64,000 nucleotides of DNA. It comes from Petrosia ficiformis (Eukaryota; Porifera; Demospongiae; Haplosclerida; Petrosiidae). The first letter of the stretch is position 1, and every line of letters starts with the position of its first letter. The DNA lies in NCBI GenBank assembly GCA_947044365.1, contig OX345636.1, positions 12,419,309 through 12,483,308 on the forward strand, in the 5' to 3' direction. A program made the translations under genes and the position numbers. Positions 1 through 64,000 of the stretch are shown piece by piece. Below the pieces are notes generated by a model. That model saw nothing but the letters and a program-made list of their open reading frames with translations. It did no database searches and had not been told where the DNA came from.

Positions 1-45
1 TGAGGACATTATGAATGTGAACATACAGCACAATGCATGGTTTCC
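1..45 (-). repeat. Fragment of foldback family C
   Basis: The segment reading gaggacattatgaatgtgaa matches the terminal part of family C copies at 31787-32042 and 47604-47860. The rest of the element would lie left of the window. Bases 45-590 beyond it are unique-looking AT-rich DNA in which I see no gene. Confidence 0.5.
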
Positions 46-593
46 TGGGCACAAACAAAAACTCTTTTTCAAAATGAAGTAAGTTCCAATTTTAGATGAT
101 TCTGTTGGGATTTCAATAACATCGAATTTCCTGGGGGCTTTTGGTTAAACAAACAGGTTGTATGTAATGAAACACAATAACTAGAAAACTTTAAGTTTAA
201 AACATCAATAAGGATGATGCTGTACAAACACTGTACCATAGCACTACAGTTTCAAGATAAGTTAAGATTTTCCCAACGTATATTAATACTCATATAGATA
301 CACAATGAAATTTACGGTATTCAAACAAAAGGGAAATAGGATTGCCATAGAGAGATGTAATGTGTTCATTACAAACCAATGGGAAAACCTTTAGGTGTAT
401 CTATGTGGCTCTGTTTAATACTCCCATCAATAGAACACTTACAATATTTATCTTATATCAAATAACAACATATTCAGTTTTCACAACACACCTTATTTTA
501 ATAACTTGATAAAAACTCAGTCCCTTTACTAATTAATTACATATTTCAATGGTTGCTATGGTGATAATACACTGCTAAGTAATATGTATAATG

Positions 594-1490
594 TACACTA
601 TTGATAAGTACATACACTACTGATGATAACTAAGTGATAAGTACATACACTACTGATGATAACTAAGTGACAAGTACATACACTACTGATGATAACTAAG
701 TGATGAGTACATACACTACTGATGATAACTAAGTGATAAGTACATACACTACTGATGATAACTAAGTGATAACTAAGTGATAAGTACATACACTACTGAT
801 GATAACTAAGTGATAACTAAGTGATGAGTACATACACTACTGAAGGTACACTATTGATAAGTACATACACTACTGATGATAACTAAGTGACAAGTACATA
901 CACTACTGATGATAACTAAGTGATGAGTACATACACTACTGATGATAACTAAGTGATAAGTACATACACTACTGATGATAACTAAGTGATAAGTACATAC
1001 ACTACTGATGATAACTAAGTGATAACTAAGTGATAAGTACATACACTACTGATGATAACTAAGTGATAACTAAGTGATGAGTACATACACTACTGATGAT
1101 AACTAAGTGATAAGCACATACACTACTGATGATAACTAAGTGATAACTAAGTGATAAGTACATACACTACTGATGATAACTAAGTGATAACTAAGTGATA
1201 AGTACATACACTACTGATGATAACTAAGTGATAACTAAGTGATGAGTACATACACTACTGATGATAACTAAGTGATAAGTACATACACTACTGATGATAA
1301 CTAAGTGACAACTAAGTGATGAGTACATACACTACTGATGATAACTAAGTGATAAGTACATACACTACTGATGATAACTAAGTGATAACTAAGTGATAAG
1401 TACATACACTACTGATGATAACTAAGTGATAACTAAGTGATGAGTACATACACTACTGATGATAACTAAGTGATAAGCACATACACACAC
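594..1490. repeat. 33/44-bp tandem array
   Basis: The basic unit is about 33 bp (aagtgataagtacatacac followed by tactgatgataact). Many copies carry an extra 11-bp aagtgataact, so units alternate between 33 and 44 bp. An internal segment (about 590-840) is repeated from about 843, which shows higher-order duplication. Because the unit length is a multiple of 3, open frames arise by chance and should not be called genes. Confidence 0.95.
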
Positions 1491-1546
1491 TACCCTACAA
1501 AACAGTGGTGGCCTGTACACTGTACAGTAACTCGAGGACAAGTACA

Positions 1547-1784
1547 GTACCTGACTTTATTAAGTTTACATACTATGATGGAAGCTACACTTTAATAAGG
1601 TGATAGTCAACTGTACTTCTAAGTAGTACTATATATAGTACTACTTTGTACTGTAATGCATGAATCCTTATATGTGATAGCATAGTACTAAGGTGTAATA
1701 CTGAATAGTACATGTATATTCAAAGTACAGTGTAGTCAATGGAAGTACAGTGATAGTATGTAAACATAATAATGTCAGGTACTA
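1547..1784. mobile_element. Foldback (MITE-like) element, family E
   Basis: The ends are inverted: the left reads gtacctgac then ttaagtttacatactatgatgg with small gaps, and the right reads atagtatgtaaac then gtcaggtac. The interior has no open frame. Related copies are at 3222-3495 and about 27140-27465, with partial ones near 50830-50915 and 60785-60860. Repeated occurrence and inverted ends support a non-autonomous DNA transposon family. Confidence 0.7.
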
Positions 1785-1988
1785 TACATTTATCGCAATA
1801 TACGTTACATGTATATCACTAACTAATACCGATACTAAAAAAATGGCCGATAATGACAGATACCAATGACTGATCTGATTATACATGTACCAACATACAA
1901 TGCATATTTGAAACCAACATGTATAAAAATAAACCACATGGAAACACAATCATAAGGATTGCCCTGCAGGTCATAAAAAAGAGCTCAC

Positions 1989-2138
1989 TTGGTTGAATTT
2001 TATCTGGTGTTCTTCCATTTAGTTTTCTGTTATATTGTAACTGTTCACTTCCACTACTGTCGCTATAAATAACACAGTCTGAGTCCAGTTCCATGGATGA
2101 ATTAGACTGATTCCCATACTCTGTGTCTGTTTTATTTA
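1989..2138 (-). CDS. Exon 4 of the SIM-like gene
   Basis: The acceptor is ttttctaccag and the donor is CCAA|gtgagc. The exon carries 2 + 148 nt and reads VNKTDTEYGNQSNSS then MELDSDCVIYSDSSGSEQ. CVIYSDSS is a hydrophobic core followed by acidic/Ser residues, as in SUMO-interacting motifs. The ATG inside this exon (2094) could be mistaken for a gene start. Confidence 0.55.
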
Positions 2139-3555
2139 CTGGTAGAAAAGAAATTAAAAATGAAATGCCTATATACGTACATGATATTAAGTTTATATAC
2201 TATGTATAGCCTACCATAACCTAGGTAACTTTGGAGTTGGTAACAAATTGCCTACTCCAAAGTTACCTAGTGGATGGTAAAAAGTAGTAGTTGCAACCAT
2301 CAAGGAACATGTTATCACAAAGTAGAAGCATGCTCTATTCACTGGCAATATAGAGTTGGGAACTTGTTGCCAATTCCAAAGTTGTCTAGTGGATGGTAGA
2401 CTATTTCTATTGACTTAATACTTCTATTGACTACACTGTACATTGTGACTGAAGTATATTGTATGATGGTGACATCTCCTGCATAGTGTGCACATGGAAG
2501 GTCTACACTGTACATTGTGACTGAAGTATATTGTATGATGGTGACATCTCCTGCATAGTGTGCACATGGAAGGTCTACACTGTACATTGTGACTGAAGTA
2601 TATTGTATGATGGTGACATCTCCTGCATAGTGTGCACATGGAAGGTCTACATACAATATATAAAACTCACCACATCAAAGATATGATGTCACCATCATAC
2701 TACATGTATATATAGATATACGTACATGTACATCAAACTCATGGAAAAGCTACTATGGTCCATCACTACAGTTTACACATTATGAGCTTCATAAAGAGGA
2801 CAGATAGTGGTTTGAAATTGAGAATGGGAATCAGTTTAGGAATCAGACCTAATACATGTATAACTCAGTAGGCAGTGAGAAATTACCTTTCAGTTTATTT
2901 TTTTCTTTCTCTCGTTTTCTTACTCTTCTGCTTTTCTTCTTCTTCTTGGTTGTTGTAGAGGGTCCGATATTCATTTCTTTTGATGGTGATGAAAGTGAGG
3001 ATGACTCGATCACAATGTACTCCTTCTCATCATCAATTACAATAACATCTTTATTACTTAATCCTGTAATAATAATAATACACTGAATTACATATTAGTG
3101 ACATTACTGGACTTTATTACATTTACATATTAGTGACATTACTGGACTTTATTACATTTACATATTAGTGACATTACTGGACTTTATTACATTTACATAT
3201 TAGTGACATTACTGGACTTTATTAAGTATACATACTACGATGGGAGCTCCACTTTAATAAAAAGATAGCCAACTGTACTTCTAAGTAGTACTATAGTACT
3301 ATTTTGTACTGTAATCATAGTAATATGTAGATTCCCTTTATATTTGTATGTGATAGCATAGTACAAAGGTGTAATACTGTGTAGTATATTCAAAGTACAA
3401 TGTACATGTACTTCACTCACACTATCACTATACTTCCATTGTAGTCAATGGAAGTATAGGGATAGTATGCAAACTTAATAATGTCAGGTACTGTACATTG
3501 TGTTGTTAATATTGTACAATGTACATGACTACATACATGTACCAACATACAGAAA

Positions 3556-3612
<57 letters not shown>

Positions 3613-6600
3613 ACACACACACACACTTATACACAAACACACACACAAGGGAATACAGTGTGCCCATGTACATGTATGTAAATGGTGATGTTTTAGTTAA
3701 CCATTACTACAACACAAACCCCTTTTAGTAAGGCATTGTGACTTTTAGTTACTATAACTAACTGAAATGAAAATTGGCCAATAATGGGCACTTTTATTTA
3801 GTTAACTAAAACCCCTTTAGTTGGCCTAATATTACCTTATAGTTACATATTAACTATAACTAAAATTGTAGTCATGCTATAATTACTTATAATTAAATGT
3901 GGTCATTATTTGTCAAACTAAAATAACACTAAATAGTTTTTTTTGATTCAACATATAAACAGATACATCATATAATGTATAGTGATGATATCAGATCTGA
4001 TGATATCAGGCAATTTGGATATGAAATATTAATGTATAATAGGGTAGAGCTATAATTCACTACAAAAATAATAAAAAGGATTTTAAAAAATGAAAGAGAT
4101 AAGTAGGGATGTATATCAAAAAGCACATGGAACAAGATGACTTTGGCAAATAAATTAAATACCACTTCCACATAACAACCATACATAAGTATATATAGCT
4201 AGAGTAAAGGCAAAATAAAGAAGTGATACTTACATTTATGTTCGGTTATTATGTGGAAGTGGTGTTTACTGTGGAAGTGGTATTTCATTTCTTTGCCAAA
4301 GTCATCTTGTTCCTGTGTTTTTTTCAGTTTTAATATACATCCCTACTTATAGCATTTTATTATTTTTGATATCATAGACAGTATCACACTATTGCACAAG
4401 TCACCTTTAGGCAATCAATAATCACAAAACATAATTTTCAACTCTAGTGTATGAATTTTATTACGCAATTACCATATTATAAATGCAACCCTTGTGCATA
4501 AATATTCATGTATCTAGCATGCTAGCAAAAGGCGTAAAACATTATTGACCAACAGACACAATGGCTAGGAAAATTCATAAAACACAACAGCAATAATGGC
4601 TTAGAGCCAGCCATAAAGGGCAATATTAAAGCAGCCATCATGGCTTAGAAAATATGAAGTAAAACAGGAACACTGAATGCCCAGTTTTGAGAACTGGGAA
4701 TGGTGTACAACAAAGTTTCTGTAGTAGTGAAAAGGGGTAAATGCAATCGGCACATGCTTTATCTACTCATATCCATAGTAATGATAATATACATTATCAT
4801 CTGACACATATACTATAATAGAAGGCTGTGGATATTTATGGTTATTACATCCCTCTATTTGAAACTCCTGGGAGAACACCAAGGAAGTTGGTGGGTTTAC
4901 TGAAGTGCATGTACATGTCAGGCAGGGGAAGAAATAGGTACTGGTCATTGGAGATTTTCCAACCATTTAGGCACACACATTAGTATAAACATACATATAC
5001 ATGTACATGTACATAATGTACACGGATAGACACACACATTAGTATAAACATACAATTATGCTAAATATAGTATAGACATATACTGTATATAATATACATG
5101 AATAGATACAGACACAGACAGACACATAGACACATGTACATGTACATTAGTGCCTGTATATAAACAAGACACACAGACAGACATATAAACACATGTACAT
5201 GTACATTAGTGCATGTACATGTTGTATATAACACACGACACACAGACAGACAGCTAGACACATGTACATGTACATTAGTGCCTGTATATAAACAAGACAC
5301 ACAGACAGACATATAAACACATGTACATGTACATTAGTGCATGTACATGTTGTATATAACACACGACACACAGACAGACAGCTAGACACATGTACATGTA
5401 CATTAGTGCCTGTATATAAACAAGACACACAGACAGACATATAAACACATGTACATGTACATTAGTGCATGTACATGTTGTATATAACACACGACACACA
5501 GACAGACAGCTAGACACATGTACATGTACATTAGTGCCTGTATATAAACAAGACACACAGACAGACACATAAACACATGTACATGTACATTAGTGCATGT
5601 ATATGTTGTATATAACACACGACACACAGACAGACAGCTAGACACAATAAACACATGCCAATATATTAGCTGTTTCCTGTATGAACATGCACTACTGTGC
5701 TGATTCTACACAATTGTTATTAAAGGGATTGTTTCTAAATTTAGTAACAATTTTAATCAAATGGGTGTGGTCTCCATATTAATTAGTGCTTTAACAATAA
5801 GTTTGAGAAGGGCACAGATGCTAGTTTGCTATGAAGTTTTCAAGAAAAGTCCTTGATTAAAATCATGTGGAGCTACATACATTGTTACCACAGTTTATAG
5901 TGTAGCATAATAGACAATTTTACAAGTGATGTCACTCATAAACGACTTCCAGATAATTGTTCATGGATTAAGCCATGAAGACAACTACACAACAGATTGT
6001 ATTGGTGAATAACAACAGTAATCACTTGACAGTTTTCGGTAGCAAGAATGAGCATGTACCCATGTTTAATGTTTATCAATTGCTATGAAATCTATCAGTC
6101 AAATGTCCTACTATTATTTTACATCATACCAAATCAACAAGTCATATTTAATATCATGTAATAAACATGTGGGGTGGACTCTGGTGGTTACCCTCAGCAT
6201 CATTTGGAAGTGTGAAAGATGAGTAGTGATGTGCGATACGTACAGATATATCAAAATATTGATATTTTCATTTAATATCATGATACCATATTGGCTTTTG
6301 AGTGTATCGATACACTAGTGTGGGTAATTTAGTAAACATGGTTTTTCCATTTGTCTAATTTTATACCTAAAAGCGATTGTAACAAGTTAGTGTGCATATA
6401 ACTTTGATTGACTATTTCTTGACAAATACAACTAATCAATTATTATTTCAAATATCGTGATACTGTATCGTATTGTGATATTTTTAGCATCCCTAAAGAT
6501 GAGCTTTCAACTGCATCTCATTTCATTCCTATATTTGTCTCTAGGCCTAAGTTACTCCATTGAGAACATTGAGCTGACTCTAAGCTTTCTGCCATGACGG

Positions 6601-9600
6601 CCACTTTCTAGCTCCACCTATTTAATTTCATGCATGTGATTGAAGCCAAAAAACATAAAACTGTTGTCTACTTGATTTGAATTCACGCTGAGCTTCTACA
6701 TGTATACTAGGAATTATGAAGGATTGGTATGGGTATATAACACACATACACATTCATACATACATATATAATATTATCTCAGTATAATAATTAATATTAT
6801 AGTCAAGTTAATATTGTCTGCAAATTGTTTTCATGTCAGTAATTATTGTTCCTGTTTCCTAATCACACTCGTGGCGAGGGTTCTGCACTGTGAGTGCATA
6901 CATTATAATTAGTGCTTGAATGAATATCAATGTCTTTTAAGTGGCTTTCAAATACATTTGTTTTTTTGGGTATTGGAATATTTATTACACATACGCAGAA
7001 ACTCAACATATGGACGTGATTCTTGCTCTATGATCAACATACAGTATAGGTCAATACAATGTCACTATTAGAGTTTTTAATATGTTTTGAAGCATGGGCC
7101 AAATTGGCCCAAAGATGGTTAGTGTGTGCGCCATTGGGAATATATCTTGAGCCAATTAACAAAGAGTTAATGCTGTTAGTGACAATATAATTATAATTAA
7201 CTGCGCCACTGGCCCAAAGAGAGAACTGTGCAGTGCCAAATAAGGAGGTTTTTAGCCCAATGGTATACCATATGAGCTTATCAAAAAAACTGCATTGTAC
7301 AGTGTACTGTATATGTAAGTTAAGGAAGTTGCGTCATTTTGGGAGGCTCTGTCAATTAATAGGCATGGCACATAAAAGAACATGTGTTTGAGCTACAGGC
7401 CAGCACTAATAACTGTTGTATATAGCAAAGAAACAGTATAATGATCATGCAAGAATCTTTAACAAGTACAAGTAGGTATAATAAGTTGTTGAGTTTCAGA
7501 CATGAAGAATTCATCATTGAAGGAGTACTTCAGTTTCATCAAAGATCTGTGTACTTAGACTGCAGTCACAGTTTTTGAGTATACAGAAAGGTAGAGACAC
7601 TATATAGTACCATCAGCAATTGTGGATACACAATTATCGCAAAGCAATTATAGAGATACCAATATATCTTGTTTTGTTTACATGTTATGTCCATTAATTA
7701 ACCAAGCACCCCAAGAATGGAGTGGGCAGTTTAGTAAACCTGGTTTGTCTAATTTGTTTAATTTCATACCTAAAGTACAAGCTAGTGTGCATAGCTTTCT
7801 TTTACTATTTGTTGATAAATACCACCAAACAGGACATTTATTTTCATTATATAAGAAGTTCAAATATATTCATACTATTATATCGTGTCGGAAATTTAAG
7901 ATAGATATACAAATCAAGAAAAAATCTGGAACAGAACCCAGGACTTTCCGATCAATAGTCAGATGTTCTATCAACTAAGCCACTTAAGGAGAGACACTTA
8001 GCTGAATTTGCCTGTACCTAAGTACATGTAGTAGACATTGTCTATGAAACCGGCTTGGTTCACATGGCTCAGTTGATAGGGCATCTGACTAGTAATCCAA
8101 AGGTCCTGGGTTCAAATCCCAGATGTTTTTCTGGATTTGTGTCTCTCTACATTTCCAATACATATCAACCTGGCTAGTTCGATTATTAATGTATAGATAC
8201 ATGTATATAGATACATGTATTGTATTGTGATAATTTTGGCAGCAATAAACAACACTATTTTTAGTGATATCACACATCACTACAAAATATTTAAAATATT
8301 TGAAAATTCATTCAGCCCATGTTTTACATGTGTGGTTGACTAACTATACGTGTACATGTACATGTACATGTACATGTACAATACAATTTACATTGCACAA
8401 GTAGAGGTACAGAATGTACATATGTACATAATTACATTACACATCATAGTACATGTACATATACATGTACATGTACATGTACAATACAATTTACATTGCA
8501 CAAGTAGAGGTACAGAATGTACATATGTACATAATTACATTACACATCATAGTACATGTACATATACATGTATAATATAATTTACATTGCACAAGTAGAG
8601 GTACAGAATGTACATATGTACATAATTGCATTACACATCATAGTACATGTACATATACATGTACATGTACAGGTATAATACATGCATAAGTACAGGTAGA
8701 AAATGCGTACATGCTTCATACATCAAAGTACATGTACATGTACATACATGTACACAAAGAAATTTACATGCATATATGCATCAAATTTGCACATACATAC
8801 CATAGCATATCCATACATCACAGTAGTTCCTGTATTATCAGGCTATATGTGTACATGTACATGTACATTGTATTGTATGCATGTACCATACATGTACATG
8901 TACATGTACCATACATGTACATGTACACGTGCAATTACATCATTAAAATTGAGTTTTTAGTTTCATTATAATACGTAAATACTATAAATAATTATTGTTA
9001 TTATTTTGTTCACTAGATGAATTAATTAACAGTTTTAAATAACGGGATATTTCCTGTGATGTCATAATAACATTATTATGAAATTCCCCTATGAATAGGG
9101 AACTATATTATGTTGAATAGGGGATTTTCCCTTCTTTAGAGGAGGGCAATTACCAAATCTAATATAAACTATAACACAAACAGGAACTAATATTAAAAAA
9201 ATGTGCATTCTTAATAGATGGGATAATTGATAAACAAACAAGTAGTGATACAATGAATCCTTAAAACATCAATACAACTTACATCAATACATCCATACAC
9301 ACATTAGATATACATCAATCAATATTACACATTAATACATTAATACATCCGCACACACGTTAATACATCCGCACACACATTAGTACATCGACACACACAT
9401 TAATACATGTACATCCGCACACACGTTAATACATCCGCACACACATTAGTACATCGACACACACATTAATACATGTACATCCACACACACATTAATACAT
9501 CCACACACACATTAGTACATCCACACACACATTAATACATTCATATACACATTAGTACATCGACACACACATTAATACATGTACATCCACACACACATTA

Positions 9601-12600
9601 ATACATCGACACACACATTAATACATGTACATCCACACACACATTAATACATCCACACACACATTAGTACATCCACACACACATTAATACATGTACATCC
9701 ACACACACATTAGTACATCCACACACACATTAATACATTCATATACACATTAGTACATCCACACACACATTAATACATCTATATACACATTAGTACATGC
9801 ACATCCCTATGCAGTACATTAATACATTAATAATTAACATTAATACATCAATACATACATTACTACATCATTAATACATACATTAACACATCTACATGTA
9901 CATATACATTAATACATCAATACATACATGTACATATACTTCACTTGTACAGTATGCAGGGTATCATACAGCGTGGAGGAAGGGAGTTTCCATACTTATA
10001 CCAAATTTTTACCTCAGCATGCATGTGCATAAAATTATTAATCAATGACCCATGCTTTAGTCATTCACTCCCTCCATCAGTATATGGGAATACATCTACA
10101 ATATCAACTGAACAATACAGTCCCTATCTACAAAAAAACATTATAAAGCTGAAATACATGCTACTATAGCCTAGGCTCTAGCTCTATAAGATGGCAGTGA
10201 ACAAGAGCCTGTTCTGTACAGCACCTTGGATATCCTGATCTCGTTCCAAACCAGGAGCAGATCTTGGCTGTATTATTGTGTACTACAAACTGATATACCT
10301 TCTAGTGACTATGTGTTATTTTGTACATGTGCAAACAGTTGAATCCAGGCTCTTTTTCTCCCACCATCTTGAGCCTGGGTACAAAGCTAACATGCTGCAT
10401 TTGTGTAGTTTCAAAGCTGTACACATGCAGGTTTAGTATGTACAGTATTTGTCAATAAAAGGTCACCATACAGTACAGTAATTACTCAGTAGTTTCATTA
10501 TCACACTACAGTAATTCAACAGTAGTTTTAACAGTAATTGGTGTACTGTAATTACTATACTATACTATACTGACAGTAGAACTAAGGTAATTATTGTTAC
10601 TGTATGGTGACATTTAATTCTGTACATGTACAGGATGTTATCGGAGATGTAGAAAGAAAGAAAGAAAGAAAGACACCTGAGTCAATGGAAAAATGAAAAT
10701 GAGAGTTGCCTCAGGTGGGATTCGAACCCATGACACTCTGTACTCCGGACAGATGCTCTACTAACTGAGCTACCAAGGCAGCTCAGCTGGCAGGGTCCGA
10801 ATCAAACATTTCATACGCCTGTATGAACAGGCTAACTTGACACTGGGCATTAGGTGAAGGCCGGGGTAATGAAACCACCAAAGACACCAACACCAAACCT
10901 AAGCATATACATGTACACATGTACATGATGTTATCGGAGATGTAGAAATGTACATGTGATTGTACATGTGTGCAGGATGTGTACAAGGGTGTGGAAACAC
11001 TGAACCAATGGCAGGAGATTTTAACTTATTTTCATCACTCTTGTCCTGCTCCCCATATACTTTGTATAAAGTTTAGTTTCAATTTACCAGACATTCACTA
11101 GACAATATCCTACATGATTGGCTATTTCCAAACACTGAGTGTGCGTAGGACAGTAAAAAGTAGACATTGTATGCATCTACTTTTCTGTATACATGTATAT
11201 GTAGCACATTCACATGTACATGTATATTAGTGTTGCTATATAATACATATACATTAGTGTTGCTATATAATACATATACATTAGTGTTGCTATATAATAC
11301 ATATACATTAGTGTTGCTATATAATACATATACATTAGTGTTGCTATATAATACATGTACATTAGTGTTGCTATATAATACATATACATTAGTGTTGCTA
11401 TATAATACATATACATTAGTGTTGCTATATAATACATATACATTAGTGTTGCTATATAATACATGTACATTAGTGTTGCTATATAATACATGTACATTAG
11501 TGTTGCTATATAATACATGTACATGTACATTAGTGTTGCTATATAATACATGTACATTAGTGTTGCTATATAATACATATACATTAGTGTTGCTATATAA
11601 TACATGTACATTAGTGTTGCTATATAATACATATACATTAGTGTTGCTATATAATACATGTACATTAGTGTTGCTATATAATACATATACATTAGTGTTG
11701 CTATATAATACATATACATTAGTGTTGCTATATAATACATGTACATTAGTGTTGCTATATAATACATATACATTAGTGTTGCTATATAATACATGTACAT
11801 TAGTGTTGCTATATAATACATATACATTAGTGTTGCTATATAATACATGTACATTAGTGTTGCTATATAATACATATACATTAGTGTTGCTATATAATAC
11901 ATATACATTAGTGTTGCTATATAATACATATACATTAGTGTTGCTATATAATACATGTATATTAGTGTTGCTATATAATACATGTACATTAGTGTTGCTA
12001 TATAATACATATACATTAGTGTTGTATGTACAGTATATAATAGTTTGACAATAATGACCACTTTTAGTTATAGTTATATATAGTACGACTAGTTTATCAA
12101 CTTTTAGTTAAAGTTGACTAAGGCTTACTAAAAGGGTTTTAGTTTTAGTTAACTAACTAGAATTGCCCATTATTGGCCAATTTTTATTTAATTTAGTTAT
12201 AGTTATTGCAATAGACTTGTAATTTAGTTTAACTGAAAGTCACAATGCCTTACTAAAACAACACATACATTGTCATGTACATGTACATGTACATTGTACA
12301 TATACATGTACATGTACATGTATTATTTACATGCAATTAGGCCCCAAGATGTGAGCAGCATGTTTGAAGGAGTGTGTGTATTGTGATAAGCTAAAGAGTT
12401 GTTTGGTCACTCTGGTGGAACTTTTATCTAAGGATTCTTCTTGGTGATTAATTCCAGTGTTTTAGACAGCAGAGAAAACAAGGAACTTAATATTCTACTT
12501 AAGAACAAGGAAGGATGCTTCCACTTACAACATAGCCTGCTGCATCTGAAACTGGTATTTGAACTGACCAGTTATAATTCAATTTAATAACCTTTCAATT

Positions 12601-15600
12601 GTAGATTATTGTGTTAATTATGTCATTTCATTACACACAGAAAACTAACAATTAATTGTGTATTTAATCCAACAAGATGTATACACATGTACATCATAAC
12701 AGAGTATTAAAGTATCAGGTGTGGTTAACACATACATACATAATTACATTATAAACAGCAAAACTAACTATAGTTACTGTATGTGAATAACCTTATTCAT
12801 AGGGTCAATATACACTACTGAATAAATAAAACACTTTAATACCTGAAGTGGTAAAGTACAAATGTACATGCAGTACAGTACAGTACAACACAGTACAGTA
12901 CAGTACAGTACAGTATAGTACAGTACAGTACAGTACAGTACAGTACAGTACAGTACAGTACAGTACAGTACAGTACAGTACAGTACAGTACAGTAACAGT
13001 ACAGTACAGTACAGTACTGTACAGTACAGTACAGTACAGTACAGTATAGTACAGTACAGTACTGTACAGTACAGTACAGTACAATACCACACAGTACAGT
13101 ATACTATAGTACGTACGTACAGTACAATACAATACAACTCTAATGACCAGACAATTCCTGTTTATTAAGATTTCCAGAACACACATCCCATAAACTGAAA
13201 ACATGATTGACTGTCTATTAATTACACAATATCTTTAATATAATCAAGGAATGCTGATTGCCTAACTTCAATAGGTCCATAATCGTCACCAAATGACCTA
13301 ACTATATTTAATAAATATGGATCACAGTTAGAGTACAAAATGATGCATCATTTATGACAATTGAGGAAATCAGAACCAGATTAACATAACTACACAGAGA
13401 ATAATATTTCATAGGATTCTTGAAGCCATCATGCAACAATGAAACTATACATGTGCATAACCATTGCAACCAATTTGGTCTCTTGCATGCTAATGCATTT
13501 GTATATATTCCTCGCCAAGAATACATACAGTACAGTAACTTACGTTATGGTACTATACCGTACAGTACTGTACCCTACAGTACAATACAGTACAGTACAG
13601 TACAGTACAGTAACTTACGTTATTGTACCATACTGTACAGTACTGTACCCTACAGTACAGTACAGTACAGTACAGTTCAGTTACAGTAAAGTATAGTATA
13701 GTACAGTACAGGATAGTACAGTACAGTATAGTACAGTATAGTACAGTATAGTACAGTATAGTACAGTTTTTTTTTTTTCTTTTTTATTATAATAATGAAA
13801 ATAATAAGTTAACATAAGAGGACGAGTAAACATATATGATTATTTAAATAGTGACCCTGCCCTCATGAAGGGCAAGGTCAATGTCTGAGTCAGGAGAAAT
13901 AAAACAGTTACGGAAGAGGGACCGTGACCCTCATAAACACATAATAGTTGATCTTAGCAAAGAGAAATACAGTACAGTTACAGTACAGTATAGTACAGTA
14001 TAGTACAGTATAGTACAGTACAGTACATTATGGTACAGTATAGTACAGTACAGTTACAGTACAGTATAGTACAGTATAGTACAGTATAGTACAGTATAGT
14101 ACAGTACAGTACATTATGGTACAGTATAGTACAGTATAGTACAGTACAGTACATTATGGTACAGTATAGTACAGTACAGTTACAGTACAGTATAGTACAG
14201 TATAGTACAGTATAGTACTGTACAGTACATTATGGTACAGTATAGTATAGTACAGTTGCAGTACAGTTACAGTACAGTATAGTACAGTATAGTACAGTAT
14301 AGTACAGTATAGTACAGTATAGTACTGTACAGTACATTATGGTACAGTATAGTACAGTACAGTTACAGTACAGTATAGTACAGTATAGTACAGTATAGTA
14401 CAGTATAGTACTGTACAGTACGGTACAGTACATTATGCTACAGTATAATACAGTACAGTACATTATGCTACAGTATAGTACAGTACAGTATGGTAGTATA
14501 TAATGGTACGATACTATAAGGTACAGTACAGTACAGTACAGTACAGTACAGTACAGTACAATACCACATAGTACAGTATACTATAGTACGTACGTACAGT
14601 ACAGTACAGTACTGTACTGTACAGTACAGTACAGTACAGTATAATACCACATAGTACAGTATACTATAGTACGTACGTACGGTACAATGCAATACAACTC
14701 TAATGACTAGACAATTCCTGTTTATTAAGATTTCCAGAACACACATCCCATAAACTGAAAACATGATTGACTGTCTATTAATTACACAATATCTTTAATA
14801 TAATCAAGGAATGCTGATTGCCTAACTTCAATAGGTCCATAATCGTCACCAAATGACCTAACTATATTTGACAAATATGAATCATAGTTAGTGTATAAAA
14901 TGATGCATCATTTATGACAATTGAGGAAATCAGAACCAGATTAACAGAAACATATTAGAATAAATATTTCATAGGATTCTTGAAGCCATCATACAACAAT
15001 GAAACTATACATGTGCATTACCATAGCAACCAATTTTGTGTGTGCATGCTGTATACATTCCTCACCAAGAATACATAAACATTGATAATTGGTGTACATA
15101 TCAATTCAACAACACAGTAGAGAGATCATAATTACTGTATTATACTGATAGCATAACAAAGATATTTACTGTTACTGTATGGTGATGTATATTGATATTC
15201 TTGATGAAACACTAAATACAAATTTTAATAAATTAGCTTGAAACAATCGTCCTTGGTGGACAGGTACTTGTACTAAAAATTATTAATCAATTTAATAATT
15301 ATTCATGCATACAATGTTATCTAAACATTACATGTATGCATGTGTACATGTACATGTACGTGTATGTATTATAATTACATATGTACACATGTGCTCAGGG
15401 GTTTCACACAGTAGGGGGGAAGGAGTGATAACCCCTAACTTGAGTCACTAGATTTCATAATTTAGTGTACTGTACTGCACTGTACTATAATGTGCTGTAC
15501 TGTATTGTATTGTACTGTATTGTACTGTACTGCATTTTACTATACTGTACTGTACTGTACTGTACTGTACTGTACTATACTGTACTATACTGTACTATAC

Positions 15601-18600
15601 TGTACTGTGCTGCACTGGACTCTACACTACTACAGTATATATTGTACAGCACAAGTATACATGTACATGTAGTTGTGGACACACTAATTAGTAACATTAG
15701 TATGGCTATTGTGCAATAACCATAGCAATGTTACTAATCAGTGATTTTTTTTATGTCCACAACATGTATACATGTACATGTACAATGTACATGTAGATGT
15801 ATAAGTAGTCCTGTACAATATATATGTACACATGTACATGTACATGTACATACAACATGTATCCAAATTTTTAATTACTATTTCCTACATGTATGTAGTA
15901 CAATGTGATTATGTACATATATAGTATGTTACTCATATTTTCAACATGAGTTCATAAACACACTTGTGAGATTTTCACTATTGCCTCAATCAATAGTAGA
16001 TCTATCAATAACAACATCTACATGTGATTATTACACAATACTGGCATCATACTACCAACAGTAAAAAAAATAATTATACCTTACCAACAATATCAGTAGT
16101 ACTGTTGATAATAATGTAGTGTATATTGACAATACAGTAATGTGCAATACAGTACTGTACTGTACAGTACTATACTGTACTGTACTCTACTCTACTCTAC
16201 TGTACTCTACTCTACTGTACTCTACTGTACTATACTGTACTGTACTGTACGGTACGGTACAGTACAGTACAGTACAGTACAGTATAGTACTATACATGTA
16301 TATGGCGCACCATTGGCCCAAAGAGCTTCTTATTTGGAACTGCACAGTTCTCTCTTTGGGCCAGACAGCACAGTTAATTATGATTATAATTACTGTCATT
16401 AACAGCATTAACTCTTTGTTAATGACTCAAGGTGTATCTATTGTTGAGCCAATTTGGCCCATGCTTTAAAACTTAGATACCAAATGTACAATGTACATGT
16501 ACATGTATATTAATTGAAGCAAGAAAAGCATTTTTATAAATGAAAGAGTATGTCACAATGGAAAAAGCACATTGGGACAGTACCTTAGCAACATAATTAA
16601 AGCAACCACTTCCACATAACAAGTTGTTATGTGGAAGTGGTTACATGTATAGTAATATATTAACCACAGAGGAAAAGAGTCATAGGGAAAAATAAATAAA
16701 CGGACATCTTGTGAAATCAAAAACAAATGCATAATTATAATTATAATAATATACACATATTATTATAATATACATTATAATAATAATTATGTGTATATTA
16801 ACCAATAAATAAATTGATATATTAATAAATAAATGGACATCTTATGAAATAGTAAACAAAATAATGCATAATTATAATTATAATAAATTATAATATAATT
16901 ATAAGTGTATATTAGGAAATTAGGAAATTAGTCATAAGAAAATAAATAAATAAATAAATAGTTGATATCCTAAAAAATACATATTTCAAATATGATTTTA
17001 AATGAACTCATAATTACGTGTATATCGAAATTGAACTATTTATGAAAGATAAACATGTACATGTGTATTGCGATGTACATGTACATGTGTATTGTGATGT
17101 ACATGTACATGTACATGTGTATTGTGATGTACATGTACATGTGAATTGTGATGTACATGTACATTTGTATTGTGATGTACATGTACATGTGAATTGTGAT
17201 GTACATGTACATTTGTATTGTGATGTACATGTACATGTGTATTGTGATGTACATGTACATGTGTATTATGATGTACATGTACATGTGTATTGTGATGTAC
17301 ATGTACATGTGTATTGTGATGTACATGTACATGTGTATTATGATGTACATGTACATGTACATGTGTATTGTGATGTACATGTACATGTGTATAGTGATGT
17401 ACATGTACATGTGTATTGTGATGTACATGTACATGTGTATTGTGATGTACATGTACAGTACATGTGTATTGTGATGTACATGTACATGTGTATTGTGATG
17501 TACATATACATGTGTATTGTGATGTACATGTACATGTGTATTATGATGTACATGTACATGTACATGTGTATTGTGATGTACATGTACATGTGTATTGTGA
17601 TGTACATGTACATGTGTATTATGATGTACATGTACATGTACATGTGTATTGTGATGTACATGTACATGTGTATTGTGATGTACATGTACAGTACATGTGT
17701 ATTGTGATGTACATGTACATGTGTATTGTGATGTACATATACATGTGTATTGTGATGTACATGTACATGTACATGAGTATTGTGATGTAAATGTATTGTG
17801 ATGTACATGTACATATAATGTAACATTCATTTGTATACAGGTCTGATGTATTACTGATATTTACAAATTTGTCCAACTATTCAGTTGGATGAAAGATTAC
17901 ATATCTTAAAATATTACATGTGTATGTCAATAAAATGTTTAAATAATAGTTGGCTTACTGAAAGGGTTTTAAATTTAGTTAACTATCCATTATTAGACAA
18001 TTTCATTTTATTTAGCCGCCATAGTTAATACAGTAGACTTGTAATTTAGTTATAGTTTAGTTAACTAAGTCACAATATCTTACTGTAAAGGGTTTTAGTA
18101 ATAGTTATAGTTAACTAAAACAACACTAAAGTACATGTACATGTGTACATGTACATGTATAGTGATAATTAAATTGGAAGGAAGTTTATAGTATTACGTG
18201 TACTTGTGTACACATGATCATCCTATCAGGAACTATGCATGCAATAATTAAATTAGGAGGAAGTGTACTATGTAGTGAATCTATACATGTAATGTACATG
18301 TACATGTATATATACTGGAATTCCAACATGAATATGGAAATGATTGTTAACTGAACAAATGAATTGCCTTAGCATAATGTACACATGTATAGTAAAACTA
18401 TTTTCTCAAACTTTTAGTTATAGTTATAGTTAATTAACTAAATAATATTAGGCTAATTAAAGGGTTTTAGTTTTTAAAAGTGTCCATTATTCACACTAGT
18501 TTAGTTAGCTGTAATTATTACAATAGACTTGTAATTTAGTTATACATGTACAAGTAGTTTAGTTTATACATTAGTAGTCAAACACTACTACATGTATGTT

Positions 18601-21600
18601 CATAATGTACTTTGAGTCTTTGACCTCCACTGATGATCAATTATAATCATTCCCTTCCGAAGTGTAATCATAACAGGAATTACCAAATACATGTGATTTC
18701 CAAGGAATGAAGCAGGAAACTAGTTTCAATCTGAATACTGTTACATAATATTAATGCAATGTCATGTTATAAATGAAGTCTGTTTACATTCACAATGACC
18801 TCAAAATTAGGATGTGATGAATTTATATACATATACATTGTATAATGATTGTAATTATGCATAATAATTTATTAATTATTAAATTCATTTACTAGTATGT
18901 ACACTGTACACGTACATGTACACTGTACATGTACACTGTACACGTACATGTACACTGTACATGTACAGTGTATATCAGTGTTTTTGATAAGCTCATATGG
19001 TGCACCATTGGCCCAAAGAGCTTCTTATTTGCCACTGCACAGTTCTCTCTTTGGGCTAGTGCCTAGTGGCGCAGTTAATTATGATTATATTGTCAGTAAC
19101 AGCATTAACTCTTAGTTAATTGGCTCAAGATGTATTCTCAATGGCGCACACACTTGAGCCAATTTGGCCCATGCTTCAAAAGTTATCAAAAACTCTGGTG
19201 TACATGTATAATAATTGTAAAGGTTTATAAGTATAGTATTGTACATTAACTTCAGTGTTTTGATAACCTACATGTACTCAAGGTCTTAGTTGAGTACTTG
19301 TAAGTATATGTACTTAAATACTTGTAAGTACTATGAAGTACTTTGAAATACTTTCAAACGTATCCATCAAATAGGCGTTACACATCCATAAACTAGTTCA
19401 TTTAAATGTTTTTTTAATTACTATAAATAAACAACATTCTAATTATCATATTATATTTGTAAATGATACATTCTACAAATTAGTCACAACGCAAGCAAAA
19501 TAATGTACATGTACATGTATATAAACATGATATCACATAGTAATGGATTAGTACATCACATAATAGAGCTTTATTCAGGCATTAAACATCACTCAATCAG
19601 TGACTGTTTATCTATTTATCTACACAATTGTGTACATGTAGTTATATACGATACTACAGTGGATGTTATACCCCTACAAACATGTACATGTATATGTAGC
19701 CGTTTTGTCCATAATTAACTAAAGTTACAGTTAATGTTCAATACATGTAATGTTTCACAATGATAATTACATGTAAATGTTTGACATGTCACCTTTGTCA
19801 GTTACGAACAGCACATGTACATGTACATGTACATGGTTTCAGTGCTTCTCAGCTAGAAGCATTTGTACTACATGTAGTACAAGTACTTGTACTTTAACTA
19901 TATTTTCACTAGTACTTGTACTTGTACTTAAGTCATTTCCTATATGTACATGTAAGTACCATGTACTAATGCTTTGATTTCACAGCTGAAAGAATTTGTT
20001 AATTATGTATGCACCACCTGTTTACATGTACCATATATACACATACATCAGATATGTACACATACACATATATAGATCATGAAAATACTAATAATATGAT
20101 TTGGTATGAGGAATGGATTTGAAAGTTCAAATCTTTGTCCATTTGGTATAACTTCAAATATATTCAAAATACAACACTTAGTAACAACAACATGGTAACA
20201 GGCTATAAGCACAAGTCAACACAAGTAGAAAAATGCTGTGGCTGTTACATGTACATGTATGTATGAGGTTGTACTGAACTATGTACAATTGTACATGTAC
20301 ATGTATGTACAGTGGATGATTTAGCAACAACATGTAAGTACTATGTACTAATGCTTTGATTTCAGTACTTCACAGCTGGAAGAATTTGTACTTGTACTTT
20401 CAAAGGTACTTGTATTTAAGTACAGTATATGCCCATAAGAAGTCACCATACAGTACAGTAATTACTTTAGTGTGGAAATCGAACTACTGAGTAATTACTG
20501 TACTGTATGATGATATTTTATTGACATACTGTATACTGTACATTTGTACTAGTAGTACTTGTACTTGTACTTGTACTTATTGTAGTACTTGTACTGTACT
20601 TGAATACATCTAGTAGTACTTGTACTTGTACTTGTACTCATTGTAGTACTTGTACTGTACTTGAATACATCTATGGTACTTGTACTTGTACTTATTGTAG
20701 TACTTGTACTGTACTTGAGTACATCTAGTAGTACTTGTACTTGTACTTGTACTCATTGTAGTACTTGTACTGTACTTGAGTACATCTAGTAGTACTTGTA
20801 CTTGTACTGTACTTGAGTACATCTATGGTACTTGTACTTGTACTTATTGTAGTACTTGTACTGTACTTGAATACATCTAGTAGTACTTGTACTTGTACTT
20901 GTACTTATTGTAGTACTTGTACTGTACTTGAGTACATCTAGTGGTACTTGTACTTGTACTTGTACTCATTGTAGTACTTGTACTGTACTTGAATACATCT
21001 ATGGTACTTGTACTTGTACTTGTACTCATTGTAGTACTTGTACTGTACTTGAATACATCTAGTGGTACATGTACTTGTACTTATTGTAGTACTTGTACTG
21101 TACTTGAATACATCTATGGTACTTGTACTTGTACTTGTACTCATTGTAGTACTTGTACTGTACTTGAATACATCTAGTGGTACATGTACTTGTACTTGTA
21201 CTTATTGTAGTACTTGTACTGTACTTGAATACATCTAGTAGTACTTGTACTTGTACTTGTACTCATTGTAGTACTTGTACTGTACTTGAATACATCTAGT
21301 GGTACATGTACTTGTACTTGTACTTATTGTAGTACTTGTACTGTACTTGAATACATCTAGTAGTACTTGTACTTGTACTCATTGTAGTACTTGTACTGTA
21401 CTTGAATACATCTAGTGGTACATGTACTTGTACTTGTACTCATTGTAGTACTTGTACTGTACTTGAATACATCTAGTGGTACATGTACTTGTACTTATTG
21501 TAGTACTTGTACTGTACTTGAATACATCTATGGTACTTGTACTTGTACTTGTACTCATTGTAGTACTTGTACTGTACTTGAATACATCTAGTGGTACATG

Positions 21601-24423
21601 TACTTGTACTTATTGTAGTACTTGTACTGTATTTGAATACATCTATGGTACTTGTACTTGTACTTGTACTCATTGTATTACTTGTACTGTACTTGAATAC
21701 ATCTAGTGGTACATGTACTTGTACTTGTACTTGTAGTACTTGTACAGGTACTTACATTTTGTTTGTAGTACTTGTACTTGTACTTGTACTTGTAGTACTT
21801 GTACTTGTACTTGTAGTACTTGTACTTACTTAACTCCTTACAAATGTACTTGGCCCCATGCCTGACTACATGTTTTGAGGTCATCACACACTTTCAATAC
21901 CAGTAACCTACATGTACATGTACTATACACTGTATATGGTAAGTTGTAAAACTAATTTCCAGCTTAAACTTTCCCTCGCTAATTTCAGTTCTATTGAAAT
22001 CATTTCCATTGTTAATGAAACTGAAGATATGGAAAACTGTCTGCCAAATTAACTGAACAATTAAGAGTCTCTATCATTATAAGAGATTCAATCAATTAGG
22101 TGAGTGGGTGTACGTTTCTATGGTCCTGCAATCCTGCGTTTGGTCGGGTTTAATGTCACTCTGAGGCAAAGCCAAGGAGTGGCTAGAGCACACTTAAATG
22201 GGCATTTAGACTCCTTGCCCATACTGAGATTTGTGTAAATACATAAAAACAATGTTAATGGACTTCTAACCATAAACTGTATTCATAGTCCAATTTTATA
22301 CATAAACCTTTCTGCTTGACAAAATGTAATAGTTATTGAAGAATATACTACATCTAGTTACCATGGCAATGGAGTCTAAATATATATGTACATGTATATA
22401 TTATACATGACAACCAATAGTGTGGACACTAGCAAAATACAGGCCATAGAAATCTAGCTTTCTGAAGATCAGTCATAAGGCGTCTAGAAGATATTGATTA
22501 AACTGTTTGGTAAACATTACCGTAATTCTATTACACATTCAATAATACATTGTCATTGAGGAATGAATAGTTTTATATATAGATATTACAATAAGGCAGT
22601 CATAAGGCGTCTAGAAGATATTGATTAAACTGTTTGGTAAACATTACCGTAATTCTATTACACATTCAATAATACATTGTCATTGAGGAATGAATAGTTT
22701 TATATATAGATATTATAATAAGGCAGTCATAAGGCTTCTAGAAGATAATGTTTGGTAAACATTACCCTAATTGATATATTGTCATTGAGGAATGAATAGT
22801 TTATAGATATTACAATAAGGCTTACTGAAAAGATTAACTTCATAAATAAGGATTAACTAATTAAAAATTACCAATTATAACTGAAATTTTGAGTAGGAGT
22901 GATATCAGTGAAATATAGTATCCAGAAATTGTTCATATATTGAGGATTTGAAATTTGGTATACACATGCACTTCACCCAATACATATGAATCAGGGAATA
23001 TTTTTGATATCTTAAACTTTTCTCTGTTTGTGAAACACATCTTGAGCGTGAGTTGGTGTTAAGTACTAGTATAGTACTTAACACCAACATAGTGTTTTTG
23101 ATAAGTTAGACTTGTAATTTAGTTATAGCTATAGATAACTAAATTAAATTAATTAAACAACACTAATAATTATTGTAAGTTAGAGCAATATGACTCTCAG
23201 CATTTAACAATTATTAGTTAAAGATATGGCTATGTTAAGATGGCTTCATAACAGTTTATTCTTACTTGTAGTATTTTACAAAACGTATTGCAGCTCTGTA
23301 CCTACAAGATAACTACTCAAGTCTGTGAAAAGATTCTTTCGACTACAATTTCAAATTATCCAACCCTCGTAGTTACAAAGAGCTCACAATGCCTTACTAA
23401 AAGGGGTTTTAGTTACAGTTATAGTTAACTAAAACAACACTAATTTGTATGTGACACAAGAATATAAATATAAATATATATACATGTAATTATGAACATA
23501 CTACAATATGTATACAATGTCTATCCAATTCCGTAGAAGGTAATTATAGGGATGGCCCTGCAAGCTATACAAAATATTTTAGATTTTATAACAACAGATT
23601 ACAAAGTGTTATTAATAAAACAGGAGATGATGTAACTATTAAATATACATGTATACATGTACAAGTAAAAACAAAGATTAGAAAGTGGGAAATGAGATGT
23701 TAATAACAACAACTAATTGAACAAACAATGACAAGTACTAAGAGATCAAACAAGAAATAAATAGATTATGTATTACATTGTAGCTGTTATTAACATATCA
23801 TTTCCTACTTCCTATATAGACTATGTTTTATCTTGTACATGTATAGTACATGTATGTCAACCATACAGTGTGTATGTACAGTACATGTACAGTATGTCAA
23901 CCATACAGTGTGTATATACATGTACATGTACATGTACAGTATATCAACCATACAATGTGTATGTACAGTACATGTACAGTATGTCAACCATACAGTGTGT
24001 ATGTACAGTACATGTACAGTATGTCAACCATACAGTGTGTATATACATGTACATGTACATGTACAGTATGTCAACCATACAATGTGTATGTACAGTACAT
24101 GTACAGTATGTCAACCATACAGTGTGTATATACATGTACATGTACAGTATGTCAACCATACAATGTGTATGTACAGTACATGTATGCCAACCACACAGTA
24201 CAGTAATTACTCAGTAGTTTCCACTCTACAGTATAGTCTGTCTACATTCACAATGACCTCAAATTAGGATATGATGATGTTATACATTTATGTAATACAC
24301 ACTGTACATGTATGTATGTATATACATGTGCGTTGGTAGAGCATCTGTCTGGAGTACAGAGTGTCGTGGGTTCGAATCCCACCTGAAGCAACTCTCATTT
24401 TCATTTTTCTATTGCCTCAGGTG

Positions 24424-24454
<31 letters not shown>

Positions 24455-27400
24455 ACATCTCCGATAACATCATGTACATGTATATAGTTTATTGTCATAA
24501 GGTTAACTAACACATGATTATACTGTAATTCAATAATGAAGCAGTGGATAGAATTTGATATACACAAAAAAGAGAACAGGAAGGATAAATACATGTGTAT
24601 GTTAAAATGGTGCAGGTAAAATAATTCTTGGTCATTCCAAAATAAAGTTATGAATATTCTTTAGAGGTCATGGTGAACGTGAATGACCTTTAGGTCAACA
24701 GTAGTATTATCAGTAATCAATGTACATGTACATGTATTTGTCAAAATGTTGAAAGTCACAGTAGTGAGAGAGTAATTACTGTACTATACTGACAGTAAAA
24801 TTAAGATAATTACTGTTACTGTATGGTGACAATTGCTATGCTCATCTTGCTTCACATTGAAAATAAATGCTAAATTGTATGAATAAGCCTGAAACAGGTA
24901 AGTGAAAAATGTTGGTAGATATTGCTTAGAGGATTATGAAGTGCTGATGGTTGTCTGGCTGTTGTAGCTCAATGGTGAGAGCACTGGTGGCTGAAGTCAG
25001 TGGGCATGGGTTCAAATCCCAGTGACTACTTAGTACTTACATTTTTCACTTTCTTCTTTCAACATTATTCAATTTATGATTTATGGTAACATTTTATTGA
25101 CATGTACTGTATCATCTGTAATTTTCAATAAAAGGACAATTTCCTATAAAATAAATGTGACCAAACACTTGTCTACAATCAGTGAGAATCATCCATCATT
25201 CAGCTAACATTCTGTACATGAGGTAAGTTACATGTATTATTAAGTTTCTAGGATGCTAATTTCATTGACTTCCTTACAAAATGATGACGAGCAAGGGTAA
25301 GAATTTAATAAAAACTATTCTGTTCCTTTTCAAAATTAGGTCATACATAATTAATGTCACATTCCTTTTAGCTTCATGTCATTATAATGAAACTACATGT
25401 ACATGTACATGTATTATTATTACAATTCCATATGTACATGTACTTGTGTATAGCCCCAAAGGGCTGAAACTAGACACCATATTACAGGCATTGACACAAG
25501 CTACATGTATATATACATATATAAACTACCTTACTTCATTTATTTTATGCAAATAATAATAATTTATTATTTGTAATGATTGTGTTTTGTCAGAAAAGAC
25601 CCAATTCTTTCCTCTAAAATAGTAATTTTAATGTGTGAATATTGTCACCTACATGTACACATGTACATATACATGTACATGTACATGTACATGTATATGT
25701 ACAAGTACATACATAACTGTAGATTATACGCTACTGATAAAACAGAACCCACATAAGTTCATTGCCATGTACATGTCTATGTATATATACAGTACATGTA
25801 CATCTACACTGTATTATGTAACTACTTCCACTATTGTCACTTACATGTACATGTAGATATATACATGTAGTACGTACATGTACTGTACATGTGTACATAT
25901 ACAGTACATCTACACTGCTTGGTACATATACAGTACATCTACACTGCTTGGTACATGTATTATGTATGTACATGTACTGTATATATACCGTGCATCTACA
26001 TTGCTTGCTGTAGGTATTATACGAACTGTTAGAATATTGTCACTTACATGTACACATATACAATTAGAGAAAACAAAAGCCATGTAAACAATGTGTGTAA
26101 TCCAGGGTGGCTGCTTCAATAACCTCTAATGCATGATGGCTGCTTTAATATCCTCTAAGCCTAGGTGGCTGCTCTAAGCCAGGGAGGCTGCTCTAAGCAG
26201 TGGTGTAGTTATATTGAAACTATTTTAGGGTTATTAAAAGGGTTTCAATTATCGGTCAATTTTCATTGCTGCAAACTTCAAATTTAGTTTCGTTAACTAA
26301 AACTCATAATGCCTTACTAAACAGGGTTCAGTTACAAAGGTCATTTGCATTCACCCTGTAAACAGAAAATGTTCATAACTTAAGTTTGGAGTGGCCAACA
26401 ATCTTTTATCTGCATACACATGTACTTCCTGTTCTTATTAAATTTCAATCCATTAATTCATTATTGAGTTACAGTATAATCATGTATTAACCTTATGACA
26501 TTAAACTATACACTATATTATATATACAGTCATCACATCCTAATTTTGAAGTAAACATCAATGCGACAGACTTTAATTAACTAAACCAGCACTAAGTTGT
26601 TTCCCAATCCTCATACTATTGCAATTAAATGCATCATTATTGTAGAAAGAAATTACTGATACAAAACATTCCTAGTTTCAGGAACTGGATACAGACTACA
26701 CTTGACTATGATACATGTACATGTATACTGCTCAGTTTCAGTTCCTCAAACAGTATAGTCCACAGCATTTTATCAATGAAATAACAATGATAATTAAATG
26801 GATGTATATCAGTGTTTTTGATAAGCCTATATGGCGCACCATTGGCCCAAAGAGCTTCTGATTTGGCACTGCACAGTTAATTATGATTATATTGTCACTA
26901 ACAGCATTAACTCTTAGTTAATTGGCTCAAGATTTATTCTCAATGGTGCACACACTAACCATTTTTGAGCCAATTTGGCCCATGCTTCAAAACTTATCAA
27001 TAAATCTGATGTACATGTACATGTAACATGTAAATCATTTGAACAATAGAATAAATTACCATACATGTCTTCATTAAGAATGCTATTTACATGTACATGT
27101 ATGTAATATAGCACAGTACTACATGTACATTGTGTATAATTATTAAGTTTACATACTTTGGTGAGAGCTACACCTTAATAAGGTGATAGTCAACTGTATT
27201 TCTAACCAGTCATAGTACTATCAGAGTAATGTGTGACTGACTTCCTTGTACTGTACATGTGTAGCACAGTACCTTAGTACTGTGCTGTAACTTAGTATTG
27301 TGCTATCACATGCACATGAATATACTACACAGTACTACACCTTAGTGTAATACTGTTTAGTGTATTCAAAGTACAATGTACTTAACTCACAGTGTACACT

Positions 27401-28961
27401 GTAGTTAATGGAAGTATATATAATATATATAACAATAGTATGTAAACTTAATAATACGAGGTACTACAATGCAGAAGAGGAAAAAGAGTAAATTATTTGA
27501 AGAAAGGGTTCCCAAAAAGCTTACTTCCTTCCATAGTAAAATATATCCAACACCTACAAAGGGTATTATATGTACATCATCACACCCTCTTTCAAAAAGG
27601 TAGATGTGCAATGCATTATATTAAATATAAGACAAATTTAGGAATTTTTGGATTCTACTATAATAATAAATGTAAGGTAATGAAAAGATTGCATATTGTA
27701 CATGAAATAGTGACATGTCACTCTGGTTGGCATTTGGTAATGGTTGGTAGTCTCATCCCAAATAGTGACATGCCACTCTGGTTGGCATTTGGTAATGGTT
27801 GGTAGTCTCATCCCAAATAGTGATATGCCACTCTGGTTGGCATTTGGTAATGGTTGGTAGTCTCATCCCAAATAGTGATATGCCACTCTGGTTGGCATTT
27901 GGTAATGGTTGGTATAGACTAGTCTCATTCCAAATAGTGATATGCCACTCTGGTTGGCATTTGGTAATGGTTGGTATAGACTAGTCTCATCCCAAATAGT
28001 GATATGCCACTCTGGTTGGCATTTGGTAATGGTTGGTATAGACTAGTCTCATCCCAAGACTACCATATCCTATGCAAACAAAGACTGTCTGGAACAGTTG
28101 CTTCAAATTCTTGGTCCATGTCAAACATTCTTTCCACTCAAATAAGACACTGGTTACAATGAACGTCATTTTTGAGTGGAAAGGACATTTGACACATACA
28201 CATGTAGACCAACAATTTTAAGTAACTGTTCCAGACATTGTATGGGCATGGTGGTCTGGGGACAAGACTAGGCATAGACCACCAATCCAAATAAAATGGT
28301 CCACAATATCTGCTTACCAAATGAGCAGTTAATAGTGTTGTTTTAGTATGACTACTTTTAGCTATATAGCATGATGGCCTTCTCAAGCTTTTAGTTACAG
28401 CTATAGTGATTAATATTAGGCTTACAGTAGACGTGTAATTTAGTTATACATGCAGTTTAGTTAACTAAAAGCCATAATGCCTTATTAAAAGGGTTTAAGT
28501 TATAATTATAGTTAACAACACTAGAGCAATAATGAATACATATATTATACACATGTAACAACAACTTCCTACCAATGCTATATAGCATGATGGCTTTCTC
28601 AAACTTTTAGTTACAGCTATAGTGATTAATATTAGGCTTACAGTAGACGTGTAATTTAGTTATAGTTTAGTTACATGTAACTAAAAGCCATAAGACTTAT
28701 TAAAAGGGTTTAAGTTATAATTATAGTTAACAACACTAGAGCAATAATGAATACATGTAACAACAACTTCCTACCAATGCAGTTTAGCATGATCATGACA
28801 ATGTTGATACTACCATAAATGGTAAAAAAAATTATTAATGTGTTTACTGTATATGCACATTGTACTACCACAAATACTCAATTCTTCAGAATATGAAGAA
28901 GCACTACATGTGTATGTATTTCCTTCCTTTGGTGTGCATAATTAATGAAATACTGGATGTG

Positions 28962-28997
<36 letters not shown>

Positions 28998-31900
28998 GGA
29001 AATTACAAATTTACCGGAAGAACTTGTGGACTGAGGAGATTGGTCTGATGATGGAGGTGTGTCTCTGAAGTATATTTGAGCATAAAGATCATCTCTTGTG
29101 TCAGAGGAAATGGTACTGTTACTTGATTCACTTGTTGAACGACTGAATGGAAGGAGAAGAGCAAAAGAACATAAAGACACTGTACATGAATAATACTGGA
29201 TAAATAATACCATACAGTACAGTATGACGCGTTACATTACAGTACAGTACAGTACGACACGGTACATTATAGTGCAGTGCAGTACAGTACAATGGAGTAC
29301 AGTACGGTACAGTACAGTACCAGTACAGAGTAGTACAATACGGTATAGTACAGCGGTGCTTATTATAATTATCCAACATTCACTCACAAAGTCAATGGAC
29401 ATACAGTGTATGTACATGTATGTACATGTAAACTCGGGTACTGTATATCCTCAGCTACATGTATATATTATATAATAATATAATATACCCACCCCTGGGG
29501 TTGGACTATCATCATTATTGCCCAGCCCTACCCGCCTCTAAGTCCCTCCACTATACTCTAAGTTGAACAGAAAGTTGGCTGTACAAATCTATTTTACAGT
29601 TTCCATTGTACATGTACATATAAGATATTTAATTGGCTTCCTGTACAAAAATAGGAAGTGTTAGAATTGTTTTAACTACAGTTCTACATTGTAGTTAGTA
29701 TAATCCTTTCGCAGTTAGTGTTGTTTTAATTTGACAATAATGGCCACTATTAGGCTTACTAAAAGGGTTTTAGTTTTAGTTAACTAACTAAAAGTGCCCA
29801 TTATTAGCCATATTAAGTTTTACTTAGTTATAGTTATTCCAGTAGACGTGTAATTTAGTTATAGTTTTGTTAACTAACAGTCAAAATACCTTACTACAAC
29901 ACGGGTTTTAGTTACAGTTTTAATTAACTACTATTTACAGTATATAAGTAAATGGGTACATGCACTTGTATACAAAGAATATCAATTAACTAAAATCAGT
30001 CGTATTTTGGTGACATGGATGACATGGAACATTGTGTATTATGTGTAGATGTACATGAATTCAGTCATAAATGTACATGTACATGAACACTGTGTATTAT
30101 GTGTACATGTACATGAATTCAGTCATACATGTACATGAACACTGTGTATTATGTGTACATGTACATGAATTCAGTACATTGTGTAATTTGTGTACATGTA
30201 CATTTCATATATGTACATGTAAATGAACTGAGTCATTCAAAAAGGAAGTGAGATGACATAATCTCTGGTTGATTAATTAATATACTAATATGGAAGTGTG
30301 ACATGCCTGTCCTTGTGAAAACCAGGCTACAGTGACAAGAATAATTACCAGAATGGTAACACAAAAATGAGTAAACATTAGCATACAGTATTACCATTTA
30401 AGATTGACATGTAAATGAAACATTAAAGTTTAATCTCATGAATATAACCCGAAATTTTAGGAATAGGCAGAGAGACAGACAGAAAACTTACAATAACCCC
30501 CCATGTCACATTGGTAATGTATATATGTGTAGTTAAGGAAGTTGTATCATTTCGGAGGTAAAAGTGGTTTATATAGTATAGTAACACATGCCAAACATAC
30601 AGGAAGAAAACTGCTTGCAGAAACTGATATTAAATTAGAAAGTGTTTGCTTCTACAACGAGAGTAAATATAAAACTCCATCCAACACTAACAATGATACT
30701 GGCATAGATAGTAAAGGAAAGCAATTGAAAACAGTGTTCATGGACAATGGATACAACTATTATAATTATCCTGGCAATTATTTTGGGAATATAGAAAAAG
30801 TCCAACTAAGATCTTATGTAGATACATGTATCAACAGAATTGGTAATAATAGTAGGGAATGTACACAGTCAGACAGTTATGTGCAAGCAGTATATGTTAG
30901 GCACTGACATGCATGTAAACATATGACATAGTGATACTAAACTGTTACTAAAATAGCACTCATGTGACACTTCACAAAAATTTATGACCAAATTTGGGAA
31001 AATCACACGTGTAGAGCATAAAAATTGTGAACAAACTCTTACCTTCAAACACTCGCTATTTGGCCATTTTATTACAGGAAGCCAAGAAAATTTGGTATCG
31101 AAGTGGAGTATTATCTGGGTCTTCCTGGATACCAAATTGCATTGGCTTCCTGAGCAAAATGGCTGAATAGCGAGTGTTTGTTCAAAATTATTGTTTTACA
31201 AATGTGGTTTTCCCAAATTTGGGTCACATTTACTGACAAGCTACATGTATATCTATAATTCTAATGAATATGATTACTGATGGCTATATGTGAGTAGAGT
31301 AGTGTTCTGCCCGGGATATTTAGATTGGTTGTTGGATTCTACATTGCATTTAGTGCTGTTTATCCAGTTTATACTTAAATCTGTCTCAGTAGCCTGCACA
31401 CATGTGTACATAATGTATATATTATCTGAAAGGTGGTTAATTCATCTGAGTGGTGGTTATTCCTGACCAGTGCCAACCAGTGTGGGCAGAACACTGGTAG
31501 AGTATCGAGTATATTTTAATAAGATGATACTGCCAACAGTAATTGTACAATATATTGATGTCGTAATTCCTCTAATGGTTACATGAAGAAACATCATATA
31601 TCAAAGAGTCTACACAGTACACATGTGTATAAAATTAGAAAATTGATTTTGTTTTACAGCAAATAACTAACTGGATTGTAAAGAGATTGGGTTGAAAAGA
31701 TCTTCATATTTCAATTGTTTTAGTGACTCCTTTCAGTTATAGTATGACAGTTATCTCGAAATTTTAGTTATAGTTAACTAAAAGTCATTCATGTTCACCA
31801 TGACCTCAGAAAAATGTTCATAACTTTAGTTTGGAATGACTAACAATCTTTTCACCTGCACCATTTTCATATAATAGTCCTTCCTGTTCTTTTTTGTGTA

Positions 31901-32779
31901 TGTCAAATTTCAATCCATTACTTCATTATTGAGTTACAGTATAATATAGTTTAATGTATTAACCTTATGACATTAAACTATACATTATATTACATAAAGT
32001 CATCACATCATAATTTTGAGGACATCGTGAATGTGAACAGAGTATAAAACAACACTAATTCTCATGACAATTAATATAAAGTTCTTGATGCACAATAACA
32101 AGTCTTGATAGGTATATCTGCGTTTAGGTACATGTACTATACACCTAATTAAATATATACATGTATGCAGTATTATAATAGGTAATTTGAAGGTGTTAAT
32201 TAATGTTAATGCTTTAATATTTAATTTTAAAATAAAATGAAAGACCAAAGAGGAATACAAATTTAAATACATACATACATCACAAGGGATCATGTCGACT
32301 CCCTAGGCACAAGTAATGGGAGTGTAACCATAATCATTAATAACTCTTATAATTATTATTAACACCTTCACAATTCAATTTTCATCTTTTAATCAGGTAG
32401 TACCTGAACGCAAATGTACTACACCAATAATTGCTCAATCTCATTTATTTTTTCAATTAAAAAAAAAACCATTAAGTATTCTATCTTTATGGCCGAAACC
32501 CCCCTTAACCATATCCAGTGAGGAATGATATAGTGTGTGCATGTTGTTTGGTGACATTACATTCATCATTTTAAGCACATCTCTGCCTGTTTGAACGTGC
32601 AACATCACACATAATATATGAAAGTGATTAAACCAATAATTGAAGGGATTGAATTAACTCTGGTCACGTGTTGCTGACCTTGGTGGATGATTCGGTTTGC
32701 CTTCAAAGACGTCCTGAAAGTCTGTGAAATCGCATTGTAGTAACAAAGAGGATGTGTCTAAGAAACTTCCGGATTCCAT
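1989..32779 (-). CDS. Nuclear-type protein with SUMO-interaction-like motifs (four exons, 3' end outside window)
   Basis: I assembled this minus-strand gene by eye from four exons: 32779-32679, 29142-29015, 3063-2887 and 2138-1989. Each internal boundary has AG acceptor and GT donor dinucleotides, and each codon split is completed in frame by the next exon (phases 2, 1, 1). The start is an ATG at 32779 after an in-frame stop-rich leader. The product is acidic and hydrophobic at its N-terminus (MESGSFLDTSSLLL), then Ser-rich. Next come three short hydrophobic-acidic stretches resembling SUMO-interacting motifs (VIVIDDE, YIVIESSS, CVIYSDSS) around a Lys/Arg-rich block (TKKKKKSRRVRKREKEKNK) that could be a nuclear localisation signal. 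I do not recognise the family. It looks like an intrinsically disordered nuclear regulator. The last donor (gtgagc at 1988) means further exons lie left of the window. Exons 2 and 3 are separated by about 26 kb of satellites, so additional exons in phase could have been missed. Confidence 0.55.
2211..2281. repeat. Foldback hairpin, 25-bp arms
   Basis: The left arm cctaggtaactttggagt and the right arm actccaaagttacctag are inverted around a short centre. A related, more diverged copy of one arm lies at about 2348-2402 (ccaattccaaagttgtctag). Confidence 0.7.
2425..2652. repeat. 72-bp tandem repeat, three copies
   Basis: The unit begins ctacactgtacattgtgac and ends cacatggaaggt. Copies start at about 2430, 2502 and 2574 and are nearly identical. 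The 72-bp length (24 codons) creates spurious open frames on the minus strand. Confidence 0.95.
2887..3063 (-). CDS. Exon 3 of the SIM-like gene
   Basis: The acceptor is attacag|GA and the donor is CTGAAAG|gtaatt. The exon encodes GLSNKDVIVIDDEKEYIVIE, then a Ser-rich stretch and TTTKKKKKSRRVRKREKEK. Two adjacent beta-strand-like hydrophobic cores followed by acids (VIVIDDE, YIVIESSS) resemble a tandem SUMO-interacting pair, followed by a strongly basic block. Codon phase joins perfectly to exon 2 (29015) and exon 4 (2138). Confidence 0.6.
3090..3235. repeat. 35-bp tandem repeat, four copies
   Basis: The unit is catattagtgacattactgg followed by actttattacattta. The last copy runs into the terminal part of the adjacent family E element, so the satellite probably arose from the end of that element. 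Confidence 0.9.
3222..3495. mobile_element. Foldback element, family E
   Basis: The segment runs from tattaagtatacatactacg to aacttaataatgtcaggtac and matches the 1547-1784 copy throughout, including the central gtacttctaagtagtactat. Confidence 0.65.
3556..3650. repeat. (CA)n microsatellite
   Basis: An almost uninterrupted run of ca dinucleotides of about 80 bp, ending in a variant tata/caca stretch. Confidence 0.95.
3688..3936. mobile_element. Foldback element, family A
   Basis: Built from repeated agttaactaa / ttagttaact palindromes with the signature blocks ccccttttagtaaggcattg and attggccaataatgggcac. It is a diverged member of the family best seen at 51369-51661. Confidence 0.7.
3965..4375. 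mobile_element. Long foldback element, family F
   Basis: The arms are inverted around about 4200. The left arm contains agtagggatgtatatcaaaa, caagatgactttggcaaa and taccacttccacataac. The right arm contains their complements (tatgtggaagtggt, tttgccaaagtcatcttg, tacatccctactta). Relatives are at 16545-16660 and 41587-41935. It has no coding capacity. Confidence 0.75.
4560..4735. repeat. Dispersed repeat with 'atggcttaga' motif
   Basis: The blocks aatggcttaga, cagccatcatggcttag and actgaatgcccag...gagaac recur at 54335-54485 and 61085-61200, with partial copies near 26105-26200. It is non-coding and the family is unknown. Confidence 0.6.
4975..5655. repeat. 128-bp tandem repeat, about four copies
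   Basis: The unit contains gtgcctgtatataaacaag, acacacagacagacatataa and gcatgtacatgttgtatataa. Copies start near 5150, 5278, 5406 and 5534. Staggered open frames on the minus strand reflect this periodicity only. Confidence 0.95.
6225..6500. mobile_element. Foldback element rich in 'gata' palindromes
   Basis: It starts with gtgatgtgcgatac and ends with cgtattgtgatatttttagc and catccctaa. The ends are loosely inverted and the interior carries tatcgatac-like palindromes. A second copy is at 46195-46645, and pieces occur at 7680-7870 and 43030-43135. It is a non-autonomous element with no transposase. Confidence 0.55.
7065..7300 (-). mobile_element. Foldback element, family B
   Basis: The segment runs from gagtttttaatatg to gagcttatcaaaaaaactg, with the signature gggccaaattggcccaaag and the internal ggcccaaagagagaactgtg. 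It matches copies at 16300-16475, 18977-19203 and 26808-27010 in opposite orientation, and 38163-38325 in the same orientation. Confidence 0.75.
7310..7670. repeat. Dispersed element fragments (ggaagttg/gtagagac repeat)
   Basis: The block taaggaagttgcgtcatt resembles blocks at 30530, 48966 and 59685. The block cagaaaggtagagac followed by gcaattataga recurs at 49570-49670. These appear to be two parts of one degenerate transposon family. Confidence 0.5.
7860..8160. repeat. Inverted pair of tRNA-derived repeats
   Basis: The minus-strand unit (about 7990-7926) and plus-strand unit (about 8060-8135) both read as degenerate tRNA D-arm to T-arm sequence. Both have gttgatag, catctgacta and tcctgggttc. 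Acceptor stems do not pair and anticodon stems are broken, so these are tRNA-derived SINE or pseudo-tRNA copies, not functional tRNAs. Confidence 0.65.
8346..8690. repeat. About 120-bp tandem repeat, three copies
   Basis: The unit includes acaatttacattgcacaag, tagaggtacagaatgtacat and tacattacacatcatagtac, separated by (tacatg)n tracts of variable length. Confidence 0.9.
9290..9935. repeat. 22-bp tandem array (cacacacattaatacatc)
   Basis: The unit is acatccacacacacattaat with variants (ccgcac, cgacac, ttcatatac). Some units are expanded by acatgt. Copies degenerate toward the right end. Confidence 0.95.
10437..10620. mobile_element. Foldback element, family D
   Basis: The ends are inverted: gtcaataaaaggtcaccat and cagtacagtaattactc on the left, and ggtaattattgttactg and tatggtgacatttaattctg on the right. 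Other copies are at 20425-20545, 44125-44300 and 50953-51113, with partial ones near 15120-15200 and 24755-24835. Confidence 0.75.
10632..10780 (-). mobile_element. tRNA-derived SINE with (TTTC)n tail
   Basis: On the minus strand the head (10780-10707) folds as a near-complete tRNA. It has a 7-bp acceptor stem TGCCTTG/TGAGGCA, a D arm AGCTCAGTTAGTAGAGC, an anticodon stem TCTGT/ACAGA around a CCGGAGT loop, and a T arm with GGGTTCGAATCCC. C occupies the position normally U33, which argues against a working tRNA. It is followed by about 40 nt of unrelated body, a TTTC run and tacatctccgataacatc. The same architecture recurs at 24330-24476. Polymerase III A and B boxes are visible in the head. 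Confidence 0.75.
11218..12030. repeat. 27-bp satellite, about 30 copies
   Basis: The unit is attagtgttgctatataata followed by cat(a/g)tac. Two unit types, differing by catata versus catgta, are interspersed, and one copy has an extra tacatg hexamer. Because 27 is a multiple of 3, open frames of almost 300 codons exist on both strands; they are repeat artefacts. Confidence 0.98.
12041..12270. mobile_element. Foldback element, family A
   Basis: The blocks ttgacaataatgaccac, cttactaaaagggttttag, cccattattggcca and aatgccttactaaaacaaca, in order, match the 51369-51661 copy. Confidence 0.75.
12868..13128. repeat. (CAGTA)n pentanucleotide array
   Basis: About 50 nearly perfect cagta units with rare tata or cact variants. 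The five-base period gives open frames that repeat every five codons on both strands. Confidence 0.97.
13086..13545. repeat. Segmental duplication, copy 1
   Basis: About 450 bp, beginning within the pentanucleotide array (tatagtacgtacgtac) and running through cagaacacacatcccata to tcctcgccaagaatacata. It is near-identical to 14646-15080, offset 1560 bp. The first about 230 bp are almost identical and the rest diverges by substitutions and an indel. The copies are separated by expanded cagta repeats, so unequal exchange at the array is the likely mechanism. Confidence 0.9.
13222..13301 (-). CDS. Candidate exon fragment, histone-fold-like start (copy 1)
   Basis: On the minus strand, after an acceptor-like aatatag, an open stretch reads RSFGDDYGPIEV, then QSAFLDYIKDIV and a TAA stop. 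The FGDD-x-x-P pattern followed by an amphipathic helix recalls the first helix of TAF13/SPT3-type histone folds (family knowledge). The stretch is only 25 codons, however, and I could not find convincing neighbouring exons. It could be chance or a dead gene piece. Confidence 0.2.
13530..13770. repeat. (CAGTA)n array with interruptions
   Basis: Pentanucleotide cagta/tagta units around two copies of acagtaacttacgttat. The array ends at a poly-T run at 13767. Confidence 0.9.
13968..14645. repeat. Higher-order (CAGTA)n array
   Basis: Units tatagtacag and cagtacattatggtacag, separated by cagttacagtacag, form a higher-order repeat of about 100-125 bp. The 13780-13965 spacer before it is unique-looking and has no recognisable gene. 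Confidence 0.92.
14646..15080. repeat. Segmental duplication, copy 2
   Basis: Second copy of the 13086-13545 block, carrying the same candidate 25-codon minus-strand stretch at 14782-14861 unchanged. Its right part has lost sequence around gcatgctaatgcatttg relative to copy 1. Confidence 0.9.
15465..15625. repeat. (TACTG)n array, inverted relative to 13-14.7 kb
   Basis: About 30 tactg/tatac units. This is the reverse complement of the cagta arrays to the left, so a large inverted arrangement exists between 12.9 and 15.6 kb. Confidence 0.93.
15655..15785. repeat. Foldback hairpin with about 55-bp arms
   Basis: The left arm contains tgtagttgtggacacacta and ttagtaacattagtatggc. The right arm contains ccatagcaatgttactaat and atgtccacaacatgtatac. 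The loop is about 5-10 nt around tattgtgcaata. It matches no other element in the window. Confidence 0.75.
16135..16290. repeat. (TACTG)n/(CAGTA)n inverted array
   Basis: Tactg/tctac units run into the reversed cagta units at about 16255, so the array is itself a palindrome around ctgtacggtacggtacag. Confidence 0.9.
16300..16475 (+). mobile_element. Foldback element, family B
   Basis: The blocks ggcgcaccattggcccaaag, ctctctttgggcca, aacagcattaactctttg and gagccaatttggcccatgc, in family order. Confidence 0.75.
16545..16660. mobile_element. Short foldback element, family F
   Basis: A nearly perfect hairpin, aaccacttccacataacaa next to ttgttatgtggaagtggtt, with flanks resembling the 3965-4375 element. 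AT-rich sequence 16660-17015 (ataattataa repeats) follows and contains no gene. Confidence 0.7.
17050..17815. repeat. 24-bp satellite (tgtattgtgatgtacatgtacatg)n
   Basis: About 30 units of tgtattgtgatgtacatgta plus catg, with occasional six-base tacatg insertions and substitutions (gaattg, tattatg). A block of about 100 bp or more is duplicated (compare 17340-17460 with 17540-17700). The 24-bp length produces spurious bidirectional open frames of 70-260 codons. Confidence 0.97.
17945..18135. mobile_element. Foldback element, family A (diverged)
   Basis: Ggcttactgaaagggtttta, agttaactatccattatta and ggttttagtaatagttatag blocks, ending taaaacaacacta. A second diverged copy occupies about 18405-18575. 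Confidence 0.6.
18893..18975. repeat. Tandem palindromes tacactgtacatg
   Basis: About five copies of gtacactgtac / cacgtacatg, which are largely self-complementary. Confidence 0.85.
18977..19203 (+). mobile_element. Foldback element, family B (well preserved)
   Basis: The terminal inverted repeats are atcagtgtttttgataagc and agttatcaaaaactctgg. The interior has caccattggcccaaagagc, tctctctttgggct, taacagcattaactctt and gagccaatttggcccatgc. No coding capacity. Confidence 0.8.
20425..20545. mobile_element. Foldback element, family D
   Basis: The left end is agtcaccatacagtacagta and the right end tactgtatgatgatatttta then ttgacatactgta. The sequence from about 19260 to 20420 before it is AT-rich with scattered tacttgta and tacatg tracts and no gene that I can support. 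Confidence 0.7.
20545..21840. repeat. Higher-order (GTACTT)n satellite, about 60-bp period
   Basis: Each higher-order unit has 2-4 gtactt hexamers, then catt or tatt, then gtagtacttgtactgtactt and gaatacatcta. About 20 units vary in hexamer number. Open frames of 65-80 codons on either strand follow the period and are not genes. Confidence 0.96.
22465..22820. repeat. 135-bp tandem repeat, about 2.6 copies
   Basis: The unit contains agtcataaggcgtctagaag, gtttggtaaacattaccgta and cattgtcattgaggaatgaa. Copy 3 has lost a segment. The stretch 21850-22460 to its left is unique-looking and holds no recognisable gene. Confidence 0.93.
23052..23087. repeat. Perfect short hairpin
   Basis: Gttggtgttaagtacta and tagtacttaacaccaac are exact complements around a 2-3-nt loop. 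It lies immediately left of a family A fragment (23090-23165). Confidence 0.75.
23830..24200. repeat. About 60-bp tandem array (gtatgtcaaccatacagtg)
   Basis: The unit is gtatgtcaaccatacagtgt followed by gtatgtacagtacatgtaca or a variant with (tacatg)n. About seven units. Open frames on both strands are periodic. Confidence 0.95.
24240..24695 (-). mobile_element. Foldback element, family C, split by a SINE
   Basis: The left part starts tacattcacaatgacctcaa. The right part has attgtcataaggttaacta, ggtcattccaaaataaag and ends tcatggtgaacgtgaatgac. The interruption is the SINE at 24330-24476. Intact copies elsewhere are about 255 bp. Confidence 0.7.
24330..24476 (+). mobile_element. tRNA-derived SINE with (TTTC)n tail, second copy
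   Basis: A 5'-truncated tRNA head (ggtagagcatctgtctggag, ggttcgaatcccacctga) is followed by the same body (actctcattttcatttttc) and TTTC tail as 10780-10632. This copy keeps T at the U33 position with nominal anticodon GGA. It sits inside a family C element. Confidence 0.75.
24950..25030 (+). repeat. Degenerate tRNA-like sequence
   Basis: Ttgtagctcaatggtgagag, then a weak anticodon arm, then gggcatgggttcaaatccca. The acceptor arms do not pair and position 33 is not T, so it is a tRNA-derived repeat, not a gene. The surrounding 24700-25630 shows no coding exon. Confidence 0.55.
26335..26585 (+). mobile_element. Foldback element, family C
   Basis: Blocks aggtcatttgcattcaccct, acttaagtttggagtggcc, caatccattaattcattatt and cagtcatcacatcctaattt, in the order of 31787-32042. 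Confidence 0.65.
26808..27010 (+). mobile_element. Foldback element, family B
   Basis: Runs from atcagtgtttttgataagc to aacttatcaataaatctgat. It lacks the ctctctttgggcc segment of other copies, so it is an internally deleted member. Confidence 0.78.
27140..27465. mobile_element. Foldback element, family E
   Basis: Left end attaagtttacatactttgg and right end tagtatgtaaacttaataat, with internal cttagtgtaatactg and attcaaagtacaatg blocks shared with 1547-1784. Confidence 0.65.
27700..28058. repeat. 54/63-bp tandem repeat, six copies
   Basis: The unit is agtgatatgccactctggttgg followed in register by catttggtaatggttggt and agtctcatcccaaat, with three late copies carrying an extra tatagacta. Plus-strand frames across it are periodic only. 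Confidence 0.95.
28058..28265. mobile_element. Foldback element with about 80-bp arms
   Basis: The left arm has actaccatatcctatgcaa, gactgtctggaacagtt and ttctttccactcaaa. The right arm has gagtggaaaggac, aactgttccagacattgta and gggcatggtggtct. It borders the 54/63-bp array, which may derive from its end. Confidence 0.65.
28334..28740. mobile_element. Two tandem family A elements
   Basis: Two copies (about 28334-28520 and 28580-28735) share tatagcatgatgg, cttttagttacagctatag, ggcttacagtagacgtg and agttaacaacactagagcaa. They look like a local duplication of one insertion. Confidence 0.7.
28964..28996. repeat. (CA)n microsatellite
   Basis: About 16 uninterrupted ca dinucleotides, 19 bases from the splice donor of exon 2 of the SIM-like gene. 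Confidence 0.95.
29015..29142 (-). CDS. Exon 2 of the SIM-like gene
   Basis: The acceptor is ccattcag|T and the donor TCTTCCG|gtaaat. The 128-nt exon encodes a Ser/Thr-rich segment, RSTSESSNSTISSDTRDD, then LYAQIYFRDTPPSSDQSPQS. Phase joins exon 1 (AG|T) and exon 3 (G|GA). It is low-complexity and acidic, with SP/TP sites that could be phosphorylated (inference). Confidence 0.6.
29215..29355. repeat. (CAGTA)n array, degenerate
   Basis: Pentanucleotide cagta/cggta units with substitutions, related to the 12.9-14.6 kb arrays. Confidence 0.85.
29716..29935. mobile_element. Foldback element, family A
   Basis: It starts at the family terminus tagtgttgttttaa. The internal blocks aataatggccactattagg, ggcttactaaaagggtttta, cccattattagccatatta and ccagtagacgtgtaattta follow. 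Confidence 0.78.
30010..30240. repeat. About 40-50-bp tandem repeat (cactgtgtattatgtgtac)
   Basis: Three to four irregular copies of gtgtattatgtgtacatgta with acatgaattcagtcata. Confidence 0.85.
30542..30907 (+). CDS. Unrecognised 121-codon open frame
   Basis: A single open frame, Asn/Tyr/Lys-rich, with no signal peptide and no domain that I recognise. Its first about 25 codons overlap a dispersed repeat (aaggaagttgtatcatt, also at 48966 and 59685), which makes a transposon remnant likely. The remaining part (residues about 30-121, ending AVYVRH) is not repeated in the window. It may be an exon or a chance frame; low confidence. Confidence 0.18.
   Translation: MYHFGGKSGLYSIVTHAKHTGRKLLAETDIKLESVCFYNESKYKTPSNTNNDTGIDSKGKQLKTVFMDNGYNYYNYPGNYFGNIEKVQLRSYVDTCINRIGNNSRECTQSDSYVQAVYVRH
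31010..31215. mobile_element. Foldback element, family G
   Basis: Inverted arms: aaacactcgctatttggcca, acaggaagccaagaaaatt and ggtatc on the left; gataccaaattgcattggct, cctgagcaaaatggctgaat and agcgagtgtttg on the right. Relatives are at 39640-39780, 43240-43475, 43495-43705, 51690-51930 and 60515-60625. Confidence 0.75.
31787..32042 (+). mobile_element. Foldback element, family C (well preserved)
   Basis: Runs from cattcatgttcaccatgacc to ttgaggacatcgtgaatgtg, the two ends being inverted. The interior has aactttagtttggaatgac, caatccattacttcattatt and aaccttatgacattaaac. No coding capacity. Confidence 0.78.
32679..32779 (-). CDS. Exon 1 (start) of the SIM-like gene
   Basis: ATG at 32779. 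The 101-nt exon encodes MESGSFLDTSSLLLQC, then DFTDFQDVFEGKPNHPP, and ends CCACCAAG|gtcagc. The mix of acidic and bulky hydrophobic residues (DFTDFQDVF) resembles an acidic activation or docking segment; this is inference. The frame continues upstream without a Met, so another 5' exon could add residues. The four donor-like sites at 33.5-34.1 kb are candidates for upstream exons. Confidence 0.55.
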
Positions 32780-32789
32780 GCAGTCTTCA

Positions 32790-33400
32790 TAAGTTGTTAA
32801 ATAATCTTAATACCACTTCTTAAAACTCCCTCTGTAACTTAACCAACGATCACTATTTCCAAATCAGAACAAAATTGTTTTGACTGTACGAATAATTTGA
32901 TTTATAACGGTAGATTAATAATTTTGTAAGCTGCAGAATCTAACAGAATAATTCAACAACACTACACTACTTTTCTAAATCTTGCTCACTACTATTATAT
33001 TAACAATTCAGTTTAAGTTGTTTCCCACAGCAATCGACTGAGTCATCACTGATGCCGTGCCTCAGTGAGTTGGCCTAGACTCTGACTAAGCTAATAGTAT
33101 CACAGACTAAGTCTGAGAATGAGACTAGAGTAGTATTTGTAGTTTATTTCAAATTATTCCTTAAGATGGAATACTTATACTATCATTTTGGTCCTGCGCA
33201 CAGGACCAAAGAGTTGGGCTGCTGGGTGGAAGCTGAATTAAAGTCTAGGAGTCGTGCTGTAGATTTAGAACCAGTTTTGTCATAGACAGACTGTATTGAG
33301 CGCCTGAACATTCAGTAGGAGAGGTGACTATCAACCATTGAAAGAAACCAATCAGAAATGATTTTGGGGGATATCCATGACACTTTGCAGATGCATGTGT
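32790..33400. promoter_or_regulatory. Probable 5' flank of the minus-strand SIM-like gene
   Basis: This unique-sequence interval lies between the start of the minus-strand gene and the triplicated repeat. It is less AT-rich than its surroundings and holds a small palindrome (ggtcctgcgcacaggacc at 33191). No TATA box is evident at a usual spacing, so the promoter assignment rests on position alone. Confidence 0.25.
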
Positions 33401-33930
33401 GCCTTAATTAATATTCAAACAACATCAATAAACAAACAAAATATTTTAAACAGCTAAATTACATGAAGAATAATGAATATGCAATAAAATAGACAGATTA
33501 TGTTGAGCTTCTTAAACTTTCAGATTTTCAACCAACAAATGAAACTTTGGGAATTTCTTACCTTGCACCATCATAAGCCTTAATTAATATTCAAACAACA
33601 TCAATAAACAAACAAAATATTTTAAACAGCTAAATTACATGAAGAATGATGAATATGCAATAAAATAGACAGATTATGTTGAGCTCCTTAAACTTTCAGA
33701 TTTTCAACCAACAAATGAAACTTTGGGAATTTCTTACCTTGCACCATCATAAGCCTTAATTAATATTCAAACAACATCAATAAACAAACAAAATATTTTA
33801 AACAGTTAAATTACATGAAGAATGATGAATATGCAATAAAATAGACAGATTATGTTGAGCTCCTTAAACTTTCAGATTTTCAACCAACAAATGAAACTTT
33901 GGGAATTTCTTACCTTGCACCATCATAATT
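33401..33930. repeat. About 174-bp direct repeat, three copies plus a diverged fourth
   Basis: Copies start with ccttaattaatattcaaac at about 33401, 33577 and 33752 and end ttaccttgcaccatcata. They differ by only a few bases. A diverged fourth unit follows (about 33930-34080). On the minus strand each copy preserves ATGATGGTGCAAG followed by gtaagaa, a near-consensus splice donor. Confidence 0.9.
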
Positions 33931-34281
33931 AATTTAAGCACAAATAACGACATTTACATTAATAAACAAACAATAACGGCAAAATATTTTAAACGACTAA
34001 ATCACACAAAGAATGATTTGAATAAGCAATAAAGTAAACAAGATAGTCCCCAAATGCATACCTCTTGGTTGAGGTGTTGATAAACTTTGTTTGTCCCCCC
34101 TGACAGCGTTGTGTCATAAACAACACAAACATTTTATTGATCAGTATACAATCCATTCTGATGACTTGTGTTGCATATAAAGGCCAGACTACCTTTTTTG
34201 GGAGTCAAGTACAATTGTGAGTTCATAGTTAATTTCATAGAAATAAAGTTACAGGATTTTCTGCTTAGGTAATAATTAAAC

Positions 34282-34965
34282 ATGGCTGTATTTCTTTCTG
34301 GACAACTAAGACCTTCAAAATCTAAACAAGCAATTATATTCAGAATGTTCTTTGTCTTCATCTCTCTAAGTACTCTAGTGTCAATTAGTAGTGCAGCTCC
34401 AGCAGCTACACAAAGTGGATTGGGTACCACAGAACTTCCGACGACCGAAAATAGTGGACTCGAAACTTCGATATCGGTAGAAAATCACTTGCTGAGAAGA
34501 TCAACGGAGAACTCTACGAGAGTTAATGTATGTCTACCGGTGACATCAACGGAACTCATACAAAAACTACGGAATACCAATGAAATTTACAGTCATTTAC
34601 AAATTATCCCACTGGCATTGAGCGGGAGTGTTTTCACTGTAGGTGTACTGGATGGAACAATCGATCTCCTCAACAACAAAGAACTCTCTGAATGTGTAAC
34701 TACTTATGCACTAAAGGAACTTCCAAACCGCTTCCCTCGATATGTTTTAGTTACAGAGTGTGATCTATCATGTAATAATGATACAGAAAAATATAAGCAG
34801 CTAGAAAATAAAGAGTTAAAGAATCAGTTCAATGATTTAGCTATTGGAGTAAACACATTACACTTAGAAGACGATTGTGACGAGGGTACTGGAAGAGAAA
34901 TATGGGGTTACAATGTAGACGACGATGTCGTATTTATTTCACAATGCACATTATTCGAGAATTAA
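34282..34965 (+). CDS. Secreted IL-17-like cystine-rich protein 1
   Basis: Single-exon frame of 227 codons. A hydrophobic signal peptide spans about residues 22-39 (MFFVFISLSTLVSISSA, cut before APAA). The second Met (34345) would give a more typical short signal; both Mets have A at -3. A Ser/Thr-rich linker leads to a basic site, LLRRS (70-74), suited to proprotein cleavage. The following domain has cysteines at 84, 138, 160, 164, 199 and 222, with NRFPRYVLVTEC (149-160) and DDC, then VVFISQC near the end. The order matches the IL-17 fold: R-[YF]-P-x-x-[VI] strand, Cys, short gap, Cys, long gap, Cys, final strand with Cys. It lacks the upstream Trp and the second Cys of the terminal C-x-C, so it is a divergent member. 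It lies 1 kb from a closer IL-17-like gene on the same strand, sharing the NRFPRY core. Poly(A) signals AATAAA are at 35045 and 35072. Confidence 0.68.
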   Translation: MAVFLSGQLRPSKSKQAIIFRMFFVFISLSTLVSISSAAPAATQSGLGTTELPTTENSGLETSISVENHLLRRSTENSTRVNVCLPVTSTELIQKLRNTNEIYSHLQIIPLALSGSVFTVGVLDGTIDLLNNKELSECVTTYALKELPNRFPRYVLVTECDLSCNNDTEKYKQLENKELKNQFNDLAIGVNTLHLEDDCDEGTGREIWGYNVDDDVVFISQCTLFEN

Positions 34966-35890
34966 TTAAATAACTATCATTTGTCAATACAATTATTATA
35001 TTATATGTATATTATATATTATATAGTTTGGCAGAATATATATAAATAAAAAAATATCATGTATAGCGACCAATAAACCACTTATTAATTGTGTAATAAA
35101 AATATTATTAATTTTTAATCAATTATATTATATATATATATATATATTATTTTTTATATTTTTCGAACACACACAATCTTTTGTATATATTATAAATATA
35201 TTAATTTGTTATCATTTAATGTCATACCATATATTTTTGCAATTTTTAATGCTTCAGAGCAGCTCAGTAACAATTCTTAGTAATATATACCACATTATAA
35301 TTATTATTATATAACTCAAAAAACTTAAAATCTAAACTTTTTTTAATGAAAATATAATAGAACTTTAATTTAAAACTATATTAATTTAAATAATTTACAA
35401 AAAAAACCTCAGGATTTAGTGTATTATGCACTGGCCATGGCCTGATTTTACAATAACAAATGCATGTACTATACAATTAGCTATACATTATTATTAAAAA
35501 TGAGCAGGAAAGTTGTGCAGAAGTACAAAAAATGATTATAAAGTGTATCTCTTTTTACGTTGTGTTTTTTACAAAGAAGTTGCTATGCTCTGTGGCATTT
35601 AACAGCTGTCAATTAGTTTGCATTCAATTAATAATAAACAATTTAATACATGCCACTAATAATGTAAACATGTAACATTATACTCTCCACTTTCAATATA
35701 CATATCCAGTGAAGGGGAAACTGAATCTATTGCAACATATGCAACAGTTATTACAGAAACATCCTGAACAATAATAATTCCTTATATACAATTTTATGTG
35801 CATGTGTATTCTCCCTTCCTTGTTTTTTTTTATTTATTTTTGTTTGTAGGCAATTTTGCTGTAATAGAGCTTCTTCTTCATGTAATATAA
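34966..35890. other. AT-rich intergenic spacer
   Basis: Contains the putative 3' end of the first IL-17-like gene, a (TA)n run at 35129-35147 and poly-T tracts. I see no exon, repeat family or structured RNA in it. A promoter for the second gene presumably lies near 35700-35890, but no motif identifies it. Confidence 0.4.
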
Positions 35891-35996
35891 AATGGATCAG
35901 TTTGGAGATATTAATCAAGTCACAAAGAGATTGGTGAATAAATCAATATTACTTACAGTAGAGTGTATATATACATATTCGAATTCGTATTTCAAA

Positions 35997-36842
35997 ATGT
36001 CTCATCGATTTTCTATTATTTTAGTTTTAGTTTTCCTGATGGTACCTTGTTATTGCATTGCAAAGCCGTTATCGGGGAATCACGATGATAATTTAGGCGA
36101 TGATGTTTATTCTGAAGGGGAGAAAATAACTAGTTCTATTGGAACTAGAACGTCTGGAAAACACGAGATGAAGTTTATGGATACAAAACAAGCAATCGAC
36201 AACTCAGAAGAAAGTGATCTTTCCAGTGGGCGGTTTGCATTCCGTCGATTAAGACGAAGATCAACGTTCAAAATACCTGTGAGCCAAATACCAACAATTC
36301 AATATGAAGAAAATTGCAAACCCCCCAAAACTCTGATAGATAATCTAAATGAAAATCCAAACACCGCAGCCATGATTTCCCTCTCCGAACTTGCAGAGGC
36401 TCAAGAAGTATACAGAAGCCAAGGAACTACTACTACTACTACTACTACTACAGTAGCATATCAGAGCATCCAAAAGAGGTCAGATACAGAATACACAGAA
36501 GCTGAAAATGTTTGTGCTGATGTTCTCAAAAGATTGAATCTCTCCGTTACTCCAAATTCGGATTGTCCATGGAGATATACATGTGATTATGTAGGAAACA
36601 GATTTCCAAGATATATCATACAGGCAAACTGTACCAAATACTCGTACTGCCAAATAGGGTGTGGAAATGTCGAAAAAATTTGCCGGCCAATAACTGCACA
36701 AATGACTGTACTATATGGAGATTGCAATGTTTCATCAGGTGAAGAAGAAGAACAATATCCTGGAATTAGAAATCCTGAATCAAATTGGTCAACTGAGCAA
36801 TTTGAAATTACTTTAGGATGTAAGTGTACTCCACTTGAGTAA
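35997..36842 (+). CDS. Secreted IL-17-like cytokine 2
   Basis: I chose the Met at 35997 (caaaATGt), which gives a classic signal peptide MSHRFSIILVLVFLMVPCYC. The frame is open to a Met 35 codons upstream (35892), but that extension is not signal-like. The 281-aa product has an acidic pro-region, a furin-type site RRLRRRS (83-89), a Thr run (145-153), a second dibasic site QKRS (159-162), then the cysteine domain. The domain reads DCPWRYTCDYVG (189-200), NRFPRYIIQANC (201-212), C218, C222, C229, MTVLYGDC (ending 243) and FEITLGCKCTP (C275, C277). This is the IL-17 signature: P-W, then R-[FY]-P-x-x-I-x-x-A-x-C, x-C, a V-L strand, Cys, and a terminal [VL]-G-C-x-C. Several N-glycosylation sequons are present (NLS, NCT, NVS, NWS). 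IL-17 family ligands act as secreted dimers on IL-17 receptors; no receptor gene is visible here. Spätzle-like or other cystine-knot growth factors are the main alternative. An AATAAA lies at 37055. Confidence 0.75.
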   Translation: MSHRFSIILVLVFLMVPCYCIAKPLSGNHDDNLGDDVYSEGEKITSSIGTRTSGKHEMKFMDTKQAIDNSEESDLSSGRFAFRRLRRRSTFKIPVSQIPTIQYEENCKPPKTLIDNLNENPNTAAMISLSELAEAQEVYRSQGTTTTTTTTTVAYQSIQKRSDTEYTEAENVCADVLKRLNLSVTPNSDCPWRYTCDYVGNRFPRYIIQANCTKYSYCQIGCGNVEKICRPITAQMTVLYGDCNVSSGEEEEQYPGIRNPESNWSTEQFEITLGCKCTPLE

Positions 36843-37360
36843 TTTTATGACAGGGATAAAAGATTCTACTACTAGCAATATAAAACAATTATTATTAATT
36901 TTTGAAATTATGATTTACTTTTAATTATTTTTCATTTGTACAATATTTATAATTTTTAATCGCTTAAAAGAAACATGTTTATCAAAGTAACACAGCAACA
37001 CTGAACTCTTTAGCATATAAAAAAGGTTTAACTTCAAGTAGATATAAATTTATTAATAAAGATATAATTATAGTGTGAATAACATTGTAGTACATGAAAG
37101 TGGATTCTCATACTCTTTTTATAAACCAAAAGTGTATTAATGATAAGTATTCCTAGACATGCAACACTGAACAGTTCTGATCATATATAATAGTTTTCTT
37201 GCTTGTATTGTATAAACTTCAGTGAGTGGCAGACCACTCAGTCGTGTGTGATAAGGGTTCAGCATAGGTACTAAATTATGATTATATATATAATATATAT
37301 ATATCTATATATAATTATATTGTGTGCGTAAGTATGTTACAAGTGCTTCCATCTTTAAGA
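36843..37360. other. AT-rich intergenic spacer
   Basis: The 3' flank of the second IL-17-like gene, with (ta)n tracts around 37282-37320. No exon or recognised repeat was found. Confidence 0.4.
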
Positions 37361-37570
37361 CATCTGAATTGGAATTCAAACGTTTATACATATCATACAA
37401 GCAACCTGTCCAAATTCTCACCCTGAAGTAGAATGTGAAAATATTGAATGCACAAATGACTGTACTACACTAAGATTGCAATATCTGCTGAACAATAACA
37501 GTAAACTGGAAATAGTAATCCTGAATGAAAGTGGTCATATGATCCAAGTGAGGATATAAGTGCACTAGCT
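37360..37570 (+). pseudogene. Decayed third IL-17-like copy
   Basis: The DNA aligns by eye with the C-terminal half of the gene at 35997-36842. Matching blocks are atatcatacaagcaacctgt (gene 2: atatcatacaggcaaactgt), gcacaaatgactgtacta, then agattgcaat, gaaatagtaatcctgaat and gaggatataagtgcac. The segment between the first and second blocks has lost about 20 bp, and an in-frame TAA interrupts the strand corresponding to MTVLYGDC (gene 2 has TATGGA where this copy has CACTAA). The N-terminal half cannot be recognised. It is therefore a relic of an additional tandem duplicate. No restoring of the frame was attempted. Confidence 0.65.
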
Positions 37571-37574
37571 GGTA

Positions 37575-38160
37575 ATATTGTAATTGTCCAAAAAACATTC
37601 TGAATAAGAATGTTTTTCGGATAATTATAACCTATGATGTATGGCAATATTAATAATTATTGTATACAGCAATTTCAATACTGTTTTAATTTTAGTAATA
37701 GTAAAGAAATTAATCATAATCATAGTCATAATAAATCATTAAACTTATTAGGCGTCTATAGCAAATTTAAAAATACAACATTTATTTAATATACTTTCCC
37801 TTTCGTTTGTATAATTGTATCATCATTCCTGAATTTTGATTCAACTATTTTTCCAAGATCACAGCAGTAACCAGTTTAGTATTATACTGAATCTTAAAAC
37901 TAAATGGCATTAGAAAAAGCCTGCATATTGAATATTGCTACTTTTTCTTTGTACAATTTTAATAAACATTGCTGTCAGGGTCGATGTAATAATTCTCCAA
38001 ACCACTCCTCGACAAAGAACTCTCCACCTTTGCCAAACCTTTCTCCATGCAGATTTTGAGGTTTTGATCTCAACTGAAGTTAGAAACCCAAGAACTATGT
38101 ACTTGCTTATTTGCTTGCAGAGACCCAAGAGATTTAGAAACCTTCCTTAACAAAGTGGGT
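37575..38160. other. Intergenic spacer without recognised features
   Basis: AT-rich sequence between the IL-17-like relic and the formin 3' side. The stretch around 37980-38150 is more balanced in composition and has a 71-codon open frame (37935-38150), but it shows no domain and no splice support. Confidence 0.35.
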
Positions 38161-38162
38161 GT

Positions 38163-38325
38163 ACGATTTTGAAGCATAGGCCAAATTGGCACAACAATGG
38201 CATTAGTAGCAATATTATCATAATTAACCATACCATCTGGCCCAAAGAGAGATTTGTGCAGTGCCAAATAAGAAGCTCTTTGGGCCAATGGTGCACCACA
38301 TATGCTTATCCAAAAAACTGGTGTA
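38163..38325 (-). mobile_element. Foldback element, family B
   Basis: Runs from gaagcataggccaaattggc to gcttatccaaaaaactggtg, with ctggcccaaagagag and tttgggccaatggtgcacca. Confidence 0.72.
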
Positions 38326-38562
38326 ACCATTTTGTTGCACTGTGGTGCTTTGAAAGTTAAATTTTTTTTCACATAAATTTGATGACAGTGGTTAAGTAAG
38401 TTATAGAAAAAAATTCTTGCACTGGTATTTAATCACTAAAAATCGGACTAGGTCATAATCCCATTAATAATATTTATGTTAAATAAATTAATTAATTCAG
38501 TAGATAGATGTAAATTGGCCATAAAATAAATCAGGAGAAACCAATGAGGTACTAATCTGCTC

Positions 38563-39171
38563 TCAATGATATAATTCAAGGTCTTTCTTGATGGCATCTG
38601 CCATTCGATGCAGTATACGTTCAACATCCTGTAGATTACTGCTAAATAAATTGGCTGGTTTGTGCATAGGCTGAGCTGAAATAGACCTACGAAAATGTGG
38701 ATAACTGCCATAAACAGAATCAAACTCTAATACAGTTGGCTTTCTTGCAGCCATGCTAACACCCATGCTTAAATGCCGGCTATATTGGGGTGGTTGGGTC
38801 TGAGGTTGTTTCTCTACATTTAGCTGGGAGCTGATTGTCATAGGCTGTTCTTTCTCCTCCTCTTCTTCTAAGGAGGCTAAGGGAGTGGTGTGTTTGGCAA
38901 CAGAAAGTGAACCAACACTTAGTGGGTGTCCCACATTGGGTACATGTATAATAGTATCATTTTCTTGTTGGAATGACTCGGGTGATCTTTGCGGCTCATG
39001 TTCAGATGGTGGAGTAACTATTTCCAAATCTTCATCAGTTATTGCCTGTATTGCTGCTCTTGTATGGACACCTTCTTCTATCTTCTCTTTCTCATTAGGC
39101 TTTTTCTTATTCGTATCATCCTGTTGTGGTTTTACCCAAGGTGAAGGTATTGGCTCTCTTTTAACTACATC
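38563..39171 (-). CDS. Formin last exon: C-terminal tail
   Basis: 609 nt including the stop at 38563-38565; acceptor tatatag|GAT. It encodes 202 residues of low-complexity tail: Lys/Glu-rich start (KKKPNEKEKIEEG), TPPSEHEPQRSPESF, LASLEEEEEKEQP, QPQTQPPQYSRHLS, then a terminal amphipathic helix LQDVERILHRMADAIKKD. In autoinhibited formins a C-terminal helix followed by basic residues (DAD) binds the FH3 domain. This helix might serve that role, but the MDxLL core is absent. A TTG inside the exon (39027) is not a start. Confidence 0.85.
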   Translation of the reverse strand, partial: DVVKREPIPSPWVKPQQDDTNKKKPNEKEKIEEGVHTRAAIQAITDEDLEIVTPPSEHEPQRSPESFQQENDTIIHVPNVGHPLSVGSLSVAKHTTPLASLEEEEEKEQPMTISSQLNVEKQPQTQPPQYSRHLSMGVSMAARKPTVLEFDSVYGSYPHFRRSISAQPMHKPANLFSSNLQDVERILHRMADAIKKDLELYH

Positions 39172-42100
39172 CTATATATATATATATGAGCAGAAATACA
39201 AATAATGCATTATACAACTGAATACAGTTGCAAGACGTTACTATTAGTGTTGTTTTAGTATGACAGTAATGACCACTTTCTACGGTTTTCTCATTTCATA
39301 AGGCTTACTAAAATGGTTTTAGTTTTAGTTAACTAACAAATGGTCATTATTGGTCATTTTAGTTAGTTATTGCAATAGACCAGTTATACTTTAGTTAACT
39401 AATTAAAGGCCACGATACCTAGGATTTTAGTTATAGTTAAAACAACACTAGAACTTTCAGACAAAAACGTCTGCTCCCTGTTTAGTCAAACATTTCTTAT
39501 ATTGGGTTGTCTGATATATACAAACTTATATCACTTCAAAATTGTCAACATTTAATTATATTAACCACAGAATGATGTATGGCTAATTATAGTACTTAAT
39601 TGGCATATGTCACTGTCACATGCAAAAAAATATTATTATTTGAATTTCAATTTTTTCCAAACACTTAAGATCAACTGCTGGTTTTTCAGCCATCTTGTAC
39701 AAGAAGCTAATATAGTTTGGTATCAAAATTAAATTATGTTTCTTATATATAAGATGGCTGAAAAAATATCGATTGAACAAACCATTATGAAAATCAAATA
39801 AGTGCACCTTTTCAGCATTCTGAAATGCATCAATAAATTTCCACATTTCTTCAAAAACATTCTCAATGAAATCTTCACGGTTATCACAAAAATACTCTGC
39901 AACTCTTTGAGATTTACTTCTAACTTCTTCAATAAATTCATCAAGATCAACAAGCTTTCTATCAGCATTCTGAAATAAAGTAGATTTTATTTGATAGTTA
40001 ATTATACACAATTTTCACATAAATTTTAAATGAACAAGAATAAAGTATCCCTATGATTGCTTTGTAGCCGCTATCACTCATTACTGACAGTACTAGTGTC
40101 TCCATCTTCCATGCAGCAACTTTAGATATAGTACAGTAAGAATATCAGGAGAGTGAAAACCAAACTCGGAGTGGAAAATTCATAGGGCCACCCTCTGTTT
40201 GAAACCTTAATGTCTCTATCCTGGGTTTTTTAAAAATTAGTAAAACAGGAATGCTCTGACAATATGCTAGTTCTGCTATTCAATTCCCAGGACACCACCC
40301 TAACTTTAATGCTCACTATGCTACCATTTTATATATATAGGAAACCAACCACATTTATCATATGCAAGATAATCGGTAAGTCTACTCCTGTACAAACAGC
40401 AAATTATAGTATGGCTTCCTGTGCCAATGACGTAATATTATTGTGACCTAATTTTCAAAAAGCAACACTCATTGTAAAATAATGTTGATCAAATGCTCAC
40501 CTCTAATTGCTCGTAGGAGCAGTAAACGACCATGCATTTAATTAAATTGGTCAAACTATCTGTCTGACCGTTTGTTACTATTTTTAGAACCACGTGTATA
40601 CGCCTTCGTTAAATACGGCGTCTACACCCCAACGATCTCCAAGGTTAGCTATGAAACGAACACATCTTGAGGCAGAAATGGAGTGACCTACTATCAGAGC
40701 ATGCTTTGGGGAAGCCAAGAAATAACTGTTTAGTCCTATTCAAGAATGTTTGACATTATTGCCTTCTGTCATTGAAGTGATTGCAGTGAAGGCTTCCTAC
40801 CACTTTGTCAATGGCTTCACTAGGAACATCTTCACAGTCTACAAGAGCCAGAATATCGCTCAATTCTTTTCTCTGTTATACAGGAAACTTAATCAATGTA
40901 GCTGTTCATTTTCTTGAAGCCATATTATTTTAATGAAGGTGTATACAATGTACACGTGGGTTCTAAAAATAGTAACAGACGGTCAGACAGATAGTTTGAC
41001 CAATTTAATTAAATGCATGGTCGTTTACCACTCCTACTCTTATGGTTTCATCATTATGGGCTCCTGATAATATATTACAAATTATGTACAATATAATTCA
41101 TTTAGGTATTATTTCTTACTGGAATAAATATATTCATTTGTTCTGCCAAATCATTAGGAGGGTCACCATTTTCTTCTAGCACTTTTTTGTATTCTGCTAA
41201 TTTTTCTTTCAAGTCATTAATCTCTTTTAGAATATCTTTCAATGGTAGTCTAAAAACATATTATGGAGAAAAGTATCCTTATGATTGCATTCAACTTCAT
41301 TTAAGAGGATTATGTTTTATACTCGAAATTCAAGTTTCCTTATCTTAACTTCTTCTATAACCTTTACATACATTTAGTCACTAATAACTTCCTCTGGAGG
41401 CCTAAAGCTCAAGCATGCATGGTTCTTTGCACTATTGTGACTACACTAGTGTTGCTCTAGTACGACAATACTGATGACCTATAGTTATCGTTACAGTTAA
41501 TCAACTAAAATAATTTTTAAATGTAACTTCTTTCTGGGCACTCTGATAATTACTGGATGAGTGTAGTCTAGTGTTGTTTTAGTTAACTACAAGAATAATA
41601 AAAACATTTTCAATAAAAATGGAGAAAGATAAAGATGTAGGGACGTCAAAACCCAAAAAGCATGCGAACAAGTTTGGGAGGTTAACGTAGGACCTAAAAT
41701 TAAACAAACCACTTCCATATAACCCTACATAAGTACTACCCCACTATAAAGCCAAATAAAAAGAGCTGTACTTATGTAGGGTTATATGGAAGTGGTTTGT
41801 TTAATTTTAGGTCCTACATTAACCTCCCAACCTTGTTATGCATGCTTTTTGGGTTTATATGTCCCTACATCTTCCTCCATTTTTATTCCAAATGTTTTTA
41901 TTATTCTTGTTTCCATTGTTTTTACTGAATGGTAGACGACTTGTGAATATTTTATGTAGATTGCTATGAGGCTTGATCATCATTGAAGGTCAGACTTTTG
42001 TATAATTATATCCATTATTTATGAATGGATTATCATTCTTTTTCACTTACATGTACATATGACACTGCCTATTTTATATTTCACTTACAGCTTTGCCACA

Positions 42101-45100
42101 AGAAGTAGTGCTAGTCTCTGTGTCAATCATTCGGCATTCCAGTGCTTAGCATAGTATATATATTATCAGTATATCATGGTTTTAATATTATGCTCATTAT
42201 TTTAAGAATGAATTTGCTCACAAACTTTATTACTATTCGTATGATTCCAATGTAGCAGCAGGCAGTTTCAGTAAACAGCTTTCATGTTCTGAGGACACAA
42301 ATGTGCATGAGCAATTAATTCCACGTGGCTAAATTAATGAATTCACTTTGAGATCAAATCTTCGACGTCGTTGAGACTGTCTTCTTTCATAGCATCTGAA
42401 CATATCATCTCAATACTTGTATACCAGAATTTTACAAAGAATGCAATTGGAATGGTGATAGAATCATTGTGATAGTTCAACAAACAAAAAATGATTTGTC
42501 TGGAAAATAATAATAATATGAAGCAGATTTTGCCAGTTTTGCCACTCGGCAGTTCTCTACCTTAACGACAATCTTTGGCCACTAGCTGGTGTTGGTAGTC
42601 ATAAAAACACTAGATATGAATAGGTACAGTATGTGTGTATTAAAGCTTATATTGTATATATTACCAGAGATTTCAGCTTATCACTTGCAATTGAAATGTA
42701 TGGGCAGCCATTTGTTTTCCATGCCATCTCTACATAGAGAGTACTACCATACTCCCTGATAACTAAAACTAATTAAGCCAATGTCACTTTTAGTTAACTA
42801 AACTACTAAGTTTCAAGTCTACTATAATAACTTAAATGGAAACTGGGGACTTTTAATTGGTTAAAACCAAATTAACTTCATTAACCCAACCCTTTGAATG
42901 TGCTGTTCTCAATGGTACAATGTAAAATGGTGGCTCATGTAATAATCTTAAACTCTATTGAATCTGTATTGTTGTTAATTCTTTATAGAATAGGTACAGA
43001 CATGTAGGTTTGATAAAACACCACATTACAATTAGCTATAGCAATGGCTGATACTTGTTATTGATACAATACCAATATTTTCAGGTCTAGTATTGAAAAA
43101 TATCAATACTTTTTAATATGACATTGTCAATCAATATTCAATAACACATGTGATTATACATACATTATACAGTTAAAAGCGAAGCTGTAAAATACATACA
43201 AACACAAGTACAGTAATTTTATATTTGTGACTCAACTTAAGAAAGCACACTTGAGGCACATAACAATTGTGAACAAACATTTAACTCTAAACACTTGCTA
43301 TTCAGCCATTTTGAACAAGAACCCAACTATTTTATGTATTTAAGAGAAGCATTAAGTTTCCTTCCTGGATACCAATTTCATTGGCTTCTTGGCTGAATAG
43401 TGAGCATTAAAACACAACTGCTTGTTCAAATTTATTATGCACTACATGTGTGGTTTTCCCAACATAGGTTATATTTGTGACTGTGTATCCAAAAATTAGT
43501 CTTATTTGATGTTTAATTTTTTCCAAAATGGTTTGTTTAATCGATCATTTTTTAGCTGTCTTATACGAAAAACAAGTAAAATGTTTAAATGTTTGAAGGC
43601 AAATTGTTGTCCAACTTATATCTAGATACCTAATTATGTTAGTTTCTTGTACAAGTCTGCTGAAAAACAAGTGGTTGGTTGATCTTAAGCATTAGGTAAT
43701 AATTGAAATTCAAGGAAGAATGATCTTGGTTTCATGATGACTTATTAAACCAAAAATGTACTTGTATACACAATTTGTGACTGTGGATACGAAAACACGA
43801 CATTAGAAAAATAATAACTTTGATCAAATTAATTCTAATTTTTAAACACTTGTTATTCAACCATTTTGTACAGTGAGGTTATTATAAGTTTGATATTCAG
43901 GAAGAGCTACTATAGCTCTTCCTAGAATTTAATTTAGTTGTGTTCTTATATGAATGAAGTAGGTGAATGAAATTTAATTTGATCAAAAATTATTATATTA
44001 TTTTCCTAATGGTCCATTTTCTTATCCAGTCATATTTCTGCAGCTGATGAAAGAATCAGAAAACAAACTAAATTTGGGATCTACGTGTAGCAATAGTTTG
44101 TGCTCTTCATAGGTATCAAATTTACAGTATAAGTCAATAAAAGTCACTATACAGAACAGCAACCATTCAGTAGCTACATTTTCATACAACAGTAGTTCAA
44201 CGCCACAATAGTGCTACAGTACTACTATACTATCCTAACAGTAGAACTAAGATACTTACAGTTACTGTATGATAAGATTTTATTGACATATACTGTAGTT
44301 AGCTGCTTTACAAAATAGCTGAATAGAGGCAGTGTTCTGCCTGGGATATTTAGAGTGGTGGTTGGATTTCACATTGCATTTAGTGTTGTTTATCCAGTAT
44401 ATACTTAATTCTGTCTCAGTAGCCTATAAATGTATTATCTGAGAGGTGGTTAATTTATCTAAGAAGCGGTTAATTTTTCTAATAGGTGGTTAGTTCATCT
44501 GAGAGGTGGTTATTCCCGACCAGTGCCGACCAGTGTGGGTTGAATATAATAGAAGGGATTTAAAGGTAAGCATTCTGATTGGAAATATATTATTTCCCAA
44601 GTGACTGGTTGATGTTTCATAATTATAAAGTAATAATTATATATAAACCATTACCTGCTGGCATCATGAAGGTGACTGAGCTGACTTGGAAAAGATAAGA
44701 GATGTGGACGATCGTGTTTCAGTATCTGACCCAAGAAATAAAAATGATAAGAGTGCATTGATCACAACATTTCTAAAATAATATGCTTAAACATGTTTAT
44801 GATGAGAAGTATGATTTGTACATGTATATAATTGTATTTTTGCAAAATAATTATGAGTTGTATACTTGAAGTGCATTGTAGTCTAAACTTTGTTCTGTAC
44901 ATGTATTTATGAAACTGTAGTTCCCAATTTCACACACAAATGTCAACTTGAAATAGCAGTAAAAACAGACATCAATTTGAAGTTAGTGAGAATTCATTTC
45001 AGAATCTCAGGCAATTCCAGCCCTAGTAATAATATAGCTCCACAAAATAGTTTGGATATGCCCTCTTATTGAGATCACAAATAATATTATTAACTTACAG

Positions 45101-48100
45101 TGACAAGATAATGCATAAAATTTGTTCCTTGACAACTGACATTTGCTACAAGTGCCGTTAGTTGTTCCAATGATGCAATAGAGAAGCCATAAGCATTACC
45201 CTGTCGTGTATTCTAAAAAAAAAAACACAGAGATGATAATAATAATTATGATCACTATTGATTTACTCTTGGAGTCTTGGTTATCAAGTATGTATGAATC
45301 TAGTCTCCTCATCCATAGTATTCACTTGCTTATTGCTAGCAAGGACAATCTGCTGACTTTCGTCACCCATTATCCTGGAATTTTTAACAACCATTCGGAA
45401 CTTACCAGATCTGTGTCCAATCATGACAAGTTACATTAAAACAAAGCAGAGAATGACTTTTACTACCAATGCCAAAGCTAGAAAGTATAAAACTACCTTT
45501 AAGAAATTGTGTATAAAAGTGAATTTGTATAATTGCTTACTGCAAAAATTGGAAGTTCATTTGTCTACTGCCACAAATTTGCAGTTTTATTAAGTGACCA
45601 GATTTGCGAAAACCAGGCCCATGAGATAAAATTTCAAAATCAATTTTTTTGTATTACCTGAATAGAGTATTCAATTGTTCTAGAATGATATATGATCCCA
45701 ATCAAGCAAAAGACAAAGCAAGGTATTAAACTGCTATAGTCACAAAACCTTCATTTTGAGAAAAATGCAATTAAATCTAATTATCAAATGTAATAATTAG
45801 AAACTTTTTTTAGGAGTGGCTAGCGAAAGCACCGAGATGTCCCCAAACTGAATGAGTGAACAGTTAAGATGTCAATGAAGCTTTTTATGTAGTAAACAGT
45901 GATCGCCCAAGTTTGCAGTTTTATATTTGACATGTTTTTATTTCTTTGTAGACAGTAGTTTAAAGTAGAAACTATTACCAATACCAATGAGATAATTATT
46001 TACTAATATTGTTGTAAGCCATTACTCACTCCATTAATGACATTCCCTATCAGTAGAATAATAAACATGATTTCCTTCAATGCCTCAGAGCTGAGGAGCT
46101 CTGCAAATGTGAAGAAATCAATATTAAGTAAAACAGTTTAAAGTTAGTATCCAATTACAAGGCTTGTTAGTTATTTTATTCTTCCTATTAGGGACGTGCA
46201 ATATGGCTTATAATTGTAATGCATATTGCTGTCAAAAATATCCCGATACAATACAATACAGTATCATGATATTTGAAATAATAATTGAAATGCTTATCAA
46301 GTGTAATAAATGTCCTGTTTGGTTTAAACAAGATGAGTTGTGTTTCCATGTACTCTTTTGCTACAAGAAGTCTTGTGAAAGTGGTGAAATGACAATCGTG
46401 AGTTGTAAAAATTGTGATAACTTTATAAAGGTTTTAGAAAAGCCTGTCTTTTATTTTGAGCCTTGCATAATTTCAAGTCTATATATTGTTAGTTCCATCG
46501 ATGTTCCAATATCGATGTCCAGAAATTTTGGGAACAGACGGACAGACAGAAAACCTGATTACAGTAATCCTCTGCTCCGCCTACGTGGGCAAGGGTTAAT
46601 GAAAATATTGATATTCTCATATATTAATATGTACCACACATCACTAATTCGCGTGCAATAAAACCTAACATCAACAAGTACGTATACAGTACATGTTTGT
46701 AACTTTGTATACACAAGAGCAGTCATCTAATATTCAATCATATAAACATGTATGTACTGTAATTGTAAATAATAATTATAGTCTAACACATGGTACTACT
46801 GTACCTAGTCTTGTACCCAGATGGGAGCGTGGATTCAACTGTTTGTGCACGAGCTAATTAACATCCAAACTAACACGTGGTCACTAAAGGGTGTGTCAGT
46901 TTGTAGTACACAATAACACGGCCAAGATTTGCTCCTGGTTTAGAAGGAGATCAGTATATCCAAGGTACAGCACAGAAACAGAGATAGCTGAATTGAAACT
47001 AGCCATGTTGATTATACTACCTATTTTGATTATGTGAAACGGAAAGATTATATGATAGTGTCTCAGTCGCCTCAGGAGTATGGGTAATTAAATATTTAAT
47101 TAGTGCATGGGCAAACAGTTGAATTCTCTGCCATTTTAAAGAGCCTGGGTATAAGGCTAGGTACAACCAAGGGCATATTGACTACAAAGGAGGAGAAGGC
47201 ATGCAAATTTGAAATAGCACAATATTTATTTTTTGTATCATTATTACAAAAGTTACACCACAGAAGGGAAAATAACAGTCAGACATCAGAAAATTTCTGA
47301 CCATTTAGCCTGTTTGTTTGAGCAAATGTAAGTTGCGTGCTCTCTCTTCCTTAGAAATCAATGTACTACATTGTACAGGTACATGTAATTGTAACAATTT
47401 CAACACATTACATTAAATATAGTATATTAATTTTATATTATACATGTACATACCATCAAAAGCTGTCATCATTACTTCGAACAAAGATGCATAATGTTCA
47501 ACAGCTTCATCAAAAATCATAGAGAGCTTTAAAATTTTGACACGAAAGTTGTACCTAAAAACAAATTAGGGTTGCACCTAGATGTACACATGTATACTAA
47601 AGTTTGTTCACATTCACAATGTCCTCAAAATTAGGATATGATGACTTTATATGTAATATAGTGTATAGTTTAATGTTATAAGGTTAATACATGATTATAC
47701 TGTAACTCAATAATGAATCAATGGATTGAAATTTGATAAACAAAAAGAACGGGAAGGAATGTTGTATGCAACTGGTGCAGATTGTACAATATGTCAGTCA
47801 TTGCAAGATAAAATTATGAACATTTTTCCAAGGTCATGATGAATATAAATGGCCTTTAGTATACATGAAGGTATCTAAATAGGTGCCTACATGTATATTA
47901 AAGATACCAGAGTATCGGTATAAGAAACTGTATTATCAATTTTGTACATTGCAGAGTTGCAGATTACACTATTGTTTAATCATGAATTGATATTCAAATC
48001 TTCTATCAGTGATTTATGATATCTTGTTTCAATATCCATTACGGAAAACAATGTTATCTCATTAAATCTCAGTATGATGCACAGTTTAATATGATTACGT

Positions 48101-51100
48101 GTTTTACTAAAGCAAGAGGGTGTGGTCAATAAAGATCAAGTACCTTATTGCACTCTTAAGTGTGCAATAAGTGATTAAGCGCTCAATCACGTGACACATT
48201 TTGTGTAATCTGATTGGTCACAGGAAAGGTACATGTATCTATAAAATTACATGTACATGTATATAATATAATTATAATACATGTGTAGAGAGAGTGTCAA
48301 GAGGAAAATATGTTTTCAAATATGAAAAAACCAAAAATACAAGTACTAAAATCATATGGATAATTTTCCTTCATTTAAATAGCTGCAGAAGGCTCTCAGG
48401 CTGAAACATTCAGTTCACAGGAACTTATTTCGTTTCCAAAAAGCTCAAAATATATCACAATTAAGGAAAATCAAATTATTATTTATTTTGTTATACTGCT
48501 ATTTTGTATAGAAGCACATTCAGAATTTGTTTGCATTTGACACTTTTGTTGGCATCCTACACTAAATGGCATAATAGCTAGTGAATGTAGAAAGGGGTGT
48601 CGTCTTAGAAACAAATAAAATCAGAAGTGTTTCCCCCAAAAGGGAGGTACCACAGCGCTCCCCCACATACATCCTTCAGTCCACCTTTTAATTTTCAAAT
48701 GTCATGTACCAATGATGCATTCCATCGTTAATATTTATTGAGGGAGAAACACTGCTGAAATCATAGATCTGGACATTATAATAATACATAACATACCAAG
48801 GGATCTTAGCCAACTCAACAATGAATTCCTCAGCAGTTCCAAGAGTACTGACATCACCCTCAAACTCTAACAGAGATGCTATCTGAAGTGAAAAGAATAT
48901 TCTTTAGTACTGAATGATTGATAATACACATGTATCATCTTTATGGCCTGCAGAATCATTCTTATGATTGCTTGGGTAGTTAAGGAAGTTGTATCATTCC
49001 AGGCGCTTGGTCTATTAATGAGTGTGGTGGTATGTAATAGAATGCGTGCTCAAGCTCACAGACCAGCAGGAAGAAAGCTGCTTGTAGCTTACGTAGAAAC
49101 TGTTACTAATAGCTATTCTACCCGAAATACATGAACATGTATATTCCTAAAATTCCACAAGATTCAGTAAGAAGAGTACAGTAGGTAATAAAAATAACTA
49201 TACATGAGTTGTTGTGTTTCATGAGATAGTCAACTACATGTGTGATTAATAAATGATGGATGACACCACAAAGCAATCATAGGAATACTTTATTCTCTAT
49301 GTATCTGCTTATACCTTTTCTTGTTTCTCAAGAGCTTTTTCAACAGCATCAATATGATGTGTGAGAAGTGTCTTTTGTGAACCACTTTCGGGTTTAGTTT
49401 GACCATTCTTTATAAGTGTCATAACTTCAGGAACTGTACTATAAGTGAATGAACAAAAATTATCACAATCCTTCACTTAAACATGTGTATTTTTAATTTC
49501 CTCATATAAGCTACACTTGAAATAGTAATGTTGAAGTATAAAAACTTAAGTTTATTTTAAACCCCAGTTCTCGAGAACACAGAAAGGTAGAGATACTAGT
49601 GCCATCAGCAATGATTGATACATAGTAACCACAAAGCAATTATAGGGATACTTTTTTTCCAATATATCTTGTGTTCTTTTTTTCATCCATCTTTCTACTT
49701 GGGACCTATCATCGGTTTTTGAAACAATATGCTCTCAGGAAAGCAACAAGGCTTTTGAAAAATCTCTCATTAGTTTTGTGATCATTCACATGAAAAGGTA
49801 CAAGTATTTGCATAACATTTAAAAGCTGAAGTTACTACAGTGGTGTGCACAGTAGTAAAAGGTAGGGGTGAGAAAATTTGGTACACTGTGTGTGGACTGA
49901 AATGTTTATACCATTAATAAGGAGTGTGCAGGCCTTTATTTAGAATATTTGTTGAGGGGTTGGGGGGTTGAGGGAAGTTGAATTAGAAAGACTATGGGGC
50001 AATGTACAGGTTGTGCAAATGCCATCCCTGCCGCCCCCCCATAAATGAAACCCTGGGTGTCAATAAACTTGTCTATTTAAATTTGCTGTGCAGTAAGATT
50101 GACATTACCCAATTTATCCGCTTCCAGTACAAAATGCCTAAATAATGAGCCTTTGTTTATTGTGCACCTTTTCACAGGGCTGGGTGTGATATTTAATTAT
50201 ACATGTACATGTACATGTAAATATACATATACATGTACATGGTTATATTTATTGCATAAATGTACATATACCTGTTTAGATCTTTCAACATAATGTTGAT
50301 GTTGAATGCAATTTGATTCTCCAGTTTCGCCTAATATAAATGTAATTACGTACATATAAATATATATAATTTTACAAATAGTTGTTTTCATGTAAAAATT
50401 TGAGGAATTCAGTAGATAATGAATGTGACCTCACTTTCTGGGTACATTCCTGGGGTACGTAAGCAGTGCTTGAAATATTATTTGAAAGTGTCTAGCTGAA
50501 ACATCTGGACAAAACAATATTTGACCAGCAAGTTTTGAATTTTGTCCAGAAAACCAGTACTGTACCTACACTGTATGTATGGCTTATGAGATATATATGT
50601 AGCCTACTAGGCCATGAGCCCATGATTGCTTTTGACTAATAGTAACCTCACTGTGAGGTCACTGTTCTTATTTTATGTATTCTTCAGATAACTAATCAGA
50701 CAATTTGTCCAGTCAAATGCAATTTTGTCTGGACAAAGAGCAAAAATGTCTCAAGATGCATTCCCAATGGCATACATGCTAACCATTGTTGAGCCAATTT
50801 GGGCCATGCTTCGAAACACTGATGTAGGAATAGCACTCACAAACTACACGCTAGTCAATGAAGTACAGTGATAGTATATATGTATGTAAACCTAATAATG
50901 TCAAGTACTATATCTAGGAATAGCAGTACTGCTCCATATATACATGTACATTATACAGTAAATATCAATAAAAAGTTACCATACAGTACAGTAATTACTC
51001 AGTAGTTCAACAATAGTTTTAAGTGTAATTGATGCACTCATCCATTCAATGCCATAGTACTGAGATAGTACTTACTGTTATTATAAGGTGACATACATGG

Positions 51101-54100
51101 TATACTGTACATATTTTAGTTTCCAAGTAACTGATCTTCTGATTCATGGTAAATAATATTGTTCACCTGTTTAGCTCCATCGCTCTCCTCTTTGCTCTCT
51201 ATTGTTCTAGATTTGAATTCATTATGAAAGAACTTCTCGACTGCTTCTCTTATTGAATCAACTTCAAATGTTAACTCCATTTTACCCTCATTAGCATCAT
51301 GCCATATTGCAGTGTCTCTACGAGCCAGTTTTTCCGGTACCTACATGTATATGTATATGTATATGTACTAGTGTTGTTTTAGCATGACAATAATGACTAC
51401 TTTTAGTTATAGTTATAGCATGCCTAGTTTATCACAGTTTTAGTTATAGTTATAGTTAATTAACTAAAATTTTTAGGCTTATTAAAGGGTTTTAGTTTAA
51501 ATTAACTAACTAAAAGTGCCCGTTATTGGCCATTTTCCATTTTAGTTAGTTAAAGTTATTACAGTAGACTTCTAATTTAGTTATAGTTTAGTTAACTAAA
51601 AGTCACAATGCCTTACTAAAAGGGGTTTTAGTTATAGTTATAGTTAACTAAAACAACACTAAATTATATACATGTATGTTAAAAACACTCATAAAATTGC
51701 GGCCTCATTTTGAAAAGGGATACTTTCTAGCAAAATAATTTTGATAAAACACTTAACTTATAGTGCTCGCCATTCCACCATTTTGTACAGGAAGTCAAAT
51801 GAATTTTGTACATGTGTGTTGTATATCTAAGATTAAGAATAACTCATCCTGGATATCTAACACAAATACAAAATTGTGGAATGGTGAGCAATTAAATGTA
51901 CATGCAAGTGTTTGATCAAAATTATTTTGTGTCCCTTTTTGAAAAATATGTCAATATTAATGAATTTCTTTATTTAAATAAGTACATTCAAACAATAGTA
52001 CATGTACATGTACATATTTACCTTTTTCCAGTTCATTTTTTTCATTCTACATTTTGGACGAGTATCTCTTGCTTTCTGAAACAAAGTCAAAACAATTTTA
52101 GCCACACCCCAAAGATTAACTGCTACTCCTCCTAATGATAAAAAATTATTATAAGATACAGACCCTCAGTATTACTATTATGATATACAGACCCTCAGTA
52201 TTACTATTATGATATACAGACCCTCAGTATTACTATTATGATATACAGACCCTCAGTATTACTATTATGATATACAGACCCTCAGTATTACTATTATGAT
52301 ATACAGACCCTCAGTATTACTATTATGATATACAGACCCTCAGTATTACTATTATGATATACAGACCCTCAGTATTACTATTATGATATACAGACCCTCA
52401 GTATTACTATTATGATATACAGACCCTCAGTATTACTATTATGATATACAGACCCTCACTATTACTATTATGATATACAGACCCTCACTATTACTATTAT
52501 GATATACAGACCCTCACTATTACTATTATGATATACAGACCCTCACTATTACTATTATGATATACAGACCCTCACTATTACTATTATGATATACAGACCC
52601 TCACTATTACTATTATGATATACAGACCCTCACTATTACTATTATGATATACAGACCCTCACTATTACTATTATGATATACAGACCCTCACTATTACTAT
52701 TATGATATACAGAACCTCATTATTAATATTATGATATACAGACCCTCATTATTAATATTGTGATATACAGAACAATATCATAAAATAAATATTATGATGC
52801 AGTAGTGGGTTCACATAATGATGCAAAGCATTGTGTTGTGTCTGCTACGTAGTGATAAAATTACATCATATTGTGGCTGACTGCATTGAAGAAAGCATAT
52901 CGTGTTTACAACACATTGATGTTACACAAGGCTTTGCTTCATTATATGAACCAGCCTTAAGCCATAAGGTAAGACAACAAGAGACGAGGGTTCCCCACAA
53001 GCTGTATTCATTTGTTGTAAAAGTACATCAGTACAATAACTATCTCATCATTACTGAACAACTATTTTCATTCAATTTCATGAAATTTTAGAAACAGGCT
53101 ATTGCTATTTTGTTCCTTGTATAATTTGAAGGCTTGTAATTAAGATGTTGTTGCACATTGAAGTACATTTGGTGTGAAATTAAAAATTCATGTTAGGTGG
53201 GGGTACACTGCATATAGATGATAGAGTTTCTTTGAGGTTTTTGCCCAAGGGGGGGGGGGGGGGCAAAATGAGATGGTATGAATTATTGGGGGGCAAGTAC
53301 ATATCTGCATGCAAAGCATGCGGCAAACTAGGGGGGTCCAGGGGCATGCTCCCCTGGGAAATTTTGATTTTGGACCTTTTATCTGACACAATTTGGTGGA
53401 ATCTGGGACTGTTTTTGCACAAACATAATTTACATCTGTCAGGTGTAAATAATAAAGTTTGTCCTTGTATCTTGTGTTGCTTGATGAAAATTGCAATCGA
53501 AGCACCACCATGATTTAGAAACAATTGTAGGCATTTGGACTAGAAAACCTAGGAAAATTGTTGTATCGAATATTGTGCATTTCATGTTATCATTTATTGT
53601 GTCATTAAAGCTTTTATAAAGGCTTGGATTGATTTACATGTAAAATAGAATTCTCAGTATATCCAGGGGGGGCAAGCTAAATGGCAAAGAGGGCAAATGC
53701 CAACCCTGGATGAACATCAAAACTATTGTGTTCTTAACCTGGTGGAGGAGGAGGAGGAAGAGGAATTCCATTTGAGTTTGGAGGAGGAGGAGGAGGAGGA
53801 GGAGGCAGAGAAGGAGGAAGAGACACTCCATCTGAATTAGGAGGTGGAGGAGGAGAAACTTCATCTGAATTAGTAGGAGGTTCTCCCGAAGGAGGAGGAG
53901 AGGTAGATTCAGTATCCTCTATAGTATTTTCTATAGTACATTTCTCATCTAGAGGAAATATTATAATTGGTTTAACATACATGTACATGTACATTTATTA
54001 ACTGCACTACATTTGTTTGCATGTAATTATGGATACATACATGTACATGTATACATGTACATTTATTACAATTATTTGTATATATACATGTACATGTATA

Positions 54101-57100
54101 TATACATGTACATGTATACATGTACACTACAATTATTTGCATGTATATAATTATGTGCATGTATATAATTATGTATATATACACGTACATTTATTAATTG
54201 CACTACAATTATTTGCATGTAATTATGTCATGTACATGTATACATGTACACTACAATTATTTGCATGTATATAATTATGTATATATACATTGTACATGTA
54301 CAAAATGGCTTCATTGAGCACAGCCATAAAGTGTTTAGAACATTTTAGAGCAGCCATTTTGTCTTTGAAGAATAATCAGCCACAATGGCTTAGAAAAATA
54401 ATAATCAGCCACCATGGCTTAGAAAATAAGGCTTAGAAAATGAAGTAAAAATGAAACACTGAATGCCCAGTCTTGAGAACGGTGTGTTAAAGATCTTTGA
54501 TGGTTAGCCAACTCTCCCCACTCATCCAGTGTTGATATAATAAAAATAGCATATTTATACAACATGTACATAACTATAATGCATAATGCAACTCACAAAC
54601 AAAGAAGAGAAGTATAGAGGTGCCGTAAACTTAAGTTGGTCACATGTGCAAGGGCTGAGTTACACTAACTTCACTAAGCACCTGCTCTTATAAAAACAGC
54701 TGGCAATCCTTGACTACACATGGAACACATGCAAAGAAGTACTGATTAGTACTGATTACAAATTTGAAGAAGCATTGATAAGTACTATTCAATGTTGCTA
54801 ATTAACACCTAGTATGTCTGATAGTCACATTTCTTGTCAAGCCCAGCCTAACATTAATCAGCAACCAAACACCTTCCTCAACATGTACATGTACACGTAC
54901 ATGTATACATGTACATTTACTAACTGCACTACAATTGTTTGCATGTAATTATGTATATATAGATTGTTGTAGTACATATATACGTGTTCTCTTTGATCAA
55001 TGATTTGAGTTAGTTCTTCATATAAGTATACATGTAGAATGATATGTATAATATATACATGCTCTTATTGATGAGTTAGTTCTTCATATAAGTGTTTATA
55101 TACGTACATGTAGTATACATGTAGTATACATGTAGTATACATGTAGTATTATATGTATAATATATACATGTTCTCTTTGATCAATGATTTGAGTTAGTTC
55201 TTCATATAAGTGTTTATATACGTACATGTAGTATACATGTAGTATACATGTAGTATACATGTAGTATGATATGTATAATATATACATGTTCTCTTTGATC
55301 AATGATTTGAGTTAGTTCTTCATATAAGTGTTTATATACATGTAGCATACATGTAGTATACATGTAGTATACATGTAGTATACGATATGTATAATAATGA
55401 TATACAGCAGCTCTATAGTATAGGGTTATATAAAGATGTATTTGTTCTCACTCAGTTATTGGTTTATATAAGCATAATACTAGTTTGTTAGGATAATAAC
55501 TACAATACTATAGTGATACAATGTACATACATACACATGTACATGTACATGTACATGTATAATTATATTATTGATCACACCACTACTAGCAGATCAAATA
55601 TGCATGTACATATGTACATGTAAATGTTTTAGTTATAGTTAATTAACTAAGTATTGACAATTTTCCATTTTAGTTAGTTATAGTTATTACAGTACACTTG
55701 TAATTTAGTTATAGTTTAGTTAACTAAGGCCACGTTTACACAGAAACGGTCTGGCTGTATGTTGTACAAAACGCAAACTAATGTTTCCGTTTACGTCTCC
55801 GTTTACACGTAAACGCGTGCAATCGTTTTCACACCACGTGTAGATAAAACATAATGCCACCTAAGAAGGAGGAGAGCAAAAAAGAGAAGAAAAAGGAATT
55901 TGTTTGGAGCGATGACGAAGCAGAATTACTTTTAAACGTAGCAAATGACTATAAAGTCTCCAAGGCTGCTGAAAGCGTGGACTGGGAGTCAGTTAAATCA
56001 AAATATGATGACATTTGTGATTTGTTTATTGCTGCTCTACCTGAGAATAACAATAATGTGATGAAGGATTTTCCTCACAAAAAGGAACAAATAACAAAGC
56101 AGATTGTAAGTTCAAAATTAAAAGCAATAAGATTAAAGTTTCGGCAAGCAGTTGATTCAGGAAGGAGAAGTGGGCATGGACGAGTAGTAATGATTTTTTA
56201 TGAACTGTGTGAAAAAGTTTGGGGAGGTAGTCCGGCCACAGAGCAAATAGATGGAGGAATTGAAAGCACAGAATTGGTACCAAGGACATGTTAGATTCAC
56301 AAGGAGATACTTCATCTAATATTGGAGTTAATGCAGATATTCCTGTTGGTTATGAAATACTGTCCAATGGAGACCCTTTATTAGATGAAGAAGAGGAAGA
56401 TACAGAAGAGAGTAATGAGGGGAGAAGTGTGCCTACAAAAGAAACTGTGAAGCAAAGGAGAGAATTTCTTGATGACAAGTTAAAAAACTATAAACAAGAG
56501 AAGATGAAACGAAAACTCCCGGTTGATACACAGCTTTTAGGTTGTGCACAGGAAGAACTGCAGATTAAGAAAAGATTAGTGGAACAAATGGACAAAATGG
56601 ATAAAAAGTATGCTGAAAACATGGAAAGGATGTCCAGCAATATGGAAAAGCTCACTGAATCAATATCTGATGGCTTTGCGTTGTTGAAACAAATGATGAT
56701 GTATCAACAGCCCCCACCTGGTATGTACCACCCACAATCATCCTTCCACCCTTACATGCAAGGCTCTCCCCACTCGTATAACAATCGAATGCCAAGTTAT
56801 CCTTCCAGTAGTAGCTCCACCCCACCATCTCCCAACTTTGACATGTACGAAAACTAACAATTGTTTATTAATTGAATGAATTTTCCTATTTACAATATTA
56901 TTATTATAAACATTGAGATTAATGCTAAATCATTGAATAAGTGGTATGGCTCAAGGGTCAAAATAATTTGTAAGTATTCTTCTAATTCTTTTTTCTTCTG
57001 TTTCGTTACTACTTGCAAGTCGGTTAGTTGCTAATGGTGGTTGAAAGTCACGATCATAATTGATGGTCATCCTTACGGTTTCCTCATTAATGGATTCATT

Positions 57101-59607
57101 ATGTAATTCACAGTAGTTATGCAGTACAAAACAGGCATATATTACAAATGGTAATTCGTCTAAGTTGATATCCATCGCACGTCTCAGACACCCGAACCTA
57201 GCCGTCAATCGACCAAATGCACATTCTATAACATTTCTAGCACTACATAGTCTGTATCCAAAATACTGCTCTTGTCTATTTGTTCCACCCCCAGCATACT
57301 CCTTCATCAAGTAAGGCATTAATGGGTAAGCAGGATCCCCTATAATAAACACAGGTACATCACCATCAAGAATCTTTCGTCGACAAGGAGGTATTAGTTC
57401 ATGTTTCAAAAGGTGGTTTAGTCGGGAATTAGCAAACATTCTGGCATCATGAACACTGCCTGGCCATTTAACAACTACATCCATAAAACAACAACGATAA
57501 TCACATAAAGCCTGTACATTTAACGAGAAGCGCGATTTTCTATTAATATAGTCTGATGAATTCAGTAATGGCTGTTTTATTTCAATGTGGGTTCCATCGA
57601 TGGCACCTAAACACTGTGGAACTGAATATGCATCGTAGAATTTCAAAACTTTTTCCTTGACACTTTCTTCGGTCAAAGGGAGCTTAATAAAACTAGGTCC
57701 TAAGTGTGTGGTGATTGCCCATGACACTCTTCTAATTATAATAGAACAGCTAGCCCTGGAAAGTCCAAAAGCATTTGCTACTTTTCTCAGCCTCCCTTCA
57801 TCAGACAGATAATACAAAACTACAGCAACCTGTGTTTCCACAGAGATTGGACTACGCATATGAGTAGCTTGACGTTCAATATATGACCCAAGTAGGCTGC
57901 AGAGTTCAAAGAAACTAACACGAGACATTCTGAAATTCTCCCTCCACTCTTCCTCCAACATACTGCCATTTAAAAAGTTGTCCCACCATGTAGAGGTCCT
58001 ACCTGGTCTAACCCAAAATCTTTTTCTCTTTCTTTTCTTCTTGGGGCATTTTTTTCTGCTCGAATTAATAACTTGAGTAACTAACAGCTGCTTTTGATGA
58101 TATAAAGTTCTATACTCATTCATCATAGCCAGATTAACCTGCTGCAATACCAATAAACAGGATAACAACACCAGCAACACAACGATGTGCCTTTCCGACA
58201 TATTTTTCAATAGTCCACACCCCCAAACATCACGTTTTTCACGTTTACACAATGTTTCATTTGTTGCGTTTTCAAATGTTTCCAGTTTGAGTAGCGTCTT
58301 CAGAAGTTAACGTTTTCAACAGCATTTTCACCATTTTTGTGTAAACAGAAGGTGCATACGCAAAGAAAAGTTATTGTTTTCTACCAAAACGTTTCTGTGT
58401 AAACGTGGCCTAAGTCAAAATACCTTACTAAAAGGGATTTTAGTTATAGTTTAGTTAACTAAAACAACACTAGTATGTACATTTACATGTTCATGTACAT
58501 ATTATTGACCACATTACTATGAGTAGTATCAGATTCATATACATGTACGTGTAGTGCCATATATACATGTAGGTATATACTTACATGTACATGTACATGT
58601 ATATATCATTACTACTATACTAGTAGTGTTAGATTTCATATACATGTACATGTACATGTACATATTCACATTAGTATTCATGTATGTACATGTACAAGTT
58701 GACCACTACTATGAGTAGTATCAGATTTCATATATATGTACATGTACATGTAAATATGCACATTAGTACATGTACATGTAAATATTGTTGACCACTAATT
58801 AGTAGTATCAGATTTCATATACATGTACATGTAGTGCCATATAAGGGTATGTACATGTATGCATCTCCCATGATAATTATGTACATGTACATGTACCATG
58901 TAATGTATACATGTACATGTCATAATGGATGTCAATATGAATAGGTAAACAAATGATATACAATATGTATACATACGTATATGGCACAATTAATTAGCTA
59001 CATAGTGACTGCATCTACAACAAGCAATCAAATGCCATACATAGAGCAATTTTACAATTACAATTACATTGCTATCAATTTGTCTATTTTGCCACTGCAA
59101 TTTGGTATCCACAAATAGTAATCATTCTTGAATACCAAAATTTGTTCGTTTCCTGCACTGAACAGAGAGTATTTAAAGGTAAAATTAAAGTGTTCAAAAA
59201 TTGCTTTGTGATCAGCCAATGCCCGATAAATAAAGTGAATGTGAAACTGAACTGTATACGAAGTATATGGGGAGCAGGACAAGAGTGATGAAAACAGGAT
59301 CTGTATTCTGTAGGGATACTTTTTTCTCCATAATTATATATATTTTTAAATAATAATGTCACTGATGTATTAACCTGATATTGGCCTCCTTTCATCAGAT
59401 TCTATTTTTCTTGTTTCTTCCTGTTCAAGAGATTTCTTTAATCTTTCAATACTTACCTAAGAAATAAAATTATTCAAATAATAATTATTATAATAAAATA
59501 TTATGTAATGTTACAAGTTTATTATACATGGTTGTTCCTAGAGGACGCTAGTACAGAACCATTTTCATGGCCTGTAGGGCTATTGCTTTCTACGGGGTTT
59601 AATGTAT

Positions 59608-59649
<42 letters not shown>

Positions 59650-62600
59650 TTGGATCACTTACGCAAGTATGCATTGTATACGTAGTTATGAAAGTTGCAT
59701 CATTCCAGTCAATTAATGGGTGTGAAGAAAGCTGGTTGTAGCTATACGTAGAAAATGGAACTAATAGCTGTTCTAAGTACAATATATTTCTAAAGCTCTA
59801 CAAGAACCTTTAAAAAGTAAGAAGAGTAGATAACCAAAGTAATAACTATAATAGGCTATTGCTTAAGGCGTGATTACACAAAGCAGTCATAGGAATACGT
59901 TTTTCTCTATATACATGTATCTATTTTCATTAAAGAATATCTTTATTGTATTGTGATGTTATTTTTTTCAAAACAAAAAAGGATCTGAGGCAGTAGTTCA
60001 AAAAAGATATAATATTTCTTTTTTGAACTACTTTTCCATCATTTACTAAAATGATGTGGTCAGTTGGAAAAGTGTGGGGCTAATATCAGCACTCAACTTT
60101 TCATTTCTTGGGACAATCATGATTATAACAGTCAGATATTATGATAATTGATATACTTTGTAAAAACAAACAAATATCAAGTATCTGTATTATAATGAAT
60201 ACCTGTGCTACTCTATCTGCCTGTCCAGGCTCAGAAATAGCTAGTGCAGTATCCATAAATCTATTTAAAGCTGAGAAGATATGTTCTGTGTTACCAGAGT
60301 CCCTCTCAACTAATAGTAGTTTGTGAAGAACGCTCAGTAACGAGGCTGAATGCTCAGTAGTGAAAAACTGTAAAACATAATGATAGAATAGACTTATAGA
60401 TAGAGGTGGTTATGAAAAGGATGAGTGTAATATTATTAACATTAGTTAATTAACTATTATTATAAACAAGTATATGTGACCTAGGTTTCAAGAGACATTT
60501 TCTTATAAAATTTTTTATCCTCAATCGCTTGCCATTATGCCACTTCATGCAGGACGTCAATGAAATTTCGTATCTATTATTAAGCCTTTTATATATTGAA
60601 TTTCATTGACTTCCTGTACAAAATGGTGGATTGATGACTTATGATATACTATAACTGTCCATGGAAGTGGCATTCCTGCAATCAAGATCACCATACGGCA
60701 CTCACACTAGTGCTTTAACTACATGCAATACATAAACTTTTAGAACTTTGTTTTATTAATACTGACCACTCTGCTTTCACATCTGTATTCAACTTTAAGT
60801 TTAAATACTATGATAGGAGCTACACTTTGATAAGGTGACAGTCAACTGTACTTCTATCATATATATAGTATGCTAATACATGTAGGTCCTATATACTGAA
60901 TATAGGACCCTTGTTTTATGTCCTCGGATGTGATATAGCCCTCGCAGGCTCAGGCTATACCACATCCTTGGACACAAACTCATGTCCTATATTTTGTATA
61001 TAGGACCTGTAAGCATACTATATATATATATAACAATTACAAAGACTTACAAATAGCTGCAGAAGATTTAAAGCTTATAAAATTTAATAAGTGCAATGGC
61101 TAAGAAGAAATAATAGCCACTATAGCTTAGAAACTTTAGGTACAGCCACAATGGGTTAAAAAGGAATGGAGGATCGAACGCTCAGTATTGAGACATGTAC
61201 ATTTACACGAACATGTAGCACATTTACCAAAACTGATAAACATGTACCTTTTCCAGCACTGCTCTGAACACATCCTCATGACTGTTGAGATCAACACCTC
61301 CAGGCATCTTCATTTGTTCCTCATCATTCTCTTGTTTCTCCTGGTAGATGCGTATCTGCTGTAGCAAATATTCTGGAGTATTCTGCAAATCACTATAATA
61401 AGATATATGAACAAAAATGTGATAATTGCATGTTCCTTATCATTGTATAACCCACTACAGTGGAGCATGTATAAAAAGATCATTTTGAAACTTCCAAGAT
61501 AATTGGAAGACTAGTAGAAAGAGGACTTTCTGTCCAAATAAATGCTACTTCGATGGACATTTACTGTATTCCCCTATTTATTTGATGTAATTCTTGCTTG
61601 CTTAGGCTCGCCCTGTGATTATCATCTGCCTACTAATTATGTATTATAAGACAAAGACAACAGTGCTTAGAGTGATTGACAATTACCACTTTTAGTTATA
61701 GTTGTGATGTCTAGTTTATTACAATTTTAGACATACATGTAGTTATAGTTAAATAACTAAGGTAATATTAGGCTTACTAAAAGGATTTTAGTTTTAGTTA
61801 ACTAAAAGTGCCCATTATTGGCCATTTTTCATTTTAGTTAGTTATAATTATTACAGTACTTAGACTTGTAATCTAGTTATATACATGTAGTTTAGTTAAC
61901 TAAAAGTCAAAATACCATACTAAAAGGGGTTTTAGTTATAGTTAACTGAAACAACACTAGGTGCTTAGTATGAAATTAATTTTAATTCAAGGTGTCCCTT
62001 ACTGGAATATATTATGAACTTACCAGATTGCACTTAAGATTTCAGACAGTTGTAGTGCTATATATAATGTAAGGAAAAATATTAGTTAGAAAAACACAAA
62101 TAACAATAGACAGTGACAGACACACACACAGACAAGAAAACATAACTCACTTACCTACACAAATATACACACACTACACACACACACATACAAACCCGTA
62201 CACACAGACAAGAACATACATGTACATGTAGATGTACATGTAGACAAAACACATGCACACTGAAAAGATTGTTGGTCATTTGCAAACTAAACCTTATAAA
62301 CATTTTTCTGAGATCAAGGTGAATGTGAATGAATTGTGCAAATAGAACCAATAGAGAACTAACCATTAAATGAACTTCTTAGTTCCAGTCTCTTGTCAAT
62401 ATTTTCACAAGAAGCAATCAGGTAATTAATAAATGCTAGAATTACTGCTTGGTACTCCGATGGAGAGTGAGGGTGACTTAGTTCTAGTACTAATACACTG
62501 AAACGATGACGCAAATGTTTGTGTTGCTAAAAGGTAAGGCAAATAGGGATTCAGTCTTATTAGAAATTTAGAATAATTAGTTCGTCCGTCAAACAATAAT

Positions 62601-63433
62601 GTTTCCCTGCCAGTAACAAGCACAATGTTCTTGCTATACAATTTAGTGTTGTTTTAGTTAACTATAACTATAACTAAAAACCCTTTTAGTAAGGCATTGT
62701 GACTTTTAGTTAATTAAACTGTAACTAAATTACAAGTCTACTGCAATAACTATAAATAACTAAATTGAAAATTGGCCAACAATGGACACTTTTAGTTAGT
62801 TAACTAAAACTAAAACCCTTTTAGTAAGCCTAACATTGTTTTATAGTTAATTAAACTATAACTGAACTAAAAGTTTGAGAAACCAGGCACACTAAAACAA
62901 CATTAATACTATTCCAATGGTTATAGTTAATATGAACTTAATTAATTATTTGCTTCCTTCAACACTGTCACACAAAATGCAAAGATCTGATTCTATATTT
63001 GCATCAGCTACATTGCATTTCATCAATCAGTTTTCAGAATACTATCACAACACAACTGACACAACGCAAGGTTTTGTATCATTATGTGAACCCAGCCTTA
63101 TTGGGAAGGTCCCATTAACGGTTCTTCCTAGAAACCAAAGGTCATTGACTTCCTGTGCAAAAATGCTGAATAGGAAGGTAAGTGTTTGCTAAACCAAGTA
63201 TATATAGTACTTTAAACTCCAACTCCACCCATAATTAACTATATACAGGAAGTTTGATAACACGTGGCTTTGGTAGTTGACCTTCATATATAATTATCTC
63301 AGTACCTTATAATGATCAAATGCCTCAATTATTGCTTCAAATCCTTCTTCTGAATGTCTTGCAATCACACTTAGTAACAACAGGATGTGTATTTTAACAA
63401 TTGCAAAGTCAGGCACAGAAGGAACATCCAGTA
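38563..63433 (-). CDS. Diaphanous-related formin (FH3-FH1-FH2), 19 exons, 5' partial
   Basis: Formins nucleate and processively elongate unbranched actin filaments; the FH1 segment feeds profilin-actin to the FH2 dimer. Exons (minus strand): 63433-63306, 62526-62364, 62057-62024, 61392-61248, 60367-60203, 59456-59375, 53948-53739, 52071-52022, 51340-51167, 50330-50272, 49438-49315, 48882-48797, 47554-47454, 46100-46030, 45212-45099, 44725-44655, 41249-41120, 39969-39808, 39171-38563. All junctions are GT-AG and every codon phase joins, giving about 891 residues. The order is armadillo-type FH3 helices, a short charged helical exon, poly-proline FH1, a full FH2 with the GN-x-x-N ... GNAYGF signature, and a Glu/Pro/Ser-rich tail. 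The FH2 is about 380 residues, near the usual 400. The GNAYGF motif and overall layout favour the DAAM/FMNL/DIAPH classes, but I cannot assign one. The first coding exon, including any Rho-binding domain, is beyond 64000. A classical C-terminal DAD was not identified. Confidence 0.93.
39178..39660. mobile_element. Foldback element, family A, in a formin intron
   Basis: The element proper is 39245-39450, from tagtgttgttttagta to aaacaacacta. Flanking intron sequence has no further feature until the family G fragment at about 39640-39780, which carries inverted gatcaactgctggtttttc and agatggctgaaaa arms. Confidence 0.7.
39808..41249 (-). CDS. Formin FH2, C-terminal exons
   Basis: Two exons: 41249-41120 (LPLKDILKEINDLKEKLAEY and onwards to MNIFIP) and 39969-39808 (NADRKLVDLDEFIEEV to FQNAEK). 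These form the long post/coiled segment of FH2: a charged helix pair followed by AEYFCDNRED and the terminal MWKFIDAFQNAEK helix, the counterpart of the F-F-x-x-[FL]-x-x-F-x-x-[AS]-F/[YH]-x-x-A-x-x end of FH2 domains. The intervening intron holds a 523-bp inverted-repeat element. Confidence 0.92.
40514..41036. mobile_element. 523-bp element with about 100-bp terminal inverted repeats
   Basis: The left terminus taggagcagtaaacgaccat and the right terminus atggtcgtttaccactccta are inverted copies. The arms continue through ttggtcaaactatctgtctg and ttactatttttagaacc for about 100 bp with few mismatches. The interior of about 320 bp reads on the minus strand as a broken coding segment: MASRK, stop, then QRKELSDILALVDCEDVPSE and AIDKVVGSLHCNHFND, then more stops. 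It may have captured a piece of a host or transposon gene. No transposase motif is visible. Confidence 0.75.
41450..41585. repeat. Degenerate family A element
   Basis: Starts with tagtgttgctctagtacgac and ends tagtgttgttttagttaact. Both ends show the family terminus, but in direct rather than inverted orientation, so it is probably two partial copies. Confidence 0.5.
41587..41940. mobile_element. Long foldback element, family F (well preserved)
   Basis: The arms are nearly perfect inverted repeats of about 150 bp around 41755. Left: acaagaataataaaaacatt, gatgtagggacgtcaaaacc and aaaccacttccatataaccc. Right: gggttatatggaagtggttt, tatgtccctacatcttcctc and tttttattattcttgt. No coding capacity. 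It would form a stable cruciform or hairpin RNA in the formin pre-mRNA. Confidence 0.85.
43240..43705. mobile_element. Two adjacent family G foldbacks in a formin intron
   Basis: Copy 1 (about 43240-43475) has taaacacttgctattcagcc and cttggctgaatagtgag. Copy 2 (about 43495-43705) is more diverged, with aatggtttgtttaatcgatc and agtctgctgaaaaacaagtgg. Intron sequence 41940-43240 before it has no recognised feature except small family A pieces near 42750-42890. Confidence 0.6.
44125..44300. mobile_element. Foldback element, family D
   Basis: Gtcaataaaagtcactatac on the left and gttactgtatgataagattt then tattgacatatactgta on the right. Followed at 44330-44535 by a block (gcctgggatatttagagtgg, gacagtgccgaccagtgtg-like) shared with 31300-31495. 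Confidence 0.65.
44655..46100 (-). CDS. Formin FH2 core exons (GN-x-x-N and GNAYGF signature)
   Basis: Three exons: 46100-46030 (ELLSSEALKEIMFIILLIGNVING, with E shared with the previous exon), 45212-45099 (NTRQGNAYGFSIASLEQL, then TALVANVSCQGTNFMHYLVT) and 44725-44655 (ILKHDRPHLLSFPSQLSHLH). The block L-x-x-G-N-x-[MIL]-N ... R-x-G-N-A-x-G-F-x-[IL] is diagnostic of FH2, and T-[LF]-[LM]-H-[YF]-L followed by [FL]-P-x-[EQ]-L is its continuation. The residue after GF is Ser, where Lys or Asn is usual. This region corresponds to the FH2 knob, where actin contacts cluster (family knowledge). Confidence 0.95.
46195..46645. mobile_element. Foldback element with 'gata' ends
   Basis: Tagggacgtgcaatatggc to attcgcgtgc-type ends, matching pieces of 6225-6500. 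The 165-codon plus-strand frame inside it (46164-46661) starts outside the element, has no domain and lies antisense in a formin intron, so it is not called as a gene. Confidence 0.5.
47454..49438 (-). CDS. Formin FH2 middle exons
   Basis: Three exons: 49438-49315 (TVPEVMTLIKNGQTKPESGS to EKALEKQEK), 48882-48797 (IASLLEFEGDVSTLGTAEEF to AKIPW) and 47554-47454 (YNFRVKILKLSMIFDEAVEH to MMTAFD). They correspond to the FH2 lasso-linker-to-knob transition: the helix that bears L-x-x-[EQ]-x-x-x-L-x-[KN]-x-L, the A-E-x-F-[IV]-x-x-[LI]-x-x-I-P loop, and the helix R-x-x-x-[LI]-x-[FL]-x-x-x-F. The phases 1, 2 and 1 interlock. Confidence 0.93.
47604..47860 (-). mobile_element. Foldback element, family C (intact)
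   Basis: Ends ttcacattcacaatgtcctc and aaggtcatgatgaatataaa are inverted. The interior has aatgttataaggttaatac, caataatgaatcaatggatt and ggtgcagattgtac. It lies in a formin intron. Confidence 0.75.
48150..48182. repeat. Small palindromes in a formin intron
   Basis: Ttattgcactcttaagtgtgcaataa-type inverted repeat with 10-bp arms, next to a second partial one (gattaagcgctcaatc). No function assigned; the interval 47900-48790 otherwise lacks recognised features. Confidence 0.4.
48955..49140. repeat. Dispersed element (ggaagttgtatcattcca)
   Basis: Matches 59684-59790 and 30530-30620: tagttaaggaagttgtatca, aagaaagctgcttgtagct, acgtagaaac and aatagctgttct-like blocks. Together with nearby caaagcaatcataggaat (49270), it is probably one degenerate transposon family split into pieces. 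Confidence 0.55.
50272..52071 (-). CDS. Formin FH2 N-terminal exons (lasso)
   Basis: Three exons: 52071-52022 (ARDTRPKCRMKKMNWKK), 51340-51167 (VPEKLARRDTAIWHDANEGK to SKEESDGAKQ) and 50330-50272 (AKLENQIAFNINIMLKDLN). P-K-x-x-[ML]-K-x-[ML]-N-W-x-K is the canonical FH2 opening. T-[IV]-W starts the lasso strand. N-I-x-I-x-L carries the conserved Ile at the barbed-end contact, which is kept here. I placed the first acceptor at 52072 (aaag|CA) because it joins the FH1 exon in phase; the alternative at 52076 would not. Confidence 0.93.
50953..51113. mobile_element. Foldback element, family D
   Basis: Aatatcaataaaaagttacc and atacagtacagtaattactc on the left; cttactgttattataaggtg and acatacatggtatactgta on the right. 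Confidence 0.65.
51369..51661. mobile_element. Foldback element, family A (reference copy)
   Basis: 293 bp with terminal inverted repeats tagtgttgttttag / ctaaaacaacacta. The interior is built of agttaactaa palindromes plus aataatgactacttttag, ggcttattaaagggtttta, cccgttattggcca, cagtagacttctaatttag and gtcacaatgccttactaaaa. No coding capacity. At least fifteen copies occur in the window, making it the most abundant foldback family here. Confidence 0.85.
51690..51930. mobile_element. Foldback element, family G
   Basis: Left arm: aaacacttaacttatagtgc, tcgccattccaccattttgt and acaggaagtcaaatg. Right arm: cctggatatctaac, attgtggaatggtgagca and agtgtttgatcaaaat. Inserted in the intron between formin exons 52022 and 51340. 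Confidence 0.7.
52150..52775. repeat. 29-bp satellite in a formin intron, about 21 copies
   Basis: The unit is gatatacagaccctcagtat followed by tactattat. The first about 10 units carry cagtatt, the next about 9 carry cactatt, and the last two carry catt/aatatt variants. Variants are grouped in blocks, not mixed. Confidence 0.97.
52780..53735. other. Formin intron with repeat fragments
   Basis: The 52800-52970 part resembles 63050-63110 (cacataatgatgcaaagc / acacaaggctttgcttcatt). A poly-G run lies at 53250-53262. The 107-114-codon frames on both strands at 53180-53524 overlap each other, contain a G-run and lie in an intron; I see no domain in them. Confidence 0.4.
53739..53948 (-). CDS. 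Formin FH1 exon, proline-rich
   Basis: The acceptor is tttcctctag|AT and the donor CCACCAG|gttaag. 210 nt encode an acidic lead (ENTIEDTEST), then repeated proline tracts SPPPPPNSDG, LPPSLPPPPPPPPPNSNG and IPLPPPPPPG. FH1 tracts bind profilin and SH3/WW proteins (family knowledge). The tract count is modest compared with long vertebrate FH1 domains, and repeated NS(D/N)G spacers suggest internal duplication of a PPPPPNSxG unit. Confidence 0.93.
54000..54300. repeat. Tandem (tacatg)n and 'attatttgcatgtaattatg' units
   Basis: Units cactacaattatttgcatgt and ataattatgt alternate with tacatgtacatgtata; four to five irregular copies. Confidence 0.85.
55000..55395. repeat. About 128-bp tandem repeat with nested tagtatacatg units
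   Basis: Three copies of tgttctctttgatcaatgat, tgagttagttcttcatataa, gtgtttatatac, each followed by 3-4 tagtatacatg units. Confidence 0.92.
55725..55727. other. Target-site duplication (left), TAA
   Basis: TAA immediately outside the left inverted repeat, matched by TAA at 58411-58413. A three-base TAA/TTA target duplication is the hallmark of PIF/Harbinger insertion. Confidence 0.85.
55728..55748 (+). repeat. Harbinger terminal inverted repeat (left)
   Basis: 21 bp starting ggccacgtttacac and ending gaaacg; exact complement of 58390-58410. Probable transposase/Myb-like protein binding site, by family analogy. Confidence 0.93.
55854..56857 (+). CDS. Harbinger Myb/SANT-like DNA-binding protein (one frameshift)
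   Basis: Two overlapping frames make one protein of about 330 residues. Frame 1 (55854-56294) has a basic start MPPKKEESKKEKKKEFVWSD, then a trihelical Myb/SANT/MADF-like region with W, LLL, W and R-x-x-H-G/GHGR landmarks (WSDDEAELLL, FRQAVDSGRRSGHGRVV, then FYELCEKVWGGSPATEQI). Frame 2 (56288-56857) has an acidic segment (LLDEEEEDTEES), a Lys/Glu/Met coiled-coil (LQIKKRLVEQMDKMDKKYAE) and a Pro/Tyr/Ser tail (MMMYQQPPPGMYHPQSS). The coding sense moves from frame 1 to frame 2 between 56258 and 56294, so a single indel (or an unusually short intron) separates them. In Harbinger systems this partner carries the transposase to the nucleus and to the element ends (family knowledge). It is convergent with the transposase. 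Confidence 0.8.
56951..58252 (-). CDS. Harbinger transposase (HARBI1-like DDE nuclease)
   Basis: An intact 433-codon frame; HARBI1-type transposases are usually 350-450. A basic block KKRKRKRFWVRPGR (72-85) leads to a helix-turn-helix-like part (residues about 135-180, VETQVAVVLYYLSDEGRLRK then FGLSRASCSIIIRR). The DDE_Tnp_4 nuclease core follows: first Asp in LGAIDGTHIEI (D219), KWPGSVHDARMF (262-273), second Asp in FIIGDPAYPL (D306), and catalytic Glu in ARNVIECAFGRL (E343), then RFGCLR and a FVLHNYCELHN end. All three catalytic acids are present. The start could be the Met at 58252 or 58201 (residue 18, MSERHIVVLL). The enzyme cuts and rejoins the element at TWA targets. Its N-terminal 40 residues include an unusual hydrophobic run. 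Confidence 0.95.
   Translation of the reverse strand: MCKREKRDVWGCGLLKNMSERHIVVLLVLLSCLLVLQQVNLAMMNEYRTLYHQKQLLVTQVINSSRKKCPKKKRKRKRFWVRPGRTSTWWDNFLNGSMLEEEWRENFRMSRVSFFELCSLLGSYIERQATHMRSPISVETQVAVVLYYLSDEGRLRKVANAFGLSRASCSIIIRRVSWAITTHLGPSFIKLPLTEESVKEKVLKFYDAYSVPQCLGAIDGTHIEIKQPLLNSSDYINRKSRFSLNVQALCDYRCCFMDVVVKWPGSVHDARMFANSRLNHLLKHELIPPCRRKILDGDVPVFIIGDPAYPLMPYLMKEYAGGGTNRQEQYFGYRLCSARNVIECAFGRLTARFGCLRRAMDINLDELPFVIYACFVLHNYCELHNESINEETVRMTINYDRDFQPPLATNRLASSNETEEKRIRRILTNYFDP
58390..58410 (-). repeat. Harbinger terminal inverted repeat (right)
   Basis: 21 bp ending gtgtaaacgtggcc, exact complement of 55728-55748; followed by the second TAA. Confidence 0.93.
58411..58413. other. Target-site duplication (right), TAA
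   Basis: Second copy of the three-base target flanking the right end of the Harbinger element. Confidence 0.85.
58475..58990. repeat. Diffuse tandem repeat (tagtatcagatttcatatac)
   Basis: About four irregular copies of gtagtatcagatttcatata followed by (catgta)n and gaccactactatgag. It lies in the formin intron. Bases 58990-59370 after it show no recognised feature. Confidence 0.75.
59375..59456 (-). CDS. Formin charged helical exon
   Basis: The acceptor is ttatttcttag|GTA and the donor ATATCAG|gttaat. It encodes VSIERLKKSLEQEETRK then IESDERRPIS, a charged heptad-like helix in the position of the coiled coil between FH3 and FH1 of Diaphanous-related formins. It is short, so the coiled coil here is much reduced or partly encoded in exons not seen. 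Confidence 0.85.
59608..59647. repeat. (TA)n microsatellite
   Basis: Uninterrupted ta dinucleotides, about 18 units, followed by a copy of the dispersed ggaagttg/gtagaaaatgg element (59684-59800). Confidence 0.95.
59992..60032. repeat. Perfect 16-bp-stem hairpin
   Basis: Agtagttcaaaaaaga and tcttttttgaactact are exact complements around an 8-9-nt AT loop, in the formin intron. Confidence 0.8.
60203..63433 (-). CDS. Formin FH3 / armadillo-repeat exons
   Basis: Five exons: 63433-63306 (LDVPSVPDFAIVKIHILLLL, SVIARHSEEGFEAIIEAF), 62526-62364 (FSVLVLELSHPHSPSEYQAV, AFINYLIASCENIDKRLELR), 62057-62024 (ALQLSEILSAI), 61392-61248 (LQNTPEYLLQQIRIYQEK, to FRAVLEK) and 60367-60203 (FFTTEHSASLLSVLHKLLLV to DRVAQ). 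They give the alpha-helical repeat pattern of FH3. The segment N-[IL]-x-x-R-[LV]-x-[LM]-R-x-x-[FL] matches the conserved 'D-x-x-x-R-x-x-[LI]-R-x-E-[FL]' turn, and LLSVLHKLLLVERD matches 'LLSILQHLLL[VI]R-x-D'. FH3 contributes to autoinhibition and localisation (family knowledge). Confidence 0.9.
60515..60625. mobile_element. Short family G foldback in a formin intron
   Basis: Cgcttgccattatgccacttc and caggacgtcaatgaaatttc on the left; gaatttcattgacttcctgt and acaaaatggtggattgatga on the right. Confidence 0.6.
60861..61030. ncRNA. Long imperfect hairpin (possible foldback RNA)
   Basis: The left arm (atatatagtatgcta, aggtcctatatactgaatat, aggaccc, tcggatgtgatatagcc) and right arm (ggctataccacatcc, atgtcctatattttgtatat, aggacctgtaagcatactat) pair over about 75 bp with small bulges and a short loop (ctcgcaggctcag). 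No second copy was seen in the window, unlike the foldback families. The shape fits a long animal hairpin precursor, but no expression evidence exists and a lone foldback transposon is equally possible. It is drawn without strand because both strands fold. Confidence 0.35.
61085..61205. repeat. Dispersed repeat with 'atggcttaga' motif
   Basis: Caatggctaagaagaaataa, agcttagaa and cagccacaatgggttaaaaa blocks recur at 4560-4735 and 54335-54485. Confidence 0.55.
61662..61960. mobile_element. Foldback element, family A
   Basis: Blocks tgacaattaccacttttag, ggcttactaaaaggatttta, cccattattggcca, ttagacttgtaatctag and aaaataccatactaaaaggg, ending aaacaacactag. Confidence 0.78.
62105..62260. repeat. 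(CA)-rich stretch plus family C fragment
   Basis: Repeated cacacaca/gacaagaa sequence, then (at about 62255-62340) gattgttggtcatttgc and gagatcaaggtgaatgtgaa, a piece of family C. Confidence 0.6.
62644..62908. mobile_element. Foldback element, family A
   Basis: The left terminus tagtgttgttttagttaac and right terminus ctaaaacaacatta are inverted; the interior has ccttttagtaaggcattgtg and attggccaacaatggacac. It lies reversed relative to 51369-51661. Confidence 0.82.
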
Positions 63434-63504
63434 CTATAAAGAGAAACACATTAATACAAGATACAAGTACATTTATTTCATACAGATTCTGCAAAAATGC
63501 TGAA

Positions 63505-63985
63505 TAGTGAATGAATTAGCTGAAGAAGGCCTAACGGCTGAAACGTTCTTTTGAATAAATCATACATGTACATACAATGTAATATATTGACTTTGACCAC
63601 CTCAAGCCTGTAAAGTATGTTAACATTCACAATGCCAAGAAGGCCTAACGGCTGAAACGTTCTTTTGAATAAATCATACATGTACATACAATGTAATATA
63701 TTGACTTTGACCACCTCAAGCCTGTAAAGTATGTTAACATTCACAATGCCAAGAAGGCCTAACGGCTGAAACGTTCTTTTGAATAAATCATACATGTACA
63801 TACAATGTAATATAATGACTTTGACCACCTCAAGCCTGTAAAGTATGTTAACATTCACAATGCCAAGAAGGCCTAACGGCTGAAACGTTCTTTTGAATAA
63901 ATCATACATGTACATACAATGTAATATATTGACTTTGACCACTTCAAGCCTGTAAAGTATGTTAACATTCACAATGCCTCAAAAT
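63505..63985. repeat. 114-bp tandem repeat, about four copies
   Basis: The unit has gaaggcctaacggctgaaac, gttcttttgaataaatcata, gactttgaccacctcaagcc and ttaacattcacaatgcc. Copies start at about 63523, 63637, 63751 and 63865. 114 is a multiple of 3, so the 164-codon minus-strand frame is periodic and spurious. The last part (cattcacaatgcctcaaaatt) joins a family C terminus at the window edge. Confidence 0.95.
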
Positions 63986-64000
63986 TAAGTTGTAATGACT

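Follow-up and report, generated by a model that had tools for sequence, protein, structure and literature searches.

The demosponge Petrosia ficiformis carries, side by side, two genes for putative secreted proteins that raise the question of whether IL-17 cytokines were already present before the sponge split. The available text of a 2015 survey reports no IL-17 in Amphimedon, Trichoplax, Hydra or Nematostella and gives nematodes as the earliest group (PMC4517768). A 2021 survey, in the part accessible, detected no IL-17 in Amphimedon and took Cnidaria to be the earliest phylum with one; it also mentions an Amphimedon entry under Pfam IL17, A0A1X7VXB1, that its authors were unable to identify in the genome (PMC8353272). 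The available portion of a 2026 preprint, citing Chen et al. 2024, has the pathway arise in ancient eumetazoans (PMC13105070). No report of a sponge IL-17 was present among the literature matches listed, which consisted of titles and abstract openings, with subscription papers mostly outside the coverage.

Organization of the locus

The genome searched was that of P. ficiformis (191.2 Mb in 29 contigs, with contig C1 of 63,279,122 bp and contig C4 of 9,942,894 bp). The odPetFici3.1 assembly is described, in the accessible part of its report, as 191.25 Mb in 35 scaffolds, with a longest scaffold of 63,279,122 bp and a scaffold N50 of 9,942,894 bp (PMC12648040). A preliminary description of this DNA, made from the sequence alone, had supposed that the host was a sponge or a similar early-branching animal, and the source is indeed a demosponge, of the order Haplosclerida. 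The same description had placed here two plus-strand reading frames that share an NRFPRY core, and had noted dibasic sites and hydrophobic leaders in them. All of these features were recovered at that place, the single open frames being those read in genomic DNA (Table 1). The two genes, termed A and B, are separated by 0.9 kb and lie on the same strand.

Table 1. Positions of the features of the locus, numbered from the first letter of the 64-kb window
Feature	Position	Strand	Remarks
Gene A	34282-34965	+	ORF of 227 aa, one open frame; start also possible at 34345
Gene A, predicted mature chain after RR	34501-34962	+	154 aa, 6 cysteines; putative cleavage
Gene A, NRFPRY core	34726-34743	+	Six-frame motif scan
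Gene B	35892-36842	+	ORF of 316 aa, one open frame; start probably at the Met of 35997
Gene B, predicted mature chain after KR	36480-36839	+	120 aa, 10 cysteines; putative cleavage
Gene B, Pfam IL17 domain match	36564-36830	+	Profile positions 3-80 of 81
Gene B, NRFPRY core	36597-36614	+	Six-frame motif scan
Decayed partial tandem copy of the gene B 3' part	37390-37601	+	blastn; pseudogene remnant

A six-frame scan of the window, that is, of the whole 64-kb stretch of DNA analyzed, returned the pattern [NED]R[FY]P at exactly two places, one in each gene. NRFPRY as a chance motif was ruled out, since the pattern occurs nowhere else in the six frames. There was also no sign of foreign contamination: both genes lie inside the 63-Mb sponge scaffold (C1), and the local GC contents of 0.307 and 0.328 fall inside the range of the window (0.295-0.344).

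The third element of the locus shares 65.6% identity with gene B over 256 alignment columns (E 9.6e-18, blastn). Its frame is broken, with repeat spacings that shift from 777 to 754 to 746 and with stop codons, and it is a dead duplicate of the 3' part of gene B. The end of the cluster as first drawn, at 37570, falls within this remnant; therefore the cluster consists of two genes and a remnant.

Gene B and the IL-17 family

A strong hydrophobic stretch in gene B, IILVLVFLMVPCYCI, directly follows an inner Met at 35997. Because this strongest of the hydrophobic stretches lies immediately downstream, the start is probably at that Met. The ORF contains five dibasic sites, among them RR 118-119, RR 121-122 and KR 195-196. 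IL-17 proteins are marked by a signature of PW, NR[YF]P, C...C and a terminal GC-x-C. The gene B ORF displays this signature in CPWRYTCDYVGNRFPRYIIQANC and GCKCTP, which include the upstream PW and the terminal G-C-x-C (as GCKC) that had been ascribed to the second gene, and its segment from PW to C aligns with IL-17F.

By hmmscan, the Pfam IL17 profile (PF06083; cut-off 24 bits) matched the full ORF of gene B at 33.9 bits (E 4.3e-8) and the mature part at 36.2 bits. When the whole genome was searched in six frames with this profile, two places emerged, both at E 1.4e-6: gene B and, on contig C4, an ORF of some 190 aa. The C4 ORF is a second IL17-profile gene in the genome. Since the E values are this low both genome-wide and by hmmscan, the match of gene B is beyond chance.

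When compared with the sequences of the PDB, gene B alone reached IL-17F at E 0.012 (full ORF) or 0.0028 (mature chain). A two-sequence profile of gene B and the C4 ORF reached IL-17F at 1.9e-4, PTTH at 0.0049 and IL-25 at 0.85, and with an eight-row family profile, 25 of 25 matches at E <= 10 belonged to the IL-17 family (best E 2.5e-5). The gene B and C4 profile was also searched against a database of 5.8 billion proteins, in which seven proteins (P0001 to P0007) were found at E <= 1. P0001, from a public contig of 1976 bases, is nearly identical to gene B; identity to the C4 ORF is 96% for P0002 and 51-53% for P0003 to P0007. Precomputed IL17 labels were attached to all seven. On rescanning, P0002 to P0007 scored above the Pfam IL17 cut-off (six of six), and P0001 also did so.

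Alignment scores were compared with those of 2,000 cysteine-fixed shuffles, IL-17F being represented by a fragment of 80 residues. The score of gene B with the C4 ORF (117) was reached by 0/2000 shuffles, as was the score of gene B with IL-17F (76) and that of the C4 ORF with IL-17F. A model of the gene B mature chain, of low confidence, contained four strands and resembled IL-17A/F in fold comparison. A fold search of a viral library returned nothing at E <= 0.001, the best row (E 0.052) being an NGF-like protein of a poxvirus, and an NCBIfam scan returned nothing relevant.

The IL-17 homology first proposed for gene B was therefore upheld by Pfam, by the PDB profile matches and by the fold likeness of the low-confidence model. 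Gene B is like the IL-17 family (IL-17A, IL-17F and IL-25 in the PDB) in its profile match, its PW...NRFP...A-x-C and terminal GC-x-C, its predicted secreted precursor and its low-confidence four-strand model. It differs in the 10 cysteines of the predicted mature chain and in a long prosegment with RR and KR sites, while the C4 type differs in being without the last cysteine. The Amphimedon queenslandica entry A0A1X7VXB1 is likewise a demosponge sequence under Pfam IL17, and is likened here by the family assignment alone, as given in the accessible part of the survey (PMC8353272). Gene B is best read as an added member of the IL-17 family at an informative place in the animal tree.

Gene A as a possible divergent partner of gene B

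The hydrophobic stretch of gene A, at residues 18-32, is weaker than that of gene B, and the ORF contains a single dibasic site (RR 72-73). It differs from the IL-17 family in lacking both PW and the terminal GC-x-C. A Pfam IL17 search and a comparison of predicted structures with IL-17A/F had been proposed for both proteins. In the first, gene B scored over the Pfam cut-off and gene A matched 0 Pfam families at E <= 10; in the second, gene B gave a model of low confidence that resembles IL-17A/F, and gene A gave a model (pLDDT 39.5) that was unusable and uninformative. A profile of the gene A family found no IL-17 in the PDB.

These results favor the alternative that gene A encodes an unrelated secreted cysteine protein that has NRFPRY in common with gene B by chance or convergence. 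A search with the A-family profile points the same way, in that the C4 gene (E 3.2) was left among the decoys. We nevertheless consider this alternative somewhat unlikely, as gene A adjoins gene B on the same strand, carries the identical six-residue core and has the cysteine order C..C..NRFPRY..C-x3-C..C..C in common with it. Further, the profile of gene B and six relatives (B+C4) recovered P0010, a database relative of gene A, at 2.2e-5 and gene A itself at 0.0028, ahead of every one of 18,000 shuffled decoys (best 0.14). The near-copies of genes B and A, P0001 and P0008, were excluded from the decoy-tested profiles. With the C4-family profile from which gene B was omitted, P0010 was found at 0.015 and gene A at 0.45 (best decoy 1.1), and the A-family profile recovered gene B at 0.024 (best decoy 0.37).

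The similarity of genes A and B was beyond chance in the shuffle test, in which 0/2000 cysteine-fixed shuffles reached the score, and hhalign, working from shallow alignments, gave a probability of 49 and an E value of 1.7e-4. Gene A has three relatives in the database, of which P0008 is near-identical and the other two, P0009 and P0010, are 82% and 63% identical. The six cysteines of the predicted mature chain are invariant (6/6) across the window copy and these three proteins.

Judged from sequence, gene A is probably a secreted, divergent IL-17-like protein and may tentatively, short of proof, be regarded as a divergent paralog of gene B. Of the IL-17 homology claimed for it at the outset, a weak above-decoy profile link to gene B stands; a Pfam match, an IL-17 among its PDB matches and a usable model do not. 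The tandem cluster of IL-17-like genes accordingly holds by Pfam for gene B, with gene A lacking support at the same level and the third element being a remnant. Collectively, we favor, with a probability of roughly 70%, the reading that gene B encodes a secreted IL-17-family ligand and that gene A is its divergent tandem paralog, the two forming a small tandem IL-17-like cluster.

SEFIR receptor and adaptor candidates in the same genome

A search of the same genome for SEFIR domains had also been proposed, and the Pfam SEFIR profile found three places over the cut-off, on contigs C3, C17 and C14. In the C3 ORF, a long hydrophobic stretch, recognized by eye, is followed by a SEFIR match of 25.9 bits (cut-off 23), which makes this ORF a candidate transmembrane SEFIR receptor. 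Upstream of it on the same strand, a signal-peptide-like exon and FnIII-like exons were recognized by eye. The fn3-like exon scored 13.8 bits with fn3, under the cut-off of 25, and found nothing in the PDB; the first three putative exons, when joined, matched 0 Pfam families. The C3 transmembrane SEFIR ORF retrieved from the PDB only a bacterial-type SEFIR, at E 0.34, and unrelated rows. Two profiles of IL-17 receptor FnIII domains, neither of which rang in the control genomes, were searched against the whole genome: PF16556 gave no match, which does not imply absence, and PF16578 gave one sub-threshold place that contains stops and lies away from the C3 candidate.

C17 and C14 each carry a SEFIR ORF with a Death-domain ORF downstream of it on that strand, and we infer that each pair forms one gene. 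The C17 SEFIR ORF, which scores 42.4 bits with SEFIR, attains the cut-off of TIR_2 as well, with 28 bits. The genus names of one ctenophore comparison of SEFIR are abbreviated at the source, and we take them to be Bolinopsis and Hormiphora. In that comparison, as far as it is available, SEFIR is present in Mnemiopsis and Bolinopsis and absent in Hormiphora (PMC11797021). For the sponge Dysidea avara, the accessible part of one paper gives one SEFIR sequence in its text and two in a table (PMC12909245). Placozoans have a transmembrane SEFIR protein and a SEFIR-plus-Death protein, likened to CIKS and MyD88 in the available text (PMC6321704), which are the same domain sets as those of the C3 and C17/C14 candidates. 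Trichoplax differs in that no IL-17 ligand was identified in it by the 2015 survey, in the part accessible (PMC4517768).

It is plausible that a SEFIR receptor and Death-bearing adaptors occur in the same genome as the ligand cluster. In the mechanism that we propose, genes A and B would be made as preproproteins, from which the signal peptide would be removed and which would be cut at a dibasic site. The mature chain would fold into a disulfide-braced IL-17-like sandwich and dimerize, and the dimer would bind a transmembrane SEFIR receptor, for which the C3 ORF is the candidate. Contact between SEFIR domains would then recruit SEFIR-plus-Death adaptors, with candidates on C17 and C14, and the adaptors may lead to NF-kappaB-type signaling.

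Two large contigs of this chromosome-level sponge assembly bear genes that match the IL17 profile, and the assembly also contains SEFIR matches, so that an origin earlier than the sponge split can be tested directly. These data suggest a greater age for the IL-17 signaling family than the published gene surveys give. The bearing on the origin of IL-17 signaling that was foreseen for this locus is thus real, but it was partly anticipated by the Amphimedon Pfam IL17 entry, as mentioned in the accessible part of the 2021 survey (PMC8353272).

Resemblance to Noggin and other cystine-knot ligands

A better match to Spaetzle or another cystine-knot family had been named as a risk to the IL-17 assignment. 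Spaetzle was not among the hmmscan matches of gene A or gene B at E <= 10. Noggin (PF05806; cut-off 24.1 bits) was a real second match for gene B, marginally over the cut-off with the full ORF (25.1 bits) and at 24.0 bits with the mature chain. IL17 outscored it with both, and for the full ORF at 33.9 bits. A genome-wide search with the Noggin profile returned gene B as its sole place, at 26.1 bits. According to the accessible part of a 2011 paper, Amphimedon and Mnemiopsis are without any known diffusible antagonist, Noggin included (PMC3169577).

The resemblance raises the alternative that gene B, and perhaps gene A, encodes a sponge Noggin-like cystine-knot trap that binds BMP-type ligands, and not a cytokine for a SEFIR receptor. 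In addition to being the one place in the genome found with the Noggin profile, gene B aligns with human Noggin across the C-terminal domain, with CP, RF-PRY, C[KR]P and the final CKC in register, and the score of this alignment (84) was reached by 0/2000 cysteine-fixed shuffles. Pfam confirms the human Noggin letters used here as Noggin, at 162 bits. A phmmer search with a Noggin piece recovered gene B at 0.044 (best decoy 0.37), and gene A aligned with Noggin at z 7.7 compared with z 4.3 for IL17F.

However, Pfam favors IL17 over Noggin for gene B by about 9-12 bits, and the Noggin match is limited to profile positions 92-210 of 211. The C4 family, which is nearest to gene B and has strong similarity to IL-17F, has no similarity to Noggin, the score of the C4 ORF being reached by 537/2000 cysteine-fixed shuffles. 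The B+C4 profile reached IL-17F at 1.3e-5, and Noggin was absent from its best 25 rows, which were mostly decoys. Noggin structures were absent from the best 50 rows of either fold search, which excludes nothing. On balance, a Noggin-like trap appears unlikely, and we retain the IL-17-family ligand as the preferred reading of gene B.

Although the C4 IL-17 gene of the sponge is nearest to it in sequence, gene B resembles both IL-17 and Noggin, and it aligns about as well with Noggin as with IL-17F. IL17F and Noggin themselves have no mutual alignment, their score being reached by 438/2000 cysteine-fixed shuffles, and the 80-residue IL-17F fragment had no Pfam Noggin match at E <= 10. Since gene B matches each of them better than chance would allow and the IL-17F fragment does not match Noggin, gene B may be a living bridge that links the IL-17 cytokines with Noggin, an antagonist of BMP. 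The sponge would then have kept a descendant close to the common ancestor, and the ligand, the SEFIR receptor and the Death-bearing adaptors would predate the sponge split. We regard this larger reading as rather doubtful. If true, a cytokine of immunity and a morphogen trap of development would share their ancestry; the double resemblance of gene B in any case links, at the level of sequence, a family of immune ligands with one of developmental ligands.

A further alternative, which we judge very unlikely, is that the genes belong to an ancestral cystine-knot-like group that comprises IL-17, Noggin and Trunk/PTTH, are orthologous to none of these and act through another class of receptor, such as a receptor tyrosine kinase. 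Chen et al. 2024 are said to have named the Trunk-Torso pathway as the donor in a domain-shuffling origin of the IL-17 pathway. PTTH (PDB 5aoq), a Torso ligand, was a weak match in both profile and fold: the two-sequence profile also reached it, at E 0.0049, and Foldseek ranked it 34th among the best 50 rows, in the midst of IL-17s. The available portion of the 2026 preprint cites Chen et al. 2024 for domain shuffling as the source of the IL-17 pathway (PMC13105070). With the larger family profile, however, PTTH dropped out, and 25/25 matches were then to IL-17.

IL17-profile genes

The second IL17-profile gene of the sponge genome, on contig C4 (Table), was compared with gene B, the window gene with the Pfam IL17 match. 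The C4 protein lacks both the final cysteine of GC-x-C and cysteines that gene B carries downstream of NRFPRY. The pattern looks like the joint loss of the two partners of a single disulphide. Five more relatives of the C4 gene were found in the protein database.

Gene A, the tentative paralogue of gene B, was 63% identical overall to its database relative P0010 across the 206-aa query. Residues 1-26 of the two proteins (gene A from 34282 onwards) were identical, a start that may represent either a conserved leader or a recent sequence exchange.

Candidate adaptors and other features

At the candidate adaptor loci on contigs C17 (L007) and C14 (L008), the order of the SEFIR and Death-domain ORFs resembles that of a CIKS/MyD88-type adaptor. 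Close to the C14 SEFIR locus, a 295-aa ORF (L008:7515-8402, -) scored 18.1 bits as a caspase (Peptidase_C14), below the cut-off of 21.4.

Within the window, the transposase ORF is opposed by two coding-like ORFs (55848-56854, +) that matched no family above cut-off; the arrangement is like that of a two-gene DNA transposon.

Table. Features of the window and of the IL17-profile and SEFIR loci
Feature	Location	Strand	Remarks
tRNA-Ser (GGA) gene	window 10705-10780	-	
Long array, short repeat units	window ~11080-12110		several frames open throughout
Long array, short repeat units	window ~17000-17860		several frames open throughout
Weaker Rfam tRNA match	window 24330-24390	+	no ARAGORN call
Weaker Rfam tRNA match	window 24958-25030	+	no ARAGORN call
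Transposase ORF, 451 aa	window 56954-58306	-	DDE_Tnp_4, 104 bits
Long array, short repeat units	window ~63480-63980		
Second IL17-profile gene	L002:1495-2076 (G000:C4:4788607-4789140)	-	~190 aa, single open frame
SEFIR ORF, then Death-domain ORF	L007:4555-6538	+	same strand
SEFIR ORF, then Death-domain ORF	L008:4307-6666	-	same strand
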